Source: Cloacibacillus sp. (GTDB taxonomy: Bacteria; Synergistota; Synergistia; Synergistales; Synergistaceae). From it: a stretch of DNA of 64,000 bases. The DNA lies in contig JAVVPF010000013.1 in NCBI GenBank assembly GCA_036655895.1, positions 1-64,000 on the forward strand, given 5' to 3'. Each line of letters starts with the position of its first letter. Position 1 is the stretch's first letter. Both the position numbers and the translations under genes were made by a program. The notes under the pieces were generated by a model. That model was not told the origin of the DNA, ran no database searches, and saw nothing but the letters and a program-made list of their open reading frames with translations. Shown here piece after piece: positions 1 to 64,000 of this stretch.

Positions 1-34
1 ATAGCATCATATCAATTACAGGGGGCGGTATCAT

Positions 35-1222
35 TTGAAGGACGCAAAGAGGGCATTTGAGACTGCACAAAAATATATAACGGACAATCGGGAAGAGATG
101 ATCGGCTTCTGCGATTATCTTGGGGAGCATCCGGAACTTTCATCTAAAGAATACGAAGCAAGCCGTCTTATGGCGGAAAAGCTGAAGACGGCGGGCTTTG
201 ACGTGGAATATCCTTTTGACGGGATCGAAACGGCCTTCATGGCAAAAAAAACCGCCTCCTGCGCGGGCGCCGAGAGGCCTGTCGTCGCAGTGATGGTGGA
301 ATATGACGCGCTGCCGGAGATAGGGCACGCCTGCGGGCATAACAACCACGGCACGATGGCCCTTTACGCCGGCATTGCGCTTGGCGAAGTCATTGAGGAA
401 CTTGGCGGCGAGGTGCGAGTCGTAGGAACTCCCGCCGAAGAGGACGACGGAGCGAAGGTGAAGATGGCGGACGACGGCGTATTTGACGACGTGGATTTCG
501 CCGTTATGATACACGCCTTCGGCGGTGAAAGCTTCGCCGATTACAGGTCGCTTGGGATAGACGGCTACACCGTCACGTTCAAGGGGCAGACCTCCCATTC
601 GGCCGCCTCTCCGTGGTGCGGCCGCAGCGCGCAAAACGGCATGATCCTCTTTATGGAGGCTTTGAACATGCTGCGTCTGCACATGCACGATTACTGCCGT
701 ATGCACGCCATAATCAAAGAGGTGAAGGGCGCGGTGAACATCATTCCAGACCTTGCCGTGTGCCAGGTCGAAACGCGCGCTCCCGAAAAACAGATGCTTG
801 CCGAACTGACGCAGGCGATGTTTGAATGCGCGCGCGGCGCGGCTATCGCCACGCGGACAGAGGTCTCCTATGCAAAATTCATGGGAAGCTTCGACGCGAT
901 GCTGCCAAACCTTACCGCGGAAAAGATGGCCGAAGAGACTATGGCGGAATACGGCGTAAGCTGCACGCACGGACATCTGCCGACAGGCTCCACCGACGTA
1001 GGCAACGTCTCCTACAGATGCCCCGCCATCCAGCCGGAGCTTGCCATCTGCGAGCAGAAGCTCGACCTGCACACTAGGGAATTCGCGGCGGCCGCGGTAA
1101 GCGGCGAAGGCCACGAAAATATGATAAAGGGCGCGCGCATCATAACCGACATGTGCATCAAGGTATTCGCGGACGACGCGCTGCGGGCGCGTATGAAGGC
1201 GGAATTTAAAGCTTCGATTTAG
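35..1222 (+). CDS. M20 family amidohydrolase/peptidase
   Basis: Metal-dependent amidohydrolase of the M20D (N-acyl amino acid / aminobenzoyl-glutamate hydrolase) group, 395 aa, full family length. The metal-binding segment GHACGHNNHG lies at residues 97-106 just after EYDALPE, and acidic ligands follow in PAEEDDGAK (133-141). A lid/dimerisation domain occupies roughly residues 175-290. It should cleave an amide bond of a small acylated amino acid or dipeptide in the cytoplasm; the substrate cannot be read from sequence. The start is TTG at 35, supported by GGGGGCGG ending 6 bases upstream. A terminator follows and the next gene is a YfcC-type carrier, a pairing often seen between a hydrolase and the importer of its substrate (inference). 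Confidence 0.85.
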   Translation: MKDAKRAFETAQKYITDNREEMIGFCDYLGEHPELSSKEYEASRLMAEKLKTAGFDVEYPFDGIETAFMAKKTASCAGAERPVVAVMVEYDALPEIGHACGHNNHGTMALYAGIALGEVIEELGGEVRVVGTPAEEDDGAKVKMADDGVFDDVDFAVMIHAFGGESFADYRSLGIDGYTVTFKGQTSHSAASPWCGRSAQNGMILFMEALNMLRLHMHDYCRMHAIIKEVKGAVNIIPDLAVCQVETRAPEKQMLAELTQAMFECARGAAIATRTEVSYAKFMGSFDAMLPNLTAEKMAEETMAEYGVSCTHGHLPTGSTDVGNVSYRCPAIQPELAICEQKLDLHTREFAAAAVSGEGHENMIKGARIITDMCIKVFADDALRARMKAEFKASI

Positions 1223-1230
1223 TCTGGGCC

Positions 1231-1262
1231 GCCCCGCTTTTAACGCGGGGCGACAGTTTTTG
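1231..1262 (+). terminator. Intrinsic terminator of the M20 gene
   Basis: Stem GCCCCGC / GCGGGGC (1231-1237 and 1245-1251) with a 7-base loop, followed after GACAG by a T run (1256-1262). It lies 9 bases beyond the M20 stop codon and would separate that gene from the yfcC-like gene. Confidence 0.75.
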
Positions 1263-1368
1263 ACGTATCGCGCTCTGTTCTTTGATGCAACTTTGACATT
1301 GGAATGTTATACCAGAAACGGCATATATCATCAGCGTTTTCAACACTACAACAAAAGGGGACCTAAAG

Positions 1369-2766
1369 ATGAGCGACAAAGAGAGCAAACGCATCAAGAT
1401 ACCGGATACTTACGTACTATTATTTTTGATTATAATCGTTGCGGCCGCCGCGTCGTGGTTTGTGCCAGCGGGCATATTCGAGCGCGTGAAGAACGCGGCC
1501 GGCACGATGACCATCGTGCCCGGCACCTACCATCACATAGCGCAGACGCCGGTGATGCCCTTCGACATTCTTGTCAACGTGGAAAAGGGACTTATCAACG
1601 CGGCAAGCACGGTGTTCTTCGTTTTTATTTCATACGCCGCGCTTATGGTCATCATCGCCTCGGGCGCAATCCACGCCGGCATTTCAAGAATGCTGCAAAT
1701 GACGAAGGACAAATACCGGATAATGATAATCCCTATCTTCGTATTTCTCTTCGCCTTCGCCGGCGGCACCTATGGAATGTTTGAAGAGGCGCTCAGCTTC
1801 ACGCCTATATTCGTAGCGCTGGCTATGGCGCTCGGCTATGACGCTATCACCGGCATGGCGATAGTCGCTATGGGCGTAGGGCTTGGCTACAGCGGATCGT
1901 TCACCAACCCGTTCAACGTAGGAATCGCCCAGCAGTTTGCAGAGCTTCCGCTCTTCTCCGGCATCGGCTACCGTTTCTTCTGCTGGTTTATAATGACCTC
2001 GATAAGCATCGGGATAATCATGCAGTACGCCGCCAAAGTCAAGGCGAACCCGAAGGCGAGCGTCGTCTACGGCATACCCTGCGGCGATTTCAGCCTTGAT
2101 GAGTCCGACCTCTCGAACCTCAAGATGACGGGCCGCCACAAGCTGATACTGCTGACCGGACTTGCCACAATAGTCCTTATGGTGCTTGCCGTCCTCAACT
2201 GGGGCTGGTATCTTGACGAACTTGCCGGACTGCTGCTTGGAATGGGCATCCTCTGCGGCTTTATCGCGGGATGGGGGCCTGACAAGATAGCAAAGACAAT
2301 GGCGGCCGGATTCAAAGATATCGCCTACGGCGCGCTTATGATAGGTATCGCCCGCGGCATACTGGTGACGCTGCAGGCCGGCGGGATCGTCGACACTCTT
2401 ATAAACGCGATGTTCATTCCTCTTTCGATGCTGCCTAAGTGGCTCGCAGGCGTAGGAATGCTCATCGTACAGACGCTGATCAACTTCTTCATCCCGTCAG
2501 GCTCGGGACAGGCGGCTACGACGATGCCGATAATGGGCCCGCTTGCCGACCTCCTTGGCATATCGCGCCAGGTGGCGGTGCTCGCCTTCCAGTTCGGCGA
2601 CGGCTTCTCAAATATTCTGTGGCCTACGGCCTTTGCCGCGGTCTTCTGCGGGATAGCGAACATTCCGTACGCCAAATGGCTGAAGTGGCTCATCCCCCGT
2701 TTCTGCATCGTATTCCTCGTGCAGGCGTCGCTCATAGTGCTTGCGATATTTATAGGCTACAAATAA
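1369..2766 (+). CDS. YfcC/DcuC-type membrane carrier
   Basis: Polytopic inner-membrane carrier of the YfcC family (C4-dicarboxylate anaerobic carrier superfamily, which includes basic amino acid exchangers), 465 aa, the usual family length. There are about 11-12 hydrophobic segments; the first begins at residue ~16 (YVLLFLIIIVAAAASWFVP). Conserved-looking loops include GTYGMFEEALSF (~131-142) and NFFIPSGSGQAATTMP (~373-388), the re-entrant-type motif common in this superfamily. The ATG at 1369 has AAAGGGG 8-15 bases upstream. It follows an M20 amidohydrolase on the same strand, so a role in uptake or exchange of an amino acid, dicarboxylate or peptide-like substrate is likely. The true substrate is not known. 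It has its own downstream terminator. Confidence 0.8.
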   Translation: MSDKESKRIKIPDTYVLLFLIIIVAAAASWFVPAGIFERVKNAAGTMTIVPGTYHHIAQTPVMPFDILVNVEKGLINAASTVFFVFISYAALMVIIASGAIHAGISRMLQMTKDKYRIMIIPIFVFLFAFAGGTYGMFEEALSFTPIFVALAMALGYDAITGMAIVAMGVGLGYSGSFTNPFNVGIAQQFAELPLFSGIGYRFFCWFIMTSISIGIIMQYAAKVKANPKASVVYGIPCGDFSLDESDLSNLKMTGRHKLILLTGLATIVLMVLAVLNWGWYLDELAGLLLGMGILCGFIAGWGPDKIAKTMAAGFKDIAYGALMIGIARGILVTLQAGGIVDTLINAMFIPLSMLPKWLAGVGMLIVQTLINFFIPSGSGQAATTMPIMGPLADLLGISRQVAVLAFQFGDGFSNILWPTAFAAVFCGIANIPYAKWLKWLIPRFCIVFLVQASLIVLAIFIGYK

Positions 2767-2785
2767 CAATTTTTACCATTATAAA

Positions 2786-2821
2786 AAGCACAAGGCCGGC
2801 CAAATGGCCGGCCTTGTTTTG
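2786..2821. terminator. Bidirectional terminator between yfcC-like gene and livF
   Basis: Perfect 12-bp stem CAAGGCCGGCCA / TGGCCGGCCTTG (2791-2802, 2805-2816) with an AA loop, A-rich on the left and T-rich on the right. It can serve both convergent genes. Confidence 0.85.
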
Positions 2822-2830
2822 CGTTTCGGG

Positions 2831-3535
2831 TCATCCTCCGAGGTAGGCGCTTATCACTCTTGGGTCTGTCAGAAGTTCTGCGCCTTTGCCTTGCAGAGAT
2901 ATCTCTCCAACTTCGAGGACGTAGGCGTAGTCGGCTATTTTAAGCGCGGCGAAGGCGTTTTGCTCAACGAGCAGGACGGTCTTGCCTTCTGCGTTTATGT
3001 GGCGGATTATCTCAAATACCTCTTCCACCAGTATCGGGGCGAGTCCCATTGACGGTTCGTCGAGCATTATGAGCTGAGGGTCGCTCATCAGGGCGCGCCC
3101 GACCGCAAGCATCTGCTGTTCGCCGCCTGATAGCGTGCCGCCCTTCTGCCAGGAGCGCTCCTTCAGCCTCGGAAAGAGCGTGAAGGCGCGTTCTATCCCG
3201 GCCTCTTCTTCGTTTTTTGTTTTGCAGGAGTAGCCGCCTAGTTTTAAGTTCTCCAGCACCGTGAGGTGCGGGAATATCCTTCGGCCTTCGGGGCAGAGCG
3301 CGACGCCGTGTTCAAGGATATTTTCCGGTTTGAGGCCCAGCAGGTGTTTTTCGTCCCACGTGACTGAGCCGGACTTGTTTTGGACGAGGCCCGCTATCGC
3401 GCGCAGCGTGCTGCTTTTGCCGGCGCCGTTCGCTCCTATGAGCGTCACTATTTTGCCTTCCGGCACTTCAAGCGATATGCCGCGGACGGCGTGTATGCCT
3501 CCGTAGCTGACAGACAGATTTTCAACCTTCAGCAT
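2831..3535 (-). CDS. livF: Branched-chain amino acid ABC transporter ATP-binding protein LivF (operon 1)
   Basis: One of the two cytoplasmic ATPases that power the HAAT/LIV importer, 234 aa. Visible: Walker A GANGAGKS (~34-41), ABC signature LSGGEQQ, Walker B LIMLDEP, and a switch His region (LLVEQN) typical of LivF. The open frame extends upstream, but ATG at 3535 is chosen because the protein then begins MLKVENLSVSYGG like its homologues. The start codon overlaps the last bases of livG (livG TGA at 3529-3531). Last gene of a livK-H-M-G-F operon, ended by the strong hairpin at 2791-2816. Confidence 0.92.
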   Translation of the reverse strand: MLKVENLSVSYGGIHAVRGISLEVPEGKIVTLIGANGAGKSSTLRAIAGLVQNKSGSVTWDEKHLLGLKPENILEHGVALCPEGRRIFPHLTVLENLKLGGYSCKTKNEEEAGIERAFTLFPRLKERSWQKGGTLSGGEQQMLAVGRALMSDPQLIMLDEPSMGLAPILVEEVFEIIRHINAEGKTVLLVEQNAFAALKIADYAYVLEVGEISLQGKGAELLTDPRVISAYLGG

Positions 3536-4311
3536 TTTGCCGCAGCCTCCTTGCCAAGATAGGCCTCTATGACCTTCGGGTTCGAGCGGATGTCGGCCGG
3601 CGTCCCTTCGGCTATGAGAAGGCCGTAGTCTAGCACGCGTATCCATTCGGAGACGCCCATGACAACCTTCATGTCGTGCTCTATCATCAGTATCGTCACT
3701 TTGAACTGGTCGCGGATGCTGCGGATGAAGTCCATCAGTTCTCCGCTTTCCTGAGGGTTCATCCCCGCCGCCGGCTCGTCAAGCAGCAGCAGCTTGGGCT
3801 CCGTGGCGAGCGCGCGCGATATTTCAAGTCTGCGCTGCGCGCCGTAGGGCAGGCCTGTGGCTACTTCGTCCGCGAATTTTGCAAGGCCTACCGCATCAAG
3901 CAGGCACATCGAACGGTCGCGGATCTCGCGTTCTTCGCGGCGGAACGACGGAAGCTGGAGCGGCGCGCTCCACCACGGAGTTTTCTGGCGCACCCAGCAG
4001 GCGGTCATGACGTTTTGCAGCACGGTGCCGCCGGTGAAGAGCCTAATATTCTGGAAGGTGCGCGCGATGCCGGTTTTGCAGACGATGTGCGGTTCAAGCG
4101 GCGTGATGTCGCGCCCTTCAAAGAGGACGCGGCCTTCTGTGGGCTTGTAAAAGCCTGTGATTATGTTGAAGCAGGTAGTCTTTCCCGCGCCGTTTGGGCC
4201 TATGAGGCTCGTTATTGAGCCGCGCTCGACTTCGATGTCAAAGCCGCTGACGGCGGTGAGGCCGCCGAATTTTATCATTACGTTTTCGGTCTTTAAGATG
4301 GTATCAGCCAT
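3529..4311 (-). CDS. livG: Branched-chain amino acid ABC transporter ATP-binding protein LivG (operon 1)
   Basis: Second ATPase of LIV importer 1, 260 aa from ATG 4311. Walker A is GPNGAGKT, signature YGAQRRLEI (the LivG-type variant of LSGGQ), and Walker B LLLLDEPAAGMNP. The C-terminal EAYLG box is the LivG/LivF hallmark. Two starts are possible: GTG 4323 (SD-like AAAGGAAAG close by) and ATG 4311 (SD-like GGGTG ~10 bases away); ATG is preferred. The start overlaps the 3' end of livM (stop 4304-4306), which fits translational coupling. It pairs with LivF below the LivH/LivM channel. Confidence 0.9.
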   Translation of the reverse strand: MADTILKTENVMIKFGGLTAVSGFDIEVERGSITSLIGPNGAGKTTCFNIITGFYKPTEGRVLFEGRDITPLEPHIVCKTGIARTFQNIRLFTGGTVLQNVMTACWVRQKTPWWSAPLQLPSFRREEREIRDRSMCLLDAVGLAKFADEVATGLPYGAQRRLEISRALATEPKLLLLDEPAAGMNPQESGELMDFIRSIRDQFKVTILMIEHDMKVVMGVSEWIRVLDYGLLIAEGTPADIRSNPKVIEAYLGKEAAAKC

Positions 4312-5365
4312 TGGCCCGCTCACCCTTTCCTTTAAAGACGCGGCTCCAAAGCCGCGAAACGCTGTCCCAGCTAAACTCGTAGCCGCCTATGATGCCCTCT
4401 CGGCGATAGAGGATGATGAAGAGCAGCAGTATCGAGAAGATGAGCATCCTCATGCCGGGGATGCCGGGGAACACATACGAGCCGAAGGTGATGGAGTCTT
4501 CAACGAAGCGGAGCCATTCAAGCAGCACAGTGATGACAACCGTGCCCACAAGCGATCCGGTGATGGAGCCGAGGCCGCCCACTACTACGAACATCAGTAT
4601 GTTGAAGGTGAGCTGGAAGTTGAACATCTTCGGGTCTATCGTAGTTATGAGGCTGCCCATCAGCGAGCCGCCGACGCCGGCGAAGAAGGCGCCGATGACG
4701 AATGAGATGGTGCGCGTGCGGAAGGTGTTTATACCCATCGCCTTCGCCGCGACCTCGTCGTCGCGCACGGCGCGCAGCGTGTTGCCGAAGTTGCTGGAGA
4801 GCAGTTTTAATATCACATAACAGGTGACGACGCACCAGAAATAATTCCATCCGAGGTTTGCGTATCCGGGGATGCCTTTTAGCCCAAGCGCGCCGTTTGT
4901 GACGGGCGTCATGTTGGTGAGCAGCACGCGGATTATTTCGCCGAAGCCGAGCGTCGCTATGCCGAGATAGTCTCCGCCAAGACGGAGGCAGGGAAGCGCG
5001 ATGAAGAGGCCGACTACTGCGGCTACGAGGCCGCCGGCTACGACGGCTATGAAGAACGGCGCCTGCATTACGGAGAAGGGCCAAATAATGGGCTCAAGAA
5101 TGTACATCATCTCTTTCTGCGCGGCGGGCAGGATGAGTATAGCCGTGACGTAGGCTCCGATGGCCATGAATCCAGCGTGCGCCAGAGAGAAGAGGCCCGT
5201 GAATCCGTAGATGAGGTTGAGGCTGACCGCGAGTATCGCGTTTACGGCGATGAGGTTCAGCACCTGTATTTTGTATCCGTCAAGATTGCCCTGCGCCCAC
5301 CAGAGAAAGAGAGCGAGCGCCGCAAGACAGAGCGTGTTCAGAGCGATTTTCGTAGAATTTTTCAT
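4304..5365 (-). CDS. livM: Branched-chain amino acid ABC transporter permease LivM (operon 1)
   Basis: Inner-membrane permease of the LIV/HAAT family, 353 aa. Multiple hydrophobic segments start at residue ~8. Family-typical stretches are NLIYGFTGLFSLAHAGFMAIGAY (~50-72, given here in part), LGIATLGFGEIIR and the EAA-like region AVRDDEVAAKAMGIN. It forms a heterodimeric channel with LivH. The ATG is in a TAATG arrangement with livH (one-base overlap), so the two subunits are translationally coupled. The C-terminus is somewhat extended and basic (LWSRVFKGKGERANG). Confidence 0.92.
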   Translation of the reverse strand: MKNSTKIALNTLCLAALALFLWWAQGNLDGYKIQVLNLIAVNAILAVSLNLIYGFTGLFSLAHAGFMAIGAYVTAILILPAAQKEMMYILEPIIWPFSVMQAPFFIAVVAGGLVAAVVGLFIALPCLRLGGDYLGIATLGFGEIIRVLLTNMTPVTNGALGLKGIPGYANLGWNYFWCVVTCYVILKLLSSNFGNTLRAVRDDEVAAKAMGINTFRTRTISFVIGAFFAGVGGSLMGSLITTIDPKMFNFQLTFNILMFVVVGGLGSITGSLVGTVVITVLLEWLRFVEDSITFGSYVFPGIPGMRMLIFSILLLFIILYRREGIIGGYEFSWDSVSRLWSRVFKGKGERANG

Positions 5366-6258
5366 TATATTTTATCCTCCAGCTTCTCGCCCATGAGGCC
5401 GGTCGGTCTATAAAAGAGGATCAGTATGAGCAGCACGAAGGCGAAGGCGTCGCGGTAGCCGGAAAGCGCCGGGAAGACGGCGACCAGCATTATCTCCATG
5501 AAGCCGAGCAGAAGGCCGCCTATCATGGCTCCCTGTACGGAGCCTATGCCGCCGAGCACGGCCGCGATGAAGGCTTTGAGGCCGGGGAATATCCCCATGA
5601 ACGGATGTATCTGCGGATAGCGCAGCGCCCACATGATGCCGGCGCAGGCGGCAAGCGCGGAGCCGATGGCGAAGGTGAGTGCGATTATGCGGTCTACCTT
5701 GACGCCCATGAGACGCGTCGTTTCAATGTCGCGCGAGATGGCGCGCATCGCAAGGCCCGGCTTTGTGCGGTAGAGCATCCAGATGAGCGCGCCCACCAGC
5801 ATGAAGGATATGATGGGCACGAATATTGCAAGCGGCAGTATCCTGACGTTGCCTATCTGCATGACGCGCACTAGCGGCTCAAAGCGCGGCATGGGCTTCG
5901 GCACTCCTGTGAAGAGGACGAGGCAAAGATTTTCAATGAAGAACGAAACGCCTATCGCGGAGATGAGCGCGGAGATTCGCGGCGCGGAGCGCAGCGGGCG
6001 GTAGGCGACGCGGTCTATGAGCACGCCGAAAATCGCGGTGCCCGCTATCGAAAGGAGGACGGCGGGTATCCACGGAAGGTGCATCACCGTTATCGCAAGA
6101 AAGACAAAATAGGTGCTTATCATAAAAATGTCGCCGTGGGCGAAGTTAATGAGGCGCAAAATGCCGTAGACCATCGTATATCCGATGGCTATGAGGCCGT
6201 AGAGGCTGCCCAGCATGAGCGCGTTGAAGAAATGCTGGATCATCATATCAGAAGTCAT
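5365..6258 (-). CDS. livH: Branched-chain amino acid ABC transporter permease LivH (operon 1)
   Basis: Permease partner of LivM, 297 aa, about eight membrane segments. The family signature GSLYGLIAIGYTMVYGILRL followed by INFAHGD lies near residues 17-43, and LGGIGSVQGAMIGGLLLG is near 235. The C-terminus RPTGLMGEK is the usual LivH ending. It lies 63 bases downstream of livK, separated by a weak hairpin, so it is probably transcribed by read-through from the binding-protein gene. Confidence 0.92.
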   Translation of the reverse strand: MTSDMMIQHFFNALMLGSLYGLIAIGYTMVYGILRLINFAHGDIFMISTYFVFLAITVMHLPWIPAVLLSIAGTAIFGVLIDRVAYRPLRSAPRISALISAIGVSFFIENLCLVLFTGVPKPMPRFEPLVRVMQIGNVRILPLAIFVPIISFMLVGALIWMLYRTKPGLAMRAISRDIETTRLMGVKVDRIIALTFAIGSALAACAGIMWALRYPQIHPFMGIFPGLKAFIAAVLGGIGSVQGAMIGGLLLGFMEIMLVAVFPALSGYRDAFAFVLLILILFYRPTGLMGEKLEDKI

Positions 6259-6283
6259 AATTTTTCCCCTTTGTCGGCAGAAA

Positions 6284-6307
6284 TGAGGGGAGTTTTCACC
6301 CCCCTCA
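6284..6307 (-). terminator. Weak hairpin between livK and livH (operon 1)
   Basis: Arms TGAGGGGA-like (6284-6291) and CCCCCTCA (6300-6307), with one mismatch and no real T run on the minus strand. It lies between the livK stop and the livH start. More likely an mRNA-stabilising or partial attenuation hairpin than a full terminator. Confidence 0.35.
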
Positions 6308-6321
6308 ACGAATGGTTCGTC

Positions 6322-7452
6322 TTACTTAGGATTGACTATAGCGTGGAATACCTGTTTGCCTTTGATGATTTTGATGATGCCGATAGATTTTTCGGCGTCA
6401 TGTGATTTGTTGATAGTAGTCATGCCTGTGACTCCGGGCATATCCTTCGTGGCTGCGATCGCAGCCGCTATTTTCTCGGGAGCCGCGCTCTTCGCGCTCT
6501 TTATTGCGTTGTAGATGAGCATGTAGGCGTCATATCCGCAGGCTGTGAGTGCGTTGGGGTCTTTCGTGGGGTTTGCCTTTTTCCATTCGGCCGTGAATTT
6601 CTTCTGCACGGGGCTCATGAGCTTCGCGGGCATGTTGGGCGAGTAGGCGAATGTGGTGTAGCTGAAATTCTCAACGGAATCTCCGCCTATTTTCACGATC
6701 TCGGGGTTGTCCATCGCATCTCCGCCAAGGATGGCGAACTTAGCTCCAAGTTCTCTCGCCTGACGCATGATGATGGCGCCCTCCGCAAAGTTGGCGGGGA
6801 TGTAGAGAACGTCGGGGTTCTTGCTGATTATCTCTGTAAGCTGCGCGGTGAAGTCCTGGTCGCCCTTCTGATAGTTCATGACGGAGACGATTTTGCCGCC
6901 GAGCTTCGTGAAGCTCTTTTTGAAGAAGTTGCCAAGGCCTACGCTGTAGTCTTCGGTAACTTCGATGAGCATCGCCGCGTTCTTCGCCTTCAGTTCTTTA
7001 AAGGCGTAGTCCGCTGCGCCCGAGCCCTGGAAGGGGTCGATGAAGCAGACGCGGAAGACGTATTTCTTGCCCTGCGTTACGAGAGGGTTCGTGCAGGAGG
7101 TGCCTACCATAGGAACGTGGGCCTTCTCCGCCACTTCGCCGCCCGCCATAGCGAGCGATGAGCCGTAGGTGCCGATTATCGCGTTTACTTTGTCTTTTTC
7201 GACGAGGCGCTTCACAGCGTTCGCCGCTTCGACCTTGTCGCTTTTGTTGTCGACGACTACAAGTTCGATCTTCTTGCCGTCAACTGTGGGATTCAGTTTC
7301 TGAGCCAGCTTTACGCCGTCAAGTTCAAGCTGTCCGCCGATGGCGTTGCCTCCGGTGATAGGAAGATAGACGCCGACTTTGATAGTCTCCGCCGCCATAG
7401 CCATTCCAGCCATGACAAGAACCATTGAAAAAGCCATTACAAGTTTCTTCAT
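6322..7452 (-). CDS. livK: Periplasmic branched-chain amino acid binding protein LivK-type (operon 1)
   Basis: Extracytoplasmic amino acid receptor (periplasmic binding protein family, Leu/Ile/Val type), 376 aa. A signal peptide MKKLVMAFSMVLVMAGMAMA precedes AETIKVGVYLPITGG, the classic start of the mature domain. VNAIIGTYGS and FRVCFIDPFQGSGAADYAF are family hallmarks of the ligand-binding lobes. ATG 7452 is preferred over the in-frame ATG at 7464, because AAAGGAG abuts 7464 directly but is about 10 bases from 7452. First gene of the operon. The ligand (Leu/Ile/Val or another amino acid) cannot be fixed from sequence. Confidence 0.92.
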   Translation of the reverse strand: MKKLVMAFSMVLVMAGMAMAAETIKVGVYLPITGGNAIGGQLELDGVKLAQKLNPTVDGKKIELVVVDNKSDKVEAANAVKRLVEKDKVNAIIGTYGSSLAMAGGEVAEKAHVPMVGTSCTNPLVTQGKKYVFRVCFIDPFQGSGAADYAFKELKAKNAAMLIEVTEDYSVGLGNFFKKSFTKLGGKIVSVMNYQKGDQDFTAQLTEIISKNPDVLYIPANFAEGAIIMRQARELGAKFAILGGDAMDNPEIVKIGGDSVENFSYTTFAYSPNMPAKLMSPVQKKFTAEWKKANPTKDPNALTACGYDAYMLIYNAIKSAKSAAPEKIAAAIAATKDMPGVTGMTTINKSHDAEKSIGIIKIIKGKQVFHAIVNPK

Positions 7453-7497
7453 TCTCTCACACATCTCCTTTTACTTGGGTAAACGAAACATTAAGGC

Positions 7498-7503
7498 ATT
7501 ATA
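7498..7503 (-). promoter_or_regulatory. Possible -10 element for LIV operon 1
   Basis: Minus-strand GGGTATAATGCC contains a perfect TATAAT about 45 bases upstream of the livK start. No good -35 hexamer is visible 16-18 bases further up, so this is only a candidate. It would separate livK transcription from nrdG upstream. Confidence 0.35.
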
Positions 7504-7522
7504 CCCTATAACCGCTCATATA

Positions 7523-8215
7523 TCAGCCGCGAATTTTAACATTTTTAAAAATCTTACTTAAATCATCGGCGCTTGCGGCCCTTTCGTCTAAAAAGGCGGG
7601 GTCGAGGCAGCCGTTTGGCTTGAAGAGCTGTATCGACCAGTGCTCGTCGTCGCAAAGCTGCTCTTGTATCTTTTGAAGGTCGGAGAGGGTGTGGAGCGCC
7701 GGAACGTATGTGGTGCGAAACTCGTACGAGGGCGACTCCGCTTTTATTATCTCAACTGATTTTTTGAGGGCGTCGATGTCGACTTCAGTTCTCGTAAGCC
7801 GTTCGTAGGCGCGGACGTCAAACGGCGCCTTTACGTCCATCGCGACGTGTGAGAGCGCGCCCGCCGCTAGTAGCCTTTTTATCACCTGAGGCATGGAGCC
7901 GTTTGTGTCAAGCTTTACTGAAAGCGGCATTGCGCGCAGTTCGTCAATAAGGCGCCCGAGGCCGGGCCAGACGGCGGGTTCGCCGCCGCTTATTACTACG
8001 CCGTCCAGGAATTTAGCGCGTCTTTTGATGTCGGCGAGTATATATGATATCGAAAGCTCGTCCGCGCGAAAGAGCGCAAGCTCGCCGTTATGACACCACG
8101 GACAGCGGAAATTGCAGCCGAGAGTGAAGATGACCGCCGCGACATGGCCCTCCCAGTCTAAAAAAGAGGCGGGAAGATACCCTCCCGCCTTTATATCCAG
8201 ATCCAGTTCCGCCAT
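7523..8215 (-). CDS. nrdG: Anaerobic ribonucleotide reductase activating protein NrdG-type (radical SAM)
   Basis: Radical SAM activase that installs the glycyl radical on NrdD, 230 aa. The cluster-binding CxxxCxxC appears as CNFRCPWC at ~34-41, followed by VVISGGEP (~73-80), the SAM-contact motif. Length and the N-terminus (GGYLPASFLDWEGHVAAVIF) resemble the pyruvate-formate-lyase-activase-like NrdG2 group that accompanies single-chain NrdD. It starts 4 bases after the nrdD stop, so it is in the same transcript. It acts in the cytoplasm and needs anaerobic conditions. Confidence 0.9.
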   Translation of the reverse strand: MAELDLDIKAGGYLPASFLDWEGHVAAVIFTLGCNFRCPWCHNGELALFRADELSISYILADIKRRAKFLDGVVISGGEPAVWPGLGRLIDELRAMPLSVKLDTNGSMPQVIKRLLAAGALSHVAMDVKAPFDVRAYERLTRTEVDIDALKKSVEIIKAESPSYEFRTTYVPALHTLSDLQKIQEQLCDDEHWSIQLFKPNGCLDPAFLDERAASADDLSKIFKNVKIRG

Positions 8216-8219
8216 CCGG

Positions 8220-10337
8220 CTATTCCGGCATCGTTACGGCGCGCCGCGCCCGGTCTTTCAGCTCTCCGCGCTTTCCGGCGTTCCACGACGAGGTGCGCGT
8301 AAAGTAGCCGGTCACGCGCGTGATGCCGTCTACGTCCTCCGAGCCGCATAGCGAGCAGTGGTCGAGAAGGCCGCGCTCCATGTGGCAGCATTCATTGCAG
8401 ATTGTAAATTCAGGGCTGAACGCCACCTGCGCGTTTTCGGAATACTTGAAGGTCTTCATCACAAACGAGGCAAGAGCGGCCGGGTCGGGCTTGTGCTCGC
8501 CCATCCAGACGTGCGTGATGGCCCCCGCCTTTATCATCGGGTGAAGCTCGCCTTCTCGCATCACTTTGTCTATCGGGTCCTGAACAAGTTTGTAGTTCAG
8601 GTGCGTACTGTTTGTGTAATATATCTCGCCCGTCTCCATGCTGCCCTTGATATATTTTTTGGCGATGTCGGGATAGGCGCGCAGGTCGAGCTTGGCGAAG
8701 CGAAGCGCTGTGCTCTCTGCCGGCGTCTGTTCAAGCACTATTTTCAGGCCGTAGCGTTCCGAAAGCTGCTGGCATTTGAGGTCCATGTACTGAATTACGG
8801 CGCGGCCCAATTTCTCGGCCTCTTCGCTTTCATGCAGCTGGCTTCCCGTCATCGCCTCGACCATCTCGTTGAGGCCCAGTATCCCTATCAGGTGGCTTGC
8901 CTTGCGCATACGAAGGTACGGTTCGTCGTCGTGCGAGACGCAGAGCGCGGCAAGCGGCCCCTTTATGCCGAGGTCGAGTATGTTCTTTATGAAGGCGCGC
9001 TTTTGCAGATGCGCCTTTGCGACAAGCTCCATCTCTTCGTCGATGATGTCAAAGAGCGCCTCGTCGTCGCCGTTTGCCTTGTAGGCGGCGCGCGGAAGGT
9101 TGAGCGTGACGTTTTGCAGAGCGCAGTAACGCATCTTCCACGGGTGTTTCGCCTCGTTCAGGTCCTCCGGCGTAAGCTCGAAGGAGAGCCGGCAGCACTC
9201 TGAGAGCTTGGCCACGCCGCCGCGGTCGAAGACGTAATAGGTGTTTCCCTTCTCAGAGGCGAGGCGGCACGAATGGTTGAGACATTCCTCCCAGCCCTCT
9301 TCCTTAAAGAAGTAGTCGGTGATGTGCAGCAGCGGCTTCGGGAAGAAAAATGGCTGGCCGCGGCTGTCGCCCTTCATATAAACGTCAAAGAGCGCGTGCA
9401 GGAACATCTTGGATTCTTTGTCGTACGCGGCGTAGGTCTTGCCGGTGAATTTGCCGCCCGGCCCTATCGCCGGCACGTCGCGGAAGTGGTTCGGTATCTC
9501 GTAATAGAGGTTGACGTCCGTGAAGGCCACCTGGCCGCCGCGGCCGCCCGCAAGCTGGTTGAACTCAAAGATGAGCTGCTGCGCAAGCTGTAGGTACTGG
9601 TCGTACTCCCAGCCTACAGTGTACGGCGCGAAGTACATATTGACTGCGTCCCAGCCTATTGCGCCCGCGAAATGGTTCTGAAGCACGGAGGTCATCTTAA
9701 GCATGTGCGCAAGCAGCACGTCCGCGTGCTTTGCGGGGTTTGAGACGCTCGTTATCGAAGGGATGTTCAGACCGTAGCGCGCGGTGTAGGCCACGCTCTG
9801 CCCAGAGCAGTAGGGGCGGTCCACCATTCCAAGGTCGTGCAGATGGATGTCGCCGCGAAGATGCGCCTCGGCTACGTCCTTTGAAAAGACCTTCGTCAGC
9901 GCGTATTCTTTAAGCACCATCTCCGCGATGGAGAGGTTTATAGACTCCGGATTGTGGCTGGTGTTGCTGTTTTCTTTATTTTTATTGAACATCATCGTTT
10001 CAAGGTCGTGCACGGGGAGGCCTATGCGCGAGTGATCCGCCAGCTTCGCGTCGAGGCCGCGCTGGAAGAGCTTCACATTTACCATGTCGCGGATGATGGA
10101 GGTTGTGACGTTGGTGCGCCCGTATTTCAGCAGCTCCTCTTCAACCTCTATGGCGATGGCCTCGGCCGTCGAAGGCTCCGTGCCGGCCTCCACGATCAGC
10201 GCGTCGCGTATCCTGCTTGCGTCCCAGGGGGAACGTTCCTCCTGCGCAAGAGCGTCGACCATAAGCGCGAGGTCGGTAGATTCTCCATAAGCGTTGAACA
10301 GGCTTCCCTGTCTGCCAAAATTGTTGTCGTTATTCAT
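8220..10337 (-). CDS. nrdD: Anaerobic (class III) ribonucleoside-triphosphate reductase
   Basis: Makes dNTPs from NTPs by glycyl-radical chemistry; 705 aa from ATG 10337. An N-terminal ATP-cone (~10-100) regulates activity. The C-terminus has a zinc site made of two CxxC pairs (Cys ~647/650 and 661/664) and the glycyl radical site RVTGY (Gly ~677). The open frame continues upstream, but ATG 10337 has AGGAGG 8 bases away and overlaps the nrdR stop, so it is the clear start. Organised nrdR-nrdD-nrdG; the NrdR box upstream implies repression when dNTP/ATP levels are high. Oxygen-sensitive, in keeping with a strict anaerobe. Confidence 0.95.
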   Translation of the reverse strand: MNNDNNFGRQGSLFNAYGESTDLALMVDALAQEERSPWDASRIRDALIVEAGTEPSTAEAIAIEVEEELLKYGRTNVTTSIIRDMVNVKLFQRGLDAKLADHSRIGLPVHDLETMMFNKNKENSNTSHNPESINLSIAEMVLKEYALTKVFSKDVAEAHLRGDIHLHDLGMVDRPYCSGQSVAYTARYGLNIPSITSVSNPAKHADVLLAHMLKMTSVLQNHFAGAIGWDAVNMYFAPYTVGWEYDQYLQLAQQLIFEFNQLAGGRGGQVAFTDVNLYYEIPNHFRDVPAIGPGGKFTGKTYAAYDKESKMFLHALFDVYMKGDSRGQPFFFPKPLLHITDYFFKEEGWEECLNHSCRLASEKGNTYYVFDRGGVAKLSECCRLSFELTPEDLNEAKHPWKMRYCALQNVTLNLPRAAYKANGDDEALFDIIDEEMELVAKAHLQKRAFIKNILDLGIKGPLAALCVSHDDEPYLRMRKASHLIGILGLNEMVEAMTGSQLHESEEAEKLGRAVIQYMDLKCQQLSERYGLKIVLEQTPAESTALRFAKLDLRAYPDIAKKYIKGSMETGEIYYTNSTHLNYKLVQDPIDKVMREGELHPMIKAGAITHVWMGEHKPDPAALASFVMKTFKYSENAQVAFSPEFTICNECCHMERGLLDHCSLCGSEDVDGITRVTGYFTRTSSWNAGKRGELKDRARRAVTMPE

Positions 10338-10806
10338 TTCGGTGCGCCTCCTTGTCCTCCAAGAGCCTTGTAATCTCGTTCGTAAAGCTCGAAATATCCG
10401 TAAATTCTCTGTAAACCGATGCAAATCTGACGTAAGCCACTTTATTTATCTTGCGGAGCTCCTCCGCCGCGCGTTCGCCGAGCGTCGTGGTCGATACCTC
10501 GCCCTGCCCGGAGGCGCGCACCTGTTCTTCTATCCTGGCCGCGGCCGCCTCCAGCGTTTCAAGCGCGACCGGCAGTTTTTCACAGGCGTGCTGAAATCCG
10601 CGAATGAGCTTGTCGCGGTCGAAGGCCTCACGGCGTCCGTCCTTCTTGACGACCCAGAGGTAGCTTTTTTCTTCAAGCCTCTCGTATGTGGTAAAGCGGC
10701 TCTGGCACTCAGGGCATTCGCGCCGCCTTCTGTTGACGCGCCCCTCGTCGGCGTTTCGCGTTTCAATGACTCTAGTTTCGGGAGCTCCGCATACGGGGCA
10801 TCTCAT
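10330..10806 (-). CDS. nrdR: Transcriptional repressor NrdR
   Basis: Zinc-ribbon plus ATP-cone repressor of ribonucleotide reductase genes, 158 aa (normal length). The zinc ribbon is CPVC (3-6) paired with CPEC (31-34), preceded by the basic patch RVNRRRRE. The ATP-cone begins near VVKKDGRREAFDRDKL (~52). ATG 10806 has GGAGG 9 bases upstream. Its stop overlaps the nrdD start, and a NrdR-box sits at its promoter, so it is autoregulated together with nrdDG. Confidence 0.95.
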   Translation of the reverse strand: MRCPVCGAPETRVIETRNADEGRVNRRRRECPECQSRFTTYERLEEKSYLWVVKKDGRREAFDRDKLIRGFQHACEKLPVALETLEAAAARIEEQVRASGQGEVSTTTLGERAAEELRKINKVAYVRFASVYREFTDISSFTNEITRLLEDKEAHRNE

Positions 10807-10821
10807 TTTATATTCCTCCAG

Positions 10822-10867
10822 CCGCTATATCTGTTCAGCTAAATCATTATAACACTATATGTAGAGT
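10822..10867 (-). promoter_or_regulatory. NrdR-box operator and -10 element for nrdRDG
   Basis: The plus-strand 16-mer ACACTATATGTAGAGT (10852-10867) matches the NrdR consensus ACACWAYATNTWGTGT at all but one position in either reading. It directly abuts a perfect minus-strand TATAAT (10846-10851), so a bound repressor would block the promoter. A degenerate second half-match (core CTATATCT, 10825-10832) lies 30 bp away, close to the usual ~31-bp spacing of paired NrdR boxes. Confidence 0.75.
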
Positions 10868-10932
10868 TGTGCCCCATGATTTGCGCAAAAACCGCGCGCA
10901 ATGAGGCGGCAGGATTATCTTTGAAAAACGGC

Positions 10933-11544
10933 CTACATCACCAGCTGAATAAAATTCCAGAAGAGTTTCGCGCCATAAAAAATAATGACGGCGCCGCATA
11001 CGATGTTTATAATTCGCAGCGTTTTGTCCGTGAACTTCGCGCTGAAAAAAGAGATGACGGCGCTCACCGAGGTAAACCAGAGGCATGAGGCAACGGCCAC
11101 GCCCCATATAAATTTGACGCCCTCGGCCGGAGGCAGCGACGCTTTGAAGGCGCCAAGCATCATCGTACCGTCTATGAGCGCCTGCGGATTGAACCAGGTG
11201 ACGACGCAGGCGGTGGAGACGACCTTCCAAAGCGGCATATCGACATTCGCCATGCCGCTCATCGAACTTTTCGCGCGCAGCAAAGAAAAGCCTATGTAGA
11301 CGACTATGACGCTTCCGACAAACAAAACGAGCGTTTCAAGCAGCTTTGAGCGCTCCATCACAGCGCCTATGCCGAAAAAACAGGCGAGGGCGAGAGTCAC
11401 GTCAAAGAAAATAACTATCAGCACCGTCATGCAAAGACGCTTTTTCGGCTGCGTCAGCGCCGTGTTGATGACAAAAAGATTTTGCAGCCCGATGGGCGCA
11501 ACGTACGCAAGCCCCATAATCAATCCCTGAATAAAATTCCCCAT
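10933..11544 (-). CDS. LysE/ArgO family amino acid exporter
   Basis: Six-segment membrane protein of the LysE/RhtB superfamily, 203 aa. The N-terminus GLAYVAPIGLQNLFVINTAL (residues ~11-30) is the conserved first helix, with GPxG replaced by PIG as in ArgO/LysE. The TACVVTWFNPQALIDG stretch (~111-126) matches the NPxA/Nxx motif of basic amino acid exporters. Function: efflux of a basic amino acid such as lysine or arginine when peptide breakdown overloads the pool (inference). It is monocistronic, between the nrdR promoter and the divergent etf operon. Confidence 0.85.
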   Translation of the reverse strand: MGNFIQGLIMGLAYVAPIGLQNLFVINTALTQPKKRLCMTVLIVIFFDVTLALACFFGIGAVMERSKLLETLVLFVGSVIVVYIGFSLLRAKSSMSGMANVDMPLWKVVSTACVVTWFNPQALIDGTMMLGAFKASLPPAEGVKFIWGVAVASCLWFTSVSAVISFFSAKFTDKTLRIINIVCGAVIIFYGAKLFWNFIQLVM

Positions 11545-11660
11545 ACAAAAACACGCCCTTTATCAATCAATGCCGCTCTGAATTATAATTTGACGGGGCG
11601 GTTTTGTCTCTAACCAGCAGCTTAAATCAAAACGCAGGCCGCGCCATGATCTTCATTTGC

Positions 11661-11687
11661 TTGACGCGAGCGTAAATTAAGTATATC
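11661..11687 (+). promoter_or_regulatory. Possible promoter of the etfB-etfA-glcD operon
   Basis: TTGACG (11661-11666) and TATATC (11682-11687) with a 15-base spacer, about 40 bases upstream of the etfB TTG start. The spacer is shorter than the optimum, so this is a weak call. Confidence 0.3.
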
Positions 11688-11729
11688 TTTTAAAAATATT
11701 ATTTAAATTCCTCAAGGAGGAAGGTTATC

Positions 11730-12542
11730 TTGAAAATTGCAGTATTAGTTAAGCAGGTACCCGCGGTGGACACGGTGAAAATAGATGAAAAGACCGGAAC
11801 CATGATACGCGACGGCGTTGAGGCTGAGCTTAATCCTCTCGACCTTCACGCGGTCGAAGCCGCGGTAAGGATAAAGGAGTCGCGCGCGGCAGGCGACGTG
11901 CGGATAACGGCCGTAACGATGGGGCCGCCCGCTGCTCAGAAGGCCGTCAAGTACGCGATAGCGATGGGCTGTGACGACGGGCTGCTGCTCTCCGACAGAA
12001 AGTTCGGCGGCGCGGACACGCTCGCTACGGCGCGCACACTGGCCGCCTCTCTTAAAAAGAGCGGACCGTTTAGCCTTTATCTTGCGGGCGAACGCGCGAC
12101 GGACGGCGAAACGGGGCAGGTCGGCCCCGCCTGCGCGCAGATGCTGGGCATCCCCGCGCTCACATACGTCAGCGCCATCGAGGAGCTGACGGAGGAAAAA
12201 ATCCGCGTCGTGCGTTCCATCGAGGGCGGACATGAGACGGTCGAAGCGGCGCTTCCCGCAATGGTCATCCCCGTAAAAGAGATGAACGTCCCGCGCCTGT
12301 GTACGCTCGGCGGCAAGCTGCGCGCGAAGGCGGCGGATATCCCGCTTGAAACCGCGGAGGCGCTTCACCTCACAGCGGAAAACGCAGGACTAACCGGCTC
12401 CGCAACGCAGGTTGTAAACGTCACATACCCAAAGGTGACGCGCCACGGACGAAAGGTGACGGCGGCGGACGGATTTGACGACGCCGTAAAAGAGATAATG
12501 GCCGCCCTTGAAGAAAAGGGCTGCTTTGAGGAGGCGGAATAA
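11730..12542 (+). CDS. etfB: Electron transfer flavoprotein subunit beta
   Basis: FAD/AMP-containing small subunit of a soluble electron transfer flavoprotein, 270 aa. It begins KIAVLVKQVPAVDTVKID, the canonical EtfB start, and carries the LAGERATDGETGQVGP segment (~112-127), which matches the adenine-nucleotide-binding signature of the family (usually G..A.D.. TGQV.P). TTG 11730 has a perfect AAGGAGGA upstream. It overlaps etfA by one base (TAATG). In anaerobes an EtfBA pair next to a GlcD-type enzyme usually takes electrons from a 2-hydroxy acid, sometimes by flavin-based bifurcation. Bifurcation here is inference. Confidence 0.92.
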   Translation: MKIAVLVKQVPAVDTVKIDEKTGTMIRDGVEAELNPLDLHAVEAAVRIKESRAAGDVRITAVTMGPPAAQKAVKYAIAMGCDDGLLLSDRKFGGADTLATARTLAASLKKSGPFSLYLAGERATDGETGQVGPACAQMLGIPALTYVSAIEELTEEKIRVVRSIEGGHETVEAALPAMVIPVKEMNVPRLCTLGGKLRAKAADIPLETAEALHLTAENAGLTGSATQVVNVTYPKVTRHGRKVTAADGFDDAVKEIMAALEEKGCFEEAE

Positions 12543-13542
12543 TGGTAGTTTCTGAAGTCTGGACGCTGGCGGAGGTAAGAGACGGGGCCATCCATCCCGT
12601 TTCCCGCGAACTTCTCGCGTGGGGGCGCGAGCTTGCGGATTCGCTTTCCGCGCCGCTTGCGAGCGTAGTCCTTGGATGCGGCGCGGCGGAGCAGGCAAAA
12701 TCGCTCTTTGCCTACGGAGCGGACAAAGTATACATAGCCGAAGCCCCCGAGTTTAAAAATTTCAAAGCCGACATCGAGGTCGAGACTCTTTCCGCGCTCA
12801 TTGAGCAATACAAGCCCTCCATACTGATAGCCTCCGCCACGACGCAGGGCAGGACGCTCATGCCGATGCTCTCCGCGCACCTAGGCTGCGGCCTCACCGC
12901 GGACTGCACCGAGATGAAGATAGACCCGACGACAAAACGCCTCATCCAGACGCGTCCCGCCATCGGCGGGAACGTCATGGCCGACATAAAGACGAAAGGC
13001 CGCGACCCGCAGATGTGCACGGTGCGCCCGAAGTCAAAACGTCCGCTTTCACCCGACAAAAACAGGACCGGGGAAGTGGTTCTCTGCCCTCCCACGAAAA
13101 ACACGCTGCGCTCGCTAATAGAATTTATCGGTTTTGAGCCTGAAAAACGGTCGGCCTTCCGTTGCAGGAGGCTGAGATAATCGTTTCCGGCGGCAAGGGC
13201 ATGAAGAGCGCGAAAAACTTCGCAAAACTCGAAGAGCTGGCACGGCTGCTCGGCGGCACGGTAGGCGCGTCGCGCATGGCGGTCGACTTGGGCTGGGCGC
13301 CATACTCCGCGCAGGTAGGGCTTTCGGGAAAATCCGTGACGCCGCGTCTGTACCTAGCCTTCGGAATATCCGGCGCGGTGCAGCATATAGCCGGAATGTC
13401 CGCGGCTGAGACGATAATTGCGGTAAACCACGACCCCGAAGCGCCCATATTCCGCGTAGCCGACCTGAGCATACAGGGCGACGCGATGGAGATACTAAAC
13501 GCGCTCATCACGGAGATCAAGAGGCTCAAAGGCAAAGACTGA
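12542..13542 (+). pseudogene. etfA: Electron transfer flavoprotein subunit alpha, frameshifted
   Basis: Large Etf subunit, about 333 codons if the frame is restored. The N-terminal domain is read in one frame from ATG 12542 up to about 13147 (that frame stops at 13180). The FAD domain continues in the -1 frame from about 13144 to the TGA at 13540-13542, with [12 protein letters not shown] at its beginning and the FAD-binding [12 protein letters not shown] later. The switch falls at the A5 run GAAAAACGG (13142-13150); one extra A would restore a seamless protein. No ribosome binding site supports separate initiation of the second half. It may be a real mutation or a homopolymer sequencing error; programmed slippage is unlikely because the P-site codon GAA would slip onto TGA. 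The open downstream gene (glcD starts at 13542, TGATG) argues that the system is otherwise intact. Confidence 0.85.
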
Positions 13543-14978
13543 TGGAGCCTTACGGAAAGATAACCGAGTCCGTATATAAAGAGCTTCTTGCAATAACAGG
13601 ACCGGCGGGCGTCGTGATAAACGACGCCGACGCGCTGGACAATTACGCATGGGACCAAGCCGGACGCATCTGGGGACACATGCCGGAGGCGGTAGTAAAA
13701 CCGGCGGATACGGCGCAGGTGAGCGAGGTAATGAAGCTTGCCTCCCGTCTGCGCATACCTGTGACGCCGCGCGGAGCAGGCAGCGGGCTCAACGGCGGCG
13801 CCGTGCCCGTGGCCGGAGGCATAGTGCTCTCGCTTGAACGCATGAACCGCATACTTGAGATAGACCCGATAAACCGCGTCGCAGTGACAGAGCCGGGCGT
13901 AGTTACGAACGATCTCTGCCGCGCCGCGGCCGACGCCGGCTTTCTCTACGCCGGATACCCGATGAGCACGGAAACGAGCTTCATCGGAGGAAACTTTGCA
14001 ACAAACGCGGGCGGCGGCAAGGTGATACGCTACGGCTCCACGCGCCGCCACGTGCTGGGCGCGGAGGTAGTGCTGCCATCAGGCGAGATAATGGAGCTGG
14101 GCGGCCGCTACCGCAAGGAGACTTGGGGCTACAGCCTGCTGAACCTTCTTGCGGGCAGCGAGGGCACGCTTGCCGTAGTCACAAAGCTCATCGTAAACCT
14201 TGAACCCAAGCCGGGGCGCACGGTCAATCTGCTTGCCTGCTACCCAACACTGGAACAGCTCGTTGAGAGCGTGGCGAAGGTCATAGGCACGGGCCGGCGC
14301 ATAATCTCATGCGAATTTATGGACAAAACGCTGGTAGAATGCACCACGGAGTATCTCGGCTGCACGCTGCCGGAACAGCGGCGCAGCGAAGGCTATCTTC
14401 TGGTACAGGTCGAGGGCGAAACGGACGAGCAGCTTGAGGAGGCCTACGAAAAGGTAGGCTCCGTCTGCATGGAGTGCGGCGCCTTCGAGGTCTTCGTCGC
14501 GGAAAGCCGCACAGACTCCGCCGCCATGTGGAACGTGCGCCAGAACGGCCTTGAAGGGATACGCGCGCGCGACCCGCACGCCTGCGCCTCCGGCGACTTG
14601 ATGGTGCCGCTTTCGGCTGTGCCGCAAATGATAGGCCGCATAAAAGAGATAAGCGCCGAATGGGGCATCGAGCTTGGCATAATCGCCCACATAGGCGACG
14701 GCAACATCCACCCCATCCCGATGAAGCCGCAAAATATGAGCCCGGAGGAATGGGCGGTATATGCGGAAAATTTCTTCACCGCGCTGATACGCGAGGCGAT
14801 AGCGCTGGGCGGCGTCGGCAGCGGCGAACACGGCGTAGGCCATGTGAAGCAAAAGGTCCTCATGGAAAGCAAAAGCGCGGCGGAGCTTTCTGTGCTGCAG
14901 GGCATAAAACGCGCCTTCGACCCGCAGAACATAATGAACCCCGGAAAGATGTTCTCGCCCCTCGCGCATAACGATTAA
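13542..14978 (+). CDS. FAD-linked 2-hydroxy acid (lactate/glycolate) dehydrogenase, GlcD type
   Basis: Flavin oxidoreductase of the GlcD / D-lactate dehydrogenase family, 478 aa. The PCMH FAD-binding domain has PRGAGSGLNGGAVPVAGGIV (~73-92) and FATNAGGGKVIRYG (~148-161). The FAD-oxidase C-terminal domain has HIGDGNIHPIP (~383) and GEHGVGHVKQ (~428), both typical for lactate/glycolate oxidation. It overlaps the last base of etfA. The order etfB-etfA-glcD matches the lactate dehydrogenase/Etf complexes of anaerobes (LctBCD of Acetobacterium), so electrons from lactate or another 2-hydroxy acid probably pass to Etf. Substrate not proven. Confidence 0.88.
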   Translation: MEPYGKITESVYKELLAITGPAGVVINDADALDNYAWDQAGRIWGHMPEAVVKPADTAQVSEVMKLASRLRIPVTPRGAGSGLNGGAVPVAGGIVLSLERMNRILEIDPINRVAVTEPGVVTNDLCRAAADAGFLYAGYPMSTETSFIGGNFATNAGGGKVIRYGSTRRHVLGAEVVLPSGEIMELGGRYRKETWGYSLLNLLAGSEGTLAVVTKLIVNLEPKPGRTVNLLACYPTLEQLVESVAKVIGTGRRIISCEFMDKTLVECTTEYLGCTLPEQRRSEGYLLVQVEGETDEQLEEAYEKVGSVCMECGAFEVFVAESRTDSAAMWNVRQNGLEGIRARDPHACASGDLMVPLSAVPQMIGRIKEISAEWGIELGIIAHIGDGNIHPIPMKPQNMSPEEWAVYAENFFTALIREAIALGGVGSGEHGVGHVKQKVLMESKSAAELSVLQGIKRAFDPQNIMNPGKMFSPLAHND

Positions 14979-15068
14979 AAAGTTGACGCAGCACGGAGCG
15001 TTTGACCGCATTATTGACCATGGCCTTAACCTATTCGGCCACAAAAACGATCTAGTTTTCTCACCTGT

Positions 15069-15102
15069 AAAAGCCCCCGAAAGCTGCACGGGGGCTTTTG
15101 TT
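15069..15102. terminator. Bidirectional terminator between glcD and lrgB
   Basis: Stem AAAAGCCCCCG / CGGGGGCTTTT (15069-15079, 15089-15099) with a 9-base loop; A run left, T run right. It serves the convergent glcD and lrgAB transcripts. Confidence 0.85.
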
Positions 15103-15137
15103 ATGACTTATTGGCGCCTAATTGACGATTTGCCTGC

Positions 15138-15830
15138 TTAGTAGAGCCCAGCTGCCAATGGGACGATGATCACTGTGGCAAGGCCGGATACCGCTATCGC
15201 GAGGCTGCTCATAGCACCTTCCACTTCACCCATTTCAAGCGCTTTCACCGTGCCGATGGCGTGCGCGCCGGTGCCCACGGCAAGGCCCTTCGCAACGGGG
15301 CTTTTTATCCCGCAAAGCTTTATAAGCGGCTCTGCTATGATGTTGCCCAGTATCCCCGTTATTATTATGGCGACTACCGTTATCGTCACTATACCGCCCG
15401 CCTCTTGGCTCACCCCCATACCTATTGCCGTAGTTATCGATTTTGGCAGAAGCGTCACGTAGACGGTGTGCCCCACGTCTAAACGCTTTGCCATTACGAA
15501 GATGCTTACTGCGTTTGCCGCCACTCCCGCGCAGATGCCGCAGGCGATGGCAAGCGCGTGGCGCTTCAGCATTTCGGTCTGTTTATAAAGGGGGATGGCG
15601 AGGCAGACTGTGGCAGGAGTCAGAAAGTAGCTTAGGTATTTCGCGCTTTGATCGTAGCTCGCGTACGGGATGCCGGAAAAAAAGAGCAGCGCGATTACGA
15701 GCGCGACTGCGATGAGAAGGGGGTTCATAAGCGCGACGTTCCACCTGCGGCGGGCGAGGCAGCCTATCATGTAGGCTCCGACGCTGATCGTCAGCCCAAA
15801 ATAGAACGAATTTTCAACGAGTGTTCTCAT
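15138..15830 (-). CDS. lrgB: LrgB family membrane protein
   Basis: Polytopic membrane protein, 230 aa, about 6-8 hydrophobic segments, the usual size for LrgB/CidB. Recognisable stretches are LLPKSITTAIGMGVSQEAGG (~127-146) and VGTGAHAIGTVKALEMGEVEGAMSSLAI (~185-212, quoted only as a landmark for the conserved HAxGTA/EGA loop). Homologues with LrgA influence murein hydrolase activity and, in some bacteria, move pyruvate or other small carboxylates. The start overlaps the lrgA stop by 4 bases (ATGA). The tail-to-tail position with a lactate-dehydrogenase operon makes a carboxylate role attractive, but that is inference. Confidence 0.88.
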   Translation of the reverse strand: MRTLVENSFYFGLTISVGAYMIGCLARRRWNVALMNPLLIAVALVIALLFFSGIPYASYDQSAKYLSYFLTPATVCLAIPLYKQTEMLKRHALAIACGICAGVAANAVSIFVMAKRLDVGHTVYVTLLPKSITTAIGMGVSQEAGGIVTITVVAIIITGILGNIIAEPLIKLCGIKSPVAKGLAVGTGAHAIGTVKALEMGEVEGAMSSLAIAVSGLATVIIVPLAAGLY

Positions 15831-16186
15831 TGTTTTTTCTCCGGGCGCAGGTTTATTATGAGATCCGCCGCCTTTCCGGTGACAGCCATTACGATGACGG
15901 TAGATATGACTATGATGAGCGTAAGCGGCAGAAAAAGCGGACGTATGACGTCGTACTGCTCCAGAAGGCCGACCGCGGCAGGAATGAACATCATAGGCAT
16001 GGCCTCTATTAGAAAAGAACCAAAGTCTTCGACCTCTGAGAGCTTCAGGATGCCGGCGCAGAGCGCGGCAAAGAGAATGAAGAGGCCGTAGACGCCCGCG
16101 GGAACTGGCAGCGGCAGCAGCATGTTGAGCAGTTCGCCTATGAGCGTGATAAAAAAGATGATGAATATCTGTTTTGCGTATTTCAT
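15827..16186 (-). CDS. lrgA: LrgA/CidA family holin-like protein
   Basis: Small four-helix membrane protein, 119 aa, typical CidA/LrgA size. Landmarks are LPLPVPAGVYGLFILFAAL (~25-43; the family has LPLPLPGSVIGMLLLF) and FIPAAVGLLEQYDVI (~67-81), the conserved FVPAGVGL region. It ends in a short charged tail. Translationally coupled to lrgB. No strong SD is visible; upstream of the ATG there is an AAAGAAG/TTTCTTT inverted repeat. Confidence 0.85.
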   Translation of the reverse strand: MKYAKQIFIIFFITLIGELLNMLLPLPVPAGVYGLFILFAALCAGILKLSEVEDFGSFLIEAMPMMFIPAAVGLLEQYDVIRPLFLPLTLIIVISTVIVMAVTGKAADLIINLRPEKKQ

Positions 16187-16236
16187 TGTTTTAAAGAAAC
16201 TTCTTTCTGTTTGCAGATGACGGACCCGCGCTTTGT

Positions 16237-16950
16237 TTATTTATAGAGGATGCCCAGGCCGGCGCATACCGCGGCTGTGGCTGTACTGGCGCGCATGATG
16301 CGCTTGCCGAGCGAGACGGGGCAAAAACCTTCGTCGACGAGCCGTTTGCTTTCGTGCGGCGACCAGTCTCCTTCGGGGCCGATGGCTATGGCTACGTGGC
16401 CCGCTATCTCTATATCGCGCAGCGGCTTTGTGTCGGGCGCAAGAAGGGCCGCAAGCCGCTGTTTCGGCAAAGAGTCAAATGGAAATTTTTCAAATTCTAC
16501 CGGCTCAAAGAGCTGCGGAGGGACGGAGGCGGAGGCCTGTTTTGTCGCCTCGTCCAGTATTTTGCGCCAGCGTTTCATTTTTTCGGCCATTTTTGATGGT
16601 TCAAGGCGCGGTACGCTGCGTTCGCAAAGCAGAAGGCGCACGGCGTAGACGCCTGTTTCAGCGGAAAAACGCAGCGCGTCGTCTAGCTGGTCGTTTTTCA
16701 AGAGCGCAAGCAGCAGTTCTATCTTTGGCGCAAAGGCCTCTTCGCGGCTGCGTGATATTTCACGTGCGTACAACTCTTCGCCGTCGCATTCAAGCTTCAG
16801 CTCTATTTTTTCGCCGTCGAGCAGTCCTTCGACGAGCGAGCCGGTGTAGCAGCGGCGAACGCGGACGAGGTGATGGGCCTCCTCCGCGTCTATATGCCAC
16901 AGGCCGTTATTTACGGTGCATCGCTCAAGCCTTAGCCTTGGCTGCGACAC
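16237..16950 (-). CDS. rsmE: 16S rRNA (uracil1498-N3)-methyltransferase RsmE
   Basis: SPOUT-class rRNA methyltransferase that modifies U1498 of 16S rRNA, 237 aa. A PUA-like N-terminal domain (EEAHHLVRVRR at ~23-33) is followed by the trefoil-knot domain with EATKQAS (~142-148), AIGPEGDWSPHE (~194-205) and LGKRIMRASTATAA (~218-231); all three are RsmE signatures. The GTG start at 16950 overlaps the prmA 3' end by 26 bases, so the two rRNA/ribosome-modifying enzymes form one operon. Confidence 0.92.
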   Translation of the reverse strand: MSQPRLRLERCTVNNGLWHIDAEEAHHLVRVRRCYTGSLVEGLLDGEKIELKLECDGEELYAREISRSREEAFAPKIELLLALLKNDQLDDALRFSAETGVYAVRLLLCERSVPRLEPSKMAEKMKRWRKILDEATKQASASVPPQLFEPVEFEKFPFDSLPKQRLAALLAPDTKPLRDIEIAGHVAIAIGPEGDWSPHESKRLVDEGFCPVSLGKRIMRASTATAAVCAGLGILYK

Positions 16951-17797
16951 CCCACCATTCTCCTTTTACCAGCTCTTCGACCGGCTCCATGCCGGCCTCT
17001 TTGAGCGCCGCGAGAAACTGCGGCTTTTCTTTTTCAAGCATTCCTGAGAAGAGCGCAACTCCGTTTTTACCTATGACCGCAGGCACGTCGTGGACGAGCT
17101 GGCAGTTTGGCTCGATGAGGATGTTCGCTGTCAGCAGCTCAGCCTTATGTCCGAAGTCACGGAGCAGGTCTCCGACCGCAAGGTCGGTGTTAGCGTCGGA
17201 AAGGTCGTTCAGCGCAAGGTTGCTGCGCACCTCTTCTATGACGGCTGGGTCTATGTCGCGCGCGTAGGCCTTTTTAGCGCCGAGTTTCAGCGCGCCGATT
17301 GTCAGTATGCCGGAACCGGTTCCGATGTCCGCCGTGGTCATCCCCTCGCGGATATATTTTTCCATCAGTTCAAGCACTATCTGGGTGCTTTCGTGGTAGC
17401 CGGTGCCGAAGGCGCTTCCGGGATTTATGTAAAGAGGCGTCCTGCCTTCCGGCTCCGTTCCCTTATGCCACGGGGCGAGCACCACGAGGCCAGTGCCTAC
17501 TGGAAGCGGCGGAAAGGCGTCCTGAGCCGCTACGTGCCACGGCTGGTTGTCTATTTTTCCTGAATCCTCTATCTCTACCTGCGGAAATTCTTTCATCGCG
17601 CCAAGCAGCAGGTCTTTCCAGTGCGCAAGCTCCTCGTTGCTTCTGTAGTACATGCGCAGCCGCGACTGCCCGTCAGGAAGCTCCTGAGACTCGGTCCCGA
17701 TGCTACCCGAGATGTCCGCCAAAGAGAAAAGTATCTCTTCTTCGTCGGCACATGCCTTTATTGTTATATACCACCAATAACTGTCTTTTACCTGCAC
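16925..17797 (-). CDS. prmA: Ribosomal protein L11 methyltransferase PrmA
   Basis: SAM-dependent methyltransferase of ribosomal protein L11, 290 aa. The N-terminal substrate-recognition domain starts YWWYITIKACADEEE. The class I SAM motif I is ADIGTGSGIL (~155-164), preceded by the PrmA-specific PGSAFGTGYHEST (~126-138). TANILIEP (~224) corresponds to the catalytic-loop NIL motif. GTG 17797 is used, with AAAGGGG about 10 bases upstream. First gene of the prmA-rsmE operon. Confidence 0.9.
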   Translation of the reverse strand: MQVKDSYWWYITIKACADEEEILFSLADISGSIGTESQELPDGQSRLRMYYRSNEELAHWKDLLLGAMKEFPQVEIEDSGKIDNQPWHVAAQDAFPPLPVGTGLVVLAPWHKGTEPEGRTPLYINPGSAFGTGYHESTQIVLELMEKYIREGMTTADIGTGSGILTIGALKLGAKKAYARDIDPAVIEEVRSNLALNDLSDANTDLAVGDLLRDFGHKAELLTANILIEPNCQLVHDVPAVIGKNGVALFSGMLEKEKPQFLAALKEAGMEPVEELVKGEWWGVAAKAKA

Positions 17798-17871
17798 AGC
17801 ATTCAGCCCCTTTCAAGAACGCACTGGTTATTGTAACGCATAAATTCATAATAGCATAAGGTCAATTTATA

Positions 17872-17915
17872 TGAAAAAATAAAAACAGACGCGCGGATGA
17901 TTTCCACACGTCTGT
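17872..17915 (-). terminator. Terminator of LIV operon 2
   Basis: Stem ACAGACG / CGTCTGT (17885-17891, 17909-17915), followed on the minus strand by a T-rich run down to about 17872. It lies 26 bases after the livF stop. Confidence 0.75.
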
Positions 17916-17940
17916 CGTCTTATTGCGAGTGATGCTTGCG

Positions 17941-18672
17941 TTATTTTTTCTTGCCGCCCAGATAGGCCGCTTCGATCTCCGGGTTTTTCAAAAGGTCTTT
18001 TGAATTGCCCTCCATCGTGATGACGCCGGTCTGGATGACGTAGGCGCGGTGGGAAAGCTGAAGCGCTTTCTTCGCGTTCTGCTCTACTATCAGTATCGTC
18101 ATGCCGAGCTTTTGATTGACCTCTGTCAGTTCTTTGAATATTTCGTTGATTATGATAGGGGCAAGTCCAAGCGAAGGTTCGTCAAGCAACAGGACGCGAG
18201 GCGCCGCCATCAGCGCGCGCCCAATGGCGAGCATCTGCTGTTCGCCGCCGGATAGCGTTCCCGCGTACTGGCTCTTGCGTTCGAGCAGCCTCGGGAATAG
18301 CTGGAAGACGCTTTCTTTGAGATGTTCTATCTGAGCCTTGTCTGAGAGCGGGAAGGCTCCCATCTCAAGGTTTTCAAGAACTGTAAGCGGCGCGAAGACT
18401 TTGCGTCCTTCCGGCGAAAGGCTTACGCCGGCGGTGACGACCTGGAAGCTCTTTGACGGCAGTTCTTTGCCGTCAAGCAGCACCTTGCCGCCCGCTCTAG
18501 GCTCGTCGCCCATGATGGCTTTCATCATGGTTGACTTTCCAGCGCCGTTTGCGCCGATGACCGCGACGATCTCACCGGGATAGACGTCAAGCGACGCTCC
18601 CTTTAGAGCCTGGATCGCGCCGTAATTGACGACGAGGTTTTGTACGGAGAGAATTGGTTTTTTTTCTTCCAT
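17941..18672 (-). CDS. livF: Branched-chain amino acid ABC transporter ATP-binding protein LivF (operon 2)
   Basis: ATPase subunit of the second LIV importer, 243 aa. Walker A GANGAGKS, signature LSGGEQQ and Walker B VLLLDEP are visible. ATG 18672 is chosen (MEEKKPILSVQNLVVNYG) with GGAGGAG 8 bases upstream; the open frame beyond it overlaps livG and is not coding. It begins 4 bases after livG. The C-terminal EAAYLGGKKK is the usual family end. Paralogue of the livF at 2831-3535 but clearly diverged, so the operon duplication is not recent. Confidence 0.92.
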   Translation of the reverse strand: MEEKKPILSVQNLVVNYGAIQALKGASLDVYPGEIVAVIGANGAGKSTMMKAIMGDEPRAGGKVLLDGKELPSKSFQVVTAGVSLSPEGRKVFAPLTVLENLEMGAFPLSDKAQIEHLKESVFQLFPRLLERKSQYAGTLSGGEQQMLAIGRALMAAPRVLLLDEPSLGLAPIIINEIFKELTEVNQKLGMTILIVEQNAKKALQLSHRAYVIQTGVITMEGNSKDLLKNPEIEAAYLGGKKK

Positions 18673-18676
18673 AACG

Positions 18677-19447
18677 CTACTCCTCCTCTCCAAGGTAGGC
18701 CTTGAGCACTTCCGGGTCGCTCTGTATCTGCTCCGGGTTGCCCTCCGCAATTTTTGCGCCAAAGTTCATGCAGACGATATGAGGGCATATCGCCATGACC
18801 ATGTCCATGTGGTGCTCAATGAGCAGGATGGTAAGGTCGAAATCCTTATGGATAGCCCTTATCAGACCGTTCAGATGCTCGACTTCGTCGGCGTTCATTC
18901 CGGCGGCCGGTTCGTCAAGCAGAAGAAGCTCGGGGCGCAGCGATATTGCGCGCGCTATCTCAAGTCTGCGCTGAAGGCCGTAAGGAAGAGTTCCCGCGGC
19001 CTGGTCCGCGCGGTCGGCTAGGCCCACACGCTCAAGAAGTTCCATGCTCTCGCCGCGCGTCTTTTTTTCCATTCCGCTCCAGCGGCCCACATGGGTGAGC
19101 GCCTCGGCGAAAGAATAGGTGTAATGCTGCTGCGCCGCGGTCATGACGTTTTCAAGCACCGTTGAGGCCGCAAAGAGGCGCAGGTTCTGGAAGGTGCGGG
19201 CTATACCTTTGCGGATGACCTGATAGGTCTTCAGCTTGTTGAGATTTTCACCCTTGAAGTTTATCTGTCCGCTTGTTACGTCGTAGACGCCGGTGACAAG
19301 GTTGAAGATGGTCGTCTTTCCAGCGCCGTTAGGCCCGATGAGGCCGGCAAGCTCGCCCTTTTGGATGGTGAAGCTCATGTCGCGGACAGCCTGAACGCCG
19401 CCGAAGGCCTTGTTTACATCTTTTAGTTCAAGAACGGGGGCAGTCAT
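18677..19447 (-). CDS. livG: Branched-chain amino acid ABC transporter ATP-binding protein LivG (operon 2)
   Basis: Second ATPase of LIV importer 2, 256 aa. Walker A GPNGAGKT, the LivG-type signature PYGLQRRLEIARA, Walker B LLLLDEPAAGMN, and the terminal KAYLGEE. Start in TAATG configuration with livM. The region between Walker A and the signature is longer than in LivF, as is normal for LivG (LRLFAASTVLENVMTA). Confidence 0.92.
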   Translation of the reverse strand: MTAPVLELKDVNKAFGGVQAVRDMSFTIQKGELAGLIGPNGAGKTTIFNLVTGVYDVTSGQINFKGENLNKLKTYQVIRKGIARTFQNLRLFAASTVLENVMTAAQQHYTYSFAEALTHVGRWSGMEKKTRGESMELLERVGLADRADQAAGTLPYGLQRRLEIARAISLRPELLLLDEPAAGMNADEVEHLNGLIRAIHKDFDLTILLIEHHMDMVMAICPHIVCMNFGAKIAEGNPEQIQSDPEVLKAYLGEEE

Positions 19448-20331
19448 TATCTGGCTCCCTCCTCTGCCGTGTCAGTCTTTTTTTTCTTTTTGAAAAGCCC
19501 TTTGATGTAGGACGCGGTAAGTTCGCTCGTGCCCATGATGCCCTCAGGACGCAGCACCATTACAAGCACAAGGACAAGTCCGTATACGAGCATACGGTAC
19601 TGTGAGATGGGACGGAATAGCTCCGTTACAAGCGTCAGGATCGTCGTGCCGAGCAGGCATCCGCTCATTGAGCCGAGGCCGCCGAAGACGACGATGGAGA
19701 CAAGTTCCGTAGACTTCGCCATGTCGAACATTACCGGCTGGATGAAGGACATGAATCCCGCAAGCAGCGCGCCCGATACTCCGCAGTAGAAGCCGGAGAT
19801 AGCGAGGCTGAGCACGCGGTAGTGCGCCGTGTTGAAGCCAAGCAGCGAGGCTGCGACATAGTCGTCGCGGCAGGCCTTGAAGGCTCGTCCGTAACTGCTG
19901 TAGACGATGAAGAACATGCCTATCGTCATTATGAGCAGGAACCCGATCGCCACTGGCATCGTAGTGAATCCTTCGATGCCGGGATAGCCGCGCGCGCCGC
20001 GCGTTACGGAGTTCCAGTTTTCGATGATGAGGCGTATAGCTTCGCCAAGCCCGAGAGAGGCGATGGCGTAGTAGTCTCCGACAAGCTTCAGCGTCGGGAT
20101 GCCTATCAGGTAGGCGAATACCATAGCAAGTATGCCGCCCGCTATTATCGCAAGCACATAATGCACGCCGTATTCAACTGTGAGGATAGCCGCCGTATAG
20201 GCTCCTATCGCCATATAGCCGGCATGTCCCAGCGTGAATACGCCGGTGAAGCCTGTAAAGAGCGATACCCCAAGGGCAGCTATGCAGTTGATCGCAAGGA
20301 GAGTTATAATACCTCCGGCATAACCTTCCAT
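19447..20331 (-). CDS. livM: Branched-chain amino acid ABC transporter permease LivM (operon 2)
   Basis: Permease subunit, 294 aa, shorter than LivM of operon 1 because it lacks the long N-terminal extension and the internal loop. Family blocks: ALGVSLFTGFTGVFTLGHAG (~19-38), YAIASLGLGEAIRLI (~88-102) and FKACRDDYVAASLLGFN (~142-158, coupling loop). The C-terminus is a lysine-rich cytosolic tail (LFKKKKKTDTAEEGAR). Coupled to livG by a one-base overlap. Confidence 0.92.
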   Translation of the reverse strand: MEGYAGGIITLLAINCIAALGVSLFTGFTGVFTLGHAGYMAIGAYTAAILTVEYGVHYVLAIIAGGILAMVFAYLIGIPTLKLVGDYYAIASLGLGEAIRLIIENWNSVTRGARGYPGIEGFTTMPVAIGFLLIMTIGMFFIVYSSYGRAFKACRDDYVAASLLGFNTAHYRVLSLAISGFYCGVSGALLAGFMSFIQPVMFDMAKSTELVSIVVFGGLGSMSGCLLGTTILTLVTELFRPISQYRMLVYGLVLVLVMVLRPEGIMGTSELTASYIKGLFKKKKKTDTAEEGAR

Positions 20332-20340
20332 ATAAGCACC

Positions 20341-21222
20341 CTACACTTTCTCGCCGACGGACTTACCGAAGAGCCCCGTCGGGCGTATTATCAATGTGAT
20401 TATCAGTATTCCAAAAACGACGAGGTCGCGGAACTGGCTGGATATGAATCCCGCCGTGAGCATCTCTGCGACTCCAAGAATGAGGCTTCCGACCACAGCG
20501 CCGGGAAGCGAGCCAAGGCCGCCTATGACCGCCGCGACGAAGGCCTTCGTCGTTATCATGCCAAGCTGCGGATAGAGCGTGTAGCGGACGGAGAGGAATA
20601 TGCCGCCGACGCCGGCAAGCAGACCTGCCACGAAGAAGACGATGGAGATGAGCCGGTTGACATTGACGCCCATGAGTCCGGCCGTCTTAAGGTTGTATGA
20701 AGCCGCGCGTATGGCAAGGCCCCATTTTGTCTTTACAAGGAAGAGCTGAAGTCCCGCGAGGAAAACGACCGCCGTCACGAGCGAGAGGATGTCAAACGCG
20801 CTTGTTGTGGCCAGTCCGAAGAAATTTACCGGATCAGTCGGGATGACGGGGGGCAGAGCGCGGAAGCGGCCGCCGACCGTGACCACGAAAATATTCTCAA
20901 TAACGATGCTCATGCCCATTGAAGCGATGAGCATATAGAGCGTGATGGGCGTGCGTTCTCTTATCGGGCGATAGGCCAGACGTTCAACAACGATGGCGGA
21001 AACTCCAGCTCCGATAAGCGCCGCGATGGAGGCCACCCAGATATTCGCTCCGCCTGAACGGAGTACGAAGTAACAGATGTAGCCGCCGATGACGAGAAAT
21101 CCGCCGTGTGCAAAGTTGGAGAAGAGCAGTACAGAGTAAACCAGTGAATAACCGACTGCGATAAGAGCGTAGACCGAACCTAACGACAGTCCGTTGATCA
21201 ACTGCTGGATAAAGGTATCCAA
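20341..21222 (-). CDS. livH: Branched-chain amino acid ABC transporter permease LivH (operon 2)
   Basis: Permease partner of LivM, 293 aa. It begins FIQQLINGLSLGSVYALIAV, with YSVLLFSNFAHGGFLVIGGY (~31-50) and the IGGLGSLPGAVVGSLILG block (~230). It ends RPTGLFGKSVGEKV, the standard LivH terminus. Separated from livK by 106 bases that contain a strong terminator, so its expression must rely on read-through or on an unseen promoter. Confidence 0.92.
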   Translation of the reverse strand: MDTFIQQLINGLSLGSVYALIAVGYSLVYSVLLFSNFAHGGFLVIGGYICYFVLRSGGANIWVASIAALIGAGVSAIVVERLAYRPIRERTPITLYMLIASMGMSIVIENIFVVTVGGRFRALPPVIPTDPVNFFGLATTSAFDILSLVTAVVFLAGLQLFLVKTKWGLAIRAASYNLKTAGLMGVNVNRLISIVFFVAGLLAGVGGIFLSVRYTLYPQLGMITTKAFVAAVIGGLGSLPGAVVGSLILGVAEMLTAGFISSQFRDLVVFGILIITLIIRPTGLFGKSVGEKV

Positions 21223-21277
21223 TTACAACACCTCAGCCTTTCCGTGTCCCCAAGTGGTAGCTATGGGATATTTTCTG

Positions 21278-21311
21278 AAAAAAGCCCAAGGTCCGTTTGT
21301 GGACCTTGGGC
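21278..21311 (-). terminator. Attenuating terminator between livK and livH (operon 2)
   Basis: Perfect 11-bp stem GCCCAAGGTCC / GGACCTTGGGC (21284-21294, 21301-21311), followed on the minus strand by TTTTTTC. Placed after the livK stop inside the operon, it would leave the binding protein transcript in excess over the permease and ATPase message. Confidence 0.85.
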
Positions 21312-21328
21312 AGTGGCACTATCTCAGT

Positions 21329-22477
21329 TTATTTGGGTTCAACCTTCTTGTAGAACTTTGTTTTAAGGTCGTCGCCGACTTTAAGGATTATGCCGGCCTT
21401 GTTGAGCGGGTTATGGGTCTTGGGGTCGATCGTAAGCGTAGCGTGATGCAGTTTAAGTCCCTTTGTCGCTTCGAGAGCCTTAGCTATCGCGGGGCCTTCG
21501 GCTTTGCCGGCGCGTTTGATGGCGTCGATGAGCCAGTACATGCCGTCATAGGCCATTGTGCCGTTTACGAATTCTTTGCAGTCGTCCTTGTAGACTTCCT
21601 TGTAACGCTTGAATATCGGCGCCATTCCGGGGTCGTCAAGGTAGGTATGGTTGACGTAATAGGTGCCCTTCATTGCGGGGCCTGCTATTTCGTTCATGAA
21701 TTCAGCATATCCGTCGCCGCCGACGATGACAGCCTTAAGTCCGAGTTCCTGAGCCTGTTTGATGGCGAGCGCCATGTCTTTGCCCATGCCCGGCAGGAAG
21801 AGGACGTCTGCGCCGGAGTTCTTGATCTTTGTAAGCTGAGCGCGGAAGTCGACGTCCGTCTCACGGAAGCCTTCGTCAGCTACGATCTTGCCGCCAAGTT
21901 TCTCATAATCTTTTACGAAGAACTCACGAAGTCCCTGAGCATAGTCGGAACCTACGTTGTAAAGGATTGCGGCCTTCTTTTTGTTCAGATCTTTGTAAGC
22001 AAGGTCAGCCGCGAGAGCGCCCTGATACGGGTCTGTGAAGCAGATACGGAAGGAATAGGGGCGTACATTGCCTTTGTTGTCAACTGTGACGAGGGGGTTC
22101 GTGCCAACCGTTGATATCTGGGGGGTCTGTCCCTTCGCAACGATGGGAGCGGTCGCGATATTGATGCCGCTTGAGTTGGCGCCTACGATAGCGCAGACTT
22201 TGTCGCTTTCGATCATACGACGAACAGCGTTGACTGCGTCTTCATTACGTGTTTTTGTGTCATAAGGAATTAGTTCGATCTTGCGTCCGAGAATGCCGCC
22301 TTTGGCGTTGATGTCCGCTACGACCATCTTAGCCATGTTGACTTCCGTGATGCCGTACTGCGCGTAGTCGCCTGTCAGAGCGGCCAGATAGCCGATCTTA
22401 ATGGGCTCCGCCGCAAAAGCCACGCCCGCCGCGCAAATCACAAAGATGATCGCCAGTAAAGCCAGTACTTTTTTCAA
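21329..22477 (-). CDS. livK: Periplasmic branched-chain amino acid binding protein (operon 2)
   Basis: Extracytoplasmic receptor for LIV importer 2, 382 aa. The signal peptide (residues 1-22) ends VAFA before AEPIKIGYLAALTGDYAQYG. Family landmarks: VCAIVGANSSG (~92-102), FRICFTDPYQGALAADLAY (~146-164) and GGDGYAE (~252). TTG 22477 is used, with GGAGGTG 7-13 bases upstream. Only moderate similarity to the operon-1 protein, so ligand preference probably differs. Confidence 0.92.
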   Translation of the reverse strand: MKKVLALLAIIFVICAAGVAFAAEPIKIGYLAALTGDYAQYGITEVNMAKMVVADINAKGGILGRKIELIPYDTKTRNEDAVNAVRRMIESDKVCAIVGANSSGINIATAPIVAKGQTPQISTVGTNPLVTVDNKGNVRPYSFRICFTDPYQGALAADLAYKDLNKKKAAILYNVGSDYAQGLREFFVKDYEKLGGKIVADEGFRETDVDFRAQLTKIKNSGADVLFLPGMGKDMALAIKQAQELGLKAVIVGGDGYAEFMNEIAGPAMKGTYYVNHTYLDDPGMAPIFKRYKEVYKDDCKEFVNGTMAYDGMYWLIDAIKRAGKAEGPAIAKALEATKGLKLHHATLTIDPKTHNPLNKAGIILKVGDDLKTKFYKKVEPK

Positions 22478-22708
22478 TATAGTGCACCTCCATATTGTAG
22501 TGTGTATCAGCTTGTCGCTTCCTCTATTTTATTATCTAGTTAAGCATATGTAAAGGAAATAGCGAAAGGTTATTTTGGTTAATAATAATTAATGAATTGA
22601 ACATAAGAGCGAGTTCACTTTTTTGAAGCAATATTTATTTATAAGACGACAGTCGAACCCGTAATTATTACAACAAAACAAATAACAGACAACTCATAAG
22701 GCTGCCGT
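22478..22708. other. AT-rich intergenic region upstream of livK operon 2
   Basis: About 230 bases with no plausible gene, much richer in A and T than the flanks. It must contain the livK-2 promoter (TTATTATC/TAATAAAAT-like stretches around 22525-22540 on the minus strand), but no clear -35/-10 pair could be picked by eye. Confidence 0.5.
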
Positions 22709-22782
22709 AAACAAAAAAAGAGTCTCCCGCACGGGGAAACTCTTTTGATATTTCAGTTGATTTTTTATTGTCAGCTGTTGAC
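22709..22782 (-). repeat. 74-bp direct repeat, left copy (dnaJ tail plus terminator)
   Basis: Matches 27155-27228 at 72 of 74 positions (differences at 22731 and 22776). The right copy contains the last 12 bases of dnaJ (ending VNG-stop) and its terminator; this left copy has the same sequence detached from any dnaJ gene, preceded on the minus strand by unrelated DNA. The hairpin AGAGTCTCCCG/CGGGGAAACTCT followed by T7 on the minus strand should still act as a terminator. The two copies bracket about 4.4 kb of AT-richer DNA. Confidence 0.9.
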
Positions 22783-22878
22783 GTTAGCCATTGCGTCTGA
22801 GTCTCACACCAGGCTGTAGCTCAGCAAGCGTGGCGTAATATCAGCAGGGCTTCTTAGCACCAGAAATTAGCGTCTTTC

Positions 22879-23637
22879 TTATTTTTTGCCGCGCTTTCTA
22901 AACATAAGCCCCGTCATAAGAATGGCCCCCAAGAGCAAATTCAAATCAAACACTTCGCATCCACCACCGCTACCGCCGGATGAACTCTCTTTTGTAATAT
23001 GAGCGCCAGCCCACAAAGCACCAGTATCCAGCACATTATCCGCCTTACCGTCTGGAAGCACGATCTTCCCTCCGTTGCCGTAAGAAGGAGCGCCGGAATC
23101 GTTATAGAGATAGAAATCTATCATTACCGTCGCCCTATCCTTATCTCCGATCACAAATGCTTTACCAGTTTTGAGAGCATCAGCGAGTGAGACTACGCCT
23201 TTGGGGCCGATAAGCTCCACGCTCTTCGCTGCTCCGCGTGGAACGACATTAAGCGAGAAGCCGCTCTTCACTTTTTCCACAGAATTATCAAAGATTTTAT
23301 AGGCATCATTCTGCAGCTCCACCGTATAGCGAACCTTCACAAGGTTGCCAGCACTCAGGTCCTCCGCGGCCAAGTCACCATAGACCCTGACGCCTGGCAC
23401 GGACAATGCGGCTGCTCCACTGTCCAAAGCTTCAGGGCGCCCGCTTGAAAGATCCTCTTCAGTATAAAGGATCGGCGTATACTTCTGCGGTGGGTACGGC
23501 GAAGGCAACTTAAGGTTAGCTGGGCGCACCGTCCATTCCGAGATACCAAGAATATTTGCGACATCATAAGAGGCCGCTATATTGACTTTGCCAGCTCCAG
23601 GCGTCCCGCCTTTACCATATACCGCAAAACCATTATA
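22879..23637 (-). pseudogene. Remnant of a surface protein with a Synerg-CTERM-type tail
   Basis: 3' fragment of a longer secreted protein; the reading frame is open from 23637 with no ATG and no ribosome binding site. The GTG at 23529 would give 216 aa but cuts into apparently conserved sequence (FAVYGKGGTPGAGKVNIAA lies upstream in frame). The C-terminus is SSSGGSGGGC, a hydrophobic stretch, then RKRGKK: the Gly/Ser-Cys, helix, basic-cluster layout of Synerg-CTERM sorting signals. No catalytic domain is recognised. The next upstream pieces (23691-23979) are from a C69-type peptidase, perhaps the same original gene after internal deletion. Confidence 0.6.
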
Positions 23638-23690
23638 TTATTCTGCAAAGTTTATAAGATCGCAACTTCCTCCTGAAATTCTTGGTATCA

Positions 23691-23979
23691 TTAAAGATCA
23701 ACCAATGATGCTGACTCTCCAATAAGGACCGTGTTCATCAGCGATTCTGCAAACCCACCTTTTTTGAGCAGTGGGTCGACCTTTTTCACACCGCTACTTG
23801 TAGTCGTCGTATTCGTTGTACTCATCAAAAAAGCCGTGTTCGTTAACACCAGCCTGATCGTATACATTGGGACCATTAACTGGCATATCAGGCGTAGCAG
23901 TCATCCTATAACTGTCGTGTGTCCAAGTCCACTTCCAGCCATAAGAAGGATCAACTATGGTCTGCGCCTTTCTATACAA
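23691..23979 (-). pseudogene. Fragment of a C69-family dipeptidase, frameshifted
   Basis: Two overlapping frames together read like one stretch of a C69 (U34) dipeptidase. The first frame gives AQTIVDPSYGWKWTWTHDSY and then AGVNEHGF. After a T6 run (plus-strand A6 at 23827-23832) the other frame continues MSTTNTTTTSSG and DPLLKKGGFAESLMNTVLIG. In intact members, G(V/I)NE.G is followed directly by (A/C)MS.T. and then DP(Y/F)...G..E. Both ends are missing, including the N-terminal catalytic Cys. This is a decayed gene. Confidence 0.6.
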
Positions 23980-24087
23980 TAACCTACCGAATATAAATCT
24001 AGTTGTTTTTTAAGATTAAGGTGTGATTGGCTAAACAGCCACCCAATAACATCATTGCTCCGCTTACTTCACACTAACAGAAACGCT

Positions 24088-24126
24088 ACAAAAAAGCGTA
24101 GACGCCATACTGCTGGCGCCTACGCT
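24088..24126 (-). terminator. Terminator of the M14 carboxypeptidase gene
   Basis: Stem AGCGTAGACGCC / GGCGCCTACGCT (24095-24106, 24115-24126; one mismatch), followed on the minus strand by TTTTTTG. It lies 44 bases after the M14 stop. Confidence 0.75.
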
Positions 24127-24169
24127 GGTAGATAGATATCAAAAACGGATTGAGAATAACCGCCCCGTA

Positions 24170-26545
24170 TTACCAGTGACGTCGCTTGCTACGTACCATT
24201 ACTGGGATCACGCCAAGCAGAATCAGTATTCCATATCCTGCCATCGCGCAGCCACTTGAGCCGCCATTATCTACTACGGCAGCTTTCTTAAAAAGCACAA
24301 CGCCCTTTTCTGCACTAATATTATCCTTTGGAAGTTCTACGAAATTTTCGTTGTTCAGAGAAAGCTCTTCGGCTTTTTCTTCCTTCCAATTCCATGCATA
24401 CCATTTACCGTCTATATCTGTCTTCGGCAGATATGCTCCAAATGATTTCTTCTGGTTGTTCACCGTAAAAGTGCTCATTGTAATCAGGCTACCAACAGTT
24501 TTGCCTGTATATTTTTGTACCTCTTCCTGTGTCAACATAGTTGGGAATTCCACAAAAGTCCCGCTGACCAGAGGCGTTACGTTAGGTACTTCGTATGTAT
24601 CAAGTTTTTCTGGCTTCATATAACGATATGCGGGATAATCTGCGTTAAGCGCCACCGGCAGGAATCCTTTTTTGCTCTCGCCTATTCTGTTGTACCAGTA
24701 GTTACCAAAATTGCGGCAACCCATCGGCTCAACTGTAAGCGCCGCATGCACACTGGCCCACTGATCCATATAGAAGACGAACGTTCCCTTCGGGAAGGTT
24801 ACAGTTTTTTTGGCAAGCTCCACTCCGGTAATGCCGGTTTCAAGTTGCGAGACGGTTATTTCAAATCCATCCCTGCCAATGAAATTGACATTTTTACCAA
24901 ATGCAGTGACCTTGTACGCCTCCACCTCTACAGTCGTATCTTTTGCTAGGCGTTGTATACGCACACCCGTGTTTGCTATTCTAGCAGCAACGGCTGCGTC
25001 TGCGGATACGATGTACGCATATGGCCGTTCAACATATGAATACGGAGTATTCTTATCATATGTCACATAACGGGAGCGGCTTACCCGTGCGGGGAAGTAA
25101 TCTGCTGAGACTATTGGCTGGTCAGGAGATGACGGATCTCTAACAAGGCGGAGGATAGGAACACCTTTTTCTCCAGGTATTTCTACATCTACGGATACAG
25201 GATCACCGTTCATCAGTTTTACTACAAGCTTGCTTCGGTCTGTAGCCATCGTTTTACGTGCGTCATCCACAGCTTTCTTAAGTTTTGGGCCAAGCTCATC
25301 GTCTGCAAAGGCTTTTATCATCGTTTCATAGACAATTTCGTTCGCCTGGATACGGCGTTCGTAATTGGTAGTCACACCTCCGCTAGGCGTGCGCGATTCT
25401 GAAAGAAGCCCGAACGCGCCTTTAAGACGTCCTGCCGTATCTGTTATGCCCTCTTCTGGATTGCCTTCCTGAATATCAGTATAGGCAACGGGATATTTGT
25501 CGCTTGAAGTAAACTTAGTACCATCCCAGTACTCTGCTTTCCCTTTTGCTGTCGTGCCGCTTCCAATATAAAACCACCACTCGAGTCCTTTCTTGCGAAG
25601 GGCCGTCTTGACAAGGTTTTCCAACGATTTATCCCCATCGTGCGCAAGAACGTTGAGTTCTTCTGGTGTGTTGGGATTGTTTGTAAAGAGCGTGGTTATA
25701 TCGAATTTGTAGAACGTGCCGGTAGTCACTTTATCTCCCATTTGATGCGCATCGGCAATAAAATGGGGCTCATAAGCATTGACCATTCTGTGCATGAGGC
25801 GTGTAATGGGAGACTCAAAACCGGTATTATCTCTGTTCTGATCAAGACCGCCGCTATCATTGGCCCAGTCAAACTCTGTTCCATTGGCTTTGTAACGGCG
25901 CGGCTTTACGGTATCAGTGCCACGCTGGTACTTCCACAAACCATCGAGATTATAGCGTGGCCATATTATCACTGTAACCTTATCAAGAAGTGGGGTGAGA
26001 TCTCCGTCTGCCAAGCGTTTGGCAAGAACAAGCATCGCTTCACTGCCAGCAATCTCTCCGCCGTGTATTGAAGCCTCGATCCACACAATCGGCTTACCCA
26101 GTGCCTTGACATCTTTGGGGTCAAATACGGCAGTGCTGCTAAAAACCAACAGAGGGGATTTAAAAGTCCTTAGCGGCTCCCCAAGACCCGGAGGTGAATT
26201 TTTATTATCATACGTAGCGAATTCGCTGACATAACGCATTTGCATGTGAGTTTTTGGAAGGGATTCAAGGTAGGCCTCCATATCTTCCTGAGAGGTTACA
26301 CGGCCTATCTCTCCCATTGCAGTTGAGCTATAGCCTTCATGCGTAAAAGTAGGGATGTCATATTTTACTCTATTTACGTTAAAATAATCTTCCACAACTT
26401 TTGGATATTTTTTGTAACCAGCGGCAGCATCACTGCTTCCGCCATTGTACCCACCCCACTCAATAACCGGATAATTTGAGGCAATCGCCGGATAAATAGC
26501 GAGAGCAGCTATAAGCGCAACTAAAATACCGATGTGTTTCTTCAA
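24170..26545 (-). CDS. M14-family zinc carboxypeptidase with Synerg-CTERM-type anchor
   Basis: Secreted/surface zinc carboxypeptidase, 791 aa. The signal peptide (residues 1-22) ends IYPAIASNYP. The zinc ligands are the HGGE motif in EASIHGGEIAGSEAM (~150-164) and a later His in IADAHQMGDKV. The substrate-binding NRDN and the general-base Glu region LLSESRTPSGG are also visible. A long beta-rich C-terminal part ends with DNGGSSGCAMAGYG, a hydrophobic helix and RSKRRHW, the Synerg-CTERM layout. TTG 26545 has GGAGGTG 8 bases upstream. Codon use is visibly AT-richer than in neighbouring operons, suggesting acquisition with the island. Likely trims peptides outside the cell to feed amino acid fermentation. 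Confidence 0.85.
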   Translation of the reverse strand: MKKHIGILVALIAALAIYPAIASNYPVIEWGGYNGGSSDAAAGYKKYPKVVEDYFNVNRVKYDIPTFTHEGYSSTAMGEIGRVTSQEDMEAYLESLPKTHMQMRYVSEFATYDNKNSPPGLGEPLRTFKSPLLVFSSTAVFDPKDVKALGKPIVWIEASIHGGEIAGSEAMLVLAKRLADGDLTPLLDKVTVIIWPRYNLDGLWKYQRGTDTVKPRRYKANGTEFDWANDSGGLDQNRDNTGFESPITRLMHRMVNAYEPHFIADAHQMGDKVTTGTFYKFDITTLFTNNPNTPEELNVLAHDGDKSLENLVKTALRKKGLEWWFYIGSGTTAKGKAEYWDGTKFTSSDKYPVAYTDIQEGNPEEGITDTAGRLKGAFGLLSESRTPSGGVTTNYERRIQANEIVYETMIKAFADDELGPKLKKAVDDARKTMATDRSKLVVKLMNGDPVSVDVEIPGEKGVPILRLVRDPSSPDQPIVSADYFPARVSRSRYVTYDKNTPYSYVERPYAYIVSADAAVAARIANTGVRIQRLAKDTTVEVEAYKVTAFGKNVNFIGRDGFEITVSQLETGITGVELAKKTVTFPKGTFVFYMDQWASVHAALTVEPMGCRNFGNYWYNRIGESKKGFLPVALNADYPAYRYMKPEKLDTYEVPNVTPLVSGTFVEFPTMLTQEEVQKYTGKTVGSLITMSTFTVNNQKKSFGAYLPKTDIDGKWYAWNWKEEKAEELSLNNENFVELPKDNISAEKGVVLFKKAAVVDNGGSSGCAMAGYGILILLGVIPVMVRSKRRHW

Positions 26546-27154
26546 CTCTTAGCACCTCCAATGATTTGTGTTAATTTACGTTGTTTGGTGTTGTACACTG
26601 TCGGGATCCTATTTGCACCTCCTCTTTCCCATAAATAATTATCTATAAGGCCATCACAACTAAAATTATCGTATGTATCGGAAAAACAAACAGAATTTAA
26701 ATCAACTATTAGCCTATACCACATTAATGGCAACATTTATGTAACTTTATACAATTAATGCATGGCGACAATCATAAATTACAGTATATATATTGTCAAT
26801 ATTTTATATTTTCATAACGTTATAGTTTATATACTCACAAATCATACGAAGCAATGATTCTACAATACCCTTTATATCTAGTTTATAAACAAAAGAATAT
26901 AATGTTGCACATGCTTTAGTGATGTTTCTGTAAAACTCACTATAGAGTGCAAATGGTATATTAACCGAGTTTGCACCCTTGAATTAACGTTTTTCAAATT
27001 TACTAGAGTTCTCGACCAAAAATTACATAATGAAATCAGCAGAAATACTGTGGATATTGTTCATCCATATAAAATAAAAACCTCACTCATGATACATCGC
27101 TAGTCTCCATCCCCAACTGCTGCTTACTCTGGCATCTGCTAAAACGGCCTATAG
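26546..27154. other. AT-rich non-coding stretch upstream of the M14 gene
   Basis: About 600 bases without a supportable gene. It holds the M14 promoter region and a short inverted repeat, GTGCAAA / TTTGCAC (26947-26953, 26970-26976). A 64-codon frame at 26542-26736 has no family resemblance and is rejected. No integrase, transposase or tRNA was seen. Confidence 0.5.
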
Positions 27155-27228
27155 AAACAAAAAAAGAGTCTCCCGCGCGGGGAAACTCTTTTGATATTTC
27201 AGTTGATTTTTTATTGTCAGCCGTTGAC
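27155..27228 (-). repeat. 74-bp direct repeat, right copy (native dnaJ end)
   Basis: Partner of 22709-22782. Here it is in its natural place: bases 27217-27228 encode the last residues of DnaJ and its stop, and the rest is the dnaJ terminator. The island between the copies therefore begins exactly at the 3' end of dnaJ. Confidence 0.9.
27157..27190 (-). terminator. Terminator of the hrcA-dnaJ cluster
   Basis: Hairpin AGAGTCTCCCG / CGGGGAAACTCT (27165-27175 with 27178-27189, minor bulge), followed on the minus strand by TTTTTTTG. Located 27 bases after the dnaJ stop. Confidence 0.8.
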
Positions 27229-28353
27229 CTGCTGGCCCGTTTCTTTGGCGAGTTCCCTGATGATGGAACGTTCCTTTTCTGTGAGCGTCTTGGGCACTTT
27301 GACCTTGACCAGTATGTTCATGTCGCCGTTCGCCTTGCCCTTTATGCGCGGCATTCCGCGGCCCTTTATGCGAAGCTTGGAACCCGCCTGAGTGCCCGCG
27401 GGAATGTCAAGTTTTTCGGTGCCGTCGAACGTCTCCACCTTTGCCTCACAGCCAAGCGCCGCCTGCGGGTAGGATATTTCAATGGTGGTGTTGAGGTCGT
27501 CTCCCTTGCGCGTGAATCTCGAATCCGGCAGCACTTCCGTAAGTATGAAGAGGTCGCCTGACGGGCCGCCGTTTATCCCGGCTTCGCCTTTGCTTGAGAC
27601 TCTGAGGCGCGTGCCGCTGTCAACGCCCGCTGGTATCTTCACCTCTACGGTCTGCACGCGCTTCACGCGGCCCTTGCCGCGGCATTCGGTGCATACTTTA
27701 TCGATTTTCTTGCCTTTGCCGCCGCAGGCGGAACAGGTGACGTTCTGCTGCATCTGGCCAAAGGGCGTATTTACAACTTCATGGAGCTGGCCCGTGCCGT
27801 GGCAGTGCGGACAAGTCTCAACTTTTGTGCCGGGCTCCGCGCCGCTTCCCGCGCAGTGCTTGCAGGTCTCAAGACGCGGTATCTCCAGCTTGCGTTTTGT
27901 GCCTTTATAGGCCTCTTCGAGCGTGATCTTGACTGTAGCTTCGAGGTCTGCGCCGGCGCGCGGTGCGTTGGGGTTCGCGGAACGCCTTCTGCCTCCGAAG
28001 CCGCCGGCTCCTCCCAGAAGGTCTCCGAACAGGTCGCCCAGGTCTTCCTGCGAGAAGGTCTGTCCCTGGCCGCCGAAGCCGCCAAAACCACCGAAGCCGC
28101 CTCCCTGGCCGCCGGGCGGCATGTCGCCGACAAAGCCGTACTGGTCGTATTGAGCGCGTTTCTGAGGATCGCTCAGCACTTCGTTCGCCTCGTTTATTTC
28201 TTTGTATTTAGCCTCCGCTTCCGCGTTGCCCGGGTTTGCATCGGGATGATACTTCCGCGTTAAAGCACGGTAGGCCTTCTTGATTTCGTCAGCCGATGCT
28301 CCCCGGCTAACACCCAATATTTCATAATAGTCTTTTGTACCGGGAGCAGCCAT
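27217..28353 (-). CDS. dnaJ: Molecular chaperone DnaJ (Hsp40)
   Basis: Type I DnaJ co-chaperone that stimulates the DnaK ATPase, 378 aa. J domain at residues 1-70 with the HPD tripeptide (YHPDANPG); a Gly/Phe-rich linker ([12 protein letters not shown]) follows. The zinc domain has four CxxCxGxG repeats ([32 protein letters not shown]), then C-terminal substrate domains. ATG 28353 has GAGGTG 9 bases upstream. Separated from dnaK by the two DnaK-lid-like genes. Its final codons lie within the 74-bp repeat. Confidence 0.96.
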
Positions 28354-28450
28354 CAGCGCTTCACCTCACCAATAAAATTTTGATTTTCATTTGTACGCCG
28401 CAGAAGAGCGGTTTGCGCACGTAATGCCGACTTATCTTTTTTTACTATGC

Positions 28451-28478
28451 GCCGCACAGGATTATACTCCTGTGCGGC
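28451..28478 (-). other. Hairpin upstream of dnaJ
   Basis: Perfect 11-bp stem GCCGCACAGGA / TCCTGTGCGGC with a 6-base loop in the 163-base gap between the 74-codon gene and dnaJ. There is no T run on the minus strand, so it looks like an mRNA processing or stability structure rather than a terminator. Confidence 0.6.
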
Positions 28479-28516
28479 TATTTGTCAAGATTAGTTAAAA
28501 TTTTGGTGAGGTTGGA

Positions 28517-28741
28517 CTACGCGAGCTTTTCCATCTCGTCGAGGACAAATTTAGCTTCGATTTTGATAGAAGTGGCGTCGTCGCCCTGTGCCTTCTCTTC
28601 GAGCTTGGCAAGGCGTTCCTTGAGTTTGATTGCGATTTCGGGCTTTGACGCGCCGGCTGCGGCAAGAGCCGCCTGTGCCTTTGCGATTACTTCTGCTGCT
28701 TCTTTGCGGGCTTCTTTAAGATCCATCTCTTTGTTCATCAT
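28517..28741 (-). CDS. DnaK-lid-like small protein (single copy)
   Basis: 74-aa protein that resembles the C-terminal helical lid of the neighbouring DnaK and little else. Residues 8-74 align along their length with DnaK residues ~500-570. In the last 22 positions 13 are identical to DnaK by eye, including SIK.E.K and V.DEM..LA. It also shares 16 of 22 with repeat 2 of the 158-aa neighbour (SIK.EAKFV.DE). It lacks the ATPase and beta-sandwich domains. All-helical, charged, soluble. ATG 28741 (a second ATG follows directly); SD only moderate (GGAAA ~10 bases up). It lies in the CIRCE-controlled hrcA-dnaJ cluster, so chaperone-linked (inference). Function unknown: possible lid mimic or DnaK/DnaJ/GrpE modulator. 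Confidence 0.75.
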   Translation of the reverse strand: MMNKEMDLKEARKEAAEVIAKAQAALAAAGASKPEIAIKLKERLAKLEEKAQGDDATSIKIEAKFVLDEMEKLA

Positions 28742-28807
28742 AATTCTTTTTCCGTCCTTTCAGGCGTCCGCTTTACAGCGGCCGCGTTCCGATGCTATAA
28801 TTCAGGT

Positions 28808-28866
28808 AGAGTTTTTTCCGCGTTGCTGTATCCGAAGCGTTCCAGCGTTTCGAATACAGTTTTTTT
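28808..28866 (+). ncRNA. Candidate small antisense-orientation transcript between the two lid-like genes
   Basis: On the plus strand TTTACA (28772-28777), an 18-base spacer and TATAAT (28796-28801) resemble a sigma-70 promoter. About 25 bases after the expected start comes a hairpin (CTGTAT / ATACAG outer arms at 28826-28831 and 28854-28859, with further pairing CCGAA/TTTCG and GCG/GCG-type positions), followed by T7 (28860-28866). The product would be about 59 nt. No plus-strand gene explains this terminator. Candidate only. Confidence 0.3.
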
Positions 28867-28870
28867 GTTT

Positions 28871-29347
28871 CTACTTCAGCTTCGCGATCTCGTCCATTAC
28901 AAACTTGGCTTCGACTTTGATCGAAGTGGCGTCTGTGCCGGCGAGTTTCTCTTTCAGATGGGCAAGGCGGGTGATGAGCTTAGCTCTGCACGCGGGGCAG
29001 CCTGCGCCTGATTTGAGGGCTTTTGCGCCTTCGGCGAGAACTTTTTCGCCTTCCTGGACCGCTGTGGGGAAATCTTCCGCCTTAACTTCTGAGCGGGCCG
29101 CGATGTGCTCCGCGAGAAGGTTGAGGGCGTCCACTACGTAGCGGGCCTCGTCTTTGATCGACGCTGCGTTTGTGCCTTCGAGTTTGCGGGAGAGTTTCGC
29201 GACTCTCTCCATTACCGTCGCCTGTTCCGGCTTGTCGGTGTTCCCGGCTGTGGCAAGGTATTTCTTAGCCTCGGCCAGCACTGCTTCGCCTTCCATACGC
29301 GCGTCCTGAAGATCCTGGACTTTCATCTCTGCTTCCATATTATTCAC
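28871..29347 (-). CDS. Tandem DnaK-lid-like protein
   Basis: 158-aa protein built of two ~70-residue copies of the DnaK C-terminal lid: repeat 1 at residues 11-79 and repeat 2 at 91-158. Each ends in the same block as DnaK (SIKDEARYVVDALNLLA and SIKVEAKFVMDEIAKL, versus [17 protein letters not shown] in DnaK). Repeat 2 carries a CPAC (117-120) absent from DnaK and from the 74-aa protein. No other domain, no signal peptide. GTG 29347 has AAGGG 4-5 bases upstream; ATG 29338 and ATG 29326 are alternatives. Lies 110 bases after dnaK in the heat-shock cluster. Function not known. Confidence 0.75.
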   Translation of the reverse strand: MNNMEAEMKVQDLQDARMEGEAVLAEAKKYLATAGNTDKPEQATVMERVAKLSRKLEGTNAASIKDEARYVVDALNLLAEHIAARSEVKAEDFPTAVQEGEKVLAEGAKALKSGAGCPACRAKLITRLAHLKEKLAGTDATSIKVEAKFVMDEIAKLK

Positions 29348-29401
29348 TACACCCTTTCATTCCTCGTCTATGCCGAGGTTCTTTATGTTGCCTATCTTTC
29401 A

Positions 29402-29435
29402 GCCTTTATCACGGGGTCGCCCCCGCGATAAAGGC
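29402..29435 (-). other. Hairpin between dnaK and the tandem lid gene
   Basis: Stem GCCTTTATC / GATAAAGGC (29402-29410, 29427-29435) extended by GGGG/CCCC around a TCGC loop. The minus-strand sequence beyond it (TGAAAGATAGG) has no T run. Suggests mRNA processing or 3'-end protection of dnaK mRNA within the cluster. Confidence 0.6.
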
Positions 29436-29456
29436 AGTCATGCTTATTGGTGAGGA

Positions 29457-31563
<2,107 letters not shown>

Positions 31564-32145
31564 TCAGCCGTTGAACTTTCCTACGCGCACCTGAGGCGCT
31601 TTTAGAACACGGCCGGCCAGTTTGTAGCCGCGGCAGAGCGCGCCTATGATATGCCCGTCCTTTGAGGGGTCGCAGACAGGCTCCATCGTTACCGCCTCAT
31701 GCACCGCGGGGTCGAACTCGCCCTCTATGGGGATAAATTCAAGCCCGAGCTTTTCAAGGCCGTCCGAGAACTGCCTTATGACCATCGACATTCCTTTTGC
31801 AAGGCTGCTCTCCGGGTCGTTTACCGCGGCGGCCAGCCGTTCGAGATTTTCAAAGACCGGAAGCATCTCGTTGACCGCCTGCTCCGCGGCAAGTTTCGCG
31901 TTGCTTTCGCGGTCGCGCTCTATCCTTGATCGAAGATTGAAATAGTCAGCCCTTCCTCGGGCCACCTCCTCCTTCAGTTTTTTGATTTCCTCGTTCAGTT
32001 TCTCCGCCTCCGCCTTCACGGCGGGATCCTGCGGGGTCTCCTCCGCCTGAGGGGCGGCCTGAGCCTCCGAAGCCTGAGGCGGCTGGACGGCCGGCTCTTC
32101 CTGCATCTGAGGTTCGCTGCTGTGATGATCCTTATGGTTGCTCAT
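31564..32145 (-). CDS. grpE: Nucleotide exchange factor GrpE
   Basis: ADP/ATP exchange factor for DnaK, 193 aa. The N-terminal ~50 residues are Gln/Ala/Glu-rich and disordered, followed by a long coiled-coil helix (EKLNEEIKKLKEEVARGRAD). The C-terminal beta-wing contains LEFIPIEGEFDPAVHEAV and ends GYKLAGRVLKAPQVRVGKFN, both GrpE signatures. ATG 32145 has GAGGAG 8 bases upstream and overlaps hrcA by 14 bases, so it is coupled to the repressor. Confidence 0.95.
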   Translation of the reverse strand: MSNHKDHHSSEPQMQEEPAVQPPQASEAQAAPQAEETPQDPAVKAEAEKLNEEIKKLKEEVARGRADYFNLRSRIERDRESNAKLAAEQAVNEMLPVFENLERLAAAVNDPESSLAKGMSMVIRQFSDGLEKLGLEFIPIEGEFDPAVHEAVTMEPVCDPSKDGHIIGALCRGYKLAGRVLKAPQVRVGKFNG

Positions 32146-33166
32146 CTATTCGGTCTCCTCTTTCACCTGATTCGGAGTCCAGCTTGCGCAGTACTCCGTC
32201 TATTGCCGATATGACTTTTTCGTAATCCATGCGCTCCGGGCCGATGACTCCGACCACCGCCTTCTGTCCGCCGGCCTCGCCGGTGGCCGCGACGAGCGCG
32301 GAGCTTTTCATGCCGGGGATGCCGTTCTCGTCCCCTATCATTATGTTCATTTCATTGGCGGAACAGCGCCTCACAAGCTCGGCCATGCAGCTTTCCTCTT
32401 CAATGAAGGAGCAGAGCGCCTTCATCCGGCCGAGGTCCTGAAAGTCCCTCAGCCCCATGACCTGGCTGATGGAGCCTGTGTAAATTTTGGTGCGCGGCGC
32501 TTCCAGCATAGCGTCTATCTCGAGCACCGCCATGACGCATTGTGCATGGCACCGTCCTATTTCGTCGAGCAGCTCGCGGTTGAGCGTTTTTTTTATCTCG
32601 CTCCACGCGCGTCCGGAAAAGGTATTGAGCCTGGACGCCAGCGCGTCGAGTTCTTCCTGCGGGACGTCGGCCGGCATATCTATAAATTTCTGATGCACGA
32701 GGCCGCCCTGGAGCACCACCAGCAAAAGCACCTGCCGCTCGCTCATCCTCACAAAGTTGACGTGATGGAAGCGCACCGTGTCCAGCGGCGTGATGGCCGC
32801 TATGCCTATGTAGTCGGAGGCATGGCTTAGCATGTCAGAGGCTGATTCAAGCATTCTTTCCAGCCCCTGCCTGTGTTCCATCATCTTTTTTAGTAATTTT
32901 ACAGACGGGCCGGCAGTAGTTACACGTTGAAGTACTGAATCCACATATAGTCTATATCCCTGAGTTGTCGGGATCCTTCCCGAAGAGGCGTGCGTCTGTT
33001 TCAGAAAACCCAGGTCCTCAAGGTCGGACATTTCGTTTCTTATGGTTGCGGAGCTGCGCCCTGTCAGATACCTCCGGGAGACCGTTCGGGAGCCGACCGT
33101 TTCGCCGCTTTTGATATATTCGTAAACTACTGAAAGCACCACTTCAAGCTGTCGTTCCGTTATCAT
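32132..33166 (-). CDS. hrcA: Heat-inducible transcription repressor HrcA
   Basis: Represses heat-shock genes by binding CIRCE, with GroEL assistance in known systems; 344 aa, normal length. An N-terminal winged helix (TERQLEVVLSVVYEYIKSGE, then TVGSRTVSRRY and SSATIRNEMSDLEDLGFL) is followed by the GAF-like and dimerisation domains; IGDENGIPGMKSSALVAA and IGPERMDYEKVIS near the C-terminus are typical. First gene of hrcA-grpE-dnaK-lid-lid-dnaJ, preceded by CIRCE and a strong promoter. Confidence 0.96.
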   Translation of the reverse strand: MITERQLEVVLSVVYEYIKSGETVGSRTVSRRYLTGRSSATIRNEMSDLEDLGFLKQTHASSGRIPTTQGYRLYVDSVLQRVTTAGPSVKLLKKMMEHRQGLERMLESASDMLSHASDYIGIAAITPLDTVRFHHVNFVRMSERQVLLLVVLQGGLVHQKFIDMPADVPQEELDALASRLNTFSGRAWSEIKKTLNRELLDEIGRCHAQCVMAVLEIDAMLEAPRTKIYTGSISQVMGLRDFQDLGRMKALCSFIEEESCMAELVRRCSANEMNIMIGDENGIPGMKSSALVAATGEAGGQKAVVGVIGPERMDYEKVISAIDGVLRKLDSESGERGDRIDEQP

Positions 33167-33201
33167 GTCATTTCACCTGTCATTTTAATCCCCTGCCCTT
33201 G

Positions 33202-33228
33202 TTAGCACTCCACTAACATGAGTGCCAA
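33202..33228 (-). promoter_or_regulatory. CIRCE operator of the hrcA operon
   Basis: TTAGCACTC-N9-GAGTGCCAA; one mismatch from the consensus TTAGCACTC-N9-GAGTGCTAA. It lies 36 bases upstream of the hrcA start and just downstream of the expected transcription start, the normal place for HrcA repression. Confidence 0.95.
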
Positions 33229-33246
33229 AGCATTAAGAACTATTAA

Positions 33247-33275
33247 ATAATAATCGTGGTACTAACATTTGTCAA
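33247..33275 (-). promoter_or_regulatory. Promoter of the hrcA operon
   Basis: On the minus strand TTGACA (33270-33275), a 17-base spacer and TATTAT (33247-33252): a near-consensus sigma-70 promoter whose start point would fall near 33240, directly before CIRCE. Confidence 0.85.
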
Positions 33276-33339
33276 TACAGGTCAAAAATTACGCTTAAAC
33301 TTCGCGCCGCGGGCCCTATCATCAGCAGGCAGGGCAAAA

Positions 33340-33385
33340 GCGCAAACGCCGTGACGCGCGGCGCGTTTGCAAGGCATCTTTTTTC
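33340..33385 (+). terminator. Orphan terminator-like hairpin in the hrcA/phosphatase divergent region
   Basis: GCAAACGC / GCGTTTGC (33342-33349, 33363-33370; GC-rich interior), with TTTTTT at 33379-33384. It is oriented for a plus-strand transcript, but no gene precedes it on that strand. The T run is 8 bases from the stem, so termination would be weak. Confidence 0.35.
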
Positions 33386-33414
33386 TTAGCAAAACGCCCC
33401 GCGTAAGGTATAAT
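33386..33414 (+). promoter_or_regulatory. Promoter of the phosphatase-folP-folK operon
   Basis: TTAGCA (33386-33391), a 17-base spacer and a perfect TATAAT (33409-33414). Expected start near 33421, leaving a ~65-base leader before the TTG start at 33486. Confidence 0.7.
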
Positions 33415-33485
33415 AAAAAACGTTTGAAGAACACCCCGCATCGGAAAAAATTCTCAACCGGCGCGGCGCGGCAGGAGTGAATATT

Positions 33486-34133
33486 TTGAACAAGGACAAG
33501 ACGACGATTTACCTCATCCGTCACGGCGAATGCGCGGGAAACAAAGAAAACCGCATACGCGGCTGTATGGACTTCCCTCTCAACGAAAACGGCGTAAAGC
33601 AGGCGCACGCGCTTTCGTGCGCAATGAAAGGCAAGAATATAGAATACATCTACACAAGCCCGCTCTCGCGCGCCACGGCGACGGCGGATATTCTGGGCGC
33701 GGCGCTCGGCCTCCCCTACGAGGCGCGGGAAGGCTTCTGCAACATACATCTCGGGCCGTGGGAAAACAGAAAAAAAGCGGAACTTGCGATAGAAGAACCG
33801 GAAAAATGGCGGACCTGGCTCGACCAGCCTGAGGAGCTTGTAATAGAAGGCGGAGAGACGCTCGACCAAGTCGGCGCAAGGGCCATCAAAGAGCTGAACG
33901 GCGTCATTGACGAGCACAGGGGCGCAAATATCGCGCTCGTCGCGCACCGCGGGGTGCTGAAGCCGCTTCTTGCGGCGGCGCTCGGCGTGGCGCGTCCGAG
34001 CTACTGGCGGCTCCACGTCGACACGGCCTCCTACAGCACGCTCACCTTCGACAGCCTGCACGGATACTGCCTCATGGGGCTGAACTACACGCAGCACCTC
34101 GGCGACCTGCGGATAATACAGGAGTTTGATTAA
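33486..34133 (+). CDS. Histidine phosphatase (phosphoglycerate mutase-like) family protein
   Basis: Cytosolic phosphohydrolase of the histidine phosphatase superfamily, 215 aa. The RHGE motif (YLIRHGECAGN, ~9-19) supplies the phospho-accepting His. TSPLSRATATAD (~57-68) and the second catalytic His in VAHRGV (~155) complete the active site. TTG 33486 is chosen because AGGAG (33473-33477) is 8 bases away, while it touches the alternative GTG at 33477. First of four tightly spaced genes with folP and folK. It might dephosphorylate a pterin precursor or act in cobamide or sugar-phosphate metabolism; the substrate is unknown. Confidence 0.82.
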   Translation: MNKDKTTIYLIRHGECAGNKENRIRGCMDFPLNENGVKQAHALSCAMKGKNIEYIYTSPLSRATATADILGAALGLPYEAREGFCNIHLGPWENRKKAELAIEEPEKWRTWLDQPEELVIEGGETLDQVGARAIKELNGVIDEHRGANIALVAHRGVLKPLLAAALGVARPSYWRLHVDTASYSTLTFDSLHGYCLMGLNYTQHLGDLRIIQEFD

Positions 34134-35345
34134 ATGACGGCCCATCTCATACGTTACGACGATAAAAACGAACTTGCCGCCGCGCTTTTGAAGGCCGGCG
34201 TCAGCGCCGAATCTCTGCCCTACTTTGAAAACCGGCGCGAGACGGTGCAGATATATCTGACCGGCGTCTCGGCTCCGGCCGCAAACATCATAAAGCAGGA
34301 GATGCTTTCGCGCGGAGGCGACGCCGCGGTACACGCGCAGACGATACGCTGCGGCGTCGAAAAAAGCGACGTCGTAATCTTCGGCACAAGAAAACAGCTT
34401 TCCTTTCTCGCGGAAAAGCTCGCAAAGATGCCTTGGTGGGGACTTGAAAAATGCGCGAAGGAGATAATTTCGCTTACCGCAGCGGCGGTGATAAAAAAAA
34501 TCGCGCTGCCAAGCGGTGCTGCGCTTGAGTTCGGGCGCAGGATGCACCTCATGGGCATAATAAATCTGACGGACGATTCTTTTTTTGAGGGCAGCAGAAG
34601 CGACGGCGCAGCAGACGCCGCGCGCCGCGCGGTAAAGATGGCGGCGGATGGCGCGGACATTTTAGACCTCGGCGCAGAATCGACGCGTCCCGGCGCGGGC
34701 CGCGTGCCTGAGGAAACGGAGATATCGCGCATGACGGAGGCGGTGCGCGCGATACGCCGCGAGCTGCCGCGTATGCCGCTGTCAATAGACACCACGCGCG
34801 GAAGCGTGGCATATTCCGCGCTTGAAGCGGGGGCCGACATAATAAACGACGTCTCCGGCCTCACCTACGACAAAGAGGTGGCGCGCGCCGCCGCGCGGTA
34901 CAGGGCTATGCTCGTCGTCATGCACATGCGCGGCACGCCGGAGACTATGGGCGATATGTGCTGCTACGACAATCTTATCTCAGAGGTCTGCTGCGGCCTC
35001 CGCGAAAGCGCGCAAACGGCGCTTGAACTTGGCGTTTCCAGTGAATACCTGATAACCGACCCTGGACTGGGCTTTGCAAAAACCCACGAACAGAACCTCG
35101 AGCTCGTGCGCCACTGCGAAAGCTTCAGGGCGCTCGGCTGGCCGGTGCTGATAGGAGCGTCAAGAAAGGGCTTCGTGGGCCGCGCCACAGGCGCGGAAAA
35201 GGCGGGCGAACGCCTCGCCGGCACACTTGCGGTAACGGCGCTCACCTGCTGGCAGCGCGCCGACATAATAAGGGTGCATGACGTGAAGGAAAACAAAGAG
35301 GTCATCAAGATGACCGAAGCGATTCGGGGGGCGGACAATGTCTGA
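34134..35345 (+). CDS. folP: Dihydropteroate synthase with N-terminal extension
   Basis: Joins p-aminobenzoate to hydroxymethyl-dihydropterin diphosphate in folate synthesis. 403 aa, about 130 longer than a minimal DHPS. The DHPS barrel occupies ~138-395: MGIINLTDDSFFEGS, DILDLGAESTRPGA, IDTTRGSVA, INDVSG, DPGLGFAKT and GASRKGFVG. Loop 1 reads LTDDSF where most enzymes have (V/L)TPDSF. Residues 1-135 form an extra domain (includes VVIFGTRKQLSFLAEKL) with no function I recognise. ATG 34134 follows the phosphatase stop immediately. It overlaps folK by 8 bases. Confidence 0.92.
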   Translation: MTAHLIRYDDKNELAAALLKAGVSAESLPYFENRRETVQIYLTGVSAPAANIIKQEMLSRGGDAAVHAQTIRCGVEKSDVVIFGTRKQLSFLAEKLAKMPWWGLEKCAKEIISLTAAAVIKKIALPSGAALEFGRRMHLMGIINLTDDSFFEGSRSDGAADAARRAVKMAADGADILDLGAESTRPGAGRVPEETEISRMTEAVRAIRRELPRMPLSIDTTRGSVAYSALEAGADIINDVSGLTYDKEVARAAARYRAMLVVMHMRGTPETMGDMCCYDNLISEVCCGLRESAQTALELGVSSEYLITDPGLGFAKTHEQNLELVRHCESFRALGWPVLIGASRKGFVGRATGAEKAGERLAGTLAVTALTCWQRADIIRVHDVKENKEVIKMTEAIRGADNV

Positions 35346-35832
35346 TCATAAAGTGTTTCTGGCGCTTGGCTCCAACCTTGGCAACAGGCTTGAGATGCTG
35401 AAACGCACCGTTTCCAAACTGAGGGCGCTTGGACTTTCCATAGAGGCGAAGAGCCGCGTATGGGAGACGGAGCCGTGGGGAGTGACCGACCAGCCGCTAT
35501 TTCTGAATATGTGCGTGGCGGCGCGTACAGAGCTTGAACCGGTCGAGCTGCTCACGCTGCTCAAAAGCACGGAGTCCGAGATGGGGCGCACCGCAGGAAG
35601 GCACTGGGGGCCGCGCGAGATAGACATAGATATAATTTTCTACGACGACGTCGTCTTTTGTGAGGAGAAACTCCAAATACCTCACAGGTACATGCAGGAA
35701 AGAGATTTCGTGCTGCTTCCGCTCTCTGAGATAGCGCCGGATATGGTCCATCCCCTGCTCGGCAAAAGCGTCCGCCGGCTGCTTGAGGAGCTTGAAGGCG
35801 CAAAAAGCGGCACGTGGATATCCGAGATATGA
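35338..35832 (+). CDS. folK: 2-amino-4-hydroxy-6-hydroxymethyldihydropteridine diphosphokinase
   Basis: Pyrophosphokinase making the pterin substrate of DHPS, 164 aa (standard). Begins VFLALGSNLGNR; has WETEPWGVTDQPLFLN (~42-57), PREIDIDIIFYDD (~96-108, metal-binding Asp pair) and IPHRYMQERDFVLLPL (~117-132). Overlaps folP by 8 bases and the next gene by 4. No folB or folE is in the window, so the pathway is completed elsewhere. Confidence 0.95.
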   Translation: MSDHKVFLALGSNLGNRLEMLKRTVSKLRALGLSIEAKSRVWETEPWGVTDQPLFLNMCVAARTELEPVELLTLLKSTESEMGRTAGRHWGPREIDIDIIFYDDVVFCEEKLQIPHRYMQERDFVLLPLSEIAPDMVHPLLGKSVRRLLEELEGAKSGTWISEI

Positions 35833-36623
35833 GGCAAAGAGCAGACCTTATCGCGGCGGCGCGCAGACGCCCCGCCATGTGGTTTCTGCCGGCGGTGGTC
35901 CTTGCCGGGTTTATTGTGCTGTGGCTGCTGCCAGCGCCAGACGAGATAGAAAAAAACATCAGCCTGCGCACGCTCGAGGTGCCAGAATTTCCGATAATAC
36001 TGGTGCTGGAACAGGACAAGGGAACGATAACCTCCGCGTGGCTCCGCACCCCCGCGGGCGCGCGGCAGATGGATCAGCTTGTCGGCCTCTCGTACATCGC
36101 AAGCGACCCAGTGATCTCAAAGGTCGACCAGGATACGAAGAACGACCTGCTGTGGCGGCTCTCCTTCACAAACCTGGAGGGCGACGGAGTACATCTCTGG
36201 CTCGGAATGACGACCTTCTCGCCGAAGGTCTACATAGCGGCGACGCCGTTCCAGTACACCAGATGGCACGCGCTGCCCGCGAAGATAGAGGTGCCTAAGG
36301 GCACCTGTGTTTATATCGCGCCGGCCGCGCCGCAGTATTACAAGGACGCGGAACAGTACAGGGGACGCGACAGCTATTCGTTCATATACACGATGATGCT
36401 GACGCCGGAAGGCCCCGCCTTCGTGCCGGCTCCCTCCGTCTACAAGCAGCTTGCCGTTCTGCTCAAAGCCGGCATGCACGGCGAGACTTCGCCGAAAAAA
36501 CGCCTCGCCTACGTGAAGATGCTCACGGAATTCAATCGGCTGGCCGAAGGAAAAGCGCCGCAGGCGGACACTCTGCTTAATTTTCCGATAGAGCGTCTGG
36601 ACACGCTTTCGTGGAAAAAATAA
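35829..36623 (+). CDS. Unknown membrane-anchored protein in the fol operon
   Basis: Not recognised. 264 aa from ATG 35829, which overlaps the folK stop (ATGA); GTG 35814 is an in-frame alternative. One membrane segment (MWFLPAVVLAGFIVLWLLPAP, ~17-37) with a positively charged N-terminus, so the remaining ~225 residues should be outside the membrane. The outer part is Pro/Tyr-rich, beta-like (VYIAATPFQYTRW, CVYIAPAAPQYY), with no catalytic motif. Coupled to folate genes by position only; no evidence of a folate role. Ends in a strong terminator. Confidence 0.65.
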   Translation: MRQRADLIAAARRRPAMWFLPAVVLAGFIVLWLLPAPDEIEKNISLRTLEVPEFPIILVLEQDKGTITSAWLRTPAGARQMDQLVGLSYIASDPVISKVDQDTKNDLLWRLSFTNLEGDGVHLWLGMTTFSPKVYIAATPFQYTRWHALPAKIEVPKGTCVYIAPAAPQYYKDAEQYRGRDSYSFIYTMMLTPEGPAFVPAPSVYKQLAVLLKAGMHGETSPKKRLAYVKMLTEFNRLAEGKAPQADTLLNFPIERLDTLSWKK

Positions 36624-36677
36624 ACTTAAGCCGCGCGGCTCAATTATGGAAAATTTAATATATTAAAGTTAGTAAAT

Positions 36678-36722
36678 AATAAGGAGTTCCGGCATTTATC
36701 GCGCCGGAACTCCTTATTATAT
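36678..36722. terminator. Bidirectional terminator between the fol operon and rpiR-type gene
   Basis: Perfect 16-bp stem AATAAGGAGTTCCGGC / GCCGGAACTCCTTATT (36678-36693, 36703-36718) with a 9-base loop and AT-rich flanks on both sides. Confidence 0.9.
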
Positions 36723-36755
36723 TTATTTATCTCGATGAGAAATGCGGCGGATATT

Positions 36756-37622
36756 TTAATATCTCAGGCCGAAAATCGGGTGGAAAATCCTTTCGTCGTG
36801 CAGGAACTGCGCCTGCTCGTCAAATGAGCGCTTCGCATCAGCTCCGAGCGAGACGGCGAGCGACGAGGTGAGCACATGCGTCAAGAAGACGGGGCCGATG
36901 ATGCTGCTGCCGAAGGTGGGGCTGTTCGCGGAGACGTTGAGCTGTAATTCGGCGAAACGGCAGACTGGCGCGGCCGCGCTGTCTGTCATCGAAATTATTT
37001 TAGCTCCGTTTCTGTGCGCTATTTCCACAGATTCAGTAACTTCCACCGCGTAGCTGGGAAGCTCGCAGACGATAACGACGTCGCCCTCGCGGACTGCGCG
37101 CACCTGCTCCCAAAGGGAAAGCGCGCCCCTGCGGCACATTATCGCGCGGCAGCCCATTATCGTAAGGCGCATCTGCATCAGCTCCATTACGAGCGAAGAG
37201 ATGCCCCAGCCGATACAGTAGATGTTGTTCGCGCCCTTTATTATCTCATTGAAGCGGTCTGTCTCGGCCTTGGTGAGCTGCGCCATCGTGTCGTCGAGGT
37301 TCGCGTGCTCCGCTTTGAAAACGCTTTCGGGGAACTCGTCGTTTGAATCGACCGCGCGCGCAAGAAGCGCCGCAGGGTTGATCTGTTCGAGTATCGTCTT
37401 TTGCAGGCAGGCCTTAAGCTCCGCGTAGCCGGAGAAGCCAAGCATCTGCGCGACGCGCACGAGCTGAGCCTTTGAGACCTTCAATTCGTCCGCAATGTCG
37501 CCTATCGAGCGGAACGACGCCTCACGCATGTTAGCGAGCAGGTATTCCGCCACGCGGCGCGCCTTGTTAGGCATAGTGTGCGCCTTTTCCATCAGAAGGT
37601 TCTGCAGTTGTGTGCTGTCCAT
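36756..37622 (-). CDS. MurR/RpiR family transcriptional regulator
   Basis: 288-aa regulator: N-terminal helix-turn-helix of the RpiR type (residues ~1-77; KARRVAEYLLANMREASFRS, then IADELKVSKAQLVRVAQMLGFSGYAELK) plus a SIS sugar-phosphate-binding domain (~125-260; IYCIGWGISSLVMELMQMRL, REGDVVIVCELPSYAVEVTE). SIS domains usually sense phosphosugars. The typical S/T residues of the sugar site are only partly kept (GWGISS). Monocistronic; the target is unknown, with no sugar genes adjacent. The oxidoreductase upstream ends in its own hairpin. Confidence 0.85.
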   Translation of the reverse strand: MDSTQLQNLLMEKAHTMPNKARRVAEYLLANMREASFRSIGDIADELKVSKAQLVRVAQMLGFSGYAELKACLQKTILEQINPAALLARAVDSNDEFPESVFKAEHANLDDTMAQLTKAETDRFNEIIKGANNIYCIGWGISSLVMELMQMRLTIMGCRAIMCRRGALSLWEQVRAVREGDVVIVCELPSYAVEVTESVEIAHRNGAKIISMTDSAAAPVCRFAELQLNVSANSPTFGSSIIGPVFLTHVLTSSLAVSLGADAKRSFDEQAQFLHDERIFHPIFGLRY

Positions 37623-37821
37623 CTAATACACTCCTTAAACATCTCTTAAGAATCTATTTATGCGATGCTGTCAAGTCAATAAAAATACCCTTCAGCGCGT
37701 ATAATGAAGTTTAGTTAGAAAAATAAAAGTTGTCAACCGAAGAGTATTTTATTTCGTGCAGGTTTACAAAATAATAAGCGTAAAAAAGGATATTCTATCG
37801 AAGGTATAAATATATGATATA

Positions 37822-37867
37822 TAAACGAAGCGTCCGGAGAACGCCCTTTGCGCTCCGCGGACGCTTC
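37822..37867 (-). terminator. Terminator-like hairpin after the flavin oxidoreductase gene
   Basis: Stem GAAGCGTCCG / CGGACGCTTC (37827-37836, 37858-37867) with a 21-base loop; on the minus strand followed by GTTTATATATC, a poor T run. Confidence 0.55.
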
Positions 37868-37904
37868 ATCGTCAAATATTCACAGCCCGGCGAGAAAGTG
37901 TTTT

Positions 37905-39068
37905 TTAAAGCGGATCCCAGTCTCCCTCATGCTTATCCCTCATTATCGGGCAGGTGACGGCGCCTGTGGCCGCGGTTCTGGAACAGGCGTTGCAGGAGAA
38001 GCAGGCCGAAGGCCGCGAATCTTCCTCCGCCCAGCGGTTTATAAGATCCGGCTCCGCTATGAAGGGGCGGCTTAGGCCGAAAAGGTCCGCGTCGCCCGCC
38101 GTAAAGAGAGCGGCGATGACGGGCAGCGAGCGCAGGCCGCCCGTGAGGACGACAAGCGAATCTTTAGGGGCCTTTTCGCGGATGGCTTTCGCGTATTCCG
38201 CAAAGGGAGCCTCTGAGTCTCCGGCAGATACTCCTACCATGTTTGGACTGCGGTGAGCCTCGGAATAGGATGTGCCGGAGGAGACCTCTATGACCTCTAC
38301 GCCGGCCTCTATCATTGAAAGCGCCGCTTTTACGCCCTCGCGCGCGCCGTAGCCGCCGGGCGTCCCCTCTTCCGCGCTTATTTTGAGCCAGACGGAAAAT
38401 TCCGGCCCGACCGCGCGGCGCACGGCCAGACAGACCTCGCGCATGAAGCGGCTTCTGTTCTCATCGCTGCCGCCGTAGGCGTCCGTGCGCTTGTTTAAGA
38501 GCGGCGACATAAACTGCGTCAGCAGATAGCCGTGCGCGCCGTGTATCTCAACGCCGTCGGCGCCGCCCTCTTTGACGCGCGCGGCGGCCTTCGCAAATTC
38601 TTCCGTGACTTTTTTTATCTCCTCTTCGCTCATGGCGGCCGAGGTGCATGACGCTCCCGGATAGGGCTCGCCGCTTGGCGAAAGCGCGAGTGCGTCTGTT
38701 TCATTGCCGGCAAGCTTCGCGGCTCCCGCGTGGCATATCTGCACGACGAGCTTTGAACCGGCCCTATGGACGGCCTCCGCAAGCAGGCGCACGTCGGCCA
38801 CAGCCTCGTCGGAATCAAGCCCCCACTGACGCGGCGCGGCCCGGCCCTCGCGGCTGACGTAGGCAAACTCGGAGATGACGACGCCCGCGCCGCCGGCGGC
38901 CGCCTCGGCCTGACGCGAAACGGCGAGGTCGGTTATGCGCCCCGTCGCTTCGTCGCATACACCAAGCCATGTGGCTGAGCGCACGAAGCGGTTGCGTACT
39001 GGAAAGACTTTATTGTCGAATGGCAAAAACAACTGCCTTATAGCCGTTATATCGTTATTTTCTTTCAT
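37905..39068 (-). CDS. NADH:flavin oxidoreductase (old yellow enzyme family) with C-terminal Cys cluster
   Basis: FMN-dependent ene-reductase-like protein, 387 aa. TIM-barrel signatures: NRFVRSATWLG (~26-36), VVQICHAGA (~107-115), GADGVEIHGAHGYLLTQFMS (~168-187) and NKRTDAYGGS. The C-terminus adds CFSCNAC plus a Cys ten residues later, resembling the [4Fe-4S] site of the 2,4-dienoyl-CoA reductase/trimethylamine dehydrogenase branch, but the protein stops there and lacks the FAD/NAD domains of those larger enzymes. Likely reduces an activated C=C bond with an external electron donor; the substrate is unknown. Confidence 0.82.
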   Translation of the reverse strand: MKENNDITAIRQLFLPFDNKVFPVRNRFVRSATWLGVCDEATGRITDLAVSRQAEAAAGGAGVVISEFAYVSREGRAAPRQWGLDSDEAVADVRLLAEAVHRAGSKLVVQICHAGAAKLAGNETDALALSPSGEPYPGASCTSAAMSEEEIKKVTEEFAKAAARVKEGGADGVEIHGAHGYLLTQFMSPLLNKRTDAYGGSDENRSRFMREVCLAVRRAVGPEFSVWLKISAEEGTPGGYGAREGVKAALSMIEAGVEVIEVSSGTSYSEAHRSPNMVGVSAGDSEAPFAEYAKAIREKAPKDSLVVLTGGLRSLPVIAALFTAGDADLFGLSRPFIAEPDLINRWAEEDSRPSACFSCNACSRTAATGAVTCPIMRDKHEGDWDPL

Positions 39069-39110
39069 TTTTTGATTACCTTTCTGTGCTGATTTTATGA
39101 AGCCGCGGCG

Positions 39111-40061
39111 TCAGATAAATGACAATAGCGCAGCCGCTCTCTCTTCGCTAATGCCCGCGTGCAGCGCGAGCCGCTTGATGCCGAATTTTCCATGTCCGGT
39201 AAATTTTGAGCGATCTTTTTTCGGGACTGACCACGGGCCGTCCGGCGTTGCTTTTACCAGGGCGCGCGCCGACGCCTCCGCCAATATAAGCTCGCCAAGC
39301 GCCGGATGGCGCGGCCCGGACGCGGTCTCTTCCGCAAGAGACTCTGTCTCCTGAAGGCCTATCCTTATCGGAACGAAGCCCAGTTCAAGCGCGAGCTCTA
39401 TAAATTCTCCACCCCAAAGCGCCGCCTCTTTCACGGAAAGCGGCGTGAAGGCGCCGCTTTCGCAGAGGAGCTGAAGCTCCGTGCCCTTTATTACCAGGCA
39501 GGGATAGAGGCGCAGCTCCCAACTGTCGGCGCCTTTTAATTCGGCAAGTTTTTTAAGGTCAAGGAGGCTGCTTGCCTTCGTCTGTCCAGGCAGGCCTATC
39601 ATCATCTGCACTCCGATGGGGAGGCCTTCGCGCTTTAATATGGAGATGTCTTTGAAAATTTTCTCAGGATCGGCCTCACGTTTGCAGGCTGCAAGCACAC
39701 GCGGGTCCAGCGTGGGGATGCCCAGCTCGACGCGCGAGACGGGATAGCGCAGAACGAGCGCGCGCAGCTCGTCGCAGCTCAGATCCCCTGGGTAGGTGGA
39801 GAATCTTATCGTGCTTCCGGCCGGCGCGCACTCGGTGACCGCGTCCAGATATTTTTTTATTGTTTCAGCTTCAAAACGGCAGAAGGAGCCTCCGAAGAAG
39901 CAGACCTCGCGCGGTGCGTCAAGCTCCGACAGGCGCGCGCGCACATAGTCGGGCGGCGGCGTCTCCGTCACTCCGGTGATGGCCCTCTGATTGCAGTATA
40001 CGCACTGCCCTCTGCACCCCGCGAAGGGCAGAAAGAAGGGCATTTTTTTTAAAACGGTCAT
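39111..40061 (-). CDS. Radical SAM protein, Elp3/HemN-like
   Basis: 316-aa radical SAM enzyme. The cluster motif CRGQCVYC is at 16-23 (CxxxCxxC) and CFFGGSF at ~54-60 is the GG[ED]P-equivalent. SWELRLYPCLVIKGTEL (~186-202) matches the Elp3/oxygen-independent-coproporphyrinogen-oxidase-like SPASM-lacking group. It has no C-terminal acetyltransferase, so it is not a full Elp3. Some bacterial relatives lie near the rnc-coaD locus. Function is unknown. Confidence 0.78.
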   Translation of the reverse strand: MTVLKKMPFFLPFAGCRGQCVYCNQRAITGVTETPPPDYVRARLSELDAPREVCFFGGSFCRFEAETIKKYLDAVTECAPAGSTIRFSTYPGDLSCDELRALVLRYPVSRVELGIPTLDPRVLAACKREADPEKIFKDISILKREGLPIGVQMMIGLPGQTKASSLLDLKKLAELKGADSWELRLYPCLVIKGTELQLLCESGAFTPLSVKEAALWGGEFIELALELGFVPIRIGLQETESLAEETASGPRHPALGELILAEASARALVKATPDGPWSVPKKDRSKFTGHGKFGIKRLALHAGISEERAAALLSFI

Positions 40062-40075
40062 TTTTTCGTCAAGCC

Positions 40076-40543
40076 TTAATTCCAGTCACAGTATTGGTTT
40101 TCTTCCCACTCCGGCCACAGCGCCGCCCAAGCGAAAAGGTCGGCCCTGTTTTCGAAGCTTTCCATAGAGACGCAGGCGTGGGACCAGAATTTCGCGCCCT
40201 TCGTGTCGTTGAGCAGATGATAAAGCTCATGGAAAATCGCAAAACGCCTCCACAAAAGCGGCAGCCGAGTGTTTATGAAGATGCGGCCGCGCTCGCGGCG
40301 GACGAGGTGTATGCCCCATACGCTTGACGGGAGGTCGGCGTATTTTAATTCTAAAGTAAGTCCAGTCCGTTCTTCCGCTTCGGCCAACAGCTCAAACTCG
40401 CCGAGCCTCTGCCAGTGCGCCGCCTCTTGAGCGGCCCACTGCGGTATAGATTCGGGAGGAAGCGGAAATTCTTCGATTTCGCCGCAGCCGGAAGAGACGG
40501 AGATTTCCTCGTCGAAAAATTTTTCGTTATTTCCCGGAAGCAT
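40076..40543 (-). CDS. ImmA/IrrE family metallopeptidase
   Basis: Zinc protease of the ImmA/IrrE type, 155 aa from ATG 40543. The HELYH motif (HExxH) lies in FAIFHELYHLLNDTKGAKF, with a downstream ENRADLFAWAALWP helix carrying the third-ligand-type Glu/Asp. Starts at 40561 (ATG) or 40582 (GTG) are possible; none has an ideal SD. It overlaps the 3' end of the XRE regulator gene by 17 bases. In characterised pairs the protease cleaves its partner repressor to release a stress or mobile-element response. No phage genes are adjacent. Confidence 0.8.
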   Translation of the reverse strand: MLPGNNEKFFDEEISVSSGCGEIEEFPLPPESIPQWAAQEAAHWQRLGEFELLAEAEERTGLTLELKYADLPSSVWGIHLVRRERGRIFINTRLPLLWRRFAIFHELYHLLNDTKGAKFWSHACVSMESFENRADLFAWAALWPEWEENQYCDWN

Positions 40544-40892
40544 CCTCTTCGTCCCAGTCATCAAGCGCGGCTTCAATGACACGGTAGACCCTGCGAAGCT
40601 CTGTCTCGCTCAGTTTTTTGCTGCGATACCAGATTTCGAGCTCTCCGTTGTCCAGCATTGATTCAAGCTGCACGCGGCCGGGCTTGTCGGGCGACGAAAG
40701 GTCCATCAAAAGGTCGGAGACCTCAACGTCGAGCGCAGGCGCAAGTTTTTGAAGAAGTTTCATTGAAGGAAGACGCCTGTTGCTTTCAAGCGCCTGTACG
40801 TAGATACGGCTTACCTCTACCTTCTCCGCAAGCTTTTGCTGTGTCAGATGCTGCGCCCTGCGAAGAGCTTTGATCCTGTTTCCTAGACTCAT
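40527..40892 (-). CDS. XRE-family helix-turn-helix regulator
   Basis: Probable repressor, 121 aa. HTH at residues ~5-60: NRIKALRRAQHLTQQKLAEK and VSRIYVQALESNRRLPSMKLL. An acidic C-terminal region (SETELRRVYRVIEAALDD) may be the part recognised by the adjacent ImmA-type protease. ATG 40892 is preferred (AAGGAAG 9-10 bases upstream); the open frame extends 26 codons further, into its own promoter. A near-perfect promoter and a palindrome overlapping the -10 sit at 40942-40970, which suggests autorepression. Confidence 0.85.
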   Translation of the reverse strand: MSLGNRIKALRRAQHLTQQKLAEKVEVSRIYVQALESNRRLPSMKLLQKLAPALDVEVSDLLMDLSSPDKPGRVQLESMLDNGELEIWYRSKKLSETELRRVYRVIEAALDDWDEEDASGK

Positions 40893-40941
40893 AATGACAG
40901 GCTTCCTTTCAATTTTGGATTTATGTTGTGCAATATTATTG

Positions 40942-40970
40942 ATATTACTACATAATATTTCTTTTGACAA
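40942..40970 (-). promoter_or_regulatory. Promoter with palindromic operator for the XRE-ImmA pair
   Basis: Minus strand: TTGTCA (40965-40970), a 17-base spacer and TAATAT (40942-40947). The palindrome ATATTA-N5-TAATAT spans the -10 (40942-40958), a likely site for the XRE protein. Confidence 0.65.
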
Positions 40971-40978
40971 CTGATAGA

Positions 40979-41833
40979 TTATATATCCGAGCAGAAATTA
41001 AAAAAATAGACGCAGCTCAGAAGGTCAGCGGCACCGCCCGGGCTTATACGCCGTGGCAGAAAGCGCGCCTCCATCGCATAAAGCGGCGCGTATCCGCAAA
41101 AGCCCGCGTCAAAGGCGGCGCGTACGGCGAGCGCGTCGGCGCGGTACTCGTTTTGCCAGTATTCAAAGCCGCCACGGTGCATGACGTTGCTGTCCTCGCA
41201 GACGCCCATCATTGAAAGCAGGGCGGAAAGCCCGGCGTCGTTGAGCTGCGCGCCGCGCAGGAGCGCCGCTCCAAGCTCCGGAAGGCCGCAGTCTACGACG
41301 GAGGGAAATCCGTGCGCGGCCTCTCCGCGCGCTCCGGTGACGCCGTGCTCGACAAAGAGCCGCTCGCCGTTTGAAAGCCGCGCGCGCGGCTTTGTCAAAA
41401 GAGGCGCAAGTTCGCGTTCAACGGAGCCGGCCGCAAAAGACGCGGCCTCGCGCGCCGCAAGACGCGGCGAATATTCCCCAGCGGAAAATGCGGCGGCCGC
41501 TCCGCAGACGAGGAGCGACAAAAGGTATATAAGGCCCTTGTGAGTGTTCACGCCGCCCGTCGCGCAAAGCATGGCGCGTTCCATCTGGACGCCCGCGGCG
41601 CGCAGTTCCTGCATCATGCGCGCAGGTTCGCCGCGCGCCGCGCCTGTCTGCGCCTGCTGCATCCAAAACGGCGCAATCGCCTCCGCGCTTTTTATAAACA
41701 GTTTGCAGTCCATATCTTCATGGCAGCCGTTTCCAAAGGCGTCGACCAGCCCGGGCTTTGGCGAGGTCATGACCTCGCAGAGGGCAGCGCGGTGCGCGGC
41801 CTCCGAAAGAGCTTTAATGACGCTTGACTTCAT
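40979..41833 (-). CDS. Triphosphoribosyl-dephospho-CoA synthase, CitG/MdcB family
   Basis: Makes the 2'-(5''-triphosphoribosyl)-3'-dephospho-CoA prosthetic group precursor of citrate or malonate lyase/decarboxylase; 284 aa, normal. Signatures are EVMTSPKPGLVDAFGNGCHE (~20-39), GGVNTHKGLIYLL (~93-105) and AAHGFPSVVDCGLPEL (~172-187). ATG 41833. No citrate lyase (CitCDEF) or malonate decarboxylase genes are in this window, so it is either detached from its partners or part of another CoA-derived cofactor system. Divergent from the lytic transglycosylase gene. Confidence 0.85.
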   Translation of the reverse strand: MKSSVIKALSEAAHRAALCEVMTSPKPGLVDAFGNGCHEDMDCKLFIKSAEAIAPFWMQQAQTGAARGEPARMMQELRAAGVQMERAMLCATGGVNTHKGLIYLLSLLVCGAAAAFSAGEYSPRLAAREAASFAAGSVERELAPLLTKPRARLSNGERLFVEHGVTGARGEAAHGFPSVVDCGLPELGAALLRGAQLNDAGLSALLSMMGVCEDSNVMHRGGFEYWQNEYRADALAVRAAFDAGFCGYAPLYAMEARFLPRRISPGGAADLLSCVYFFNFCSDI

Positions 41834-41889
41834 GACGGTTCTGAATCATACTTTTCTAAGTTTATTATGTTGTAAGGAGCCGCCAAATA

Positions 41890-42912
41890 ATGCACTTTAT
41901 CCCCTCCGGGGCAAAATATATTTTCTCTAAAATAGCTCAAATGAAGCGCCCGCGCAAGTCCTGCGCGGACCGGTATTTTTTTGCGCCCGTCTTATGCGTC
42001 GCGCTCTTTGTTTTGTGCGCCGGGGCGGCGCAGCTGTGCAATGCGGTAAACGAAAGCGCCTCGCGTGAGTGGCAAAGAGGGTGGGCCGCTTGGCGCTCCG
42101 GCGCGCCGGCACAAGCGCTTCAATGCTGGGACGCAAACCCGGCGCTCTCTCCCTTTTACACGCGTTTTCCAAAATTTTATTACTGGCGGATACGCGCTCT
42201 TGAAAAAGAGGGGCGCCACGAACGCGCCTCGCAGCTTGCCTCGATACTCGCACTTCGCAGCCCTTTGAGCTTCTACAGCCTCGTGCTCTCCTACGACGGC
42301 AGATACCCGCAACTTTCCGCCGCGGTGAGAGCGGCGGCGCGTTCTTCCGCCTATCCGCGAAAATGGGAAAAGGAGGTGCTGGCAGCCTCAAGCGCCACCG
42401 GCCTTTCAAAAAACATCCTCTGGGCTGTAATCCTTCAGGAGAGCAAGTTCAACGCGGACGCTGTGAGCCGCTCCGGCGCGGTCGGGCTGATGCAGCTTAT
42501 GCCCTTTACGGCAAAGGAGGCGGCGGCCAGGCTCAAAGACGAGAGCCTTACTCCATACACGCCGACGCATAACGTCATGCTAGGCGCGGCGCACCTTCTG
42601 CATTTAAAAAAACATTTCAAAGGAAACCTGCCGCTCGCGGTGGCGGCCTACAACGCTGGAGCCTCCGCCGTGTCGCGCTGGCAGCCGACGGCCTCCTGCG
42701 AATGGGTGGAGTGGATAGAAAGCATCCCTTACGTACAAACGAGGGAATACGTGAAGTCGGTGCTCGCAAACATAGAAATATACGCGGAGAGTTCGCCGTG
42801 CGCGGAAGACGGCGGCTCATTCTTTAGACACGCCGAGGAGAAACCGGACTTCACAAGGCGCAGCGCGCAAAACACGCGGCGCGAAATAATAACGGAGGGC
42901 AGGAACAGATGA
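41890..42912 (+). CDS. Lytic transglycosylase (SLT domain)
   Basis: Membrane-anchored or exported murein lytic transglycosylase, 340 aa. An N-terminal hydrophobic helix (FFAPVLCVALFVLCAGAA, ~30-47) is preceded by a basic stretch. The middle is a tetratricopeptide-like alpha region, and the SLT domain (~165-310) has ILQESKFNADAVSRSGAVGL (catalytic Glu in QES), MQLMPFTAKE, NVMLGAAHL and AVAAYNAGASAV. ATG 41890 is supported by AAGGAG 10 bases upstream; ATG 41941 is a shorter alternative without an SD. The stop overlaps the next start (ATGA). Confidence 0.88.
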   Translation: MHFIPSGAKYIFSKIAQMKRPRKSCADRYFFAPVLCVALFVLCAGAAQLCNAVNESASREWQRGWAAWRSGAPAQALQCWDANPALSPFYTRFPKFYYWRIRALEKEGRHERASQLASILALRSPLSFYSLVLSYDGRYPQLSAAVRAAARSSAYPRKWEKEVLAASSATGLSKNILWAVILQESKFNADAVSRSGAVGLMQLMPFTAKEAAARLKDESLTPYTPTHNVMLGAAHLLHLKKHFKGNLPLAVAAYNAGASAVSRWQPTASCEWVEWIESIPYVQTREYVKSVLANIEIYAESSPCAEDGGSFFRHAEEKPDFTRRSAQNTRREIITEGRNR

Positions 42913-43451
42913 TGTGCGAAGATAAAGGAAACGAAACAACCAAGGAAACAACCGAAAAAAATTTAGGCGCGGATGGCTTTGACCCTGTAGCGAAGGTGGC
43001 GGCCTTTTTGCGCAAAGCAAAGAGCGAAGCGCCCATAATACATACCGAGGCTACGATATTCACAGTGGCGGACGCCTCTGTCGCGGTGGGCGCGCCGGAG
43101 CCGGAGATATTAAAAAGCATTCTTTTGCGCGCAAATCACGGAAAGAGCTTCGCGCTCGCTCTGATGTCCGGCGTGAACCGCGTTGAGACGAAAAAAATAA
43201 AAAAACTGCTCAGCCTCTCGCACCTGTCGTTTGCGGGCGCGGATGAATGCGAGCTGTGGTCCGGCTTCAAACCCGGCGGCGTGCCTCCGGTGGGCTATCC
43301 GCAGCAGCCCGTGACGCTGCTTGACGAGGACCTTTTCCTCTACGACACTGTGTGGGCCGCGGCGGGCACAGATCACGCCTTTTTCCCGATATCGCCCGAC
43401 GAGCTGCTGCGCGTCACAAACGGCGTAAAAGCCGCTATCAAAAAAGACTAG
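42909..43451 (+). CDS. YbaK/EbsC-type aminoacyl-tRNA deacylase
   Basis: Editing-domain protein of the YbaK/ProRS-associated family, 180 aa. The core begins VAAFLRKAKSEAPIIHTEAT (~28-47). A conserved K is in EPEILKSILLRANHGKSFAL (~64-83), and FKPGGVPPVGYP (~119-130) is the family's catalytic GxxPPxG loop. Residues 1-25 are a Lys/Glu/Thr-rich extension. Hydrolyses mischarged aminoacyl-tRNA, type not predictable. Translationally coupled to the transglycosylase; stop codons overlap tail-to-tail with the next gene through CTAG. Confidence 0.85.
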   Translation: MMCEDKGNETTKETTEKNLGADGFDPVAKVAAFLRKAKSEAPIIHTEATIFTVADASVAVGAPEPEILKSILLRANHGKSFALALMSGVNRVETKKIKKLLSLSHLSFAGADECELWSGFKPGGVPPVGYPQQPVTLLDEDLFLYDTVWAAAGTDHAFFPISPDELLRVTNGVKAAIKKD

Positions 43452-44818
43452 GGAAAGAGCAGCCGCGCGGCCGGAACAACTATCACAATAGAGAGCACTA
43501 TCCTTATCACATAGACTGCCCCCATCTGCCAGAAACGCAGAGGAATGTTTGAATGCCACACGTGAAGGCCGACCTCCGTTATATTGACGAGTCCTATTAC
43601 TGAGAGGCATATACAGATGAAACGCGACTGCTCCGACAGAAGCAGCCTTCCGTATGTGACGGCTAAAAACTGGTCTACAAACGAAAATACCGCAGCCGAT
43701 GCTATTATGCTGCTTTCAACCGCGCCGGCTGCGGACAAAAGCGCGGCAAGCGGAGCGGCCAGGAGCGACGTCAGCCCCGCGCCCTCCGCAATGAGCACCG
43801 ACAGCGTGCCGAAGGTTATCATGAGCGGCACCGTGCCGAGCAGCAGGCTGTAGATTATCGTAAGGCTCTCGTGCGCGTAGGAGCGCAGCGTCGCATGGCG
43901 CGCTCTTGACGCGCCGCGCAGCAGCGCCAGCTGAAACAAGGTGCGTCCGTGCCTATCTTCGGCGCGGTGGGGCCTGTAGTTGTCGCGCCCCTTATAGTAG
44001 CTGTCGCTCACCGCAGAAAGCGGCCATATACGCGGCATGACCACGGCGAGCGCTATCATGGACGAATAGACGACGGCAAGTATCTTTAAAAAGGCATTTT
44101 CCATGTCAAACAGTTCCGCTATAGCATAGATGTTGTATATACCTGCCAGCGAAAAGCTGCATACGATGGAGGCGGCCTCTTTTGCCGTATAAAAGCCCGC
44201 GTCGTACATCCGCGCCGTAAAGACGACGGCCATCGAGCTGCTGCCGAGCCACGAGGCTACGCAGTCCACCGCGGAGCGGCCCGGTATCCGAAAGAGCGGC
44301 CTCATCACGGGGCTTGCGTAGACCGCGATGAACTGCACCAGCCCGAAGTTCATGATAAGCGGAGCGAATATACCAAGCAAAAAGGCAAGCACTATGAGCC
44401 GCGGCGCAACGTGATTGACCATAAGAGACGCGCTTGCGGCAAACTGCCCCACAGCTCCCGCCGTGCCGATATAGCGCGCGGAGCCAAGCCAGACGAAGAG
44501 CGCCGTCGGAAAGGCAAAAATGCGCACGGCAAGCCACACCGCGCCGCCGTCAAAGTTTTCGTGCAGCAGCGGGTCTTCCGTTATCCAGCGCGGGCGAAAA
44601 AACTTTTCCGCGCAGGCGAGCGCCGCCGCGCAGAAGGCAAGCCCTGTGACGATGAGCGGAAAATATCCGACTAACATTCCCATCAGATGTTCCTTCGCGT
44701 GGCCTATCAGCGTATTTGTCTCAAAACCTATCGGAAACGGGACCAGAAATATGATGATGCCTAGAAACGACGGCAGAGCAAACCTCAGCGCTCCATGTCT
44801 TGCGTGATAATCTCGAAT
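43448..44818 (-). CDS. YjiH-type membrane protein with nucleoside-recognition (Gate) domains
   Basis: Integral membrane protein with about 11 helices, about 456 aa; Gate/nucleoside-recognition type repeats with SLMVNHVAPRLIVLAFLLG, FIAVYASPVMRPLFRIPGRS and AVDCVASWLGSSSMAVVF. Related to YjiH and spore-maturation SpmA/B-like proteins; the transported or sensed molecule is unknown. Start problem: the only in-frame ATG is 44929, inside the HicB-like gene, and it would add a Gly-rich stretch that is merely the other frame of that gene. A strong AGGAGG lies 7 bases before an ATT at 44818, so ATT initiation (as in infC) is proposed. Confidence 0.7.
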   Translation of the reverse strand: MRDYHARHGALRFALPSFLGIIIFLVPFPIGFETNTLIGHAKEHLMGMLVGYFPLIVTGLAFCAAALACAEKFFRPRWITEDPLLHENFDGGAVWLAVRIFAFPTALFVWLGSARYIGTAGAVGQFAASASLMVNHVAPRLIVLAFLLGIFAPLIMNFGLVQFIAVYASPVMRPLFRIPGRSAVDCVASWLGSSSMAVVFTARMYDAGFYTAKEAASIVCSFSLAGIYNIYAIAELFDMENAFLKILAVVYSSMIALAVVMPRIWPLSAVSDSYYKGRDNYRPHRAEDRHGRTLFQLALLRGASRARHATLRSYAHESLTIIYSLLLGTVPLMITFGTLSVLIAEGAGLTSLLAAPLAALLSAAGAVESSIIASAAVFSFVDQFLAVTYGRLLLSEQSRFICICLSVIGLVNITEVGLHVWHSNIPLRFWQMGAVYVIRIVLSIVIVVPAARLLFP

Positions 44819-44838
44819 TGTTCGGCCTCCTGTTGTTT

Positions 44839-45111
44839 TTATACGGCTGGCGCCGCTTCTATTACTGCGACTTCCCCCGCCTCCGCCGCCAAAAGTTCCC
44901 GGATATCGGGAGATGGGGGCATGGGCCATCCCGTCGCGGCGCAGGCGTCGATAAAGGCGCGCAGCACGAAGGGAGCTTTTTCAAGCACCTCTTCGCGGCT
45001 TTCGCCTTCGACCCAGCAGCCGTTCAGTGCTGGAAAGTTCCCTATCCACATGGATTGGCCGCAGCCAGTCTCTTCGTAGAGCACGAGCGGATATTTATGA
45101 TTTTCGCACAT
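44839..45111 (-). CDS. HicB-like small protein (antitoxin family), no HicA partner
   Basis: 90-aa HicB-type domain (beta-alpha-beta-beta-alpha): HKYPLVLYEETGCGQSMWIG, FPALNGCWVEGESREEVLE (the typical P.l.GC...G.t.eEa pattern) and then a helix with AFIDACAATG. It lacks the C-terminal HTH/RHH of full HicB antitoxins, and no HicA toxin is adjacent. ATG 45111 with AAGGAG 11 bases upstream. May be a domesticated orphan that acts outside toxin-antitoxin control. Confidence 0.75.
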   Translation of the reverse strand: MCENHKYPLVLYEETGCGQSMWIGNFPALNGCWVEGESREEVLEKAPFVLRAFIDACAATGWPMPPSPDIRELLAAEAGEVAVIEAAPAV

Positions 45112-45143
45112 CGCGCAAAAGCTCCTTTGCCATTTTACCTCCG

Positions 45144-46151
45144 CTATTTCAATACCGCGTCGATGACGCGCATGAAATTTTCACCAAGTATTGCAGCCGC
45201 TTCCTCTTCTGTGTATCTTGCGCGCACCTCGTCTATAAATTTCGCGCGCGCCTCCGCGTGGCTCGCAAAGAGGTCTGTATCTCCGTCGGGCGAATATCCC
45301 GCTTTCAATGCTTCAAGGCCGCTGCAAAGGTCGAAGCCAAGCCCCGCGTGTGCGGCCCCGCAAATGCGCACCACCCGGTCCAGGTGCTTAAGCAGAGCCT
45401 CCGCGTTCCGTTCTTCACGCCCGCTCGCCGCAAACGGGCCGAAGGCGTTCATTCCCATGACGCCGCCGTGCGCGGCAAGCTCTTTCATCTGCGCGTCCGA
45501 AAGGTTTCGCGGCGACGCGCAGAGGGCGCGGCAGTTTGAGTGGGAGGCGATATAGGGCGCGTCCGTCATCTCCGCGATCTCGCTTATGCCGGCGTCGTTC
45601 AAGTGGCTCACGTCTATTATCATGCCAAGCGCCATCGCGCGGCAGACAAGTTCGCGCCCGAAGTCCGTAAGCGAACCTTCAAAGCTGCCCGCCGTCCGTG
45701 GCAGGAACGAGATCCCGTCGCAGGCGTAGTTCCTGCGCGACCACGCAAGGCCCAGCATACGCACACCCAGCCGGTAAAAAATATCAAGCAGCAGCAGGTC
45801 GCGGCCGAGCGGCTCCGCGCCTTCGAGAGAAAGGAACATCGCAATTTTTCCAGAGGCCGCGGCCTCCCGGCACTCGCGCGCGCTTTTGCAGAGCATGAAC
45901 GAGGGGGAATCTTCAAGGTCGGCGTAAAAGGCCGATATTTGATCCAACGCGTTGCGCAGAGCGCCCTCCGGTACATAGGCGTCGTCGATGAAGACAGAAC
46001 AGACGAGCGCGTTCACGCCGCCCGCGCGAAGGTCGGGCAAAAATCTGCGTTCAAGCACGCTCCGCTCTCCGCGCAGGCGAAAGAGCAGCACATCCATCAA
46101 AAGGTCATAGTGAGCGTCGAGAACGATTGGAACCGTATTTTTTTTCGTCAT
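45144..46151 (-). CDS. M19 family membrane-dipeptidase-like protein
   Basis: Zinc dipeptidase of the renal-dipeptidase (M19) family, 335 aa. Metal-site motifs: VLDAHYDLLMD (~11-21, HxD), FLSLEGAEPLG (~111-121, bridging Glu), IIDVSHLNDAG (~183-193) and ASHSNCRAL (~206-214). No signal peptide, so probably cytoplasmic. ATG 46151 overlaps the upstream ThiF-like stop (ATGA), with GAGG 8 bases away. Probably cleaves dipeptides, in keeping with peptide fermentation. Confidence 0.88.
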   Translation of the reverse strand: MTKKNTVPIVLDAHYDLLMDVLLFRLRGERSVLERRFLPDLRAGGVNALVCSVFIDDAYVPEGALRNALDQISAFYADLEDSPSFMLCKSARECREAAASGKIAMFLSLEGAEPLGRDLLLLDIFYRLGVRMLGLAWSRRNYACDGISFLPRTAGSFEGSLTDFGRELVCRAMALGMIIDVSHLNDAGISEIAEMTDAPYIASHSNCRALCASPRNLSDAQMKELAAHGGVMGMNAFGPFAASGREERNAEALLKHLDRVVRICGAAHAGLGFDLCSGLEALKAGYSPDGDTDLFASHAEARAKFIDEVRARYTEEEAAAILGENFMRVIDAVLK

Positions 46152-47029
46152 ATTTTCAGCCTCTGCATGTCGCACCGCTTTAGGTCGAACCAGAGCAAAG
46201 AATGTTCCAACCGCCCTTCAAGCCCGGCGAGTATTTTTATAGTTTCGCACGCCTGTACCGCCGCTATAAAGGGCGGGATAAAAGGCGGATTGCCAGTTGA
46301 CAGCTCTATGCCGCGGTCGGGCGCGCCAGTCAGCTCCCACACGGGGCGGTCCTGCGGCGCAAGCACCGCGGCCTCTCCGTAAAAGCCGGCCACTGCCCCG
46401 TGCACGAAGGGGATATCAAGTTCGCGGCAGGCTTTAAAAAGCGCGCCCCGGGCGTCGTTGCCGTCAAGCGCGTCCACCGCAGCACTCGCCCCGGCAAGCA
46501 GCTCCCTGCCGTTTTCTTCGTTTATATAAAGAGGACGCGCCACCGCCTCTACCGCTCCGTTGACGCGCCTCACGCGCGCGGCGGCGGCCTCCGCCTTTGA
46601 AGCTCCGATGTTTTCCTCGTCACAGTAGAGCTGCCTGTTTAAATTATTATCGTCGAAGGAGTCTCCGTCTATCAAAATAAGACGCCCCACCCCGGCGCGC
46701 GCCAGCATCTCGACGATCCAGCCGCCGAGGCCCCCGCAGCCGGCTACGGCCGCGGCCGACTCAAGAAGACGCGCCTGCCCCTCCATGCCTATGACGCCTA
46801 TGTTTCGCGCGTAGCGCGAAGGGCAGAGGCCGCCGCGAAGCGCCAAGGCCTCCGCCGCGCGCGGCGACAGTCCAAAGCGCGCCGCGGCCTCGCGGCATCG
46901 TTTAAATGGAACAACCAAGAGACCGCCGCTTGTCTGCGCATAGTCTTTTATATAGTTTAGAAATCCTTCCGGCACGGCAGCTCCCCCGCTTATTTTTCTA
47001 TTTTTCGGCGCCTTCGCGCCGCGATTCAT
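46148..47029 (-). CDS. ThiF/MoeB/HesA family adenylyltransferase (E1-like)
   Basis: E1-like enzyme that adenylates the C-terminus of a small sulfur-carrier or ubiquitin-like protein, 293 aa. Nucleotide motif VAGCGGLGGWIVEML (~95-109) then LILIDGDSFDDNNLNRQLYC (~117-136; D..D..N.NRQ signature). No zinc CxxC pairs are visible, unlike MoeB. Residues 1-65 are an unusual basic extension. Upstream of the M19 dipeptidase by translational coupling. A partner sulfur carrier is not in the window. A role in sulfur transfer for a thiolated cofactor is inference. Confidence 0.78.
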   Translation of the reverse strand: MNRGAKAPKNRKISGGAAVPEGFLNYIKDYAQTSGGLLVVPFKRCREAAARFGLSPRAAEALALRGGLCPSRYARNIGVIGMEGQARLLESAAAVAGCGGLGGWIVEMLARAGVGRLILIDGDSFDDNNLNRQLYCDEENIGASKAEAAAARVRRVNGAVEAVARPLYINEENGRELLAGASAAVDALDGNDARGALFKACRELDIPFVHGAVAGFYGEAAVLAPQDRPVWELTGAPDRGIELSTGNPPFIPPFIAAVQACETIKILAGLEGRLEHSLLWFDLKRCDMQRLKI

Positions 47030-47173
47030 ATTTTACCGCATAAATATGCCGCTTTACACAATTATTGCGGTAAAAACCGTCTTTTTTCTTGCCTGATTTT
47101 TACAATATTCTGTTAAAATATAAGGCATAAATGACGGCTCTACTATGGTCAAGACAGTTCAGGAGGGATGCAG

Positions 47174-48826
47174 ATGACGCTCAGGTGTAAATCACAATTT
47201 TTTCTTGGAGTCATTCTATTATCGATATTATTACTTTTAGACGTAATTTTTAGCAACTTTTTGATCGACTCCGCGGCGCAGACGGACAGGGAACGAATGG
47301 CGCGCGACCTTTCACGCGCGATGGTGACGCTCAAAGGCGAGGCCCGCACTCTTTCGGCGATCGCCGGCAACTGGGCCTATTCAGACAAGAGCTGGGAATA
47401 CATGCGCGGGACAAATCCCGACTATCCCAACTCATACCTCAACCGTTCCGTGCTCACCGAGATCGGCATCTCCTCCATGATATTCCTGAACGACGATTAC
47501 AAGGTCAAGCTCTTCCGCGACTACAGCGCGCCTGACGACCAATCGTCGCCAGAAAGCGAATACGAGGCGCTCTTCAGTCACGACGGCGAGGACCTTTTAG
47601 CCAACCTCCCCGACGACGGCACAAGCGGCATCGTGATGAAGGGCGGCGAGCCAATCCTCTTCTCCGTGAAGCGCATACTGCGCTCCGACAAGAGCGGACC
47701 AGGGGCCGGCTACCTCATTGTGACGATGGCCTTCTCGCAGAAGATGATACACACGATCGGGCGCAATCTGCAATTCACCTTCGCCGTAGAACCGGTGGAT
47801 CACAAGAACGCAAAAGACGACCTGCCCCTTACCATCATTGACAACGTGCGGCGCAATTCCTTCATAACGGGCAAGATACTGGTCCGCGACCACGCAGGCA
47901 CTCCCGCCTTCTGGATATCGGGCATCGCGCCCAAAGTCGACATAAAATCCGCCGACAAGCAGCTGCAAAGGCTCTTCATGGTGCTTGGGCTCATAGCGCT
48001 CGTCATCGTCTACATCTTCGGTCTCTTTATGAAGTACCAGGTCACCAACAGGATGAAGCGGCTCCAGAAAGAGATAGAGATGATACGCGACGAGACGGTC
48101 AACGTGCGCCACATCACCATCGACGGCAAGAAAGACGAAATAGGCAGTATGCAGCGCACGCTAAACGACTGCATGGCCTTCTTCGACTTCAAGCAGGGCG
48201 AAAAGGCGTGGGCCGACGACATCACCATAGCCGTCTACAAACGCTTCACAGAGGCGGGGCGCAGAGTCTGCACAAAGACTCTCGAAGACATAGCTACGGC
48301 CTTCTCGCCGGGCGACGAAAAGTTCCGCGCCGCCATCACGCGCTGCGCGGCGACGACCCGCGATTTTGCGGCCGCGCTTGATATGCACGAAGAAGAGCTT
48401 ATCTACGTCTACTCCGGCGCTCTCTTCAGCCGCATAGGCATGCTCGCTCTGCCGTTCTCTATAAGGAACAAGACCTCGCGTCTTACGCCCTCTGAAGAGC
48501 GCGAGTTCAAAAAATACCCGATCAAATCAAAAGACTTCCTCGAAGAGGTCGAGCTTCTTCGTCCGGCCTCCACGATGGTCTACGCCTGGAATGAAAACTG
48601 GGACGGCTCGGGCTACCCTCAGGGGCTCTCCGGCAGCTCCATCCCCGTAGCGGCAAGGATATTCGCCATCGTTGACGCGTGGAACGAAATGACGCGCCCG
48701 TGGCCGGGAAGACGTCTGCCTCAGGACGACGAGGTAATAGAACGGCTGCGCGAGATGGGCGGCAAGAGGCTCGACCCGCAGCTCGTCGAAAAATTCATCG
48801 CCTTCATAACTAAGGAGAAAAAATAA
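47174..48826 (+). CDS. CHASE4-HAMP protein with degenerate HD-GYP domain
   Basis: 550-aa membrane sensor. TM1 at ~6-30; a CHASE4-type extracytoplasmic sensor (~35-255; includes GNWAYSDKSWEYM, SYLNRSVLTEIGISSMIFL); TM2 at ~265-285; then HAMP (~285-335). The C-terminal domain is clearly HD-GYP-derived: NWDGSGYPQGLSGSSIPVAA at ~475-494. Its metal/catalytic residues are gone: the HD pair is SR (LFSRIG, 417-422), the next His is Tyr (KKYPI) and HH before the GYP loop is AW. Phosphodiesterase activity is therefore unlikely; a cyclic-di-GMP or protein-binding receptor role is inferred. ATG 47174 fits the AGGAGG spacing (7) better than ATG 47168. Confidence 0.8.
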   Translation: MTLRCKSQFFLGVILLSILLLLDVIFSNFLIDSAAQTDRERMARDLSRAMVTLKGEARTLSAIAGNWAYSDKSWEYMRGTNPDYPNSYLNRSVLTEIGISSMIFLNDDYKVKLFRDYSAPDDQSSPESEYEALFSHDGEDLLANLPDDGTSGIVMKGGEPILFSVKRILRSDKSGPGAGYLIVTMAFSQKMIHTIGRNLQFTFAVEPVDHKNAKDDLPLTIIDNVRRNSFITGKILVRDHAGTPAFWISGIAPKVDIKSADKQLQRLFMVLGLIALVIVYIFGLFMKYQVTNRMKRLQKEIEMIRDETVNVRHITIDGKKDEIGSMQRTLNDCMAFFDFKQGEKAWADDITIAVYKRFTEAGRRVCTKTLEDIATAFSPGDEKFRAAITRCAATTRDFAAALDMHEEELIYVYSGALFSRIGMLALPFSIRNKTSRLTPSEEREFKKYPIKSKDFLEEVELLRPASTMVYAWNENWDGSGYPQGLSGSSIPVAARIFAIVDAWNEMTRPWPGRRLPQDDEVIERLREMGGKRLDPQLVEKFIAFITKEKK

Positions 48827-48828
48827 AA

Positions 48829-49401
48829 ATGGTTGAGCTTGACGCAAGAAAACTTGAATGTCCGAAGCCCGTCCTGCTGGTTAAGGACGAGGCCGATAGG
48901 GGCACGGAAAATATACGAGTCTGCGTGGACAACGAGGTCGCAGTAGCGAACGTGACGCGCTTTTTTGAAAGCCGCGGCTACGAGACAAGGCGCGAAGATA
49001 CGGCAGATGGCTTTTACGTAGCCGGCGTGAAAAATTCCAAAGCGGCGCCCGCAGCCCGTAAAAAAACTACGGCGGCGCTGCTTACATCCGACAAGCTGGG
49101 AGCCGCCTCCGACGGCCTCGGCGAGGTGCTGATGAAGGCCTACATTGGGACGCTCGTTAAGGCGGACGTCCCACCTTCCGCAGTCGCTTTGATGAACGAA
49201 GGCGTAAAGCTTGCGCTGCCTTCCTCTTCCGCCTGCGATTCGCTGAAGGAGCTGGAGGCGCGCGGCGTAAAGATACTCGTCTGCGGCACCTGCACTAATC
49301 ATTTCGGCATTACGGATAAAATCGGGGCCGGAGTTATCTCAAACATGTTTGAGATAACCGAAGCGGTATTTGGCGCGGAAAAATCCATAGTGCTCGGGTA
49401 A
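48829..49401 (+). CDS. yedF: YedF-type selenium metabolism sulfurtransferase
   Basis: 190-aa two-domain protein. An N-terminal TusA/SirA-like domain has the CPKP motif (LECPKPVLLVKDE, ~8-20). The C-terminal domain is DsrE/YedF-like with AALLTSDKLG, AYIGTLV, ALMNEGVKLAL and VLVCGTCTNHFG-like KILVCGTCTNHFG (~149-161). This architecture belongs to the YedF family tied to selenium metabolism in labile selenoenzyme clusters. It starts 2 bases after the HD-GYP-like gene and is followed 7 bases later by a cysteine desulfurase-like gene, its usual companion. Confidence 0.88.
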   Translation: MVELDARKLECPKPVLLVKDEADRGTENIRVCVDNEVAVANVTRFFESRGYETRREDTADGFYVAGVKNSKAAPAARKKTTAALLTSDKLGAASDGLGEVLMKAYIGTLVKADVPPSAVALMNEGVKLALPSSSACDSLKELEARGVKILVCGTCTNHFGITDKIGAGVISNMFEITEAVFGAEKSIVLG

Positions 49402-49408
49402 GGCAAGG

Positions 49409-50578
49409 ATGGCAAAAATCTATCTGAACAACGCCGCGACGACCTGGCCGAAGCCGGAGTGCGTCGCAAAGGCGGTTTTTGATTTTATGACCGACGGCGG
49501 CGCAAACGCCGCGCGAGGCTCGGCCTCGGAACGCGACCTAAAAAGCCTCGACGTGCTCTTTACGGCGCGCGCGAAGGCGGCTGCGCTCTTTGGCGGCTAC
49601 GCCAAGGCAAACCCGAAATACGTGACGCTCACCACAAACGTCACGCATTCGCTGAATATTGTCATAAAGGGCTTTGTGAAGCCGGGGATGCGCGTCGTAA
49701 CCACCTCGGTCGAACATAACTCCGTCATTCGCCCGCTGCGGGAGGCGCAGCAAAACGGCGCCTTTGTGAACGTCCTGCAATGCAGCTTAAAAGGCTATCT
49801 CGACCCACACGCGCTCAGCGAAGCGCTCTTTGAAGATACGGACCTCGTAATAATGACGCACTGCAGCAACGTATGCGGCTCGGTGCAGCCCATCGAAGAG
49901 GCCGCCCAGATATGCGCGCGCCGCGGCGTGCCGCTCGTGCTTGACTGCGCGCAGACCGGCGGTCTGCTGCCAATAGACGCGGAGGCCCTCGGCGTCGCTG
50001 CGATCTGCTTCACCGGGCACAAGGGGCTTTTCGGGCCGCAGGGCACAGGCGGCATAGTGTGGAACCCGGAGTTTGCGGAAAAATGCTCGCCGTTCATAGT
50101 AGGCGGTACGGGCAGCCTCTCCCACGAGGAGACGCAGCCCGTAGCGATGCCGGACAAATTCGAGGCCGGAACGCCGAACCTGCCTGGGATCGCGGGGCTT
50201 GACGCCGCGCTTGAATGGATCGAAGCAACCGGCGTCGACAAAATAAAAAAACGCGAAGAGAAGTTGGGCGACAGGCTCGAAGAGGGCCTGCTCTCAATAG
50301 ACGGAGTGAGGCTGCTGGGCGCGGCTCATAAAGAGGCGCCGCGGCTGCCAGTTTACGCCTTCAACATCGCAGGCATGGACAACGGCGTGCTGGCAAGCAG
50401 ACTAAGCGAACGCTACGGAGTGGAAAGCCGTCCCGGCCTCCACTGCTCGCCGCTCGCCCACCGCACGCTTGGCTCTTTCCCCGAGGGCGCGCTGCGCCTC
50501 TCCCCCGGCTGGTTTTCCACCGAAGAGGAGATAGATCGCGCCATTTTCGCGATAAAAGAGCTTGCCGCAAAAAAATAA
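49409..50578 (+). CDS. Class V aminotransferase/cysteine desulfurase (selenium-linked EF2568 group)
   Basis: PLP enzyme, 389 aa, related to SufS/CsdB. It begins IYLNNAATTWPKPECV, with TSVEHNSVIRPL (~94-105), DCAQTGGLLPID (~184-195) and the PLP-lysine site FTGHKGLFGPQGTGG (~203-217; K in GHKG). A C-terminal active-site Cys region is RPGLHCSPLAHRTLG. Adjacent to yedF and after a ThiF-like gene, the arrangement resembles the EF2568-type desulfurase that accompanies selenium-dependent molybdenum hydroxylase maturation. Probably releases S or Se from cysteine or selenocysteine. Confidence 0.85.
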   Translation: MAKIYLNNAATTWPKPECVAKAVFDFMTDGGANAARGSASERDLKSLDVLFTARAKAAALFGGYAKANPKYVTLTTNVTHSLNIVIKGFVKPGMRVVTTSVEHNSVIRPLREAQQNGAFVNVLQCSLKGYLDPHALSEALFEDTDLVIMTHCSNVCGSVQPIEEAAQICARRGVPLVLDCAQTGGLLPIDAEALGVAAICFTGHKGLFGPQGTGGIVWNPEFAEKCSPFIVGGTGSLSHEETQPVAMPDKFEAGTPNLPGIAGLDAALEWIEATGVDKIKKREEKLGDRLEEGLLSIDGVRLLGAAHKEAPRLPVYAFNIAGMDNGVLASRLSERYGVESRPGLHCSPLAHRTLGSFPEGALRLSPGWFSTEEEIDRAIFAIKELAAKK

Positions 50579-50607
50579 ATTTTTGACGGCATAACACAGG
50601 CCAAAGC

Positions 50608-50656
50608 ATAAAAAAGGCGAAAACCGCAAGATCAACGTGGTTTTCGCCTTTTTGTC
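50608..50656. terminator. Bidirectional terminator after the cysteine desulfurase gene
   Basis: Stem AAAAAGGCGAAAACC / GGTTTTCGCCTTTTT (50611-50625, 50639-50653) with a 13-base loop; usable by both convergent transcripts. Confidence 0.85.
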
Positions 50657-50661
50657 GTCTT

Positions 50662-50946
50662 CTAACCGGCTATGAACCCCTTGGCAATCAGCACGGCCTT
50701 TGAGTATTCGTCCTCCGGCCTGTAGCCCTGATTGAGCAGCTCCCTGATATAGGTGCCGTTATATGTAAAACTGAAGACCAACTGTGCTATGAAGACGGTC
50801 AGCACGCTTGCTATGAACATTATGACGGTCCACTTCACATCACCGCGGCATATAGGCACAAGAAAACCGAAGAAAAAAACAGTCCAGCTGAACCCGACCT
50901 TTACGGTCCGCACTTGACCCGCGTCACTTATAAGATTTACCAGCAT
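50662..50946 (-). CDS. Small DUF2628-like membrane protein
   Basis: 94-aa protein with two hydrophobic segments (FSWTVFFFGFLVPICRGD, ~19-36; TVIMFIASVLTVFIAQLVFS, ~39-58) and a cytosolic tail (YIRELLNQGYRPEDEYS), the layout of the DUF2628/HrgC-like small membrane proteins (KLGYRPADEES-type ending). ATG 50946 is chosen because GGAGG stands 7 bases upstream; the open frame runs further but has no support. Divergent from lemA by 123 bases. Function not known. Confidence 0.7.
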   Translation of the reverse strand: MLVNLISDAGQVRTVKVGFSWTVFFFGFLVPICRGDVKWTVIMFIASVLTVFIAQLVFSFTYNGTYIRELLNQGYRPEDEYSKAVLIAKGFIAG

Positions 50947-51069
50947 AAAAGCGCCTCCTCTTTCCAACTTTGCGCAGCTTAGATACGCATTAAATATTAA
51001 CACGTCTAAGGCCCAAAGCTGTATAATCATAATGCTTAAATCACCATAATTTGGAAGGAGTTTTTTGCA

Positions 51070-51624
51070 ATGACGCTTTGGATAATCCTGGGAATAGCCG
51101 CTCTGCTCGTTTTGTGGCTGGTGGCGATATATAACGGTTTGGTTAAGCTTCGCAATATGGCACAGGAGGCATGGAGCGGCATCGACGTTCAGCTCAAACG
51201 CCGCAGTGACCTTGTACCGAACCTTGTCGAGACGGTAAAGGGCTACGCGAAACATGAGGCCGGCACGCTCGAAGAGGTGACGAAGGCGCGCACCGCCGTG
51301 GTGAACGCCGGCGGCGACACGGAAGAACGGCTCAAAGCTGAAAACATGCTCACATCGACGCTGCGCTCGCTCTTTGCTGTAGCCGAGGCCTATCCAGACC
51401 TCAAAGCCAACACGAACTTCATGCAGCTTCAGGATCAGCTCTCAAAGATAGAAGACGAGATACAGATGGCGCGCCGCTTCTACAACGGTTCCGCGCGAAA
51501 CCTCAACAACGGCGTGCAGCAGTTCCCGGCCGTGCTCATAGCTGGGCCGATGGGATTCAAAGAGATGCCGTATTACGAGGCCGACGAAGCGGAGCGGGCC
51601 AATCCGAAGGTCTCGTTCAATTAA
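51070..51624 (+). CDS. lemA: LemA family protein
   Basis: Membrane protein with one N-terminal helix (TLWIILGIAALLVLWLVAIYN) and a long four-helix bundle outside or inside the membrane, 184 aa. LemA signature AWSGIDVQLKRRSDLVPNLV (~38-57), followed by ETVKGYAKHE and FPAVLIAGPMGFKEMPYYEA near the end. ATG 51070 with GGAAGGAG 9-16 bases upstream. Followed by a DUF2207 protein, its usual partner; function unknown in most bacteria. Confidence 0.9.
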   Translation: MTLWIILGIAALLVLWLVAIYNGLVKLRNMAQEAWSGIDVQLKRRSDLVPNLVETVKGYAKHEAGTLEEVTKARTAVVNAGGDTEERLKAENMLTSTLRSLFAVAEAYPDLKANTNFMQLQDQLSKIEDEIQMARRFYNGSARNLNNGVQQFPAVLIAGPMGFKEMPYYEADEAERANPKVSFN

Positions 51625-51631
51625 GGCTGTT

Positions 51632-53521
51632 ATGACGGCGGCAAAAAGGTTATGCGCGGCGCTTGCCGCGCTCTTTCTTATCGCAGCTCCGGCCTCCGCC
51701 GCCGAGGTGATAAAAGAGTTCACAAGCGACGTCCAAATACGCAAGGACAGCGCGCTTGAGGTGACCGAACGGCTTCTCATCAACGTCGAAAACATCACCA
51801 TAAGGCGCGGCATAGTACGGAGCTTTCCCATTTATTACACGGACAAAGACGGGCGCTCCTTTGAGGTCGGCTTTGACGTGCAGTCGGTGACGCTCGACGG
51901 CGCGGAGGTTCCGTGGAGCGTCGAATACGAGGGCGATTACGCAAACCTGCGCATCGGCGATAAAAACGTAATGGTGCCTCAGGGCCTGAGAAAATATGTG
52001 ATACGCTACGTCACCACCAGGCAGGTGGGCTTCTTTGAGCAGTTCGACGAACTCTACTGGAACGCCACAGGCAACCACTGGTCGTGGCCGATACTCAATG
52101 CCTCCTGCACTGTGTCGCTGCCGCAGGAAGAGGCCTCCGTCCCGTTCCGTTCGATAGAATGGTACGTTGGAAGATACGGCGAAAAGGGCGACCCGGCCTA
52201 TGCGAGGCTCTCGTCAAAAAACACCGTATCCTCCACAAAAACGCTCTATCCAGGCGAGGGAATGACCGTGGTCTACACCTTCCCGAAGGGGCTCGTCTCT
52301 GAGCCGGCTCCGTTTTTTGGAAACACGCGCGCTCAGTGGATGATAGCGGCGGCCGCGCTTATCGCCGTCCTCTCTTGGCTTGCCTTTTCGTTTTTCACGT
52401 TCGTAAAACGCGTCCCGGTCCCCGCGGTCATAGCGCGCTTCTATCCCCCCGACGACGCCTCTCCCGCCTGCGTGCGCAATATCCTTGAGAGCACGGTGGA
52501 CCAGACCTCTTTTACGGCAAACGTCATGGCGCTTGCAGTGAAGGGAGCGCTCAAAATAATCTCCTCTGAAAAAAGCTCCATCTTCGGTACGAAGACTGAG
52601 TCGTACACGCTGGAAAAAGAAAGCAGTCCCGCAAAGCTGACGGCGGACGAAGAGGCGATGTACGAGACGCTCTTTGAGGACGGCGCGGACTCCGTAAAGA
52701 TAGAACAGAAAAACGCGGTCAAGCTTAGCGCCTGCAAAAACGCGATGGCCGGCAATGTCGCCGTTCTCTGCGACGGATTCACAAAATCGTACGCAAAGAT
52801 AGCGGTCACCGCCGTTTTAATGATCGCGGCCGGCATAGCGGCGCTCACTCCGTTTACTGGAGAATCGGCTACGACCGTCGCCTGCTGCGCCGCCGCGGCC
52901 GCAGTGACGCTTCTTGTCGGCTTCATGCGCGGTTTGGGCATGAAACCGCGCACCTCCTCGAAAATATTTTCAGCAGCTGTGACCCTTGTGATAGGCGCGG
53001 CCGTCACCGTGATCGCGGCTGGGCTTGCCGAATCAATGAGCGAGGGCGGCCTTCCCGTCGTATTGTTTGGCGCATCAGCCGCGGCAGCAGCCGCAGCGCT
53101 GCCGTTTCTCACGCAGTGGACGGTGCGCGGCGCTGAAATATATTCAGAGGCGGAAGGGCTGAAACTCTACATCTCCGTCGCTGAAAAGGCGCGCATGGAG
53201 ATGCTTGACGCCCCTGACGAAACACCGGAGCTCTTTGAGCGGCTGTTGCCCTACGCAGTAGCCACCGGCGAGGTAAAGGCGTGGAGCGCGCGCTTTGAGA
53301 GCGTGCTTGCGAAGGCCGACTACAAACCAAGCTGGTACGTCGGCGCAACTCCGTACCTTTTCTTGAACGCCGGCGGCTTCAACAGCTTCGCAAACGATCT
53401 GAACAGAAGCATAACCTCCGGCATGACTAAACCGTCTTCATCGCCTACGCTATCCTCAGGCTCGGGCGGAGGCGGTTTCTCTGGCGGCGGAGGCGGAGGA
53501 GGCGGCGGCTCAGGCTGGTAA
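51632..53521 (+). CDS. DUF2207 domain membrane protein
   Basis: 629 aa. Signal peptide (KRLCAALAALFLIAAPASAA), an extracytoplasmic DUF2207 domain (~24-230; EVIKEFTSDVQIRKDSALEV, NATGNHWSWPI, YPGEGMTVVYTFPKG) and a TM at ~237-255. Then a cytosolic region, further hydrophobic segments (~385-480), and a C-terminal Gly tail (FSGGGGGGGGGSGW) typical for the family. Encoded 7 bases after lemA, a frequent pair. No enzymatic motif is known. Probably involved in envelope homeostasis (inference from family context). Confidence 0.88.
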   Translation: MTAAKRLCAALAALFLIAAPASAAEVIKEFTSDVQIRKDSALEVTERLLINVENITIRRGIVRSFPIYYTDKDGRSFEVGFDVQSVTLDGAEVPWSVEYEGDYANLRIGDKNVMVPQGLRKYVIRYVTTRQVGFFEQFDELYWNATGNHWSWPILNASCTVSLPQEEASVPFRSIEWYVGRYGEKGDPAYARLSSKNTVSSTKTLYPGEGMTVVYTFPKGLVSEPAPFFGNTRAQWMIAAAALIAVLSWLAFSFFTFVKRVPVPAVIARFYPPDDASPACVRNILESTVDQTSFTANVMALAVKGALKIISSEKSSIFGTKTESYTLEKESSPAKLTADEEAMYETLFEDGADSVKIEQKNAVKLSACKNAMAGNVAVLCDGFTKSYAKIAVTAVLMIAAGIAALTPFTGESATTVACCAAAAAVTLLVGFMRGLGMKPRTSSKIFSAAVTLVIGAAVTVIAAGLAESMSEGGLPVVLFGASAAAAAAALPFLTQWTVRGAEIYSEAEGLKLYISVAEKARMEMLDAPDETPELFERLLPYAVATGEVKAWSARFESVLAKADYKPSWYVGATPYLFLNAGGFNSFANDLNRSITSGMTKPSSSPTLSSGSGGGGFSGGGGGGGGGSGW

Positions 53522-53555
53522 ACGGCCCTACGCCTCACAGCAAGCATAAAGTCAA

Positions 53556-53592
53556 AAAAGAGAGAGCCAAACTTTGGCTCTCTTTCTTTTTG
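53556..53592. terminator. Terminator after the lemA-DUF2207 operon
   Basis: Stem AGAGAGCCAA / TTGGCTCTCT (53561-53570, 53574-53583) with short loop ACT, followed by TTCTTTTT; also A-rich on the left side, so it may act both ways. Confidence 0.8.
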
Positions 53593-53620
53593 ATTTTTGA
53601 TCTGCGCCGCGGCGAAGTTT

Positions 53621-54010
53621 TTATCCCAGTATCACTCGTTCGTTGAGGATATATTCGTTCAGGCTCTTTTTAATGTAGGCGTTTGCCGCCTTCTCGGCGC
53701 CGCTTTGTATCTCGCTGCGATGTTCTTCGAGAAATTTCGCCGCGGCCTCCTGCTTTTCTTCTGAAAGCTGGTGCGTGTCCATGATAAGGCATTCTATACA
53801 CTCGCTGTTAAATTCCGGCAGTTCGATGCGCGCAAGGGACTCTTCGGCCTCATTGTGTCTGCTGAGGGAGGTTGAGACTACAGTGCATCTGCCTTCGCCT
53901 GAAAGTTCTTCCGCAAAATATTCCGCGTCGCCTTTATCATCAAAAACAAGCACAACCTCGGGTTCGCCAGCCTTCATCTGAACTACAGCCCATAATTTCT
54001 CCTGCATCAT
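53621..54010 (-). CDS. Unknown acidic cytosolic protein
   Basis: Not recognised. 129 aa starting at one of two consecutive ATGs (54010 or 54007) after GGGGGCGG. No signal peptide or membrane segment. N-terminal half is alpha/beta (LWAVVQMKAGEPEVVLVFDD); the middle is Glu-rich with two Cys (SECIECLIMD); the C-terminus is helical (EEKQEAAAKFLEEHRSE). Monocistronic between terminators. Confidence 0.65.
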   Translation of the reverse strand: MMQEKLWAVVQMKAGEPEVVLVFDDKGDAEYFAEELSGEGRCTVVSTSLSRHNEAEESLARIELPEFNSECIECLIMDTHQLSEEKQEAAAKFLEEHRSEIQSGAEKAANAYIKKSLNEYILNERVILG

Positions 54011-54099
54011 TACCGCCCCCCTGTATAATATTTTATATGATACACCCGAAATCACTATAATTGAAATAAGCGAAAAAACTTAAATATTCAAATGAGTCA

Positions 54100-54141
54100 C
54101 AAAACAGCGCCGTTGTTAAAATACAGAACAAGCGGCGCTGT
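54100..54141 (-). terminator. Terminator of the GH18-type gene
   Basis: Stem ACAGCGCCG / CGGCGCTGT (54104-54112, 54133-54141) with TTTTG beyond it on the minus strand; 55 bases after the GH18 stop. Confidence 0.65.
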
Positions 54142-54195
54142 CGTATTGTTAAAAGGTGCGGAGGCACGGTGTAGTCGGTGAAAACTTCCGGCCTT

Positions 54196-55638
54196 TTATA
54201 TTTTGCCCATCATCTGGGATATTTTGTTCCATACCTCTGGTTTTTCGTGGCCTCTTCTCCAGCCCGCCATTCCGGCAAGGCCGTGTTTTACCACGAGGTC
54301 AAGCTTGCGGCCTATTGAATCCGCGTTTTCGACCCACACTTTATAGGTTTTTCCGTTCTCTGCGTAGGCAAAATAATGCTGCCCCGCGGCCTCAAGCCAC
54401 TTCAGCGCGGCGCCGGTGCGCTGCGCGAGCGACTCGGACTCCGCCATGGTCAGAGTGAATGATTTTACTTTGAGGTTTGAGCCGGAGCCAGTCTCTTCCC
54501 AGCGGCGCATGTAAAAGGGAACGCCCAGCACAAGCTTCTCCGCAGGAACGCCCTCCGCAAGCGCGCCTTCTACGGCGCGCGTCACCCATGAAAGCGACGC
54601 GACGGAGCCGGAACGCGGGCTTGTGCGCCAGTGCTCGTCGTAGGCCATCAGCATGACGTAGTCTACATATTTTGAAAGCTCCGCTCTGTTATGGCTGCGC
54701 GAGGATTTTGTGTTGGCCGGGACGAATACATCAACGGAAACGGCAAGCCCTTCGCCGCGCAGCGCCTGTGCCAGCTTTGCGATAAAGCGCGTATAGGCGT
54801 CGCGGTCCGTTTCGTTGAAGCCCTCGAAGTCTACGTTGATCCCGTCTAGGTCGTAAATTTTTGAATAGACGATAAGCCGCGCGATGAAGAGATCTTGAGC
54901 GCGCTGGTTTTTAAGAAAGCCTGCGGTCATTGCGGCGTTGAAGCTGTTTGAGACGAGCCCCCAAACGCGCCAGCCTCGTTCGTGCGCAGCTTTTGTGTAT
55001 GCGGCGGAGGCGCGGTTTGCCATGCCGCCGTTCGTATCCATAAGGTTGAACCATGTGGGCGATACGACGTCAAGCCCGGGCGTCTTCGGAGAGGCGGCGA
55101 GGTTTGGATTGTCGCGCGAGACATATTCCCAGGTCATTGTCAGCTTTCCAGAAATAGGCTGTGGTTTTTCTCGAAGAGGTCCGTCGTATCCTTTTGGGTT
55201 TTTGGCCTCCGTGAAGACGACGCTGCCGTTTTCGCGTCTGAAATTGAGATTTGTCAGAGCGCTCATGCCGGAGACGTTAAAATATGATATCCCGGAAACA
55301 GAAAGCGATGGGAAGTAGAGCGACAGGCTCTGCCCCGCAAGCTGCGCCAGTTGAGGGCTGTCGAAGGCCTGCGCAGGATCCTGCACGTTGATGTAAAAGC
55401 CTTTATTGTTCGGGCCGTCGGTGAGGACGGCTCCCATGACGCGAAGGGCCTGAGCTGGCGCCCACAGCGCGTCGGCCCTGTAGAAGGCCGTGCCTAAAAG
55501 GTCGCGCGTTCCGTCGTGTTCGTAAAAGAGTTCCACCGTCTGGTCCGTATCCGCGGCGGCGCAGAGGCCCGCGGAAAGCAGAGAAAGCAGCACGGCCGCG
55601 GCCAGCGCGCCAGCCGCTTTTCGAGCAAAGTTTTTCAT
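54196..55638 (-). CDS. Secreted glycosyl hydrolase family 18-like protein
   Basis: 480 aa. Signal peptide (AAGALAAAVLLSLLSAGLCAAA). An N-terminal copper-amine-oxidase-like/stalk domain (~30-150) is followed by a GH18 TIM barrel (~165-470). The catalytic DxxDxDxE is seen as DLDGINVDFEGF (~268-279). Other barrel landmarks are YVDYVMLMAYDEHW (~325-338) and EKLVLGVPFYMRRWEE. Resembles spore/cell-wall YaaH/YdhD-type proteins acting on N-acetylglucosamine-containing peptidoglycan. Monocistronic, divergent from 55760. Substrate inferred. Confidence 0.85.
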   Translation of the reverse strand: MKNFARKAAGALAAAVLLSLLSAGLCAAADTDQTVELFYEHDGTRDLLGTAFYRADALWAPAQALRVMGAVLTDGPNNKGFYINVQDPAQAFDSPQLAQLAGQSLSLYFPSLSVSGISYFNVSGMSALTNLNFRRENGSVVFTEAKNPKGYDGPLREKPQPISGKLTMTWEYVSRDNPNLAASPKTPGLDVVSPTWFNLMDTNGGMANRASAAYTKAAHERGWRVWGLVSNSFNAAMTAGFLKNQRAQDLFIARLIVYSKIYDLDGINVDFEGFNETDRDAYTRFIAKLAQALRGEGLAVSVDVFVPANTKSSRSHNRAELSKYVDYVMLMAYDEHWRTSPRSGSVASLSWVTRAVEGALAEGVPAEKLVLGVPFYMRRWEETGSGSNLKVKSFTLTMAESESLAQRTGAALKWLEAAGQHYFAYAENGKTYKVWVENADSIGRKLDLVVKHGLAGMAGWRRGHEKPEVWNKISQMMGKI

Positions 55639-55759
55639 AAAAAGAAATCCCCTTTCATAGTACCTTGATATTTTACCTCAAAAAGCTGGCTCCTGCCTCT
55701 CATCTTCTGATATAATCTGCGTTATGGCCTAAATTATTTCGGCCGATGGGAAGAGTCAA

Positions 55760-56305
55760 ATGATGAAAAAGTTACTTGCGGCGGCCGCCGCGTTGATTTT
55801 GATAATGGAGCCGGGCGCAGCGTATGCCGGACGCGGCATGGGCGTCACGATGTCAGTCTTTCTGACGCAGATGGGCGTCGCCTATGGCCGCGTAAAGTGG
55901 GGCTATTCCATTGAGCGCATCGAGGAAGAAATGCTGGCGACTCCGGAGGGCAATTACGTCGCGGAATACAACGATTCCATCGCCCTTTTTATAAACATGC
56001 AGAACAAAGACCGGGTGAAAAACGCCGCGCTCTCGTTTATAATCTCAGACGGCGAAGCGTTTCCGGGCTACAGCCGCTCCGGCCTGCCGGACGGAGAGGA
56101 GCAGTACGAAGGCGTCTGCACGCAGCTCATACTCTCCACCAATTTAAATATGACGGAGAAAAGGGCGCGCGCAATACTGACGGAGCTTGGGATATCAGGC
56201 CCAGTGCTGGACGGCAGACAGCGCCGCGTGCGCGACGGGAGGTTCATCTATATAATGAAGCTCCATAAAACTGGAGCGGTGATTCTGGTTGTTTCTACGC
56301 TTTGA
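55760..56305 (+). CDS. Unknown secreted protein
   Basis: Not recognised. 181 aa with a signal peptide (LLAAAAALILIMEPGAAYA, ~5-23). The mature part has GMGVTMSVFLTQMGVAYG and a region around FPGYSRSGLPDGEEQYEGVC with one Cys, ending in a beta-like RFIYIMKLHKTGAVILVVST. Start ATG 55760 with GGAAGAG; a second ATG follows directly. Single gene between GH18 (divergent) and a TPR-like gene 74 bases on. Confidence 0.65.
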   Translation: MMKKLLAAAAALILIMEPGAAYAGRGMGVTMSVFLTQMGVAYGRVKWGYSIERIEEEMLATPEGNYVAEYNDSIALFINMQNKDRVKNAALSFIISDGEAFPGYSRSGLPDGEEQYEGVCTQLILSTNLNMTEKRARAILTELGISGPVLDGRQRRVRDGRFIYIMKLHKTGAVILVVSTL

Positions 56306-56379
56306 ACGTATAATGAGTTTAAGCGACAATGGTAATATAGAAGCTGCAACATATTCTTTTTAGAGAGAGGATACGAACG

Positions 56380-57309
56380 ATGACAAAAGAAAATCTGCTT
56401 GACAAGCTTGACGAGGCACAGACCCCCGAAGAGATAAAAGCGCTCGGCCAGGAGCTTCTGGCCCTCGACCCGAACGACCCCCACGGAAAGCTGGCGGTCT
56501 GGGAGGGAATGGACAACGACGAGGCGCTAGACAACCTCGACATGCTGCGCGAGGCGCTTGATGTTGCGCGCGCTGTGGTAGAGGCAAAGACGGAGCCGCC
56601 GTCGCTTGAAGACGACCGCGACGCGATGGCCTACGCCACGATTTTGATGAACCTCGGCTTCTCTGTGCTTGCTGCCGGCGAGACGGAACAGGCCTACGAG
56701 TATGCGAAGGAACTTACAAACTTCGACGACGAGGGCATCTACCCCGGACGCACGCTGCTCTACCGGTGTATGCTGGACCTCGGCCTTTACGCTGAGATAC
56801 TCGACACTCTTGAGGCCGATCCGCTTGAATCCGTCCTGGGCGAACACGCGCGCGCGATAGCTCTGCTTGAACAGGGCGCCGACAAACTCGAAGTATTCGA
56901 CGCCGTCAACTACGCGATGTCTATCTCGCCCGATGTCCCCTTCTATGTGCTGGGCATGTGGGACTTCCCCGAGTCAGAGGACGACCTTGACGAGGACGAG
57001 GCTGACGCCATCAGCGACGCGATGTACCTTTACGAGCCGTGGTCAAAGACGGACGAACGCCTTGCCGCCTTAAGCGCCCCCACCTTCCTCTTCGGCTATA
57101 TCACCGACAGAATCGACGACAAAAAAGAGATGCAGGTGCTCAAAGAAGGTTACGAGGAATACGGCGTTCTCGACAAGGTCGAGGCGGCGAAAAAAGAGAT
57201 AGAAAAAATGGAAAAGAAGGGCTGCGAGATCGAAGAGATCGACGCGACAGCCATCGGCTTCACCGGAGATATCTTGGAAGAACTGGGAAAGGCCGCCGAA
57301 GCTGAATAA
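56380..57309 (+). CDS. Acidic TPR-like protein
   Basis: 309-aa cytosolic, strongly acidic helical protein, with repeat-like helices resembling tetratricopeptides (LDKLDEAQTPEEIKALGQEL; ATILMNLGFSVLAAGETEQA; YRCMLDLGLYAEILDTLEA). No enzymatic motif. RBS AGAGAGGA about 10 bases before ATG 56380. Resembles adaptor proteins of unknown partner. Ends at a strong terminator. Confidence 0.65.
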   Translation: MTKENLLDKLDEAQTPEEIKALGQELLALDPNDPHGKLAVWEGMDNDEALDNLDMLREALDVARAVVEAKTEPPSLEDDRDAMAYATILMNLGFSVLAAGETEQAYEYAKELTNFDDEGIYPGRTLLYRCMLDLGLYAEILDTLEADPLESVLGEHARAIALLEQGADKLEVFDAVNYAMSISPDVPFYVLGMWDFPESEDDLDEDEADAISDAMYLYEPWSKTDERLAALSAPTFLFGYITDRIDDKKEMQVLKEGYEEYGVLDKVEAAKKEIEKMEKKGCEIEEIDATAIGFTGDILEELGKAAEAE

Positions 57310-57334
57310 ACAAAATCAATAAAGCAAAATACAA

Positions 57335-57375
57335 AGCGCGCCGCCCCTATAAGCAAAGGGGCGGCGCGCTTTTAT
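57335..57375. terminator. Bidirectional terminator at 57.35 kb
   Basis: 14-bp stem AGCGCGCCGCCCCT / AGGGGCGGCGCGCT (57335-57348, 57357-57370) with an 8-base loop and TTTATTT after. Confidence 0.85.
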
Positions 57376-57387
57376 TTGCGCAGATGG

Positions 57388-58128
57388 TCAATCTTTAAAA
57401 TAAAAATGTTCGCCTGGCTCAATTATCTGGTAGACGTATCCATGTACACGGTCCCACGCATACGGCCCCATTGTGGCAATGCCGCCGAAGCCGTCTAAGA
57501 ACTGGTAATTGTTGCTGATGGCTCTGTTCATCGTCACACTCCCGTTATATACCGGCACGAACGGATATGGGCCCTCTATGGTCGAGCTGCCCCAGAAGCC
57601 GGTCATCGCCGTCTCGGCTATAAGGTTGTCCAGCGTCTTGCGGAAGGCGGCGGAGGTGGTGTCGATGAAGACGAGCCGCCCCATCGAAGACTGTCCGAAG
57701 CGCGTCATAAGATAGGCGGCGGCAAACTTGCCCTCCGGCATCTGAGAGAGCGCGGTGACCGCGTTAAAAATCGCGTTTACCGCTACTATCTGGCGCGGGA
57801 TATAGCTGGTTTGCGGGAAAAATCCAGTCACCTGCTGCCACTGGGCCGGGTCGCCGTTCGGGAACCATCTGTTCACCAAAGCCACAGAGGCCGCAGCCCG
57901 AGTCGCAAGGTCCGGCGCCGAACAAGAGAGCTTCCACAGCTCCATATCGCTTCCGGCAGGCGCCTGAGCCGCTATCGTCGCCAGATACTGAGGCCCCTCC
58001 GACTTTATCTTCTGCTGCATCTCCATCTGCTGCACAAACTGATCCCAGCTCTGCGCCGCCTCCGCCTGGACCGCGAAAAATGCCGCAGCAAGCATCGCAA
58101 GAGCAATCACCGAATTTATTTTTTTCAT
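57388..58128 (-). CDS. Unknown secreted protein
   Basis: Not recognised. 246 aa. Signal peptide INSVIALAMLAAAFFAVQAEAA then SWDQFVQQMEMQQK. The mature domain is helical with WFPNGDPAQWQQVTGFFPQT and a Gly/Tyr-rich end (DGFGGIATMGPYAWDRVHGY). ATG 58128 has GGTG about 6 bases upstream; GTG 58137 is an in-frame alternative. Together with the next upstream gene (58223) it may form a transcript of secreted proteins peculiar to this lineage. Confidence 0.62.
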   Translation of the reverse strand: MKKINSVIALAMLAAAFFAVQAEAAQSWDQFVQQMEMQQKIKSEGPQYLATIAAQAPAGSDMELWKLSCSAPDLATRAAASVALVNRWFPNGDPAQWQQVTGFFPQTSYIPRQIVAVNAIFNAVTALSQMPEGKFAAAYLMTRFGQSSMGRLVFIDTTSAAFRKTLDNLIAETAMTGFWGSSTIEGPYPFVPVYNGSVTMNRAISNNYQFLDGFGGIATMGPYAWDRVHGYVYQIIEPGEHFYFKD

Positions 58129-58222
58129 TTTGAGCACCGCCTTTACCCGTTAGGGATATATTTCCTATCTGTAATAATTCTAATCCACAATGGTTGTAAA
58201 TTGCAAGAGTAAATTCGCGCTC

Positions 58223-59008
58223 TTAAAATTTTACATCTCCGCGCACAGATATTTCCTTCTCCCAATTTCCGCCCTGCCAATTTTTTTCGTTGACGCCTTC
58301 CGGCATCACCTTCCACATTCTCACATTCGCGCCGGCCTTTGATACTATGTCCACTTTAAACTTAGAGCCGTAGGCAAAGGGGACGAAGACAAGCCCCTTG
58401 CCGACATAGACGCGCTGCCCCGGCGCGGCGGAGGCGACGTTCGGCGGGACGGCGCTCCACGGCTCTCCCATCTTAAGCGGATAGACCGTATAGCGTTTTA
58501 CCGCCGCCGTCGTGAAGACGAGCACGCCGCACTTTGAATAGCCGCGCATGAAGCCTGAGATGAAGGCAAGCTGAGCGTCGGCGTCGCCGGCCGCTGTAAG
58601 CGCCGTGAGACAGAAGTTCCCAAGGAAAAACAGGGAATAATCGTTTGCGGCGCCAAGAGCTCTTCCTATGACGGAGGCCGCCTTATCGGGGCGTCCATCC
58701 GCGTAATACTGCTGCGAGCTTTGCTGCGTCGCCTCTCTTATCTGCGCGTCGCGTATGAGCGCAAGGGAGACTCCGTAAATATCGGGCAGAGATACCGGCG
58801 CTGCCTCAATTTTCTTGTCCACGCTTTGTATCTCCTGCGTCACTTCGGCAATGTCCGTCTGAAGCGCCTGCTGCTTCTCCTCGATGGCTTTCTGCTCGTA
58901 GCTTACGGCCTCCGTCTCTGATGCCGCCGGTATCAAGTCGGCCCGCGCGCAGACGGGGAGCGCTGCGGCAAAAAGCAGCGCGAGCGCCAAAGATCTTGTT
59001 GGTTTCAT
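58223..59008 (-). CDS. Unknown secreted protein with coiled coil
   Basis: Not recognised. 261 aa. Signal peptide KPTRSLALALLFAAALPVCA; coiled-coil-like stretch ~37-68 (KAIEEKQQALQTDIAEVTQE, IQSVDKKIEA). The later part has GDADAQLAFISGFMRGYSK and a C-terminal beta region (KFKVDIVSKAGANVRMWKVM). ATG 59008 with GAGGTG 6 bases upstream; GTG 59017 is the longer alternative. 94 bases before the next gene on this strand. Function unknown. Confidence 0.62.
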   Translation of the reverse strand: MKPTRSLALALLFAAALPVCARADLIPAASETEAVSYEQKAIEEKQQALQTDIAEVTQEIQSVDKKIEAAPVSLPDIYGVSLALIRDAQIREATQQSSQQYYADGRPDKAASVIGRALGAANDYSLFFLGNFCLTALTAAGDADAQLAFISGFMRGYSKCGVLVFTTAAVKRYTVYPLKMGEPWSAVPPNVASAAPGQRVYVGKGLVFVPFAYGSKFKVDIVSKAGANVRMWKVMPEGVNEKNWQGGNWEKEISVRGDVKF

Positions 59009-59093
59009 ATAACGCACCTCTTATATCTGATATTTGTATTCATCTTTAGATTATTAAAACTCTCCATAACTTTTTTAATTATAGAAACTGCCG

Positions 59094-61934
59094 TTATTTT
59101 GATATTTCCTTCATTCTGCCTATGACCTCGCCGAGCCGTTTTATCTTATCTCCGTACTGCCCCCATTCTCCCGCGCGCTGCGCGTTCTGCGCGGCCTCGT
59201 AAAGCGACTGGGCCTCCGCGGCGAGAGCGCCTATGTTTTCGTCGGCGATGCCGCTGTGCTGCGCAGCGGGCGACGAACCTGTCACCGTCGTCGTGCCGGT
59301 TGAAACGGAAACTCTCTGTCTCATCAATTTTTCAAGCGCGCCGCCGAAATCTTCCGCCCACGCGACGCGTCCTCCGGTGGAGACGATGACGCGTTTGAGC
59401 TCCGGCAGTTCGCCTTTTTCAGCTTTGAGGTAGAGCGGCTGTACATAGAGCAGAGATTTGCCTATCGGCACGACGAGGAGGTCTCCGCGTATGACGTCCG
59501 AACCGCGCTGGCTCCAGAGCGAAAGCTGGGCCGATATCTCCGGGTTCTGGTCGATGAGCGCCTCCACCTGTCCTGGGCCGTAGATGAGCTTCTGCTTCGG
59601 GAACTGATAGACCATCAGCTCGCCGTAGCGCTCCGCGTCGCAGCGTCCCGCCATCCATCCGATGAGGTTGTCGCGGCCAAGCGGCATGTATGGCACGATG
59701 ATTGAAAATTCCGGAGTCTTCTCGCCCCACAGCTTAACTGTGACGTAGTTGGGGCGCACTCTGTGCTCGCGCCCGACCGGAGTCACCTCCCATACGTCCT
59801 CGCGGTTGTAGTAGGTGTTCGTGTCGGTCATGTGATAGGTGCAGAAGACCTCTGTCTGCACCTCGAAGAAATCTTCGGGGTAGCGCATGTGGCGCAGCAA
59901 AGTTTCGGACATCTGGCTCTTGTCTTTGAAGAGTTCGGGGAATATCTTCATCCACGAGCGAATGAGAGGGTCTTTGTCGTTTACGACGTAAAACTCCATG
60001 CGGCCCGTGTAGGCGTCGGCCACGGCCTTTACGCTGTTTCTGATGTAGTTGACGCCACGGAAAAGGCTCAGCGTGCTCTCTCCGCTGTCAAAGGGCTTTG
60101 AATACGGATAGCGGTCGGACCACGTGAAGGCGTCCTGCATCCATTTGATGCGCCCGTCAACAAGAACCGGATAGGTCTCGGCGTCGTAGATGAGAAATGG
60201 CGCTATATCCTCGAAGGCGTGGCGCACGCTCCTGTTGTAGAGCACGCGGCTTTTTTCGTTGAGCGCGCCGGTGAAGAGTATCTCCGTGTCGCGGAATTTC
60301 AGCGTAAAGAGCAGCTTGCGCCAGAAAGAACCGATAGATACGCCGCCGTCGCCGATGTATTCCGAGCGGACGTTTGAATCGCCCATCGGGTAGTCAAATT
60401 CCTTGACGTCGGTCTTGACGAGCACATAAGACGAAAGGTTCGTGCCAAAATATATCTCAGGCCGCGTGAGCGGAATGTCGACTGTAGAACGTACCGGCAG
60501 GTCCTTCATGAAGAAATATGGGAGGCCGCCCGAGGCTATCTCGTTTACCGGGTTCATGACTACGCCGTAGCCGTGAGTAAATTCAAGGTGAGTGTTGACC
60601 CAGGTCGGGTTTTGCAGCTTTGAAAGCTCCAGTTCGCGGACGCCGAGCATCACCTGGCGGCTCTTGCCTCCGATGAGATAGCGGTCGATATAGACGTCGT
60701 TGAAGTCGTAGTAGGTGCGTATGGCCTGCAACTGGCGGTAGGTGCGCAAAAGCGGCGAGTAGTCCCAGAGGCGTATGTTCTGCACCGTCTCGTTGTCGTC
60801 GTTTAGCTCCTGCGGCGTCACCTCAGCCTCTGGAGTGAAGGAAACGGACTTGACTCCGCTCAGGCCGAAGGCGCGCCGCGTGTAGTCCAGATGATAGGAG
60901 AGGTACGGCTTTTCCATCTCATATTCGTTGGGCTTGACGCGGTATTGCTGAACGATGCCCGGCAGCAGGGTGCGCGCGGCCACTCCCGTGACGAAGAGCA
61001 CTCCGATGACGATCAGGGAGAGCTTCCACATAGGACGGAAGAAGTTCACGCAAAGGAGCGCCGCGGCCGCAAACATCGCAAAGGCCAGTATCGTGAGCGC
61101 TGGCAGTATGACGTGCGTGTCGGTGTAGCCCGCGCCGAAGACGACGCCGGTCGGCGAAAATAGCAGCTCATAACGCGCTATCCAGTACCCGGCGCCCCAG
61201 AGGACGAGAATCAATGCTCCAAGCAGCGTGAGGTGCAGCCGAGCCTCCGGCGCAAAATAAAAGGAGCCGGGCTGGAACGATATGAGACGCTTTGAGAAAT
61301 AAATCGCGGCAGACCCTATCAGCGAGAGCATCAAAAGGCCGCGCGCCCACACCTGGACGAACTTTATAAAGGGCAGGCTGAAGACGTAAAAGCCGATGTC
61401 CACCTTAAAGAGGGGATCCGTCTCGCCGAAGGCGGTCGGGTTCATAAATTTCAGAAATTCATGCCACATGCCCATTGCGTTCAGCGCGTTGAGCAGCGCT
61501 GCGACAAAGGCCGCTACTATGAGCGCCCTTCTGAGAAAACGCGTCTTCGCCTCCTCGTCGCGCGTCATCTCGACAAGGCGCGCGGAAGAACGGCGAAAGG
61601 CGATGCTCCAGTTCAGCGCGTATACCGCAAAGGCCGGAACGAAGGCCGCTGCGAAAAGCTCCCACTTGACCCAGAACCTGCGCCAGAAGACAGACTGAAA
61701 ACCCTGCGCCTCAAACCAGTAGAGGTTCGTCATAAAGTCCGCAATCGAGGGCAGCACTATGCCGAAAAGCACGAAAAGCCCGCCTACGAGAAACCAGAAC
61801 TTATTCAACTTCGGAATTTTTATCTCTCTTGCTGGGGACGAGCCGTCGTCCCACCCGGAGCCGTTGTCCCCGTCTCCCGTCGTCCACTCTCGTCCGCCGT
61901 TTTTTATATTTCTGAACAGGTCGTTTATATCCAC
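59094..61934 (-). CDS. UPF0182 family membrane protein
   Basis: Large membrane protein of the UPF0182 family, 946 aa from GTG 61934. Seven N-terminal TM helices (~45-330) are followed by a huge extracytoplasmic domain (~340-900) with the family's repeated motifs around LWDYSPLLRTYRQLQAIRTY and FTHGYGVVMNPVNEIA. C-terminal low-complexity and helical tail (AQSLYEAAQNAQRAGEWGQY). GTG 61934 has GGGGTG 6 bases upstream; GTG 61961 has no SD. The family is common in Actinobacteria, cyanobacteria and anaerobes; function unknown. Confidence 0.9.
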   Translation of the reverse strand: MDINDLFRNIKNGGREWTTGDGDNGSGWDDGSSPAREIKIPKLNKFWFLVGGLFVLFGIVLPSIADFMTNLYWFEAQGFQSVFWRRFWVKWELFAAAFVPAFAVYALNWSIAFRRSSARLVEMTRDEEAKTRFLRRALIVAAFVAALLNALNAMGMWHEFLKFMNPTAFGETDPLFKVDIGFYVFSLPFIKFVQVWARGLLMLSLIGSAAIYFSKRLISFQPGSFYFAPEARLHLTLLGALILVLWGAGYWIARYELLFSPTGVVFGAGYTDTHVILPALTILAFAMFAAAALLCVNFFRPMWKLSLIVIGVLFVTGVAARTLLPGIVQQYRVKPNEYEMEKPYLSYHLDYTRRAFGLSGVKSVSFTPEAEVTPQELNDDNETVQNIRLWDYSPLLRTYRQLQAIRTYYDFNDVYIDRYLIGGKSRQVMLGVRELELSKLQNPTWVNTHLEFTHGYGVVMNPVNEIASGGLPYFFMKDLPVRSTVDIPLTRPEIYFGTNLSSYVLVKTDVKEFDYPMGDSNVRSEYIGDGGVSIGSFWRKLLFTLKFRDTEILFTGALNEKSRVLYNRSVRHAFEDIAPFLIYDAETYPVLVDGRIKWMQDAFTWSDRYPYSKPFDSGESTLSLFRGVNYIRNSVKAVADAYTGRMEFYVVNDKDPLIRSWMKIFPELFKDKSQMSETLLRHMRYPEDFFEVQTEVFCTYHMTDTNTYYNREDVWEVTPVGREHRVRPNYVTVKLWGEKTPEFSIIVPYMPLGRDNLIGWMAGRCDAERYGELMVYQFPKQKLIYGPGQVEALIDQNPEISAQLSLWSQRGSDVIRGDLLVVPIGKSLLYVQPLYLKAEKGELPELKRVIVSTGGRVAWAEDFGGALEKLMRQRVSVSTGTTTVTGSSPAAQHSGIADENIGALAAEAQSLYEAAQNAQRAGEWGQYGDKIKRLGEVIGRMKEISK

Positions 61935-62078
61935 GCTGAGCACCCCTCTGTCGTTTATCACGATTTATTATATTTTTGACCAAATATCGCCCGCTGTCCA
62001 GTAGAAAAGCCATATATCAACTATTATAATGCTTAAAGATCATTATGCTTGAAAAGATCAGCACTTAGGAGGGGAAAA

Positions 62079-62573
62079 ATGCCGCTTACAAAAGAAAAGG
62101 TACACGAGATGCTTGACGCTATGGGCATCTCTTACGAAACGACAGAACACGAAGCCGTCTACACGATAGATGAGATGAAGGAGATAGAGGGTATGCAGAT
62201 AGAAAACGTCTGCAAAAATCTCTTCCTCCGCGACGAGAAGGGCAAACGCCACTTCCTGGTGGTGCTTGACGAGGCAAAGAGCGCGGACCTTAAGGCGATT
62301 CGCGCGCAGATAGGCAGCACGCGGCTCAGCTTCGGCTCCGAAGAACGCCTCATGGACAACCTCGGACTGATAAAAGGCGCGGTCACGCCGCTTGGCGTGC
62401 TCAACGACTGCGCGCATAGCGTCGAGGTGCTCGTGGACGCTGACCTTAAAGGCCGGCCGCGCCTCGGCGTACACCCGTGCGACAACACGGAGACGCTGTG
62501 GCTCTCTTTCGGCGACATCGTGAAGGTTGTCGAAAGCAGAGGCAACAAACTGAGCTTCATCAAGATCCAGTAA
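62079..62573 (+). CDS. Prolyl-tRNA deacylase ProX/YbaK-type
   Basis: Standalone trans-editing domain, 164 aa. Begins LTKEKVHEMLDAMGISYETT with EHEAVYTIDEMKEIEGMQIE (~24-43). The KNLFLRDEKGKRHFLVVLDE block (~48-67) is the ProX hallmark, followed by GAVTPLGVLND (~109). It hydrolyses alanine or cysteine mischarged on tRNA-Pro in characterised members. ATG 62079 with TAGGAGGGG 5-9 bases upstream. Distinct from the other YbaK-like protein at 42909. Confidence 0.88.
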   Translation: MPLTKEKVHEMLDAMGISYETTEHEAVYTIDEMKEIEGMQIENVCKNLFLRDEKGKRHFLVVLDEAKSADLKAIRAQIGSTRLSFGSEERLMDNLGLIKGAVTPLGVLNDCAHSVEVLVDADLKGRPRLGVHPCDNTETLWLSFGDIVKVVESRGNKLSFIKIQ

Positions 62574-62576
62574 ACA

Positions 62577-62621
62577 AAGAGCGCCCCGCGAAAAATATCT
62601 TTCGGGGCGCTCTTGTTTTTT
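62577..62621. terminator. Bidirectional terminator between proX-type gene and acyl-CoA ligase
   Basis: AAGAGCGCCCCG / CGGGGCGCTCTT (62577-62588, 62603-62614), then GTTTTTT; usable in both directions. Confidence 0.85.
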
Positions 62622-62650
62622 CGTTCATTTAATTTTTTTACTTCTCAGCT

Positions 62651-64000
62651 TTACTTATTGATTTTCATCTTTCGAAGCTCGCGTCTTAGCACCTTGCCCG
62701 CCGCGGACAGCGGATATTCCGTGACGAAGCCTATCTTGCGCGGCACCTTGTAGTGAGCGAGGCGCTCGCGGCAGTATTCCATCAGTTCCTTCGGCGTCGC
62801 CTGCGCGCCGTCATTCAAAATCACGAAGGCCTTCACCAGCTCGCCCGCAACGCTGTTTTTCTCGCCGACCGCAACTGCGGAGTGAACGGCTGGATGCGCC
62901 GAGAGCACCGCCTCGACCTCCTGCGGATATACGTTGAAGCCGCTTACGATTATTATGTCCGTGGCCCTGTCTACTATCCTGATGAAGCCGTCCTCGTCTA
63001 TGCGCACGACGTCGCCGGTGTTGAACCAGCCGTCGTGAAAACGCTCCGCCGTATTGGCCGCGTCGCGGAAATAGCCAGGAACGACGGACGGCCCTTTGAG
63101 CCACAGCACGCCCTCTTCGTGTATATCTAGCAGCTCGCCTTCGCGGCTTCGTATCGCAAGCTCGTAATCATGGTACGGCGTTCCCACCGTGCCCAGCTTT
63201 TTTGTCTCTTCAAGGCCGTTTACGGCAACTACGGGCGAACATTCCGTCAGACCATAGCCTTCGAGTATCCCCACTCCGAGGTAGAGCTTCGACTGCTCGT
63301 CCATCTTCACGTTCAGCCGGTCGCCGCCGACAACGACGTGCGTTATGCCGGTCAGATGTTCGTCCTTCTTCGCAAGAGCGCCAAGCAGAAAGGCCATCAC
63401 GGTCGGTACGGCTATTATTCTGTTTGCGCCCGATTCTTTTATCGCGGCGACAGTCTTTTCCACCGGCACGAAGCTCGGGATTATCGTCTGCCGAAGGCCG
63501 CTGCACAGCGGAAGGATGCCAGCTACGTTGTATCCGAAGGTGTGGAAGTTGGGCAGCACGTTCAAAAATACGGCGTCTTCGTCAAGCAGGTGCGGGACAT
63601 GTCCTCCTATCGGCGCTATGTTGCTCAATATGTTTGAATGAAGGCAGCAGACGGCCTTAGGCATCCCGGCTGTGCCGGAGGTGGAAAATATTACCGCCGT
63701 CGCTTCGTCGTCCGGCTCGCCCTGTCTGCTTTGCCACGCGGGCAGTCCCCCTTCAAGCGAGACAGGAACAAGCGGCACGGAGGAGTCAAAGCCGCCCTCC
63801 TTCGCCTTTTCGCAGGCCTCGGACGTCAGCATCACAGCCGCTACATCCAGCATTTTGATGGTGGCGGCGAGGTTTGCCGCGCCGGTGCGCGCGTTGAGCG
63901 GTGCTACGGCCCCGCGAAGGCGCCAGCAGGCGATAGAAAGAGCCAACACCATCGGCGAGTTCGGAAGAAGTATCGCAATCCTCGCGCCGGGACGAAAGCC
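62651..64000 (-). CDS. AMP-dependent acyl-CoA ligase (partial, 5' end beyond window)
   Basis: Adenylate-forming enzyme (long-chain or other acyl-CoA ligase). Frame is open to base 64000; 449 codons visible. Motifs: ATP-binding IFSTSGTAGMPKAV (TSGTxGxPK), YGLTECSPVVAVNG, and DGWFNTGDVVRIDEDGFIRI followed by DRATDIIIVSGFNVYPQEVE; near the end KVPRKIGFVTEYPLSAAGKV has the catalytic Lys. The N-terminal ~60-100 residues are missing. Activates fatty or aromatic acids; substrate not known. Confidence 0.9.
   Translation of the reverse strand, partial: GFRPGARIAILLPNSPMVLALSIACWRLRGAVAPLNARTGAANLAATIKMLDVAAVMLTSEACEKAKEGGFDSSVPLVPVSLEGGLPAWQSRQGEPDDEATAVIFSTSGTAGMPKAVCCLHSNILSNIAPIGGHVPHLLDEDAVFLNVLPNFHTFGYNVAGILPLCSGLRQTIIPSFVPVEKTVAAIKESGANRIIAVPTVMAFLLGALAKKDEHLTGITHVVVGGDRLNVKMDEQSKLYLGVGILEGYGLTECSPVVAVNGLEETKKLGTVGTPYHDYELAIRSREGELLDIHEEGVLWLKGPSVVPGYFRDAANTAERFHDGWFNTGDVVRIDEDGFIRIVDRATDIIIVSGFNVYPQEVEAVLSAHPAVHSAVAVGEKNSVAGELVKAFVILNDGAQATPKELMEYCRERLAHYKVPRKIGFVTEYPLSAAGKVLRRELRKMKINK

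Follow-up and report, generated by a model that had tools for sequence, protein, structure and literature searches.

The locus considered here, from a Cloacibacillus sp. genome (contig JAVVPF010000013.1, assembly GCA_036655895.1), raises the question of what two small genes are doing between dnaK and dnaJ, and of whether their products are, as a preliminary description proposed, free-standing copies of the helical lid of DnaK itself. Within the window, by which we mean the whole 64,000-nucleotide stretch that was analysed, ORF calls and family models give the following order on the minus strand: a CIRCE operator, i.e., an HrcA site (TTGGCACTC-N9-GAGTGCTAA, 33202..33228, with 0 expected by chance), hrcA (32132..33166; TIGR00331 above cut-off), grpE (31564..32145; GrpE models with a best E of 1e-31, although the match falls short of their individual equivalog cut-offs), dnaK (29457..31292), a 158-codon gene with a GTG start (28871..29347), a 74-codon gene with an ATG start (28517..28741) and dnaJ (27217..28353; TIGR02349 above cut-off). 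Both small reading frames were found at the positions first reported for them. No Hsp70 gene other than dnaK turned up in the genome, and dnaK itself is intact, lid and tail included, which rules out a split or frameshifted dnaK as the source of the small ORFs. Elsewhere in the window, two predicted minus-strand proteins (22879-23529 and 24170-26545) end in a Gly/Ser-rich stretch, a Cys, a hydrophobic segment and a basic tail, an arrangement that looks like a C-terminal sorting signal; an NCBIfam search at E 0.001 found no match for either of them.

In BLASTP comparisons, the 74-aa protein aligns without gaps to residues 499-569 of the window's DnaK, a region encoded at 29586..29798 on the minus strand, with 30 of 71 residues identical (42%), 45 of 71 positive and an E-value of 4e-14 for the single comparison. 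The 158-aa protein consists of two tandem copies of the same region, residues 3-80 being 38% identical to DnaK 493-570 in a gapless alignment and residues 96-157 being 43% identical to DnaK 506-568. The earlier claim that both proteins align with the lid over their whole length therefore stands for the 74-aa protein and has to be revised for the longer one, which is two lids rather than one; the match counts given for the last 22 residues of the 74-aa protein (13 of 22 with DnaK and 16 of 22 with the second repeat of the longer protein) were both right when recounted from the sequences. Chance likeness between helices rich in Ala, Lys and Glu was ruled out by shuffling: lid-pair scores lie 15-20 standard deviations above those of shuffled sequences, 0 of 5,000 query shuffles were as good for any pair, and shuffles that kept the pattern of hydrophobic and polar residues likewise never reached the real scores, so that the similarity is not a mere matter of helical composition. 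Homology to the DnaK helical lid is thereby confirmed for the 74-aa protein and for both halves of the longer one. This brings the free-standing lid units to three, which we refer to as A1 (residues 3-80 of the 158-aa protein; 29108..29341, minus strand), A2 (residues 86-158; 28874..29092, minus strand) and B (the 74-aa protein).

The significant similarity of the small proteins is to the Hsp70 lid domain (SBD-alpha), and it is confined to DnaK 493-570. At 74 and 158 residues they lack the N-terminal actin-like ATPase domain, and the beta-sandwich substrate domain (SBD-beta) is absent as well, the models being all-helical. The Pfam Hsp70 model PF00012 matches neither protein and the NCBIfam DnaK model gives the 158-aa protein a weak match (E 0.022), so automatic annotation would probably miss free-standing lids of this kind. 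A direct search of solved structures with P0002 found no match, and a fold search was therefore needed. AlphaFold2 models built from two-sequence alignments predict a three-helix bundle for the 74-aa protein (pLDDT 90.6) and six helices for the 158-aa protein (pLDDT 88.6). When compared with the PDB by Foldseek, their top matches are overwhelmingly substrate-domain structures of DnaK and HscA, aligned on the lid; for the 74-aa model the best matches are DnaK substrate-domain lids, those of E. coli DnaK among them (TMq 0.85-0.87, rmsd 1.2, probability 1.00), and for the 158-aa model the match covers one lid's worth. The predicted models thus have the fold of the lid bundle. Foldseek E-values are weak (0.06-0.1 at best, and 0.09 and above for the 74-aa model), as is expected for short helical bundles, and the structural match supports the sequence result without standing alone. 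Profile and structure searches point to the DnaK lid and not to an unrelated helical family, and the proposal that these are free-standing lid copies is borne out by sequence, predicted fold and, as described below, phylogeny.

Both small genes recur, in the same order, in one other genome, a Synergistaceae MAG of a different genus (G020, contig JAUNJZ010000004.1), which is the nearest named relative with this arrangement. The orthologs are 85% identical for the 158-aa protein and 75% identical for the 74-aa protein, and the dN/dS values between the window's genome (G000) and G020 are 0.076 and 0.097, respectively, which is like the range of 0.06-0.10 obtained for dnaK, dnaJ, grpE and hrcA in the same genome pair; these values are approximate, with synonymous sites near saturation (dS 0.9-2.1). 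Third codon positions hold 75 of the 107 nucleotide differences in the longer gene and 36 of the 60 in the shorter one. Neither gene has stops or frameshifts in either genome, and the start and ribosome-site regions are kept. The presence of the same gene pair in a second genus, with low dN/dS, means that the two reading frames are genuine genes under purifying selection, a constraint that is clear even though the ratios are approximate; pseudogene remnants are ruled out by the same values. A CPAC motif in the second repeat of the 158-aa protein (residues 117-120; 28988-28999, minus strand) was considered for a redox role and rejected, as the G020 ortholog has NPAV at this place, and the motif is probably not a conserved redox site.

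The conservation anticipated for the two reading frames was thus found in one relative, and the further expectation of a dnaK-small-small-dnaJ order conserved across the phylum failed. Protein queries and a lid profile, run against 188 Synergistota genomes, detected free-standing lids in two of them, G000 and G020. The remaining matches fell in DnaKs of full length, in second DnaKs (600-640 codons) or in shorter open frames: the genomes with a second lid match that were checked proved to have either another complete DnaK or a gene in fragments, and lid matches in shorter frames of fragmented assemblies were taken to be pieces of DnaK without a case-by-case check. A pattern scan of 84,980 species, which reaches close relatives only, so that distant analogues may exist, found the G020 contig alone. 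No match to the small genes was found among phages, plasmids and viral contigs, and an origin from a mobile element is accordingly disfavoured.

The origin of the small genes was examined with a tree of lid sequences (74 alignment columns, i.e., a short alignment with long branches for the free lids). The six free lids, three each from G000 and G020, form one clade (support 95/93), which is nested within the DnaK lids of Synergistaceae, where it groups with the DnaKs of G000 and G020 themselves (98/95). Under a mixture model with E. coli left out, the clade has support of 91/88 and its grouping with its own DnaKs 99/95, and the AU test rejects (p 0.0067) a topology in which the DnaKs form a group that excludes the free lids. 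These trees show the three free-standing lids to descend from the 3' end of the lineage's own dnaK. Less confidence attaches to the finer branching, in which A1 diverges first and A2 groups with B (94/82). Most simply, the 3' end of dnaK was duplicated in a common ancestor of the two genera, and two further duplications followed. In helix D (E. coli 583-591), SIK and KYV are common to the DnaKs of G000 and G020 and to the free lids, the nearest other DnaKs having AIK and KQL; we read these shared motifs as probable ancestry, with gene conversion or co-evolution as possible alternatives. The relatives G015 and G049 have no small genes and an empty arrangement of dnaK, hairpin, promoter and dnaJ, with the same downstream promoter block, and in more distant members 12-45 bases separate dnaK from dnaJ. 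The small genes are thereby shown to have been inserted between dnaK and a dnaJ promoter that is older than they are and marks the downstream edge of the insertion. Searches of open-licence papers turned up no precedent for stand-alone lids or for partial duplication of dnaK.

The dnaJ promoter (TTGACA-N16-TATAAT, 28451..28488, minus strand) matches the consensus hexamers at 12 of 12 positions, and its -10 element lies inside an 11-bp palindrome (GCCGCACAGGA/TCCTGTGCGGC). Relatives without the small genes have this block too. It is nearly identical in four genomes (the window's, G020, G015 and G049), more degenerate elsewhere, and occurs once in the window's genome; it looks like an operator for a dedicated regulator of dnaJ. 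Since dnaJ has a consensus promoter of its own, the small genes would be transcribed with hrcA, grpE and dnaK, and we count the CIRCE element upstream of hrcA as support for a presumed heat-inducible co-expression of the lid genes. Directly after dnaK lies a very stable 15-bp RNA hairpin (29402..29435, minus strand; fold z -4.8) without a U-tract. G020 has a 15-bp hairpin at the same place, equally of high stability but of different sequence and again without a U-tract (L034, 3861-3970, minus strand; fold z -5.8), and relatives show other hairpins there. To judge from these features, the hairpin is a better candidate for a role in RNA processing or stabilisation than for intrinsic termination, in which case read-through into the small genes would be allowed.

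What the lids have kept and lost bears on what they may do. In E. coli numbering, the free lids span about 525-599, from helix B to helix D, and helix A and the disordered tail are absent from all three. In bacterial Hsp70s, as reviewed in PMC8215388, the lid is latched to the substrate domain through D431-H544 and R467-D540, together with an N537-M404 bond; the corresponding residues of the DnaK encoded in the window are D431, R467, N537, E540 and Y544. Among 24 Synergistaceae DnaKs, the set over which invariance in helix B was judged, D526, N537, S541 and Y544 never vary, and all four are lost in six of six free lids; position 540 is acidic in A1 and A2 only. Helix A in combination with the helix-B residues that face SBD-beta (N537, D540 and H/Y544), as a working lid would have them, is not found in the free lids. 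On a helical wheel of helix B, the direction of the kept residues is 240 degrees, as against 34 degrees for the latch, and once DnaK's own conservation is allowed for, what is retained faces away from the latch (permutation p 0.0017, a value to be taken as indicative, the six sequences not being independent). The side of helix B that faces the bundle is kept, and the polar helix-D residues S583, K585, E587 and D593 are identical in all free-lid copies. The plain reading is that the free lids keep the bundle and no longer serve as a cover.

We tentatively suggest, at somewhat less than an even chance, that the small proteins are lid-mimic accessory factors of the DnaK machine that bind a partner of the lid, i.e., GrpE or the lid of another DnaK. 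The partial duplication of the dnaK 3' end in an ancestor of the two Synergistaceae genera gave rise to a stand-alone lid gene, which duplicated further into genes for a two-lid (158 aa) and a one-lid (74 aa) protein; on the lid-mimic model, both proteins would be made as the distal part of a heat-inducible hrcA-grpE-dnaK transcript. The free lids would act in trans, binding through the retained bundle rather than on SBD-beta, and their partner would be something that normally touches the lid, GrpE or a second DnaK's lid being the likeliest candidates; such binding may tune how the lid opens, how clients are released or how DnaK associates with itself under stress. The beta-wing of GrpE contacts the lid of mitochondrial Hsp70 through R574, in a contact that is small in human mitochondria (159 square angstroms) (PMC11685456), and lid-lid dimers of DnaK have been described (PMC8215388). 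In the structure of M. tuberculosis DnaK with GrpE, most of the lid is disordered. The residue equivalent to E. coli K528 is Lys in six of six free lids and lies on the bundle-facing side of helix B. We take K528 to be the counterpart of R574, from the aligned range of a mortalin chain and the limits of that construct, mortalin residues having been placed with a made-up lid consensus query that was used for that alone. The window's GrpE carries an FDP motif, which, going by the human sequence, presumably contains the partner Asp. The conserved Lys is compatible with GrpE binding, but it may serve folding alone. Counting against the lid-mimic model are the small size of the GrpE-lid contact, the disorder of most of the lid in the mycobacterial structure, the occurrence of the genes in only two genomes and the hairpin after dnaK, which could cut transcription; the operon position may merely reflect where the duplication happened.

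The preliminary description had envisaged that the small proteins dock on the DnaK substrate domain and compete with the native lid. Binding to GrpE or to DnaJ, which it also proposed, may occur, and GrpE as a partner is compatible with the sequence. As true lid homologs with the lid fold, and with an acidic residue still present at latch position D540 in units A1 and A2, the small proteins might be imagined to close over the substrate domain in trans as surrogate lids; with helix A and the substrate-domain face of helix B gone, the residues that are invariant in related DnaKs lost, retention pointing away from the latch, and DnaK still possessing a tethered lid of its own, such docking is unlikely, and we regard it as improbable that this is their role. 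The loss of that same surface would suit a lid reused as an independent helical bundle, a small holdase or scaffold acting outside the DnaK cycle, with the operon place as a trace of origin, and the identical helix-D polar residues in all copies could mark a new partner. Against this, the gene pair has kept its place between dnaK and dnaJ in two genera over a divergence at which synonymous sites are near saturation, which suggests that co-expression has a value; we consider a role outside the cycle less likely than lid mimicry, but the most probable of the alternatives.

A small protein encoded beside dnaJ in a dnaK operon also brings to mind DafA, which joins the DnaK and DnaJ of Thermus thermophilus in a 3:3:3 complex and inhibits both (PMC3125180, PMC3727329). 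By analogy with this CbpM-like protein, the lids might be adaptors for DnaK-DnaJ assembly that evolved anew; the DnaK lid is, however, the only family that they match by sequence, which speaks for a different origin, and we think the adaptor role unlikely. That they are non-functional leftovers of a dnaK duplication would fit their limitation to two genomes and their simple local origin, but it is hardly credible in view of the low dN/dS at near-saturated synonymous sites, the intact frames and the retained start and ribosome-site regions.

Among known systems, the lid of DnaK/Hsp70 (SBD-alpha; PF00012, PRK00290) has the same fold and clear homology, and the small proteins descend directly from their lineage's own version of it; they differ from DnaK/Hsp70 in having no ATPase domain, substrate domain, helix A or disordered tail, and in the loss of the helix-B residues that face the substrate domain. 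Hsp70 lids have been studied as tethered parts of Hsp70s. The lid of HscA (1u00) is one of the solved structures closest in fold to the 74-aa model (TMq 0.84), and HscA also has a weakened lid latch (PMC8215388), but its lid is part of a full-length Hsp70 and tethered to a substrate domain. DafA is the nearest functional parallel, being likewise small and encoded in the dnaK operon adjoining dnaJ, and the present proteins, too, may regulate DnaK; it is not a DnaK-lid homolog as far as is known, and the small proteins, which share with DafA/CbpM-like modulators their coding with dnaK and dnaJ, have no sequence match to them in Pfam, NCBIfam or PHROGs. No described stand-alone lid family was found above cut-off in these three databases or in the open-licence literature searched, in agreement with the preliminary description. 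A known domain has here been set free; only with demonstrated binding would the lids count as a new class of regulator. It is possible, and we offer it with still more reserve than the lid-mimic model itself, that such a class has been cut from the very chaperone that it regulates, consisting of trans-acting lid mimics that lack the client-closing face and set the DnaK cycle by capturing GrpE or the lid of another DnaK.

Stand-alone lids that are under selection beside an intact dnaK separate the role of the lid bundle on its own from its role as a cover. How GrpE couples nucleotide exchange to client release is partly open in the mitochondrial and mycobacterial structures, and should the free lids indeed bind GrpE or the lid of DnaK, they would offer a natural means of probing that coupling and be a clear case of a regulator born by the duplication of part of its own target.

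Follow-up and report, generated by a model that had tools for sequence, protein, structure and literature searches.

Dead HD-GYP domains are already known, and both PA2572 (YN-GYP) and Bd1817 (PDB 3tm8) are counted among the inactive or degenerate proteins of this kind. Bd1817 is without the tyrosine of the GYP motif, yet it has been used for insight on metal binding (PMC4159591). The same source describes the active phosphodiesterase PmGH (PDB 4mcw), whose metal ligands are E185, H189, H221, D222, H250, H276, H277 and D305; alanine at six of these eight positions essentially abolished activity, D183, K225 and D308 matter near the metal site, and R314 and K317 join in the binding of cyclic-di-GMP [c-di-GMP] (PMC4159591). 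The structurally explained dead domain is that of DvhD from Desulfovibrio vulgaris (PDB 9rbz, 9rc0), in which HD is replaced by SQ and HH by MN and which has no phosphodiesterase activity; it is reported to bind c-di-GMP still, without metal, via Y652, L577, M646, E668, Y621, K582, R650 and Y523 (PMC13090378). LapD, in which HAMP is combined with a dead GGDEF-EAL module, is described as another membrane receptor built on a dead c-di-GMP enzyme (PMC13090378). As for CHASE4 proteins, IsmP is reported to act by binding a partner protein, a diguanylate cyclase, in response to iron (PMC10904736).

YedF has been reported to co-occur strongly with SelD, and the regulation of selenium delivery is described as not fully understood (PMC5322559). 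The main text of that paper, which treats YedF and selenocysteine lyase, contains no HD-GYP; in the openly licensed PubMed Central literature, HD-GYP was not found together with YedF or selenocysteine lyase, and a search for Synergistetes with HD-GYP returned only a paper on a manganese transporter. Here we analyze a locus of Cloacibacillus sp. in which a CHASE4 membrane sensor with a degenerate HD-GYP domain is encoded next to selenium genes.

Gene Structure and Domain Layout of the Sensor

The window (the whole stretch of DNA that was analyzed, 64,000 nucleotides) carries the sensor gene on its forward strand, with the following parts:

47168..48826, + strand: CHASE4-(HAMP)-pseudo-HD-GYP membrane sensor gene, an open reading frame of 552 aa, found in 20 orthologous genomes
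47161..47166, + strand: AGGAGG resembling a Shine-Dalgarno motif, lying 7 bases ahead of the ATG at 47174 and only 1 base ahead of 47168
47330..47785, + strand: CHASE4 extracytoplasmic sensor domain, aa 55-206 (Pfam PF05228, 3.1e-20; model against the solved CHASE4 domains 8z84, 8z6n and 8wct, Z 13.3-13.5)
48035..48169, + strand: HAMP-like linker, aa 290-334 (PF00672, E 0.0045, 17.7 bits against a Pfam cut-off of 25; model confidence low at 305-334)
48326..48784, + strand: pseudo-HD-GYP domain (HD_5, PF13487, aa 388-539, 8e-31, 110.7 bits; model against PmGH 4mcw, Z 23.1, rmsd 2.0, 192 residues)

The likelier start of the reading frame is the second ATG, at 47174, which was also the choice of the original prediction, and not 47168; it is preferred because of the spacing of the AGGAGG and because residue M3, encoded at 47174, is invariant in 17 aligned relatives. 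Residue numbers of the sensor are counted from 47168 throughout. CHASE4 is flanked by membrane-spanning helices, seen as long helices at 5-70 and 260-309 in the model and as hydrophobic stretches in the sequence, and the linker that follows is likely a HAMP region, matched weakly and below the Pfam cut-off. The structural modeling suggested with the original prediction was carried out, and the C-terminal domain has the HD-GYP fold by both its Pfam match and its fold match to 4mcw. The AlphaFold2 model, made from 17 orthologs, has a pLDDT of 78.1 and a pTM of 0.45, and the arrangement of the domains is therefore unsure. No Rfam match and no tRNA was found within the window, and promoter or terminator patterns around the sensor gene did not rise above the level of shuffled sequence.

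Loss of the Active Site

The motifs at which the domain was compared with active HD-GYP phosphodiesterases, numbered in brackets as in PmGH, are these:

48428..48433, + strand: HD (H221-D222) replaced by S421-R422; S, A or N and R or K in 19/19 orthologs compared, H and D in 12/12 intact domains
48515..48517, + strand: metal-ligand His (H250) replaced by Y450; Y in 19/19 orthologs, H in 12/12 intact domains
48587..48592, + strand: HH pair (H276-H277) replaced by W474-N475; W in 17/19 (C in 2), N in 17/19 (K and R in 1 each), HH in 12/12 intact domains
48611..48619, + strand: GYP motif G482-Y483-P484, within WDGSGYP; GFP in 18/19 orthologs, GYP in the window protein only
48680..48712, + strand: lineage signature W505-N-E-x-T-R-P-W-x-G-R515, replacing the usual DALTSxRPYR region; W505, E507, R510 and G514 invariant in 19 orthologs

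In the alignment with PmGH, seven of the eight metal ligands are lost, E185 and H189 being replaced by K385 and A389, and the sole survivor is D305 (D503 in the sensor). Around the metal site D183 is kept as D383, K225 and D308 have become M425 and N506, and the c-di-GMP-binding residues R314 and K317 correspond to W512 and R515. None of the 19 orthologs compared retains either HD residue, H189, H250 or either of the HH histidines; this set includes the window protein as its 19th row and omits G005, which in this domain has the same reading as G006, and the second copy of G003. In this set D503 varies (D in 13, N in 3, E in 2, H in 1), 18 of 19 have W at 512, and Y450 and G514 are invariant. 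The domain carries a signature of its own, WNE together with WNExTRPWxGR. All 12 intact HD-GYP domains of the family (L032 and L035 omitted as near-copies of L031), among which are the four other HD-GYP domains of the window's genome, keep HD, the KH histidine, HH, the GYP tyrosine, R314 and the RPY tyrosine. Among the 29 columns whose conservation in the intact domains reaches 90% or more, eight of the nine catalytic or ligand columns are changed in the orthologs vs. five of the 20 others, and one of those five (514) corresponds to a c-di-GMP contact of DvhD. Judged by these residues, the HD-GYP-fold domain of the sensor is very probably no longer a phosphodiesterase.

The original prediction had read SR in place of the metal-binding HD and tyrosine in place of a further histidine, and both readings hold in the alignment, the loss of these residues being shared by all 19 orthologs. 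Its reading of the HH pair as AW has to be corrected, as the pair aligns with W474-N475 and not with A473-W474. The GYP loop that it called preserved is present as described in the window protein, but as GFP in nearly all relatives.

Distribution, Conservation and Selection

Full-length orthologs were found in 20 of the 52 Synergistaceae genomes searched, the window's genome included, at 41-100% identity. A search of 185 genomes of the phylum returned 21 that passed E <= 1e-60, namely these 20 and G001, whose HD-GYP domain is intact; the 133 genomes of the phylum outside the 52 gave no ortholog at this threshold, and all ortholog holders thus belong to one family. An alignment-based scan of named genomes found 11 loci, which belong to Synergistaceae MAGs or assemblies, to 'Candidatus Caccocola faecipullorum' and to a Synergistes sp., and the scan of named genomes with a single protein as query gave no match. 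The conversion of an enzyme into a conserved non-enzyme, put forward in the original prediction, is well supported: the conservation of the substitutions was checked, and the same class of replacements occurs in all 20 orthologous genomes. Chance or misreading of the replacements is ruled out by this conservation across orthologs, and a recent loss in one genome by the fact that 20 genomes share them.

Mean pairwise identity over 171 pairs is highest in the pseudo-HD-GYP domain (0.61), followed by the N-terminal 54 residues (0.60), CHASE4 and the HAMP region (0.56 each) and residues 212-289 (0.46). The pN/pS ratio of the pseudo-HD-GYP domain is 0.09-0.32 over nine species pairs, and it is well below 1 in every domain of the sensor. 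Being conserved at low pN/pS, the domain is therefore under purifying selection for something other than an enzyme, and the sensor is a functional pseudoenzyme, not a pseudogene.

In the domain tree the orthologs form one clade with 100/100 support on a long stem. Three further genomes (G001, G049 and G051) encode distant CHASE4-HD-GYP proteins of 25-28% identity with intact active sites, in which HD_5 and CHASE4 are both over the cut-off (L026, L028 and L027, respectively); the tree does not place them as sister group of the orthologs, and long branches meet there. These three proteins are possible active counterparts, and in the two contexts examined (L053, L054) they do not stand beside yedF. 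Note also that the G003 MAG (87% complete, 6% contamination) holds two copies of the sensor, on C85 and C200, which reflect either a duplicate or mixed strains.

Selenium Neighbors and Gene Linkage

The neighbors of the sensor gene are as follows:

48829..49401, + strand: yedF, separated from the sensor gene by 2 bases and coding for a selenium-associated TusA-DsrE protein (TIGR03527, 169.9 bits, cut-off 110)
49409..50578, + strand: cysteine desulfurase family/selenocysteine-lyase-like gene (TIGR01977, 384.3 bits, cut-off 377; SclA model 347.2, below its cut-off of 525)
46148..47029, - strand: divergent ThiF/E1-like gene (PF00899, 2.2e-45), 130-1481 bases from the sensor gene in relatives

The position next to selenium genes, noticed in the original prediction, is confirmed and conserved. 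yedF lies directly downstream in 19 of the 20 orthologous genomes, often within 3 bases of the sensor gene or overlapping it in the relatives; in the remaining one, G045, the desulfurase gene directly follows the sensor and no yedF was found there, and in G047 the contig breaks inside yedF. Either YedF or the desulfurase thus follows the sensor in 20 of 20 genomes (the window's own locus, G005 and 18 others). The ThiF/E1-like gene is probably a neighbor outside the sensor unit: of the 18 loci measured in relatives, 12 contain it, seven of them within 430 bases of the sensor gene and five at a distance of 1.2-1.5 kb, and some of the six loci without it end too early to tell. Its stand-alone product reached no NCBIfam cut-off, and the gene adjoins that of an M19 dipeptidase, a pair kept in many relatives.

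SelD is over the cut-off in 17 of the 20 holders of the sensor and tRNA-Sec is found in 17, all 20 having at least one of the two and the window's own genome both; at least one also occurs in 17 of the 32 genomes without the sensor, and as these genomes are related the counts are not independent. The SelD gene of the window's genome (G000:C3:80102-81028, outside the window) contains a single in-frame TGA, a feature shared by most relatives, and SelD is therefore probably itself a selenoprotein. YedF is over the cut-off in 10 genomes without the sensor, in at least four of which (G001, G040, G049 and G050) the desulfurase gene comes directly after it, so that an existing pair either gained the sensor or lost it. 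In the sensor-less loci L060, L061 and L062 (G049-G051), the gene that comes after yedF and the desulfurase gene encodes a membrane protein, which we take to resemble the selenium-associated YedE.

The most divergent holder, G018, deserves separate mention. Its YedF is without the CPxP cysteine and the CGxC motif (L052), yet sensor and YedF are still full-length adjacent ORFs; no SelD over the cut-off was found in this genome, and no desulfurase ortholog (best match 32%) in a search that took in eight genomes. Such a state would suit a non-catalytic partnership, in which sensor and YedF stay paired although the chemistry of YedF is no longer required; it could instead be early decay, and it is found in one genome only.

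Proposed Mechanism

Our preferred reading, to which we give a rough probability of one half, is that the protein is a transmembrane one-component sensor whose dead domain signals by contact with a partner, likeliest YedF or the desulfurase, and so tunes selenium or sulfur transfer. We infer a signal, a relay and a contact: CHASE4 would read a signal outside the membrane, which would be passed on, probably via the HAMP-like helix, to the cytoplasmic pseudo-HD-GYP domain, where conserved aromatic and charged residues appear to have reshaped the old metal and nucleotide pocket. The output would be a change in how the pseudo-HD-GYP domain touches a partner. Gene linkage makes YedF and the cysteine desulfurase/selenocysteine-lyase-like enzyme, both encoded alongside, the best candidates for that partner, and through them selenium (or sulfur) transfer would be adjusted to the outside signal. 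IsmP sets a precedent here, as a CHASE4 protein working through protein contact. It counts against the selenium partners that neither is universal (G045 is without yedF and G018 without a desulfurase ortholog) and that YedF-desulfurase pairs without the sensor exist in at least four genomes. We regard as possible, and hold more tentatively, a receptor for selenium status or another outside signal in which the HD-GYP domain left c-di-GMP signaling altogether and serves, at the membrane, as a docking site through which YedF and the selenocysteine-lyase-like enzyme are controlled.

On this more tentative reading, the sensor would carry an HD-GYP-derived, protein-only output domain that is maintained even in genomes in which no c-di-GMP system was detected. 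Having lost most c-di-GMP contacts and persisting without any detected c-di-GMP system, the sensor clade allows the HD-GYP fold to be tested cleanly as a pure protein-signaling domain, and it is a candidate for coupling selenium delivery to an outside signal.

Alternative Explanations

The sensor could be of the docking type with its true partner elsewhere, the selenium genes being mere neighbors and their linkage conserved gene order within one family. The wider block is syntenic too (YbaK, permease-like 'Gate', M19, ThiF, LemA, DUF2207 and GH18 genes), which weakens the linkage argument, and the linkage of sensor and selenium genes may be partly inherited gene order; the restriction of all holders to one family and the fact that either downstream gene can be absent point the same way. 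However, the downstream unit, with YedF or the desulfurase in 20/20 genomes, is steadier than the upstream ThiF gene with its 12/18 loci, and we consider this alternative doubtful.

Rather doubtful, too, is a cytoplasmic ligand receptor, in which the remodeled pocket would bind some other small molecule such as a nucleotide or a metabolite of selenium or sulfur. The occupants of the former ligand positions are non-random, Y450, W474, N475, W505, E507, R510 and W512 all being conserved, but the same residues could merely fill the old pocket for stability. Among the matches listed in the PDB sequence and fold searches there is no solved structure with the sensor's signature, an absence of no evidential weight on its own, and hence no ligand-bound homolog that shares it.

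A third possibility is a receptor resembling DvhD or LapD, whose dead domain would bind c-di-GMP without metal and switch the dimer, perhaps inside-out toward the periplasmic CHASE4. DvhD, which is likewise dead (SQ, MN) and nevertheless a metal-free c-di-GMP binder (PMC13090378), is one of the solved structures that the model resembles most (Z 19.8, rmsd 3.2, 197 residues), and one clade with DvhD is disfavoured, not rejected, at a p-AU of 0.096, the tree placing DvhD elsewhere on a long branch. Of its eight canonical-site contact positions, three are kept in the window protein, L577, M646 and Y621 corresponding to L439, M508 and Y483; the last of these, however, is F in 18 of the 19 orthologs. 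The five polar contacts R650, Y652, K582, E668 and Y523 are all absent, replaced by W512, G514, E444, M530 and K385, while at W512 and G514 all 12 intact domains have R and Y.

The gene also persists under constraint where c-di-GMP proteins were not detected. In G004 (99% complete) no GGDEF (best E 0.16), EAL or PilZ was found, and the sole HD_5 match is the sensor ortholog; in G003, of the same genus and 87% complete, GGDEF, EAL and PilZ were likewise not found, and the two HD_5 matches fit the two sensor copies. The PilZ and EAL searches behind these absences covered 10 of the 52 genomes, and one further domain search covered five. G004 keeps the three-gene unit of sensor, yedF and desulfurase gene, and the pN/pS of the pseudo-HD-GYP domain between G003 and G004 is 0.134. 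The search for GGDEF and EAL proteins that the original prediction had called for gave 30 GGDEF and 11 EAL matches in the window's own genome, so that c-di-GMP is available there. As most ligand contacts are lost and the gene persists without GGDEF, EAL and PilZ, c-di-GMP sensing is disfavoured, and, in view of the matches in the window's genome, it is disfavoured only, not excluded; the pseudo-HD-GYP domain is probably no longer a c-di-GMP domain, and we regard a c-di-GMP receptor as unlikely. Where the original prediction spoke of a receptor or protein-docking domain, conversion to a conserved non-enzyme thus stands, the c-di-GMP receptor half is disfavoured, and the docking half would correspond to the protein-contact reading preferred here.

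Residual enzymatic activity with an unusual metal site is highly improbable: the equivalents of D305 and D183 (D503 and D383) are kept in the window protein, but HD, H189, H250 and HH are all replaced in 19/19 orthologs, and D503 itself is variable. A decaying pseudogene, for which the 41% identity of the G018 copy might be cited, is hardly conceivable: the frame is open over its full length in 20 genomes, and in each of the domains pN/pS stays far below 1.

Comparison With Known Systems

The sensor shares with PmGH the same fold (Z 23.1), but differently from that active phosphodiesterase it is without seven of the eight metal ligands and without R314. The fold match to Bd1817, like the sensor a degenerate HD-GYP protein, is at Z 15.5. 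The resemblance to LapD lies in the combination of a membrane receptor with a dead c-di-GMP enzyme module; the output domains differ, and LapD still binds c-di-GMP. On the outer side of the membrane, the sensor model matches the CHASE4 domain of IsmP (PDB 8wct) at Z 13.3, the partner of IsmP being a diguanylate cyclase. DvhD and the sensor are both membrane proteins that combine a sensor-type domain in the periplasm with an HD-GYP domain in the cytoplasm whose HD and HH are replaced, but DvhD has dCache and PAS domains and a Lap-like adhesin operon, where the sensor has CHASE4 and selenium genes. What is new in comparison with DvhD, which still binds c-di-GMP, is a clade confined to one family in which most c-di-GMP contacts have been lost as well and which persists without any detected c-di-GMP system.
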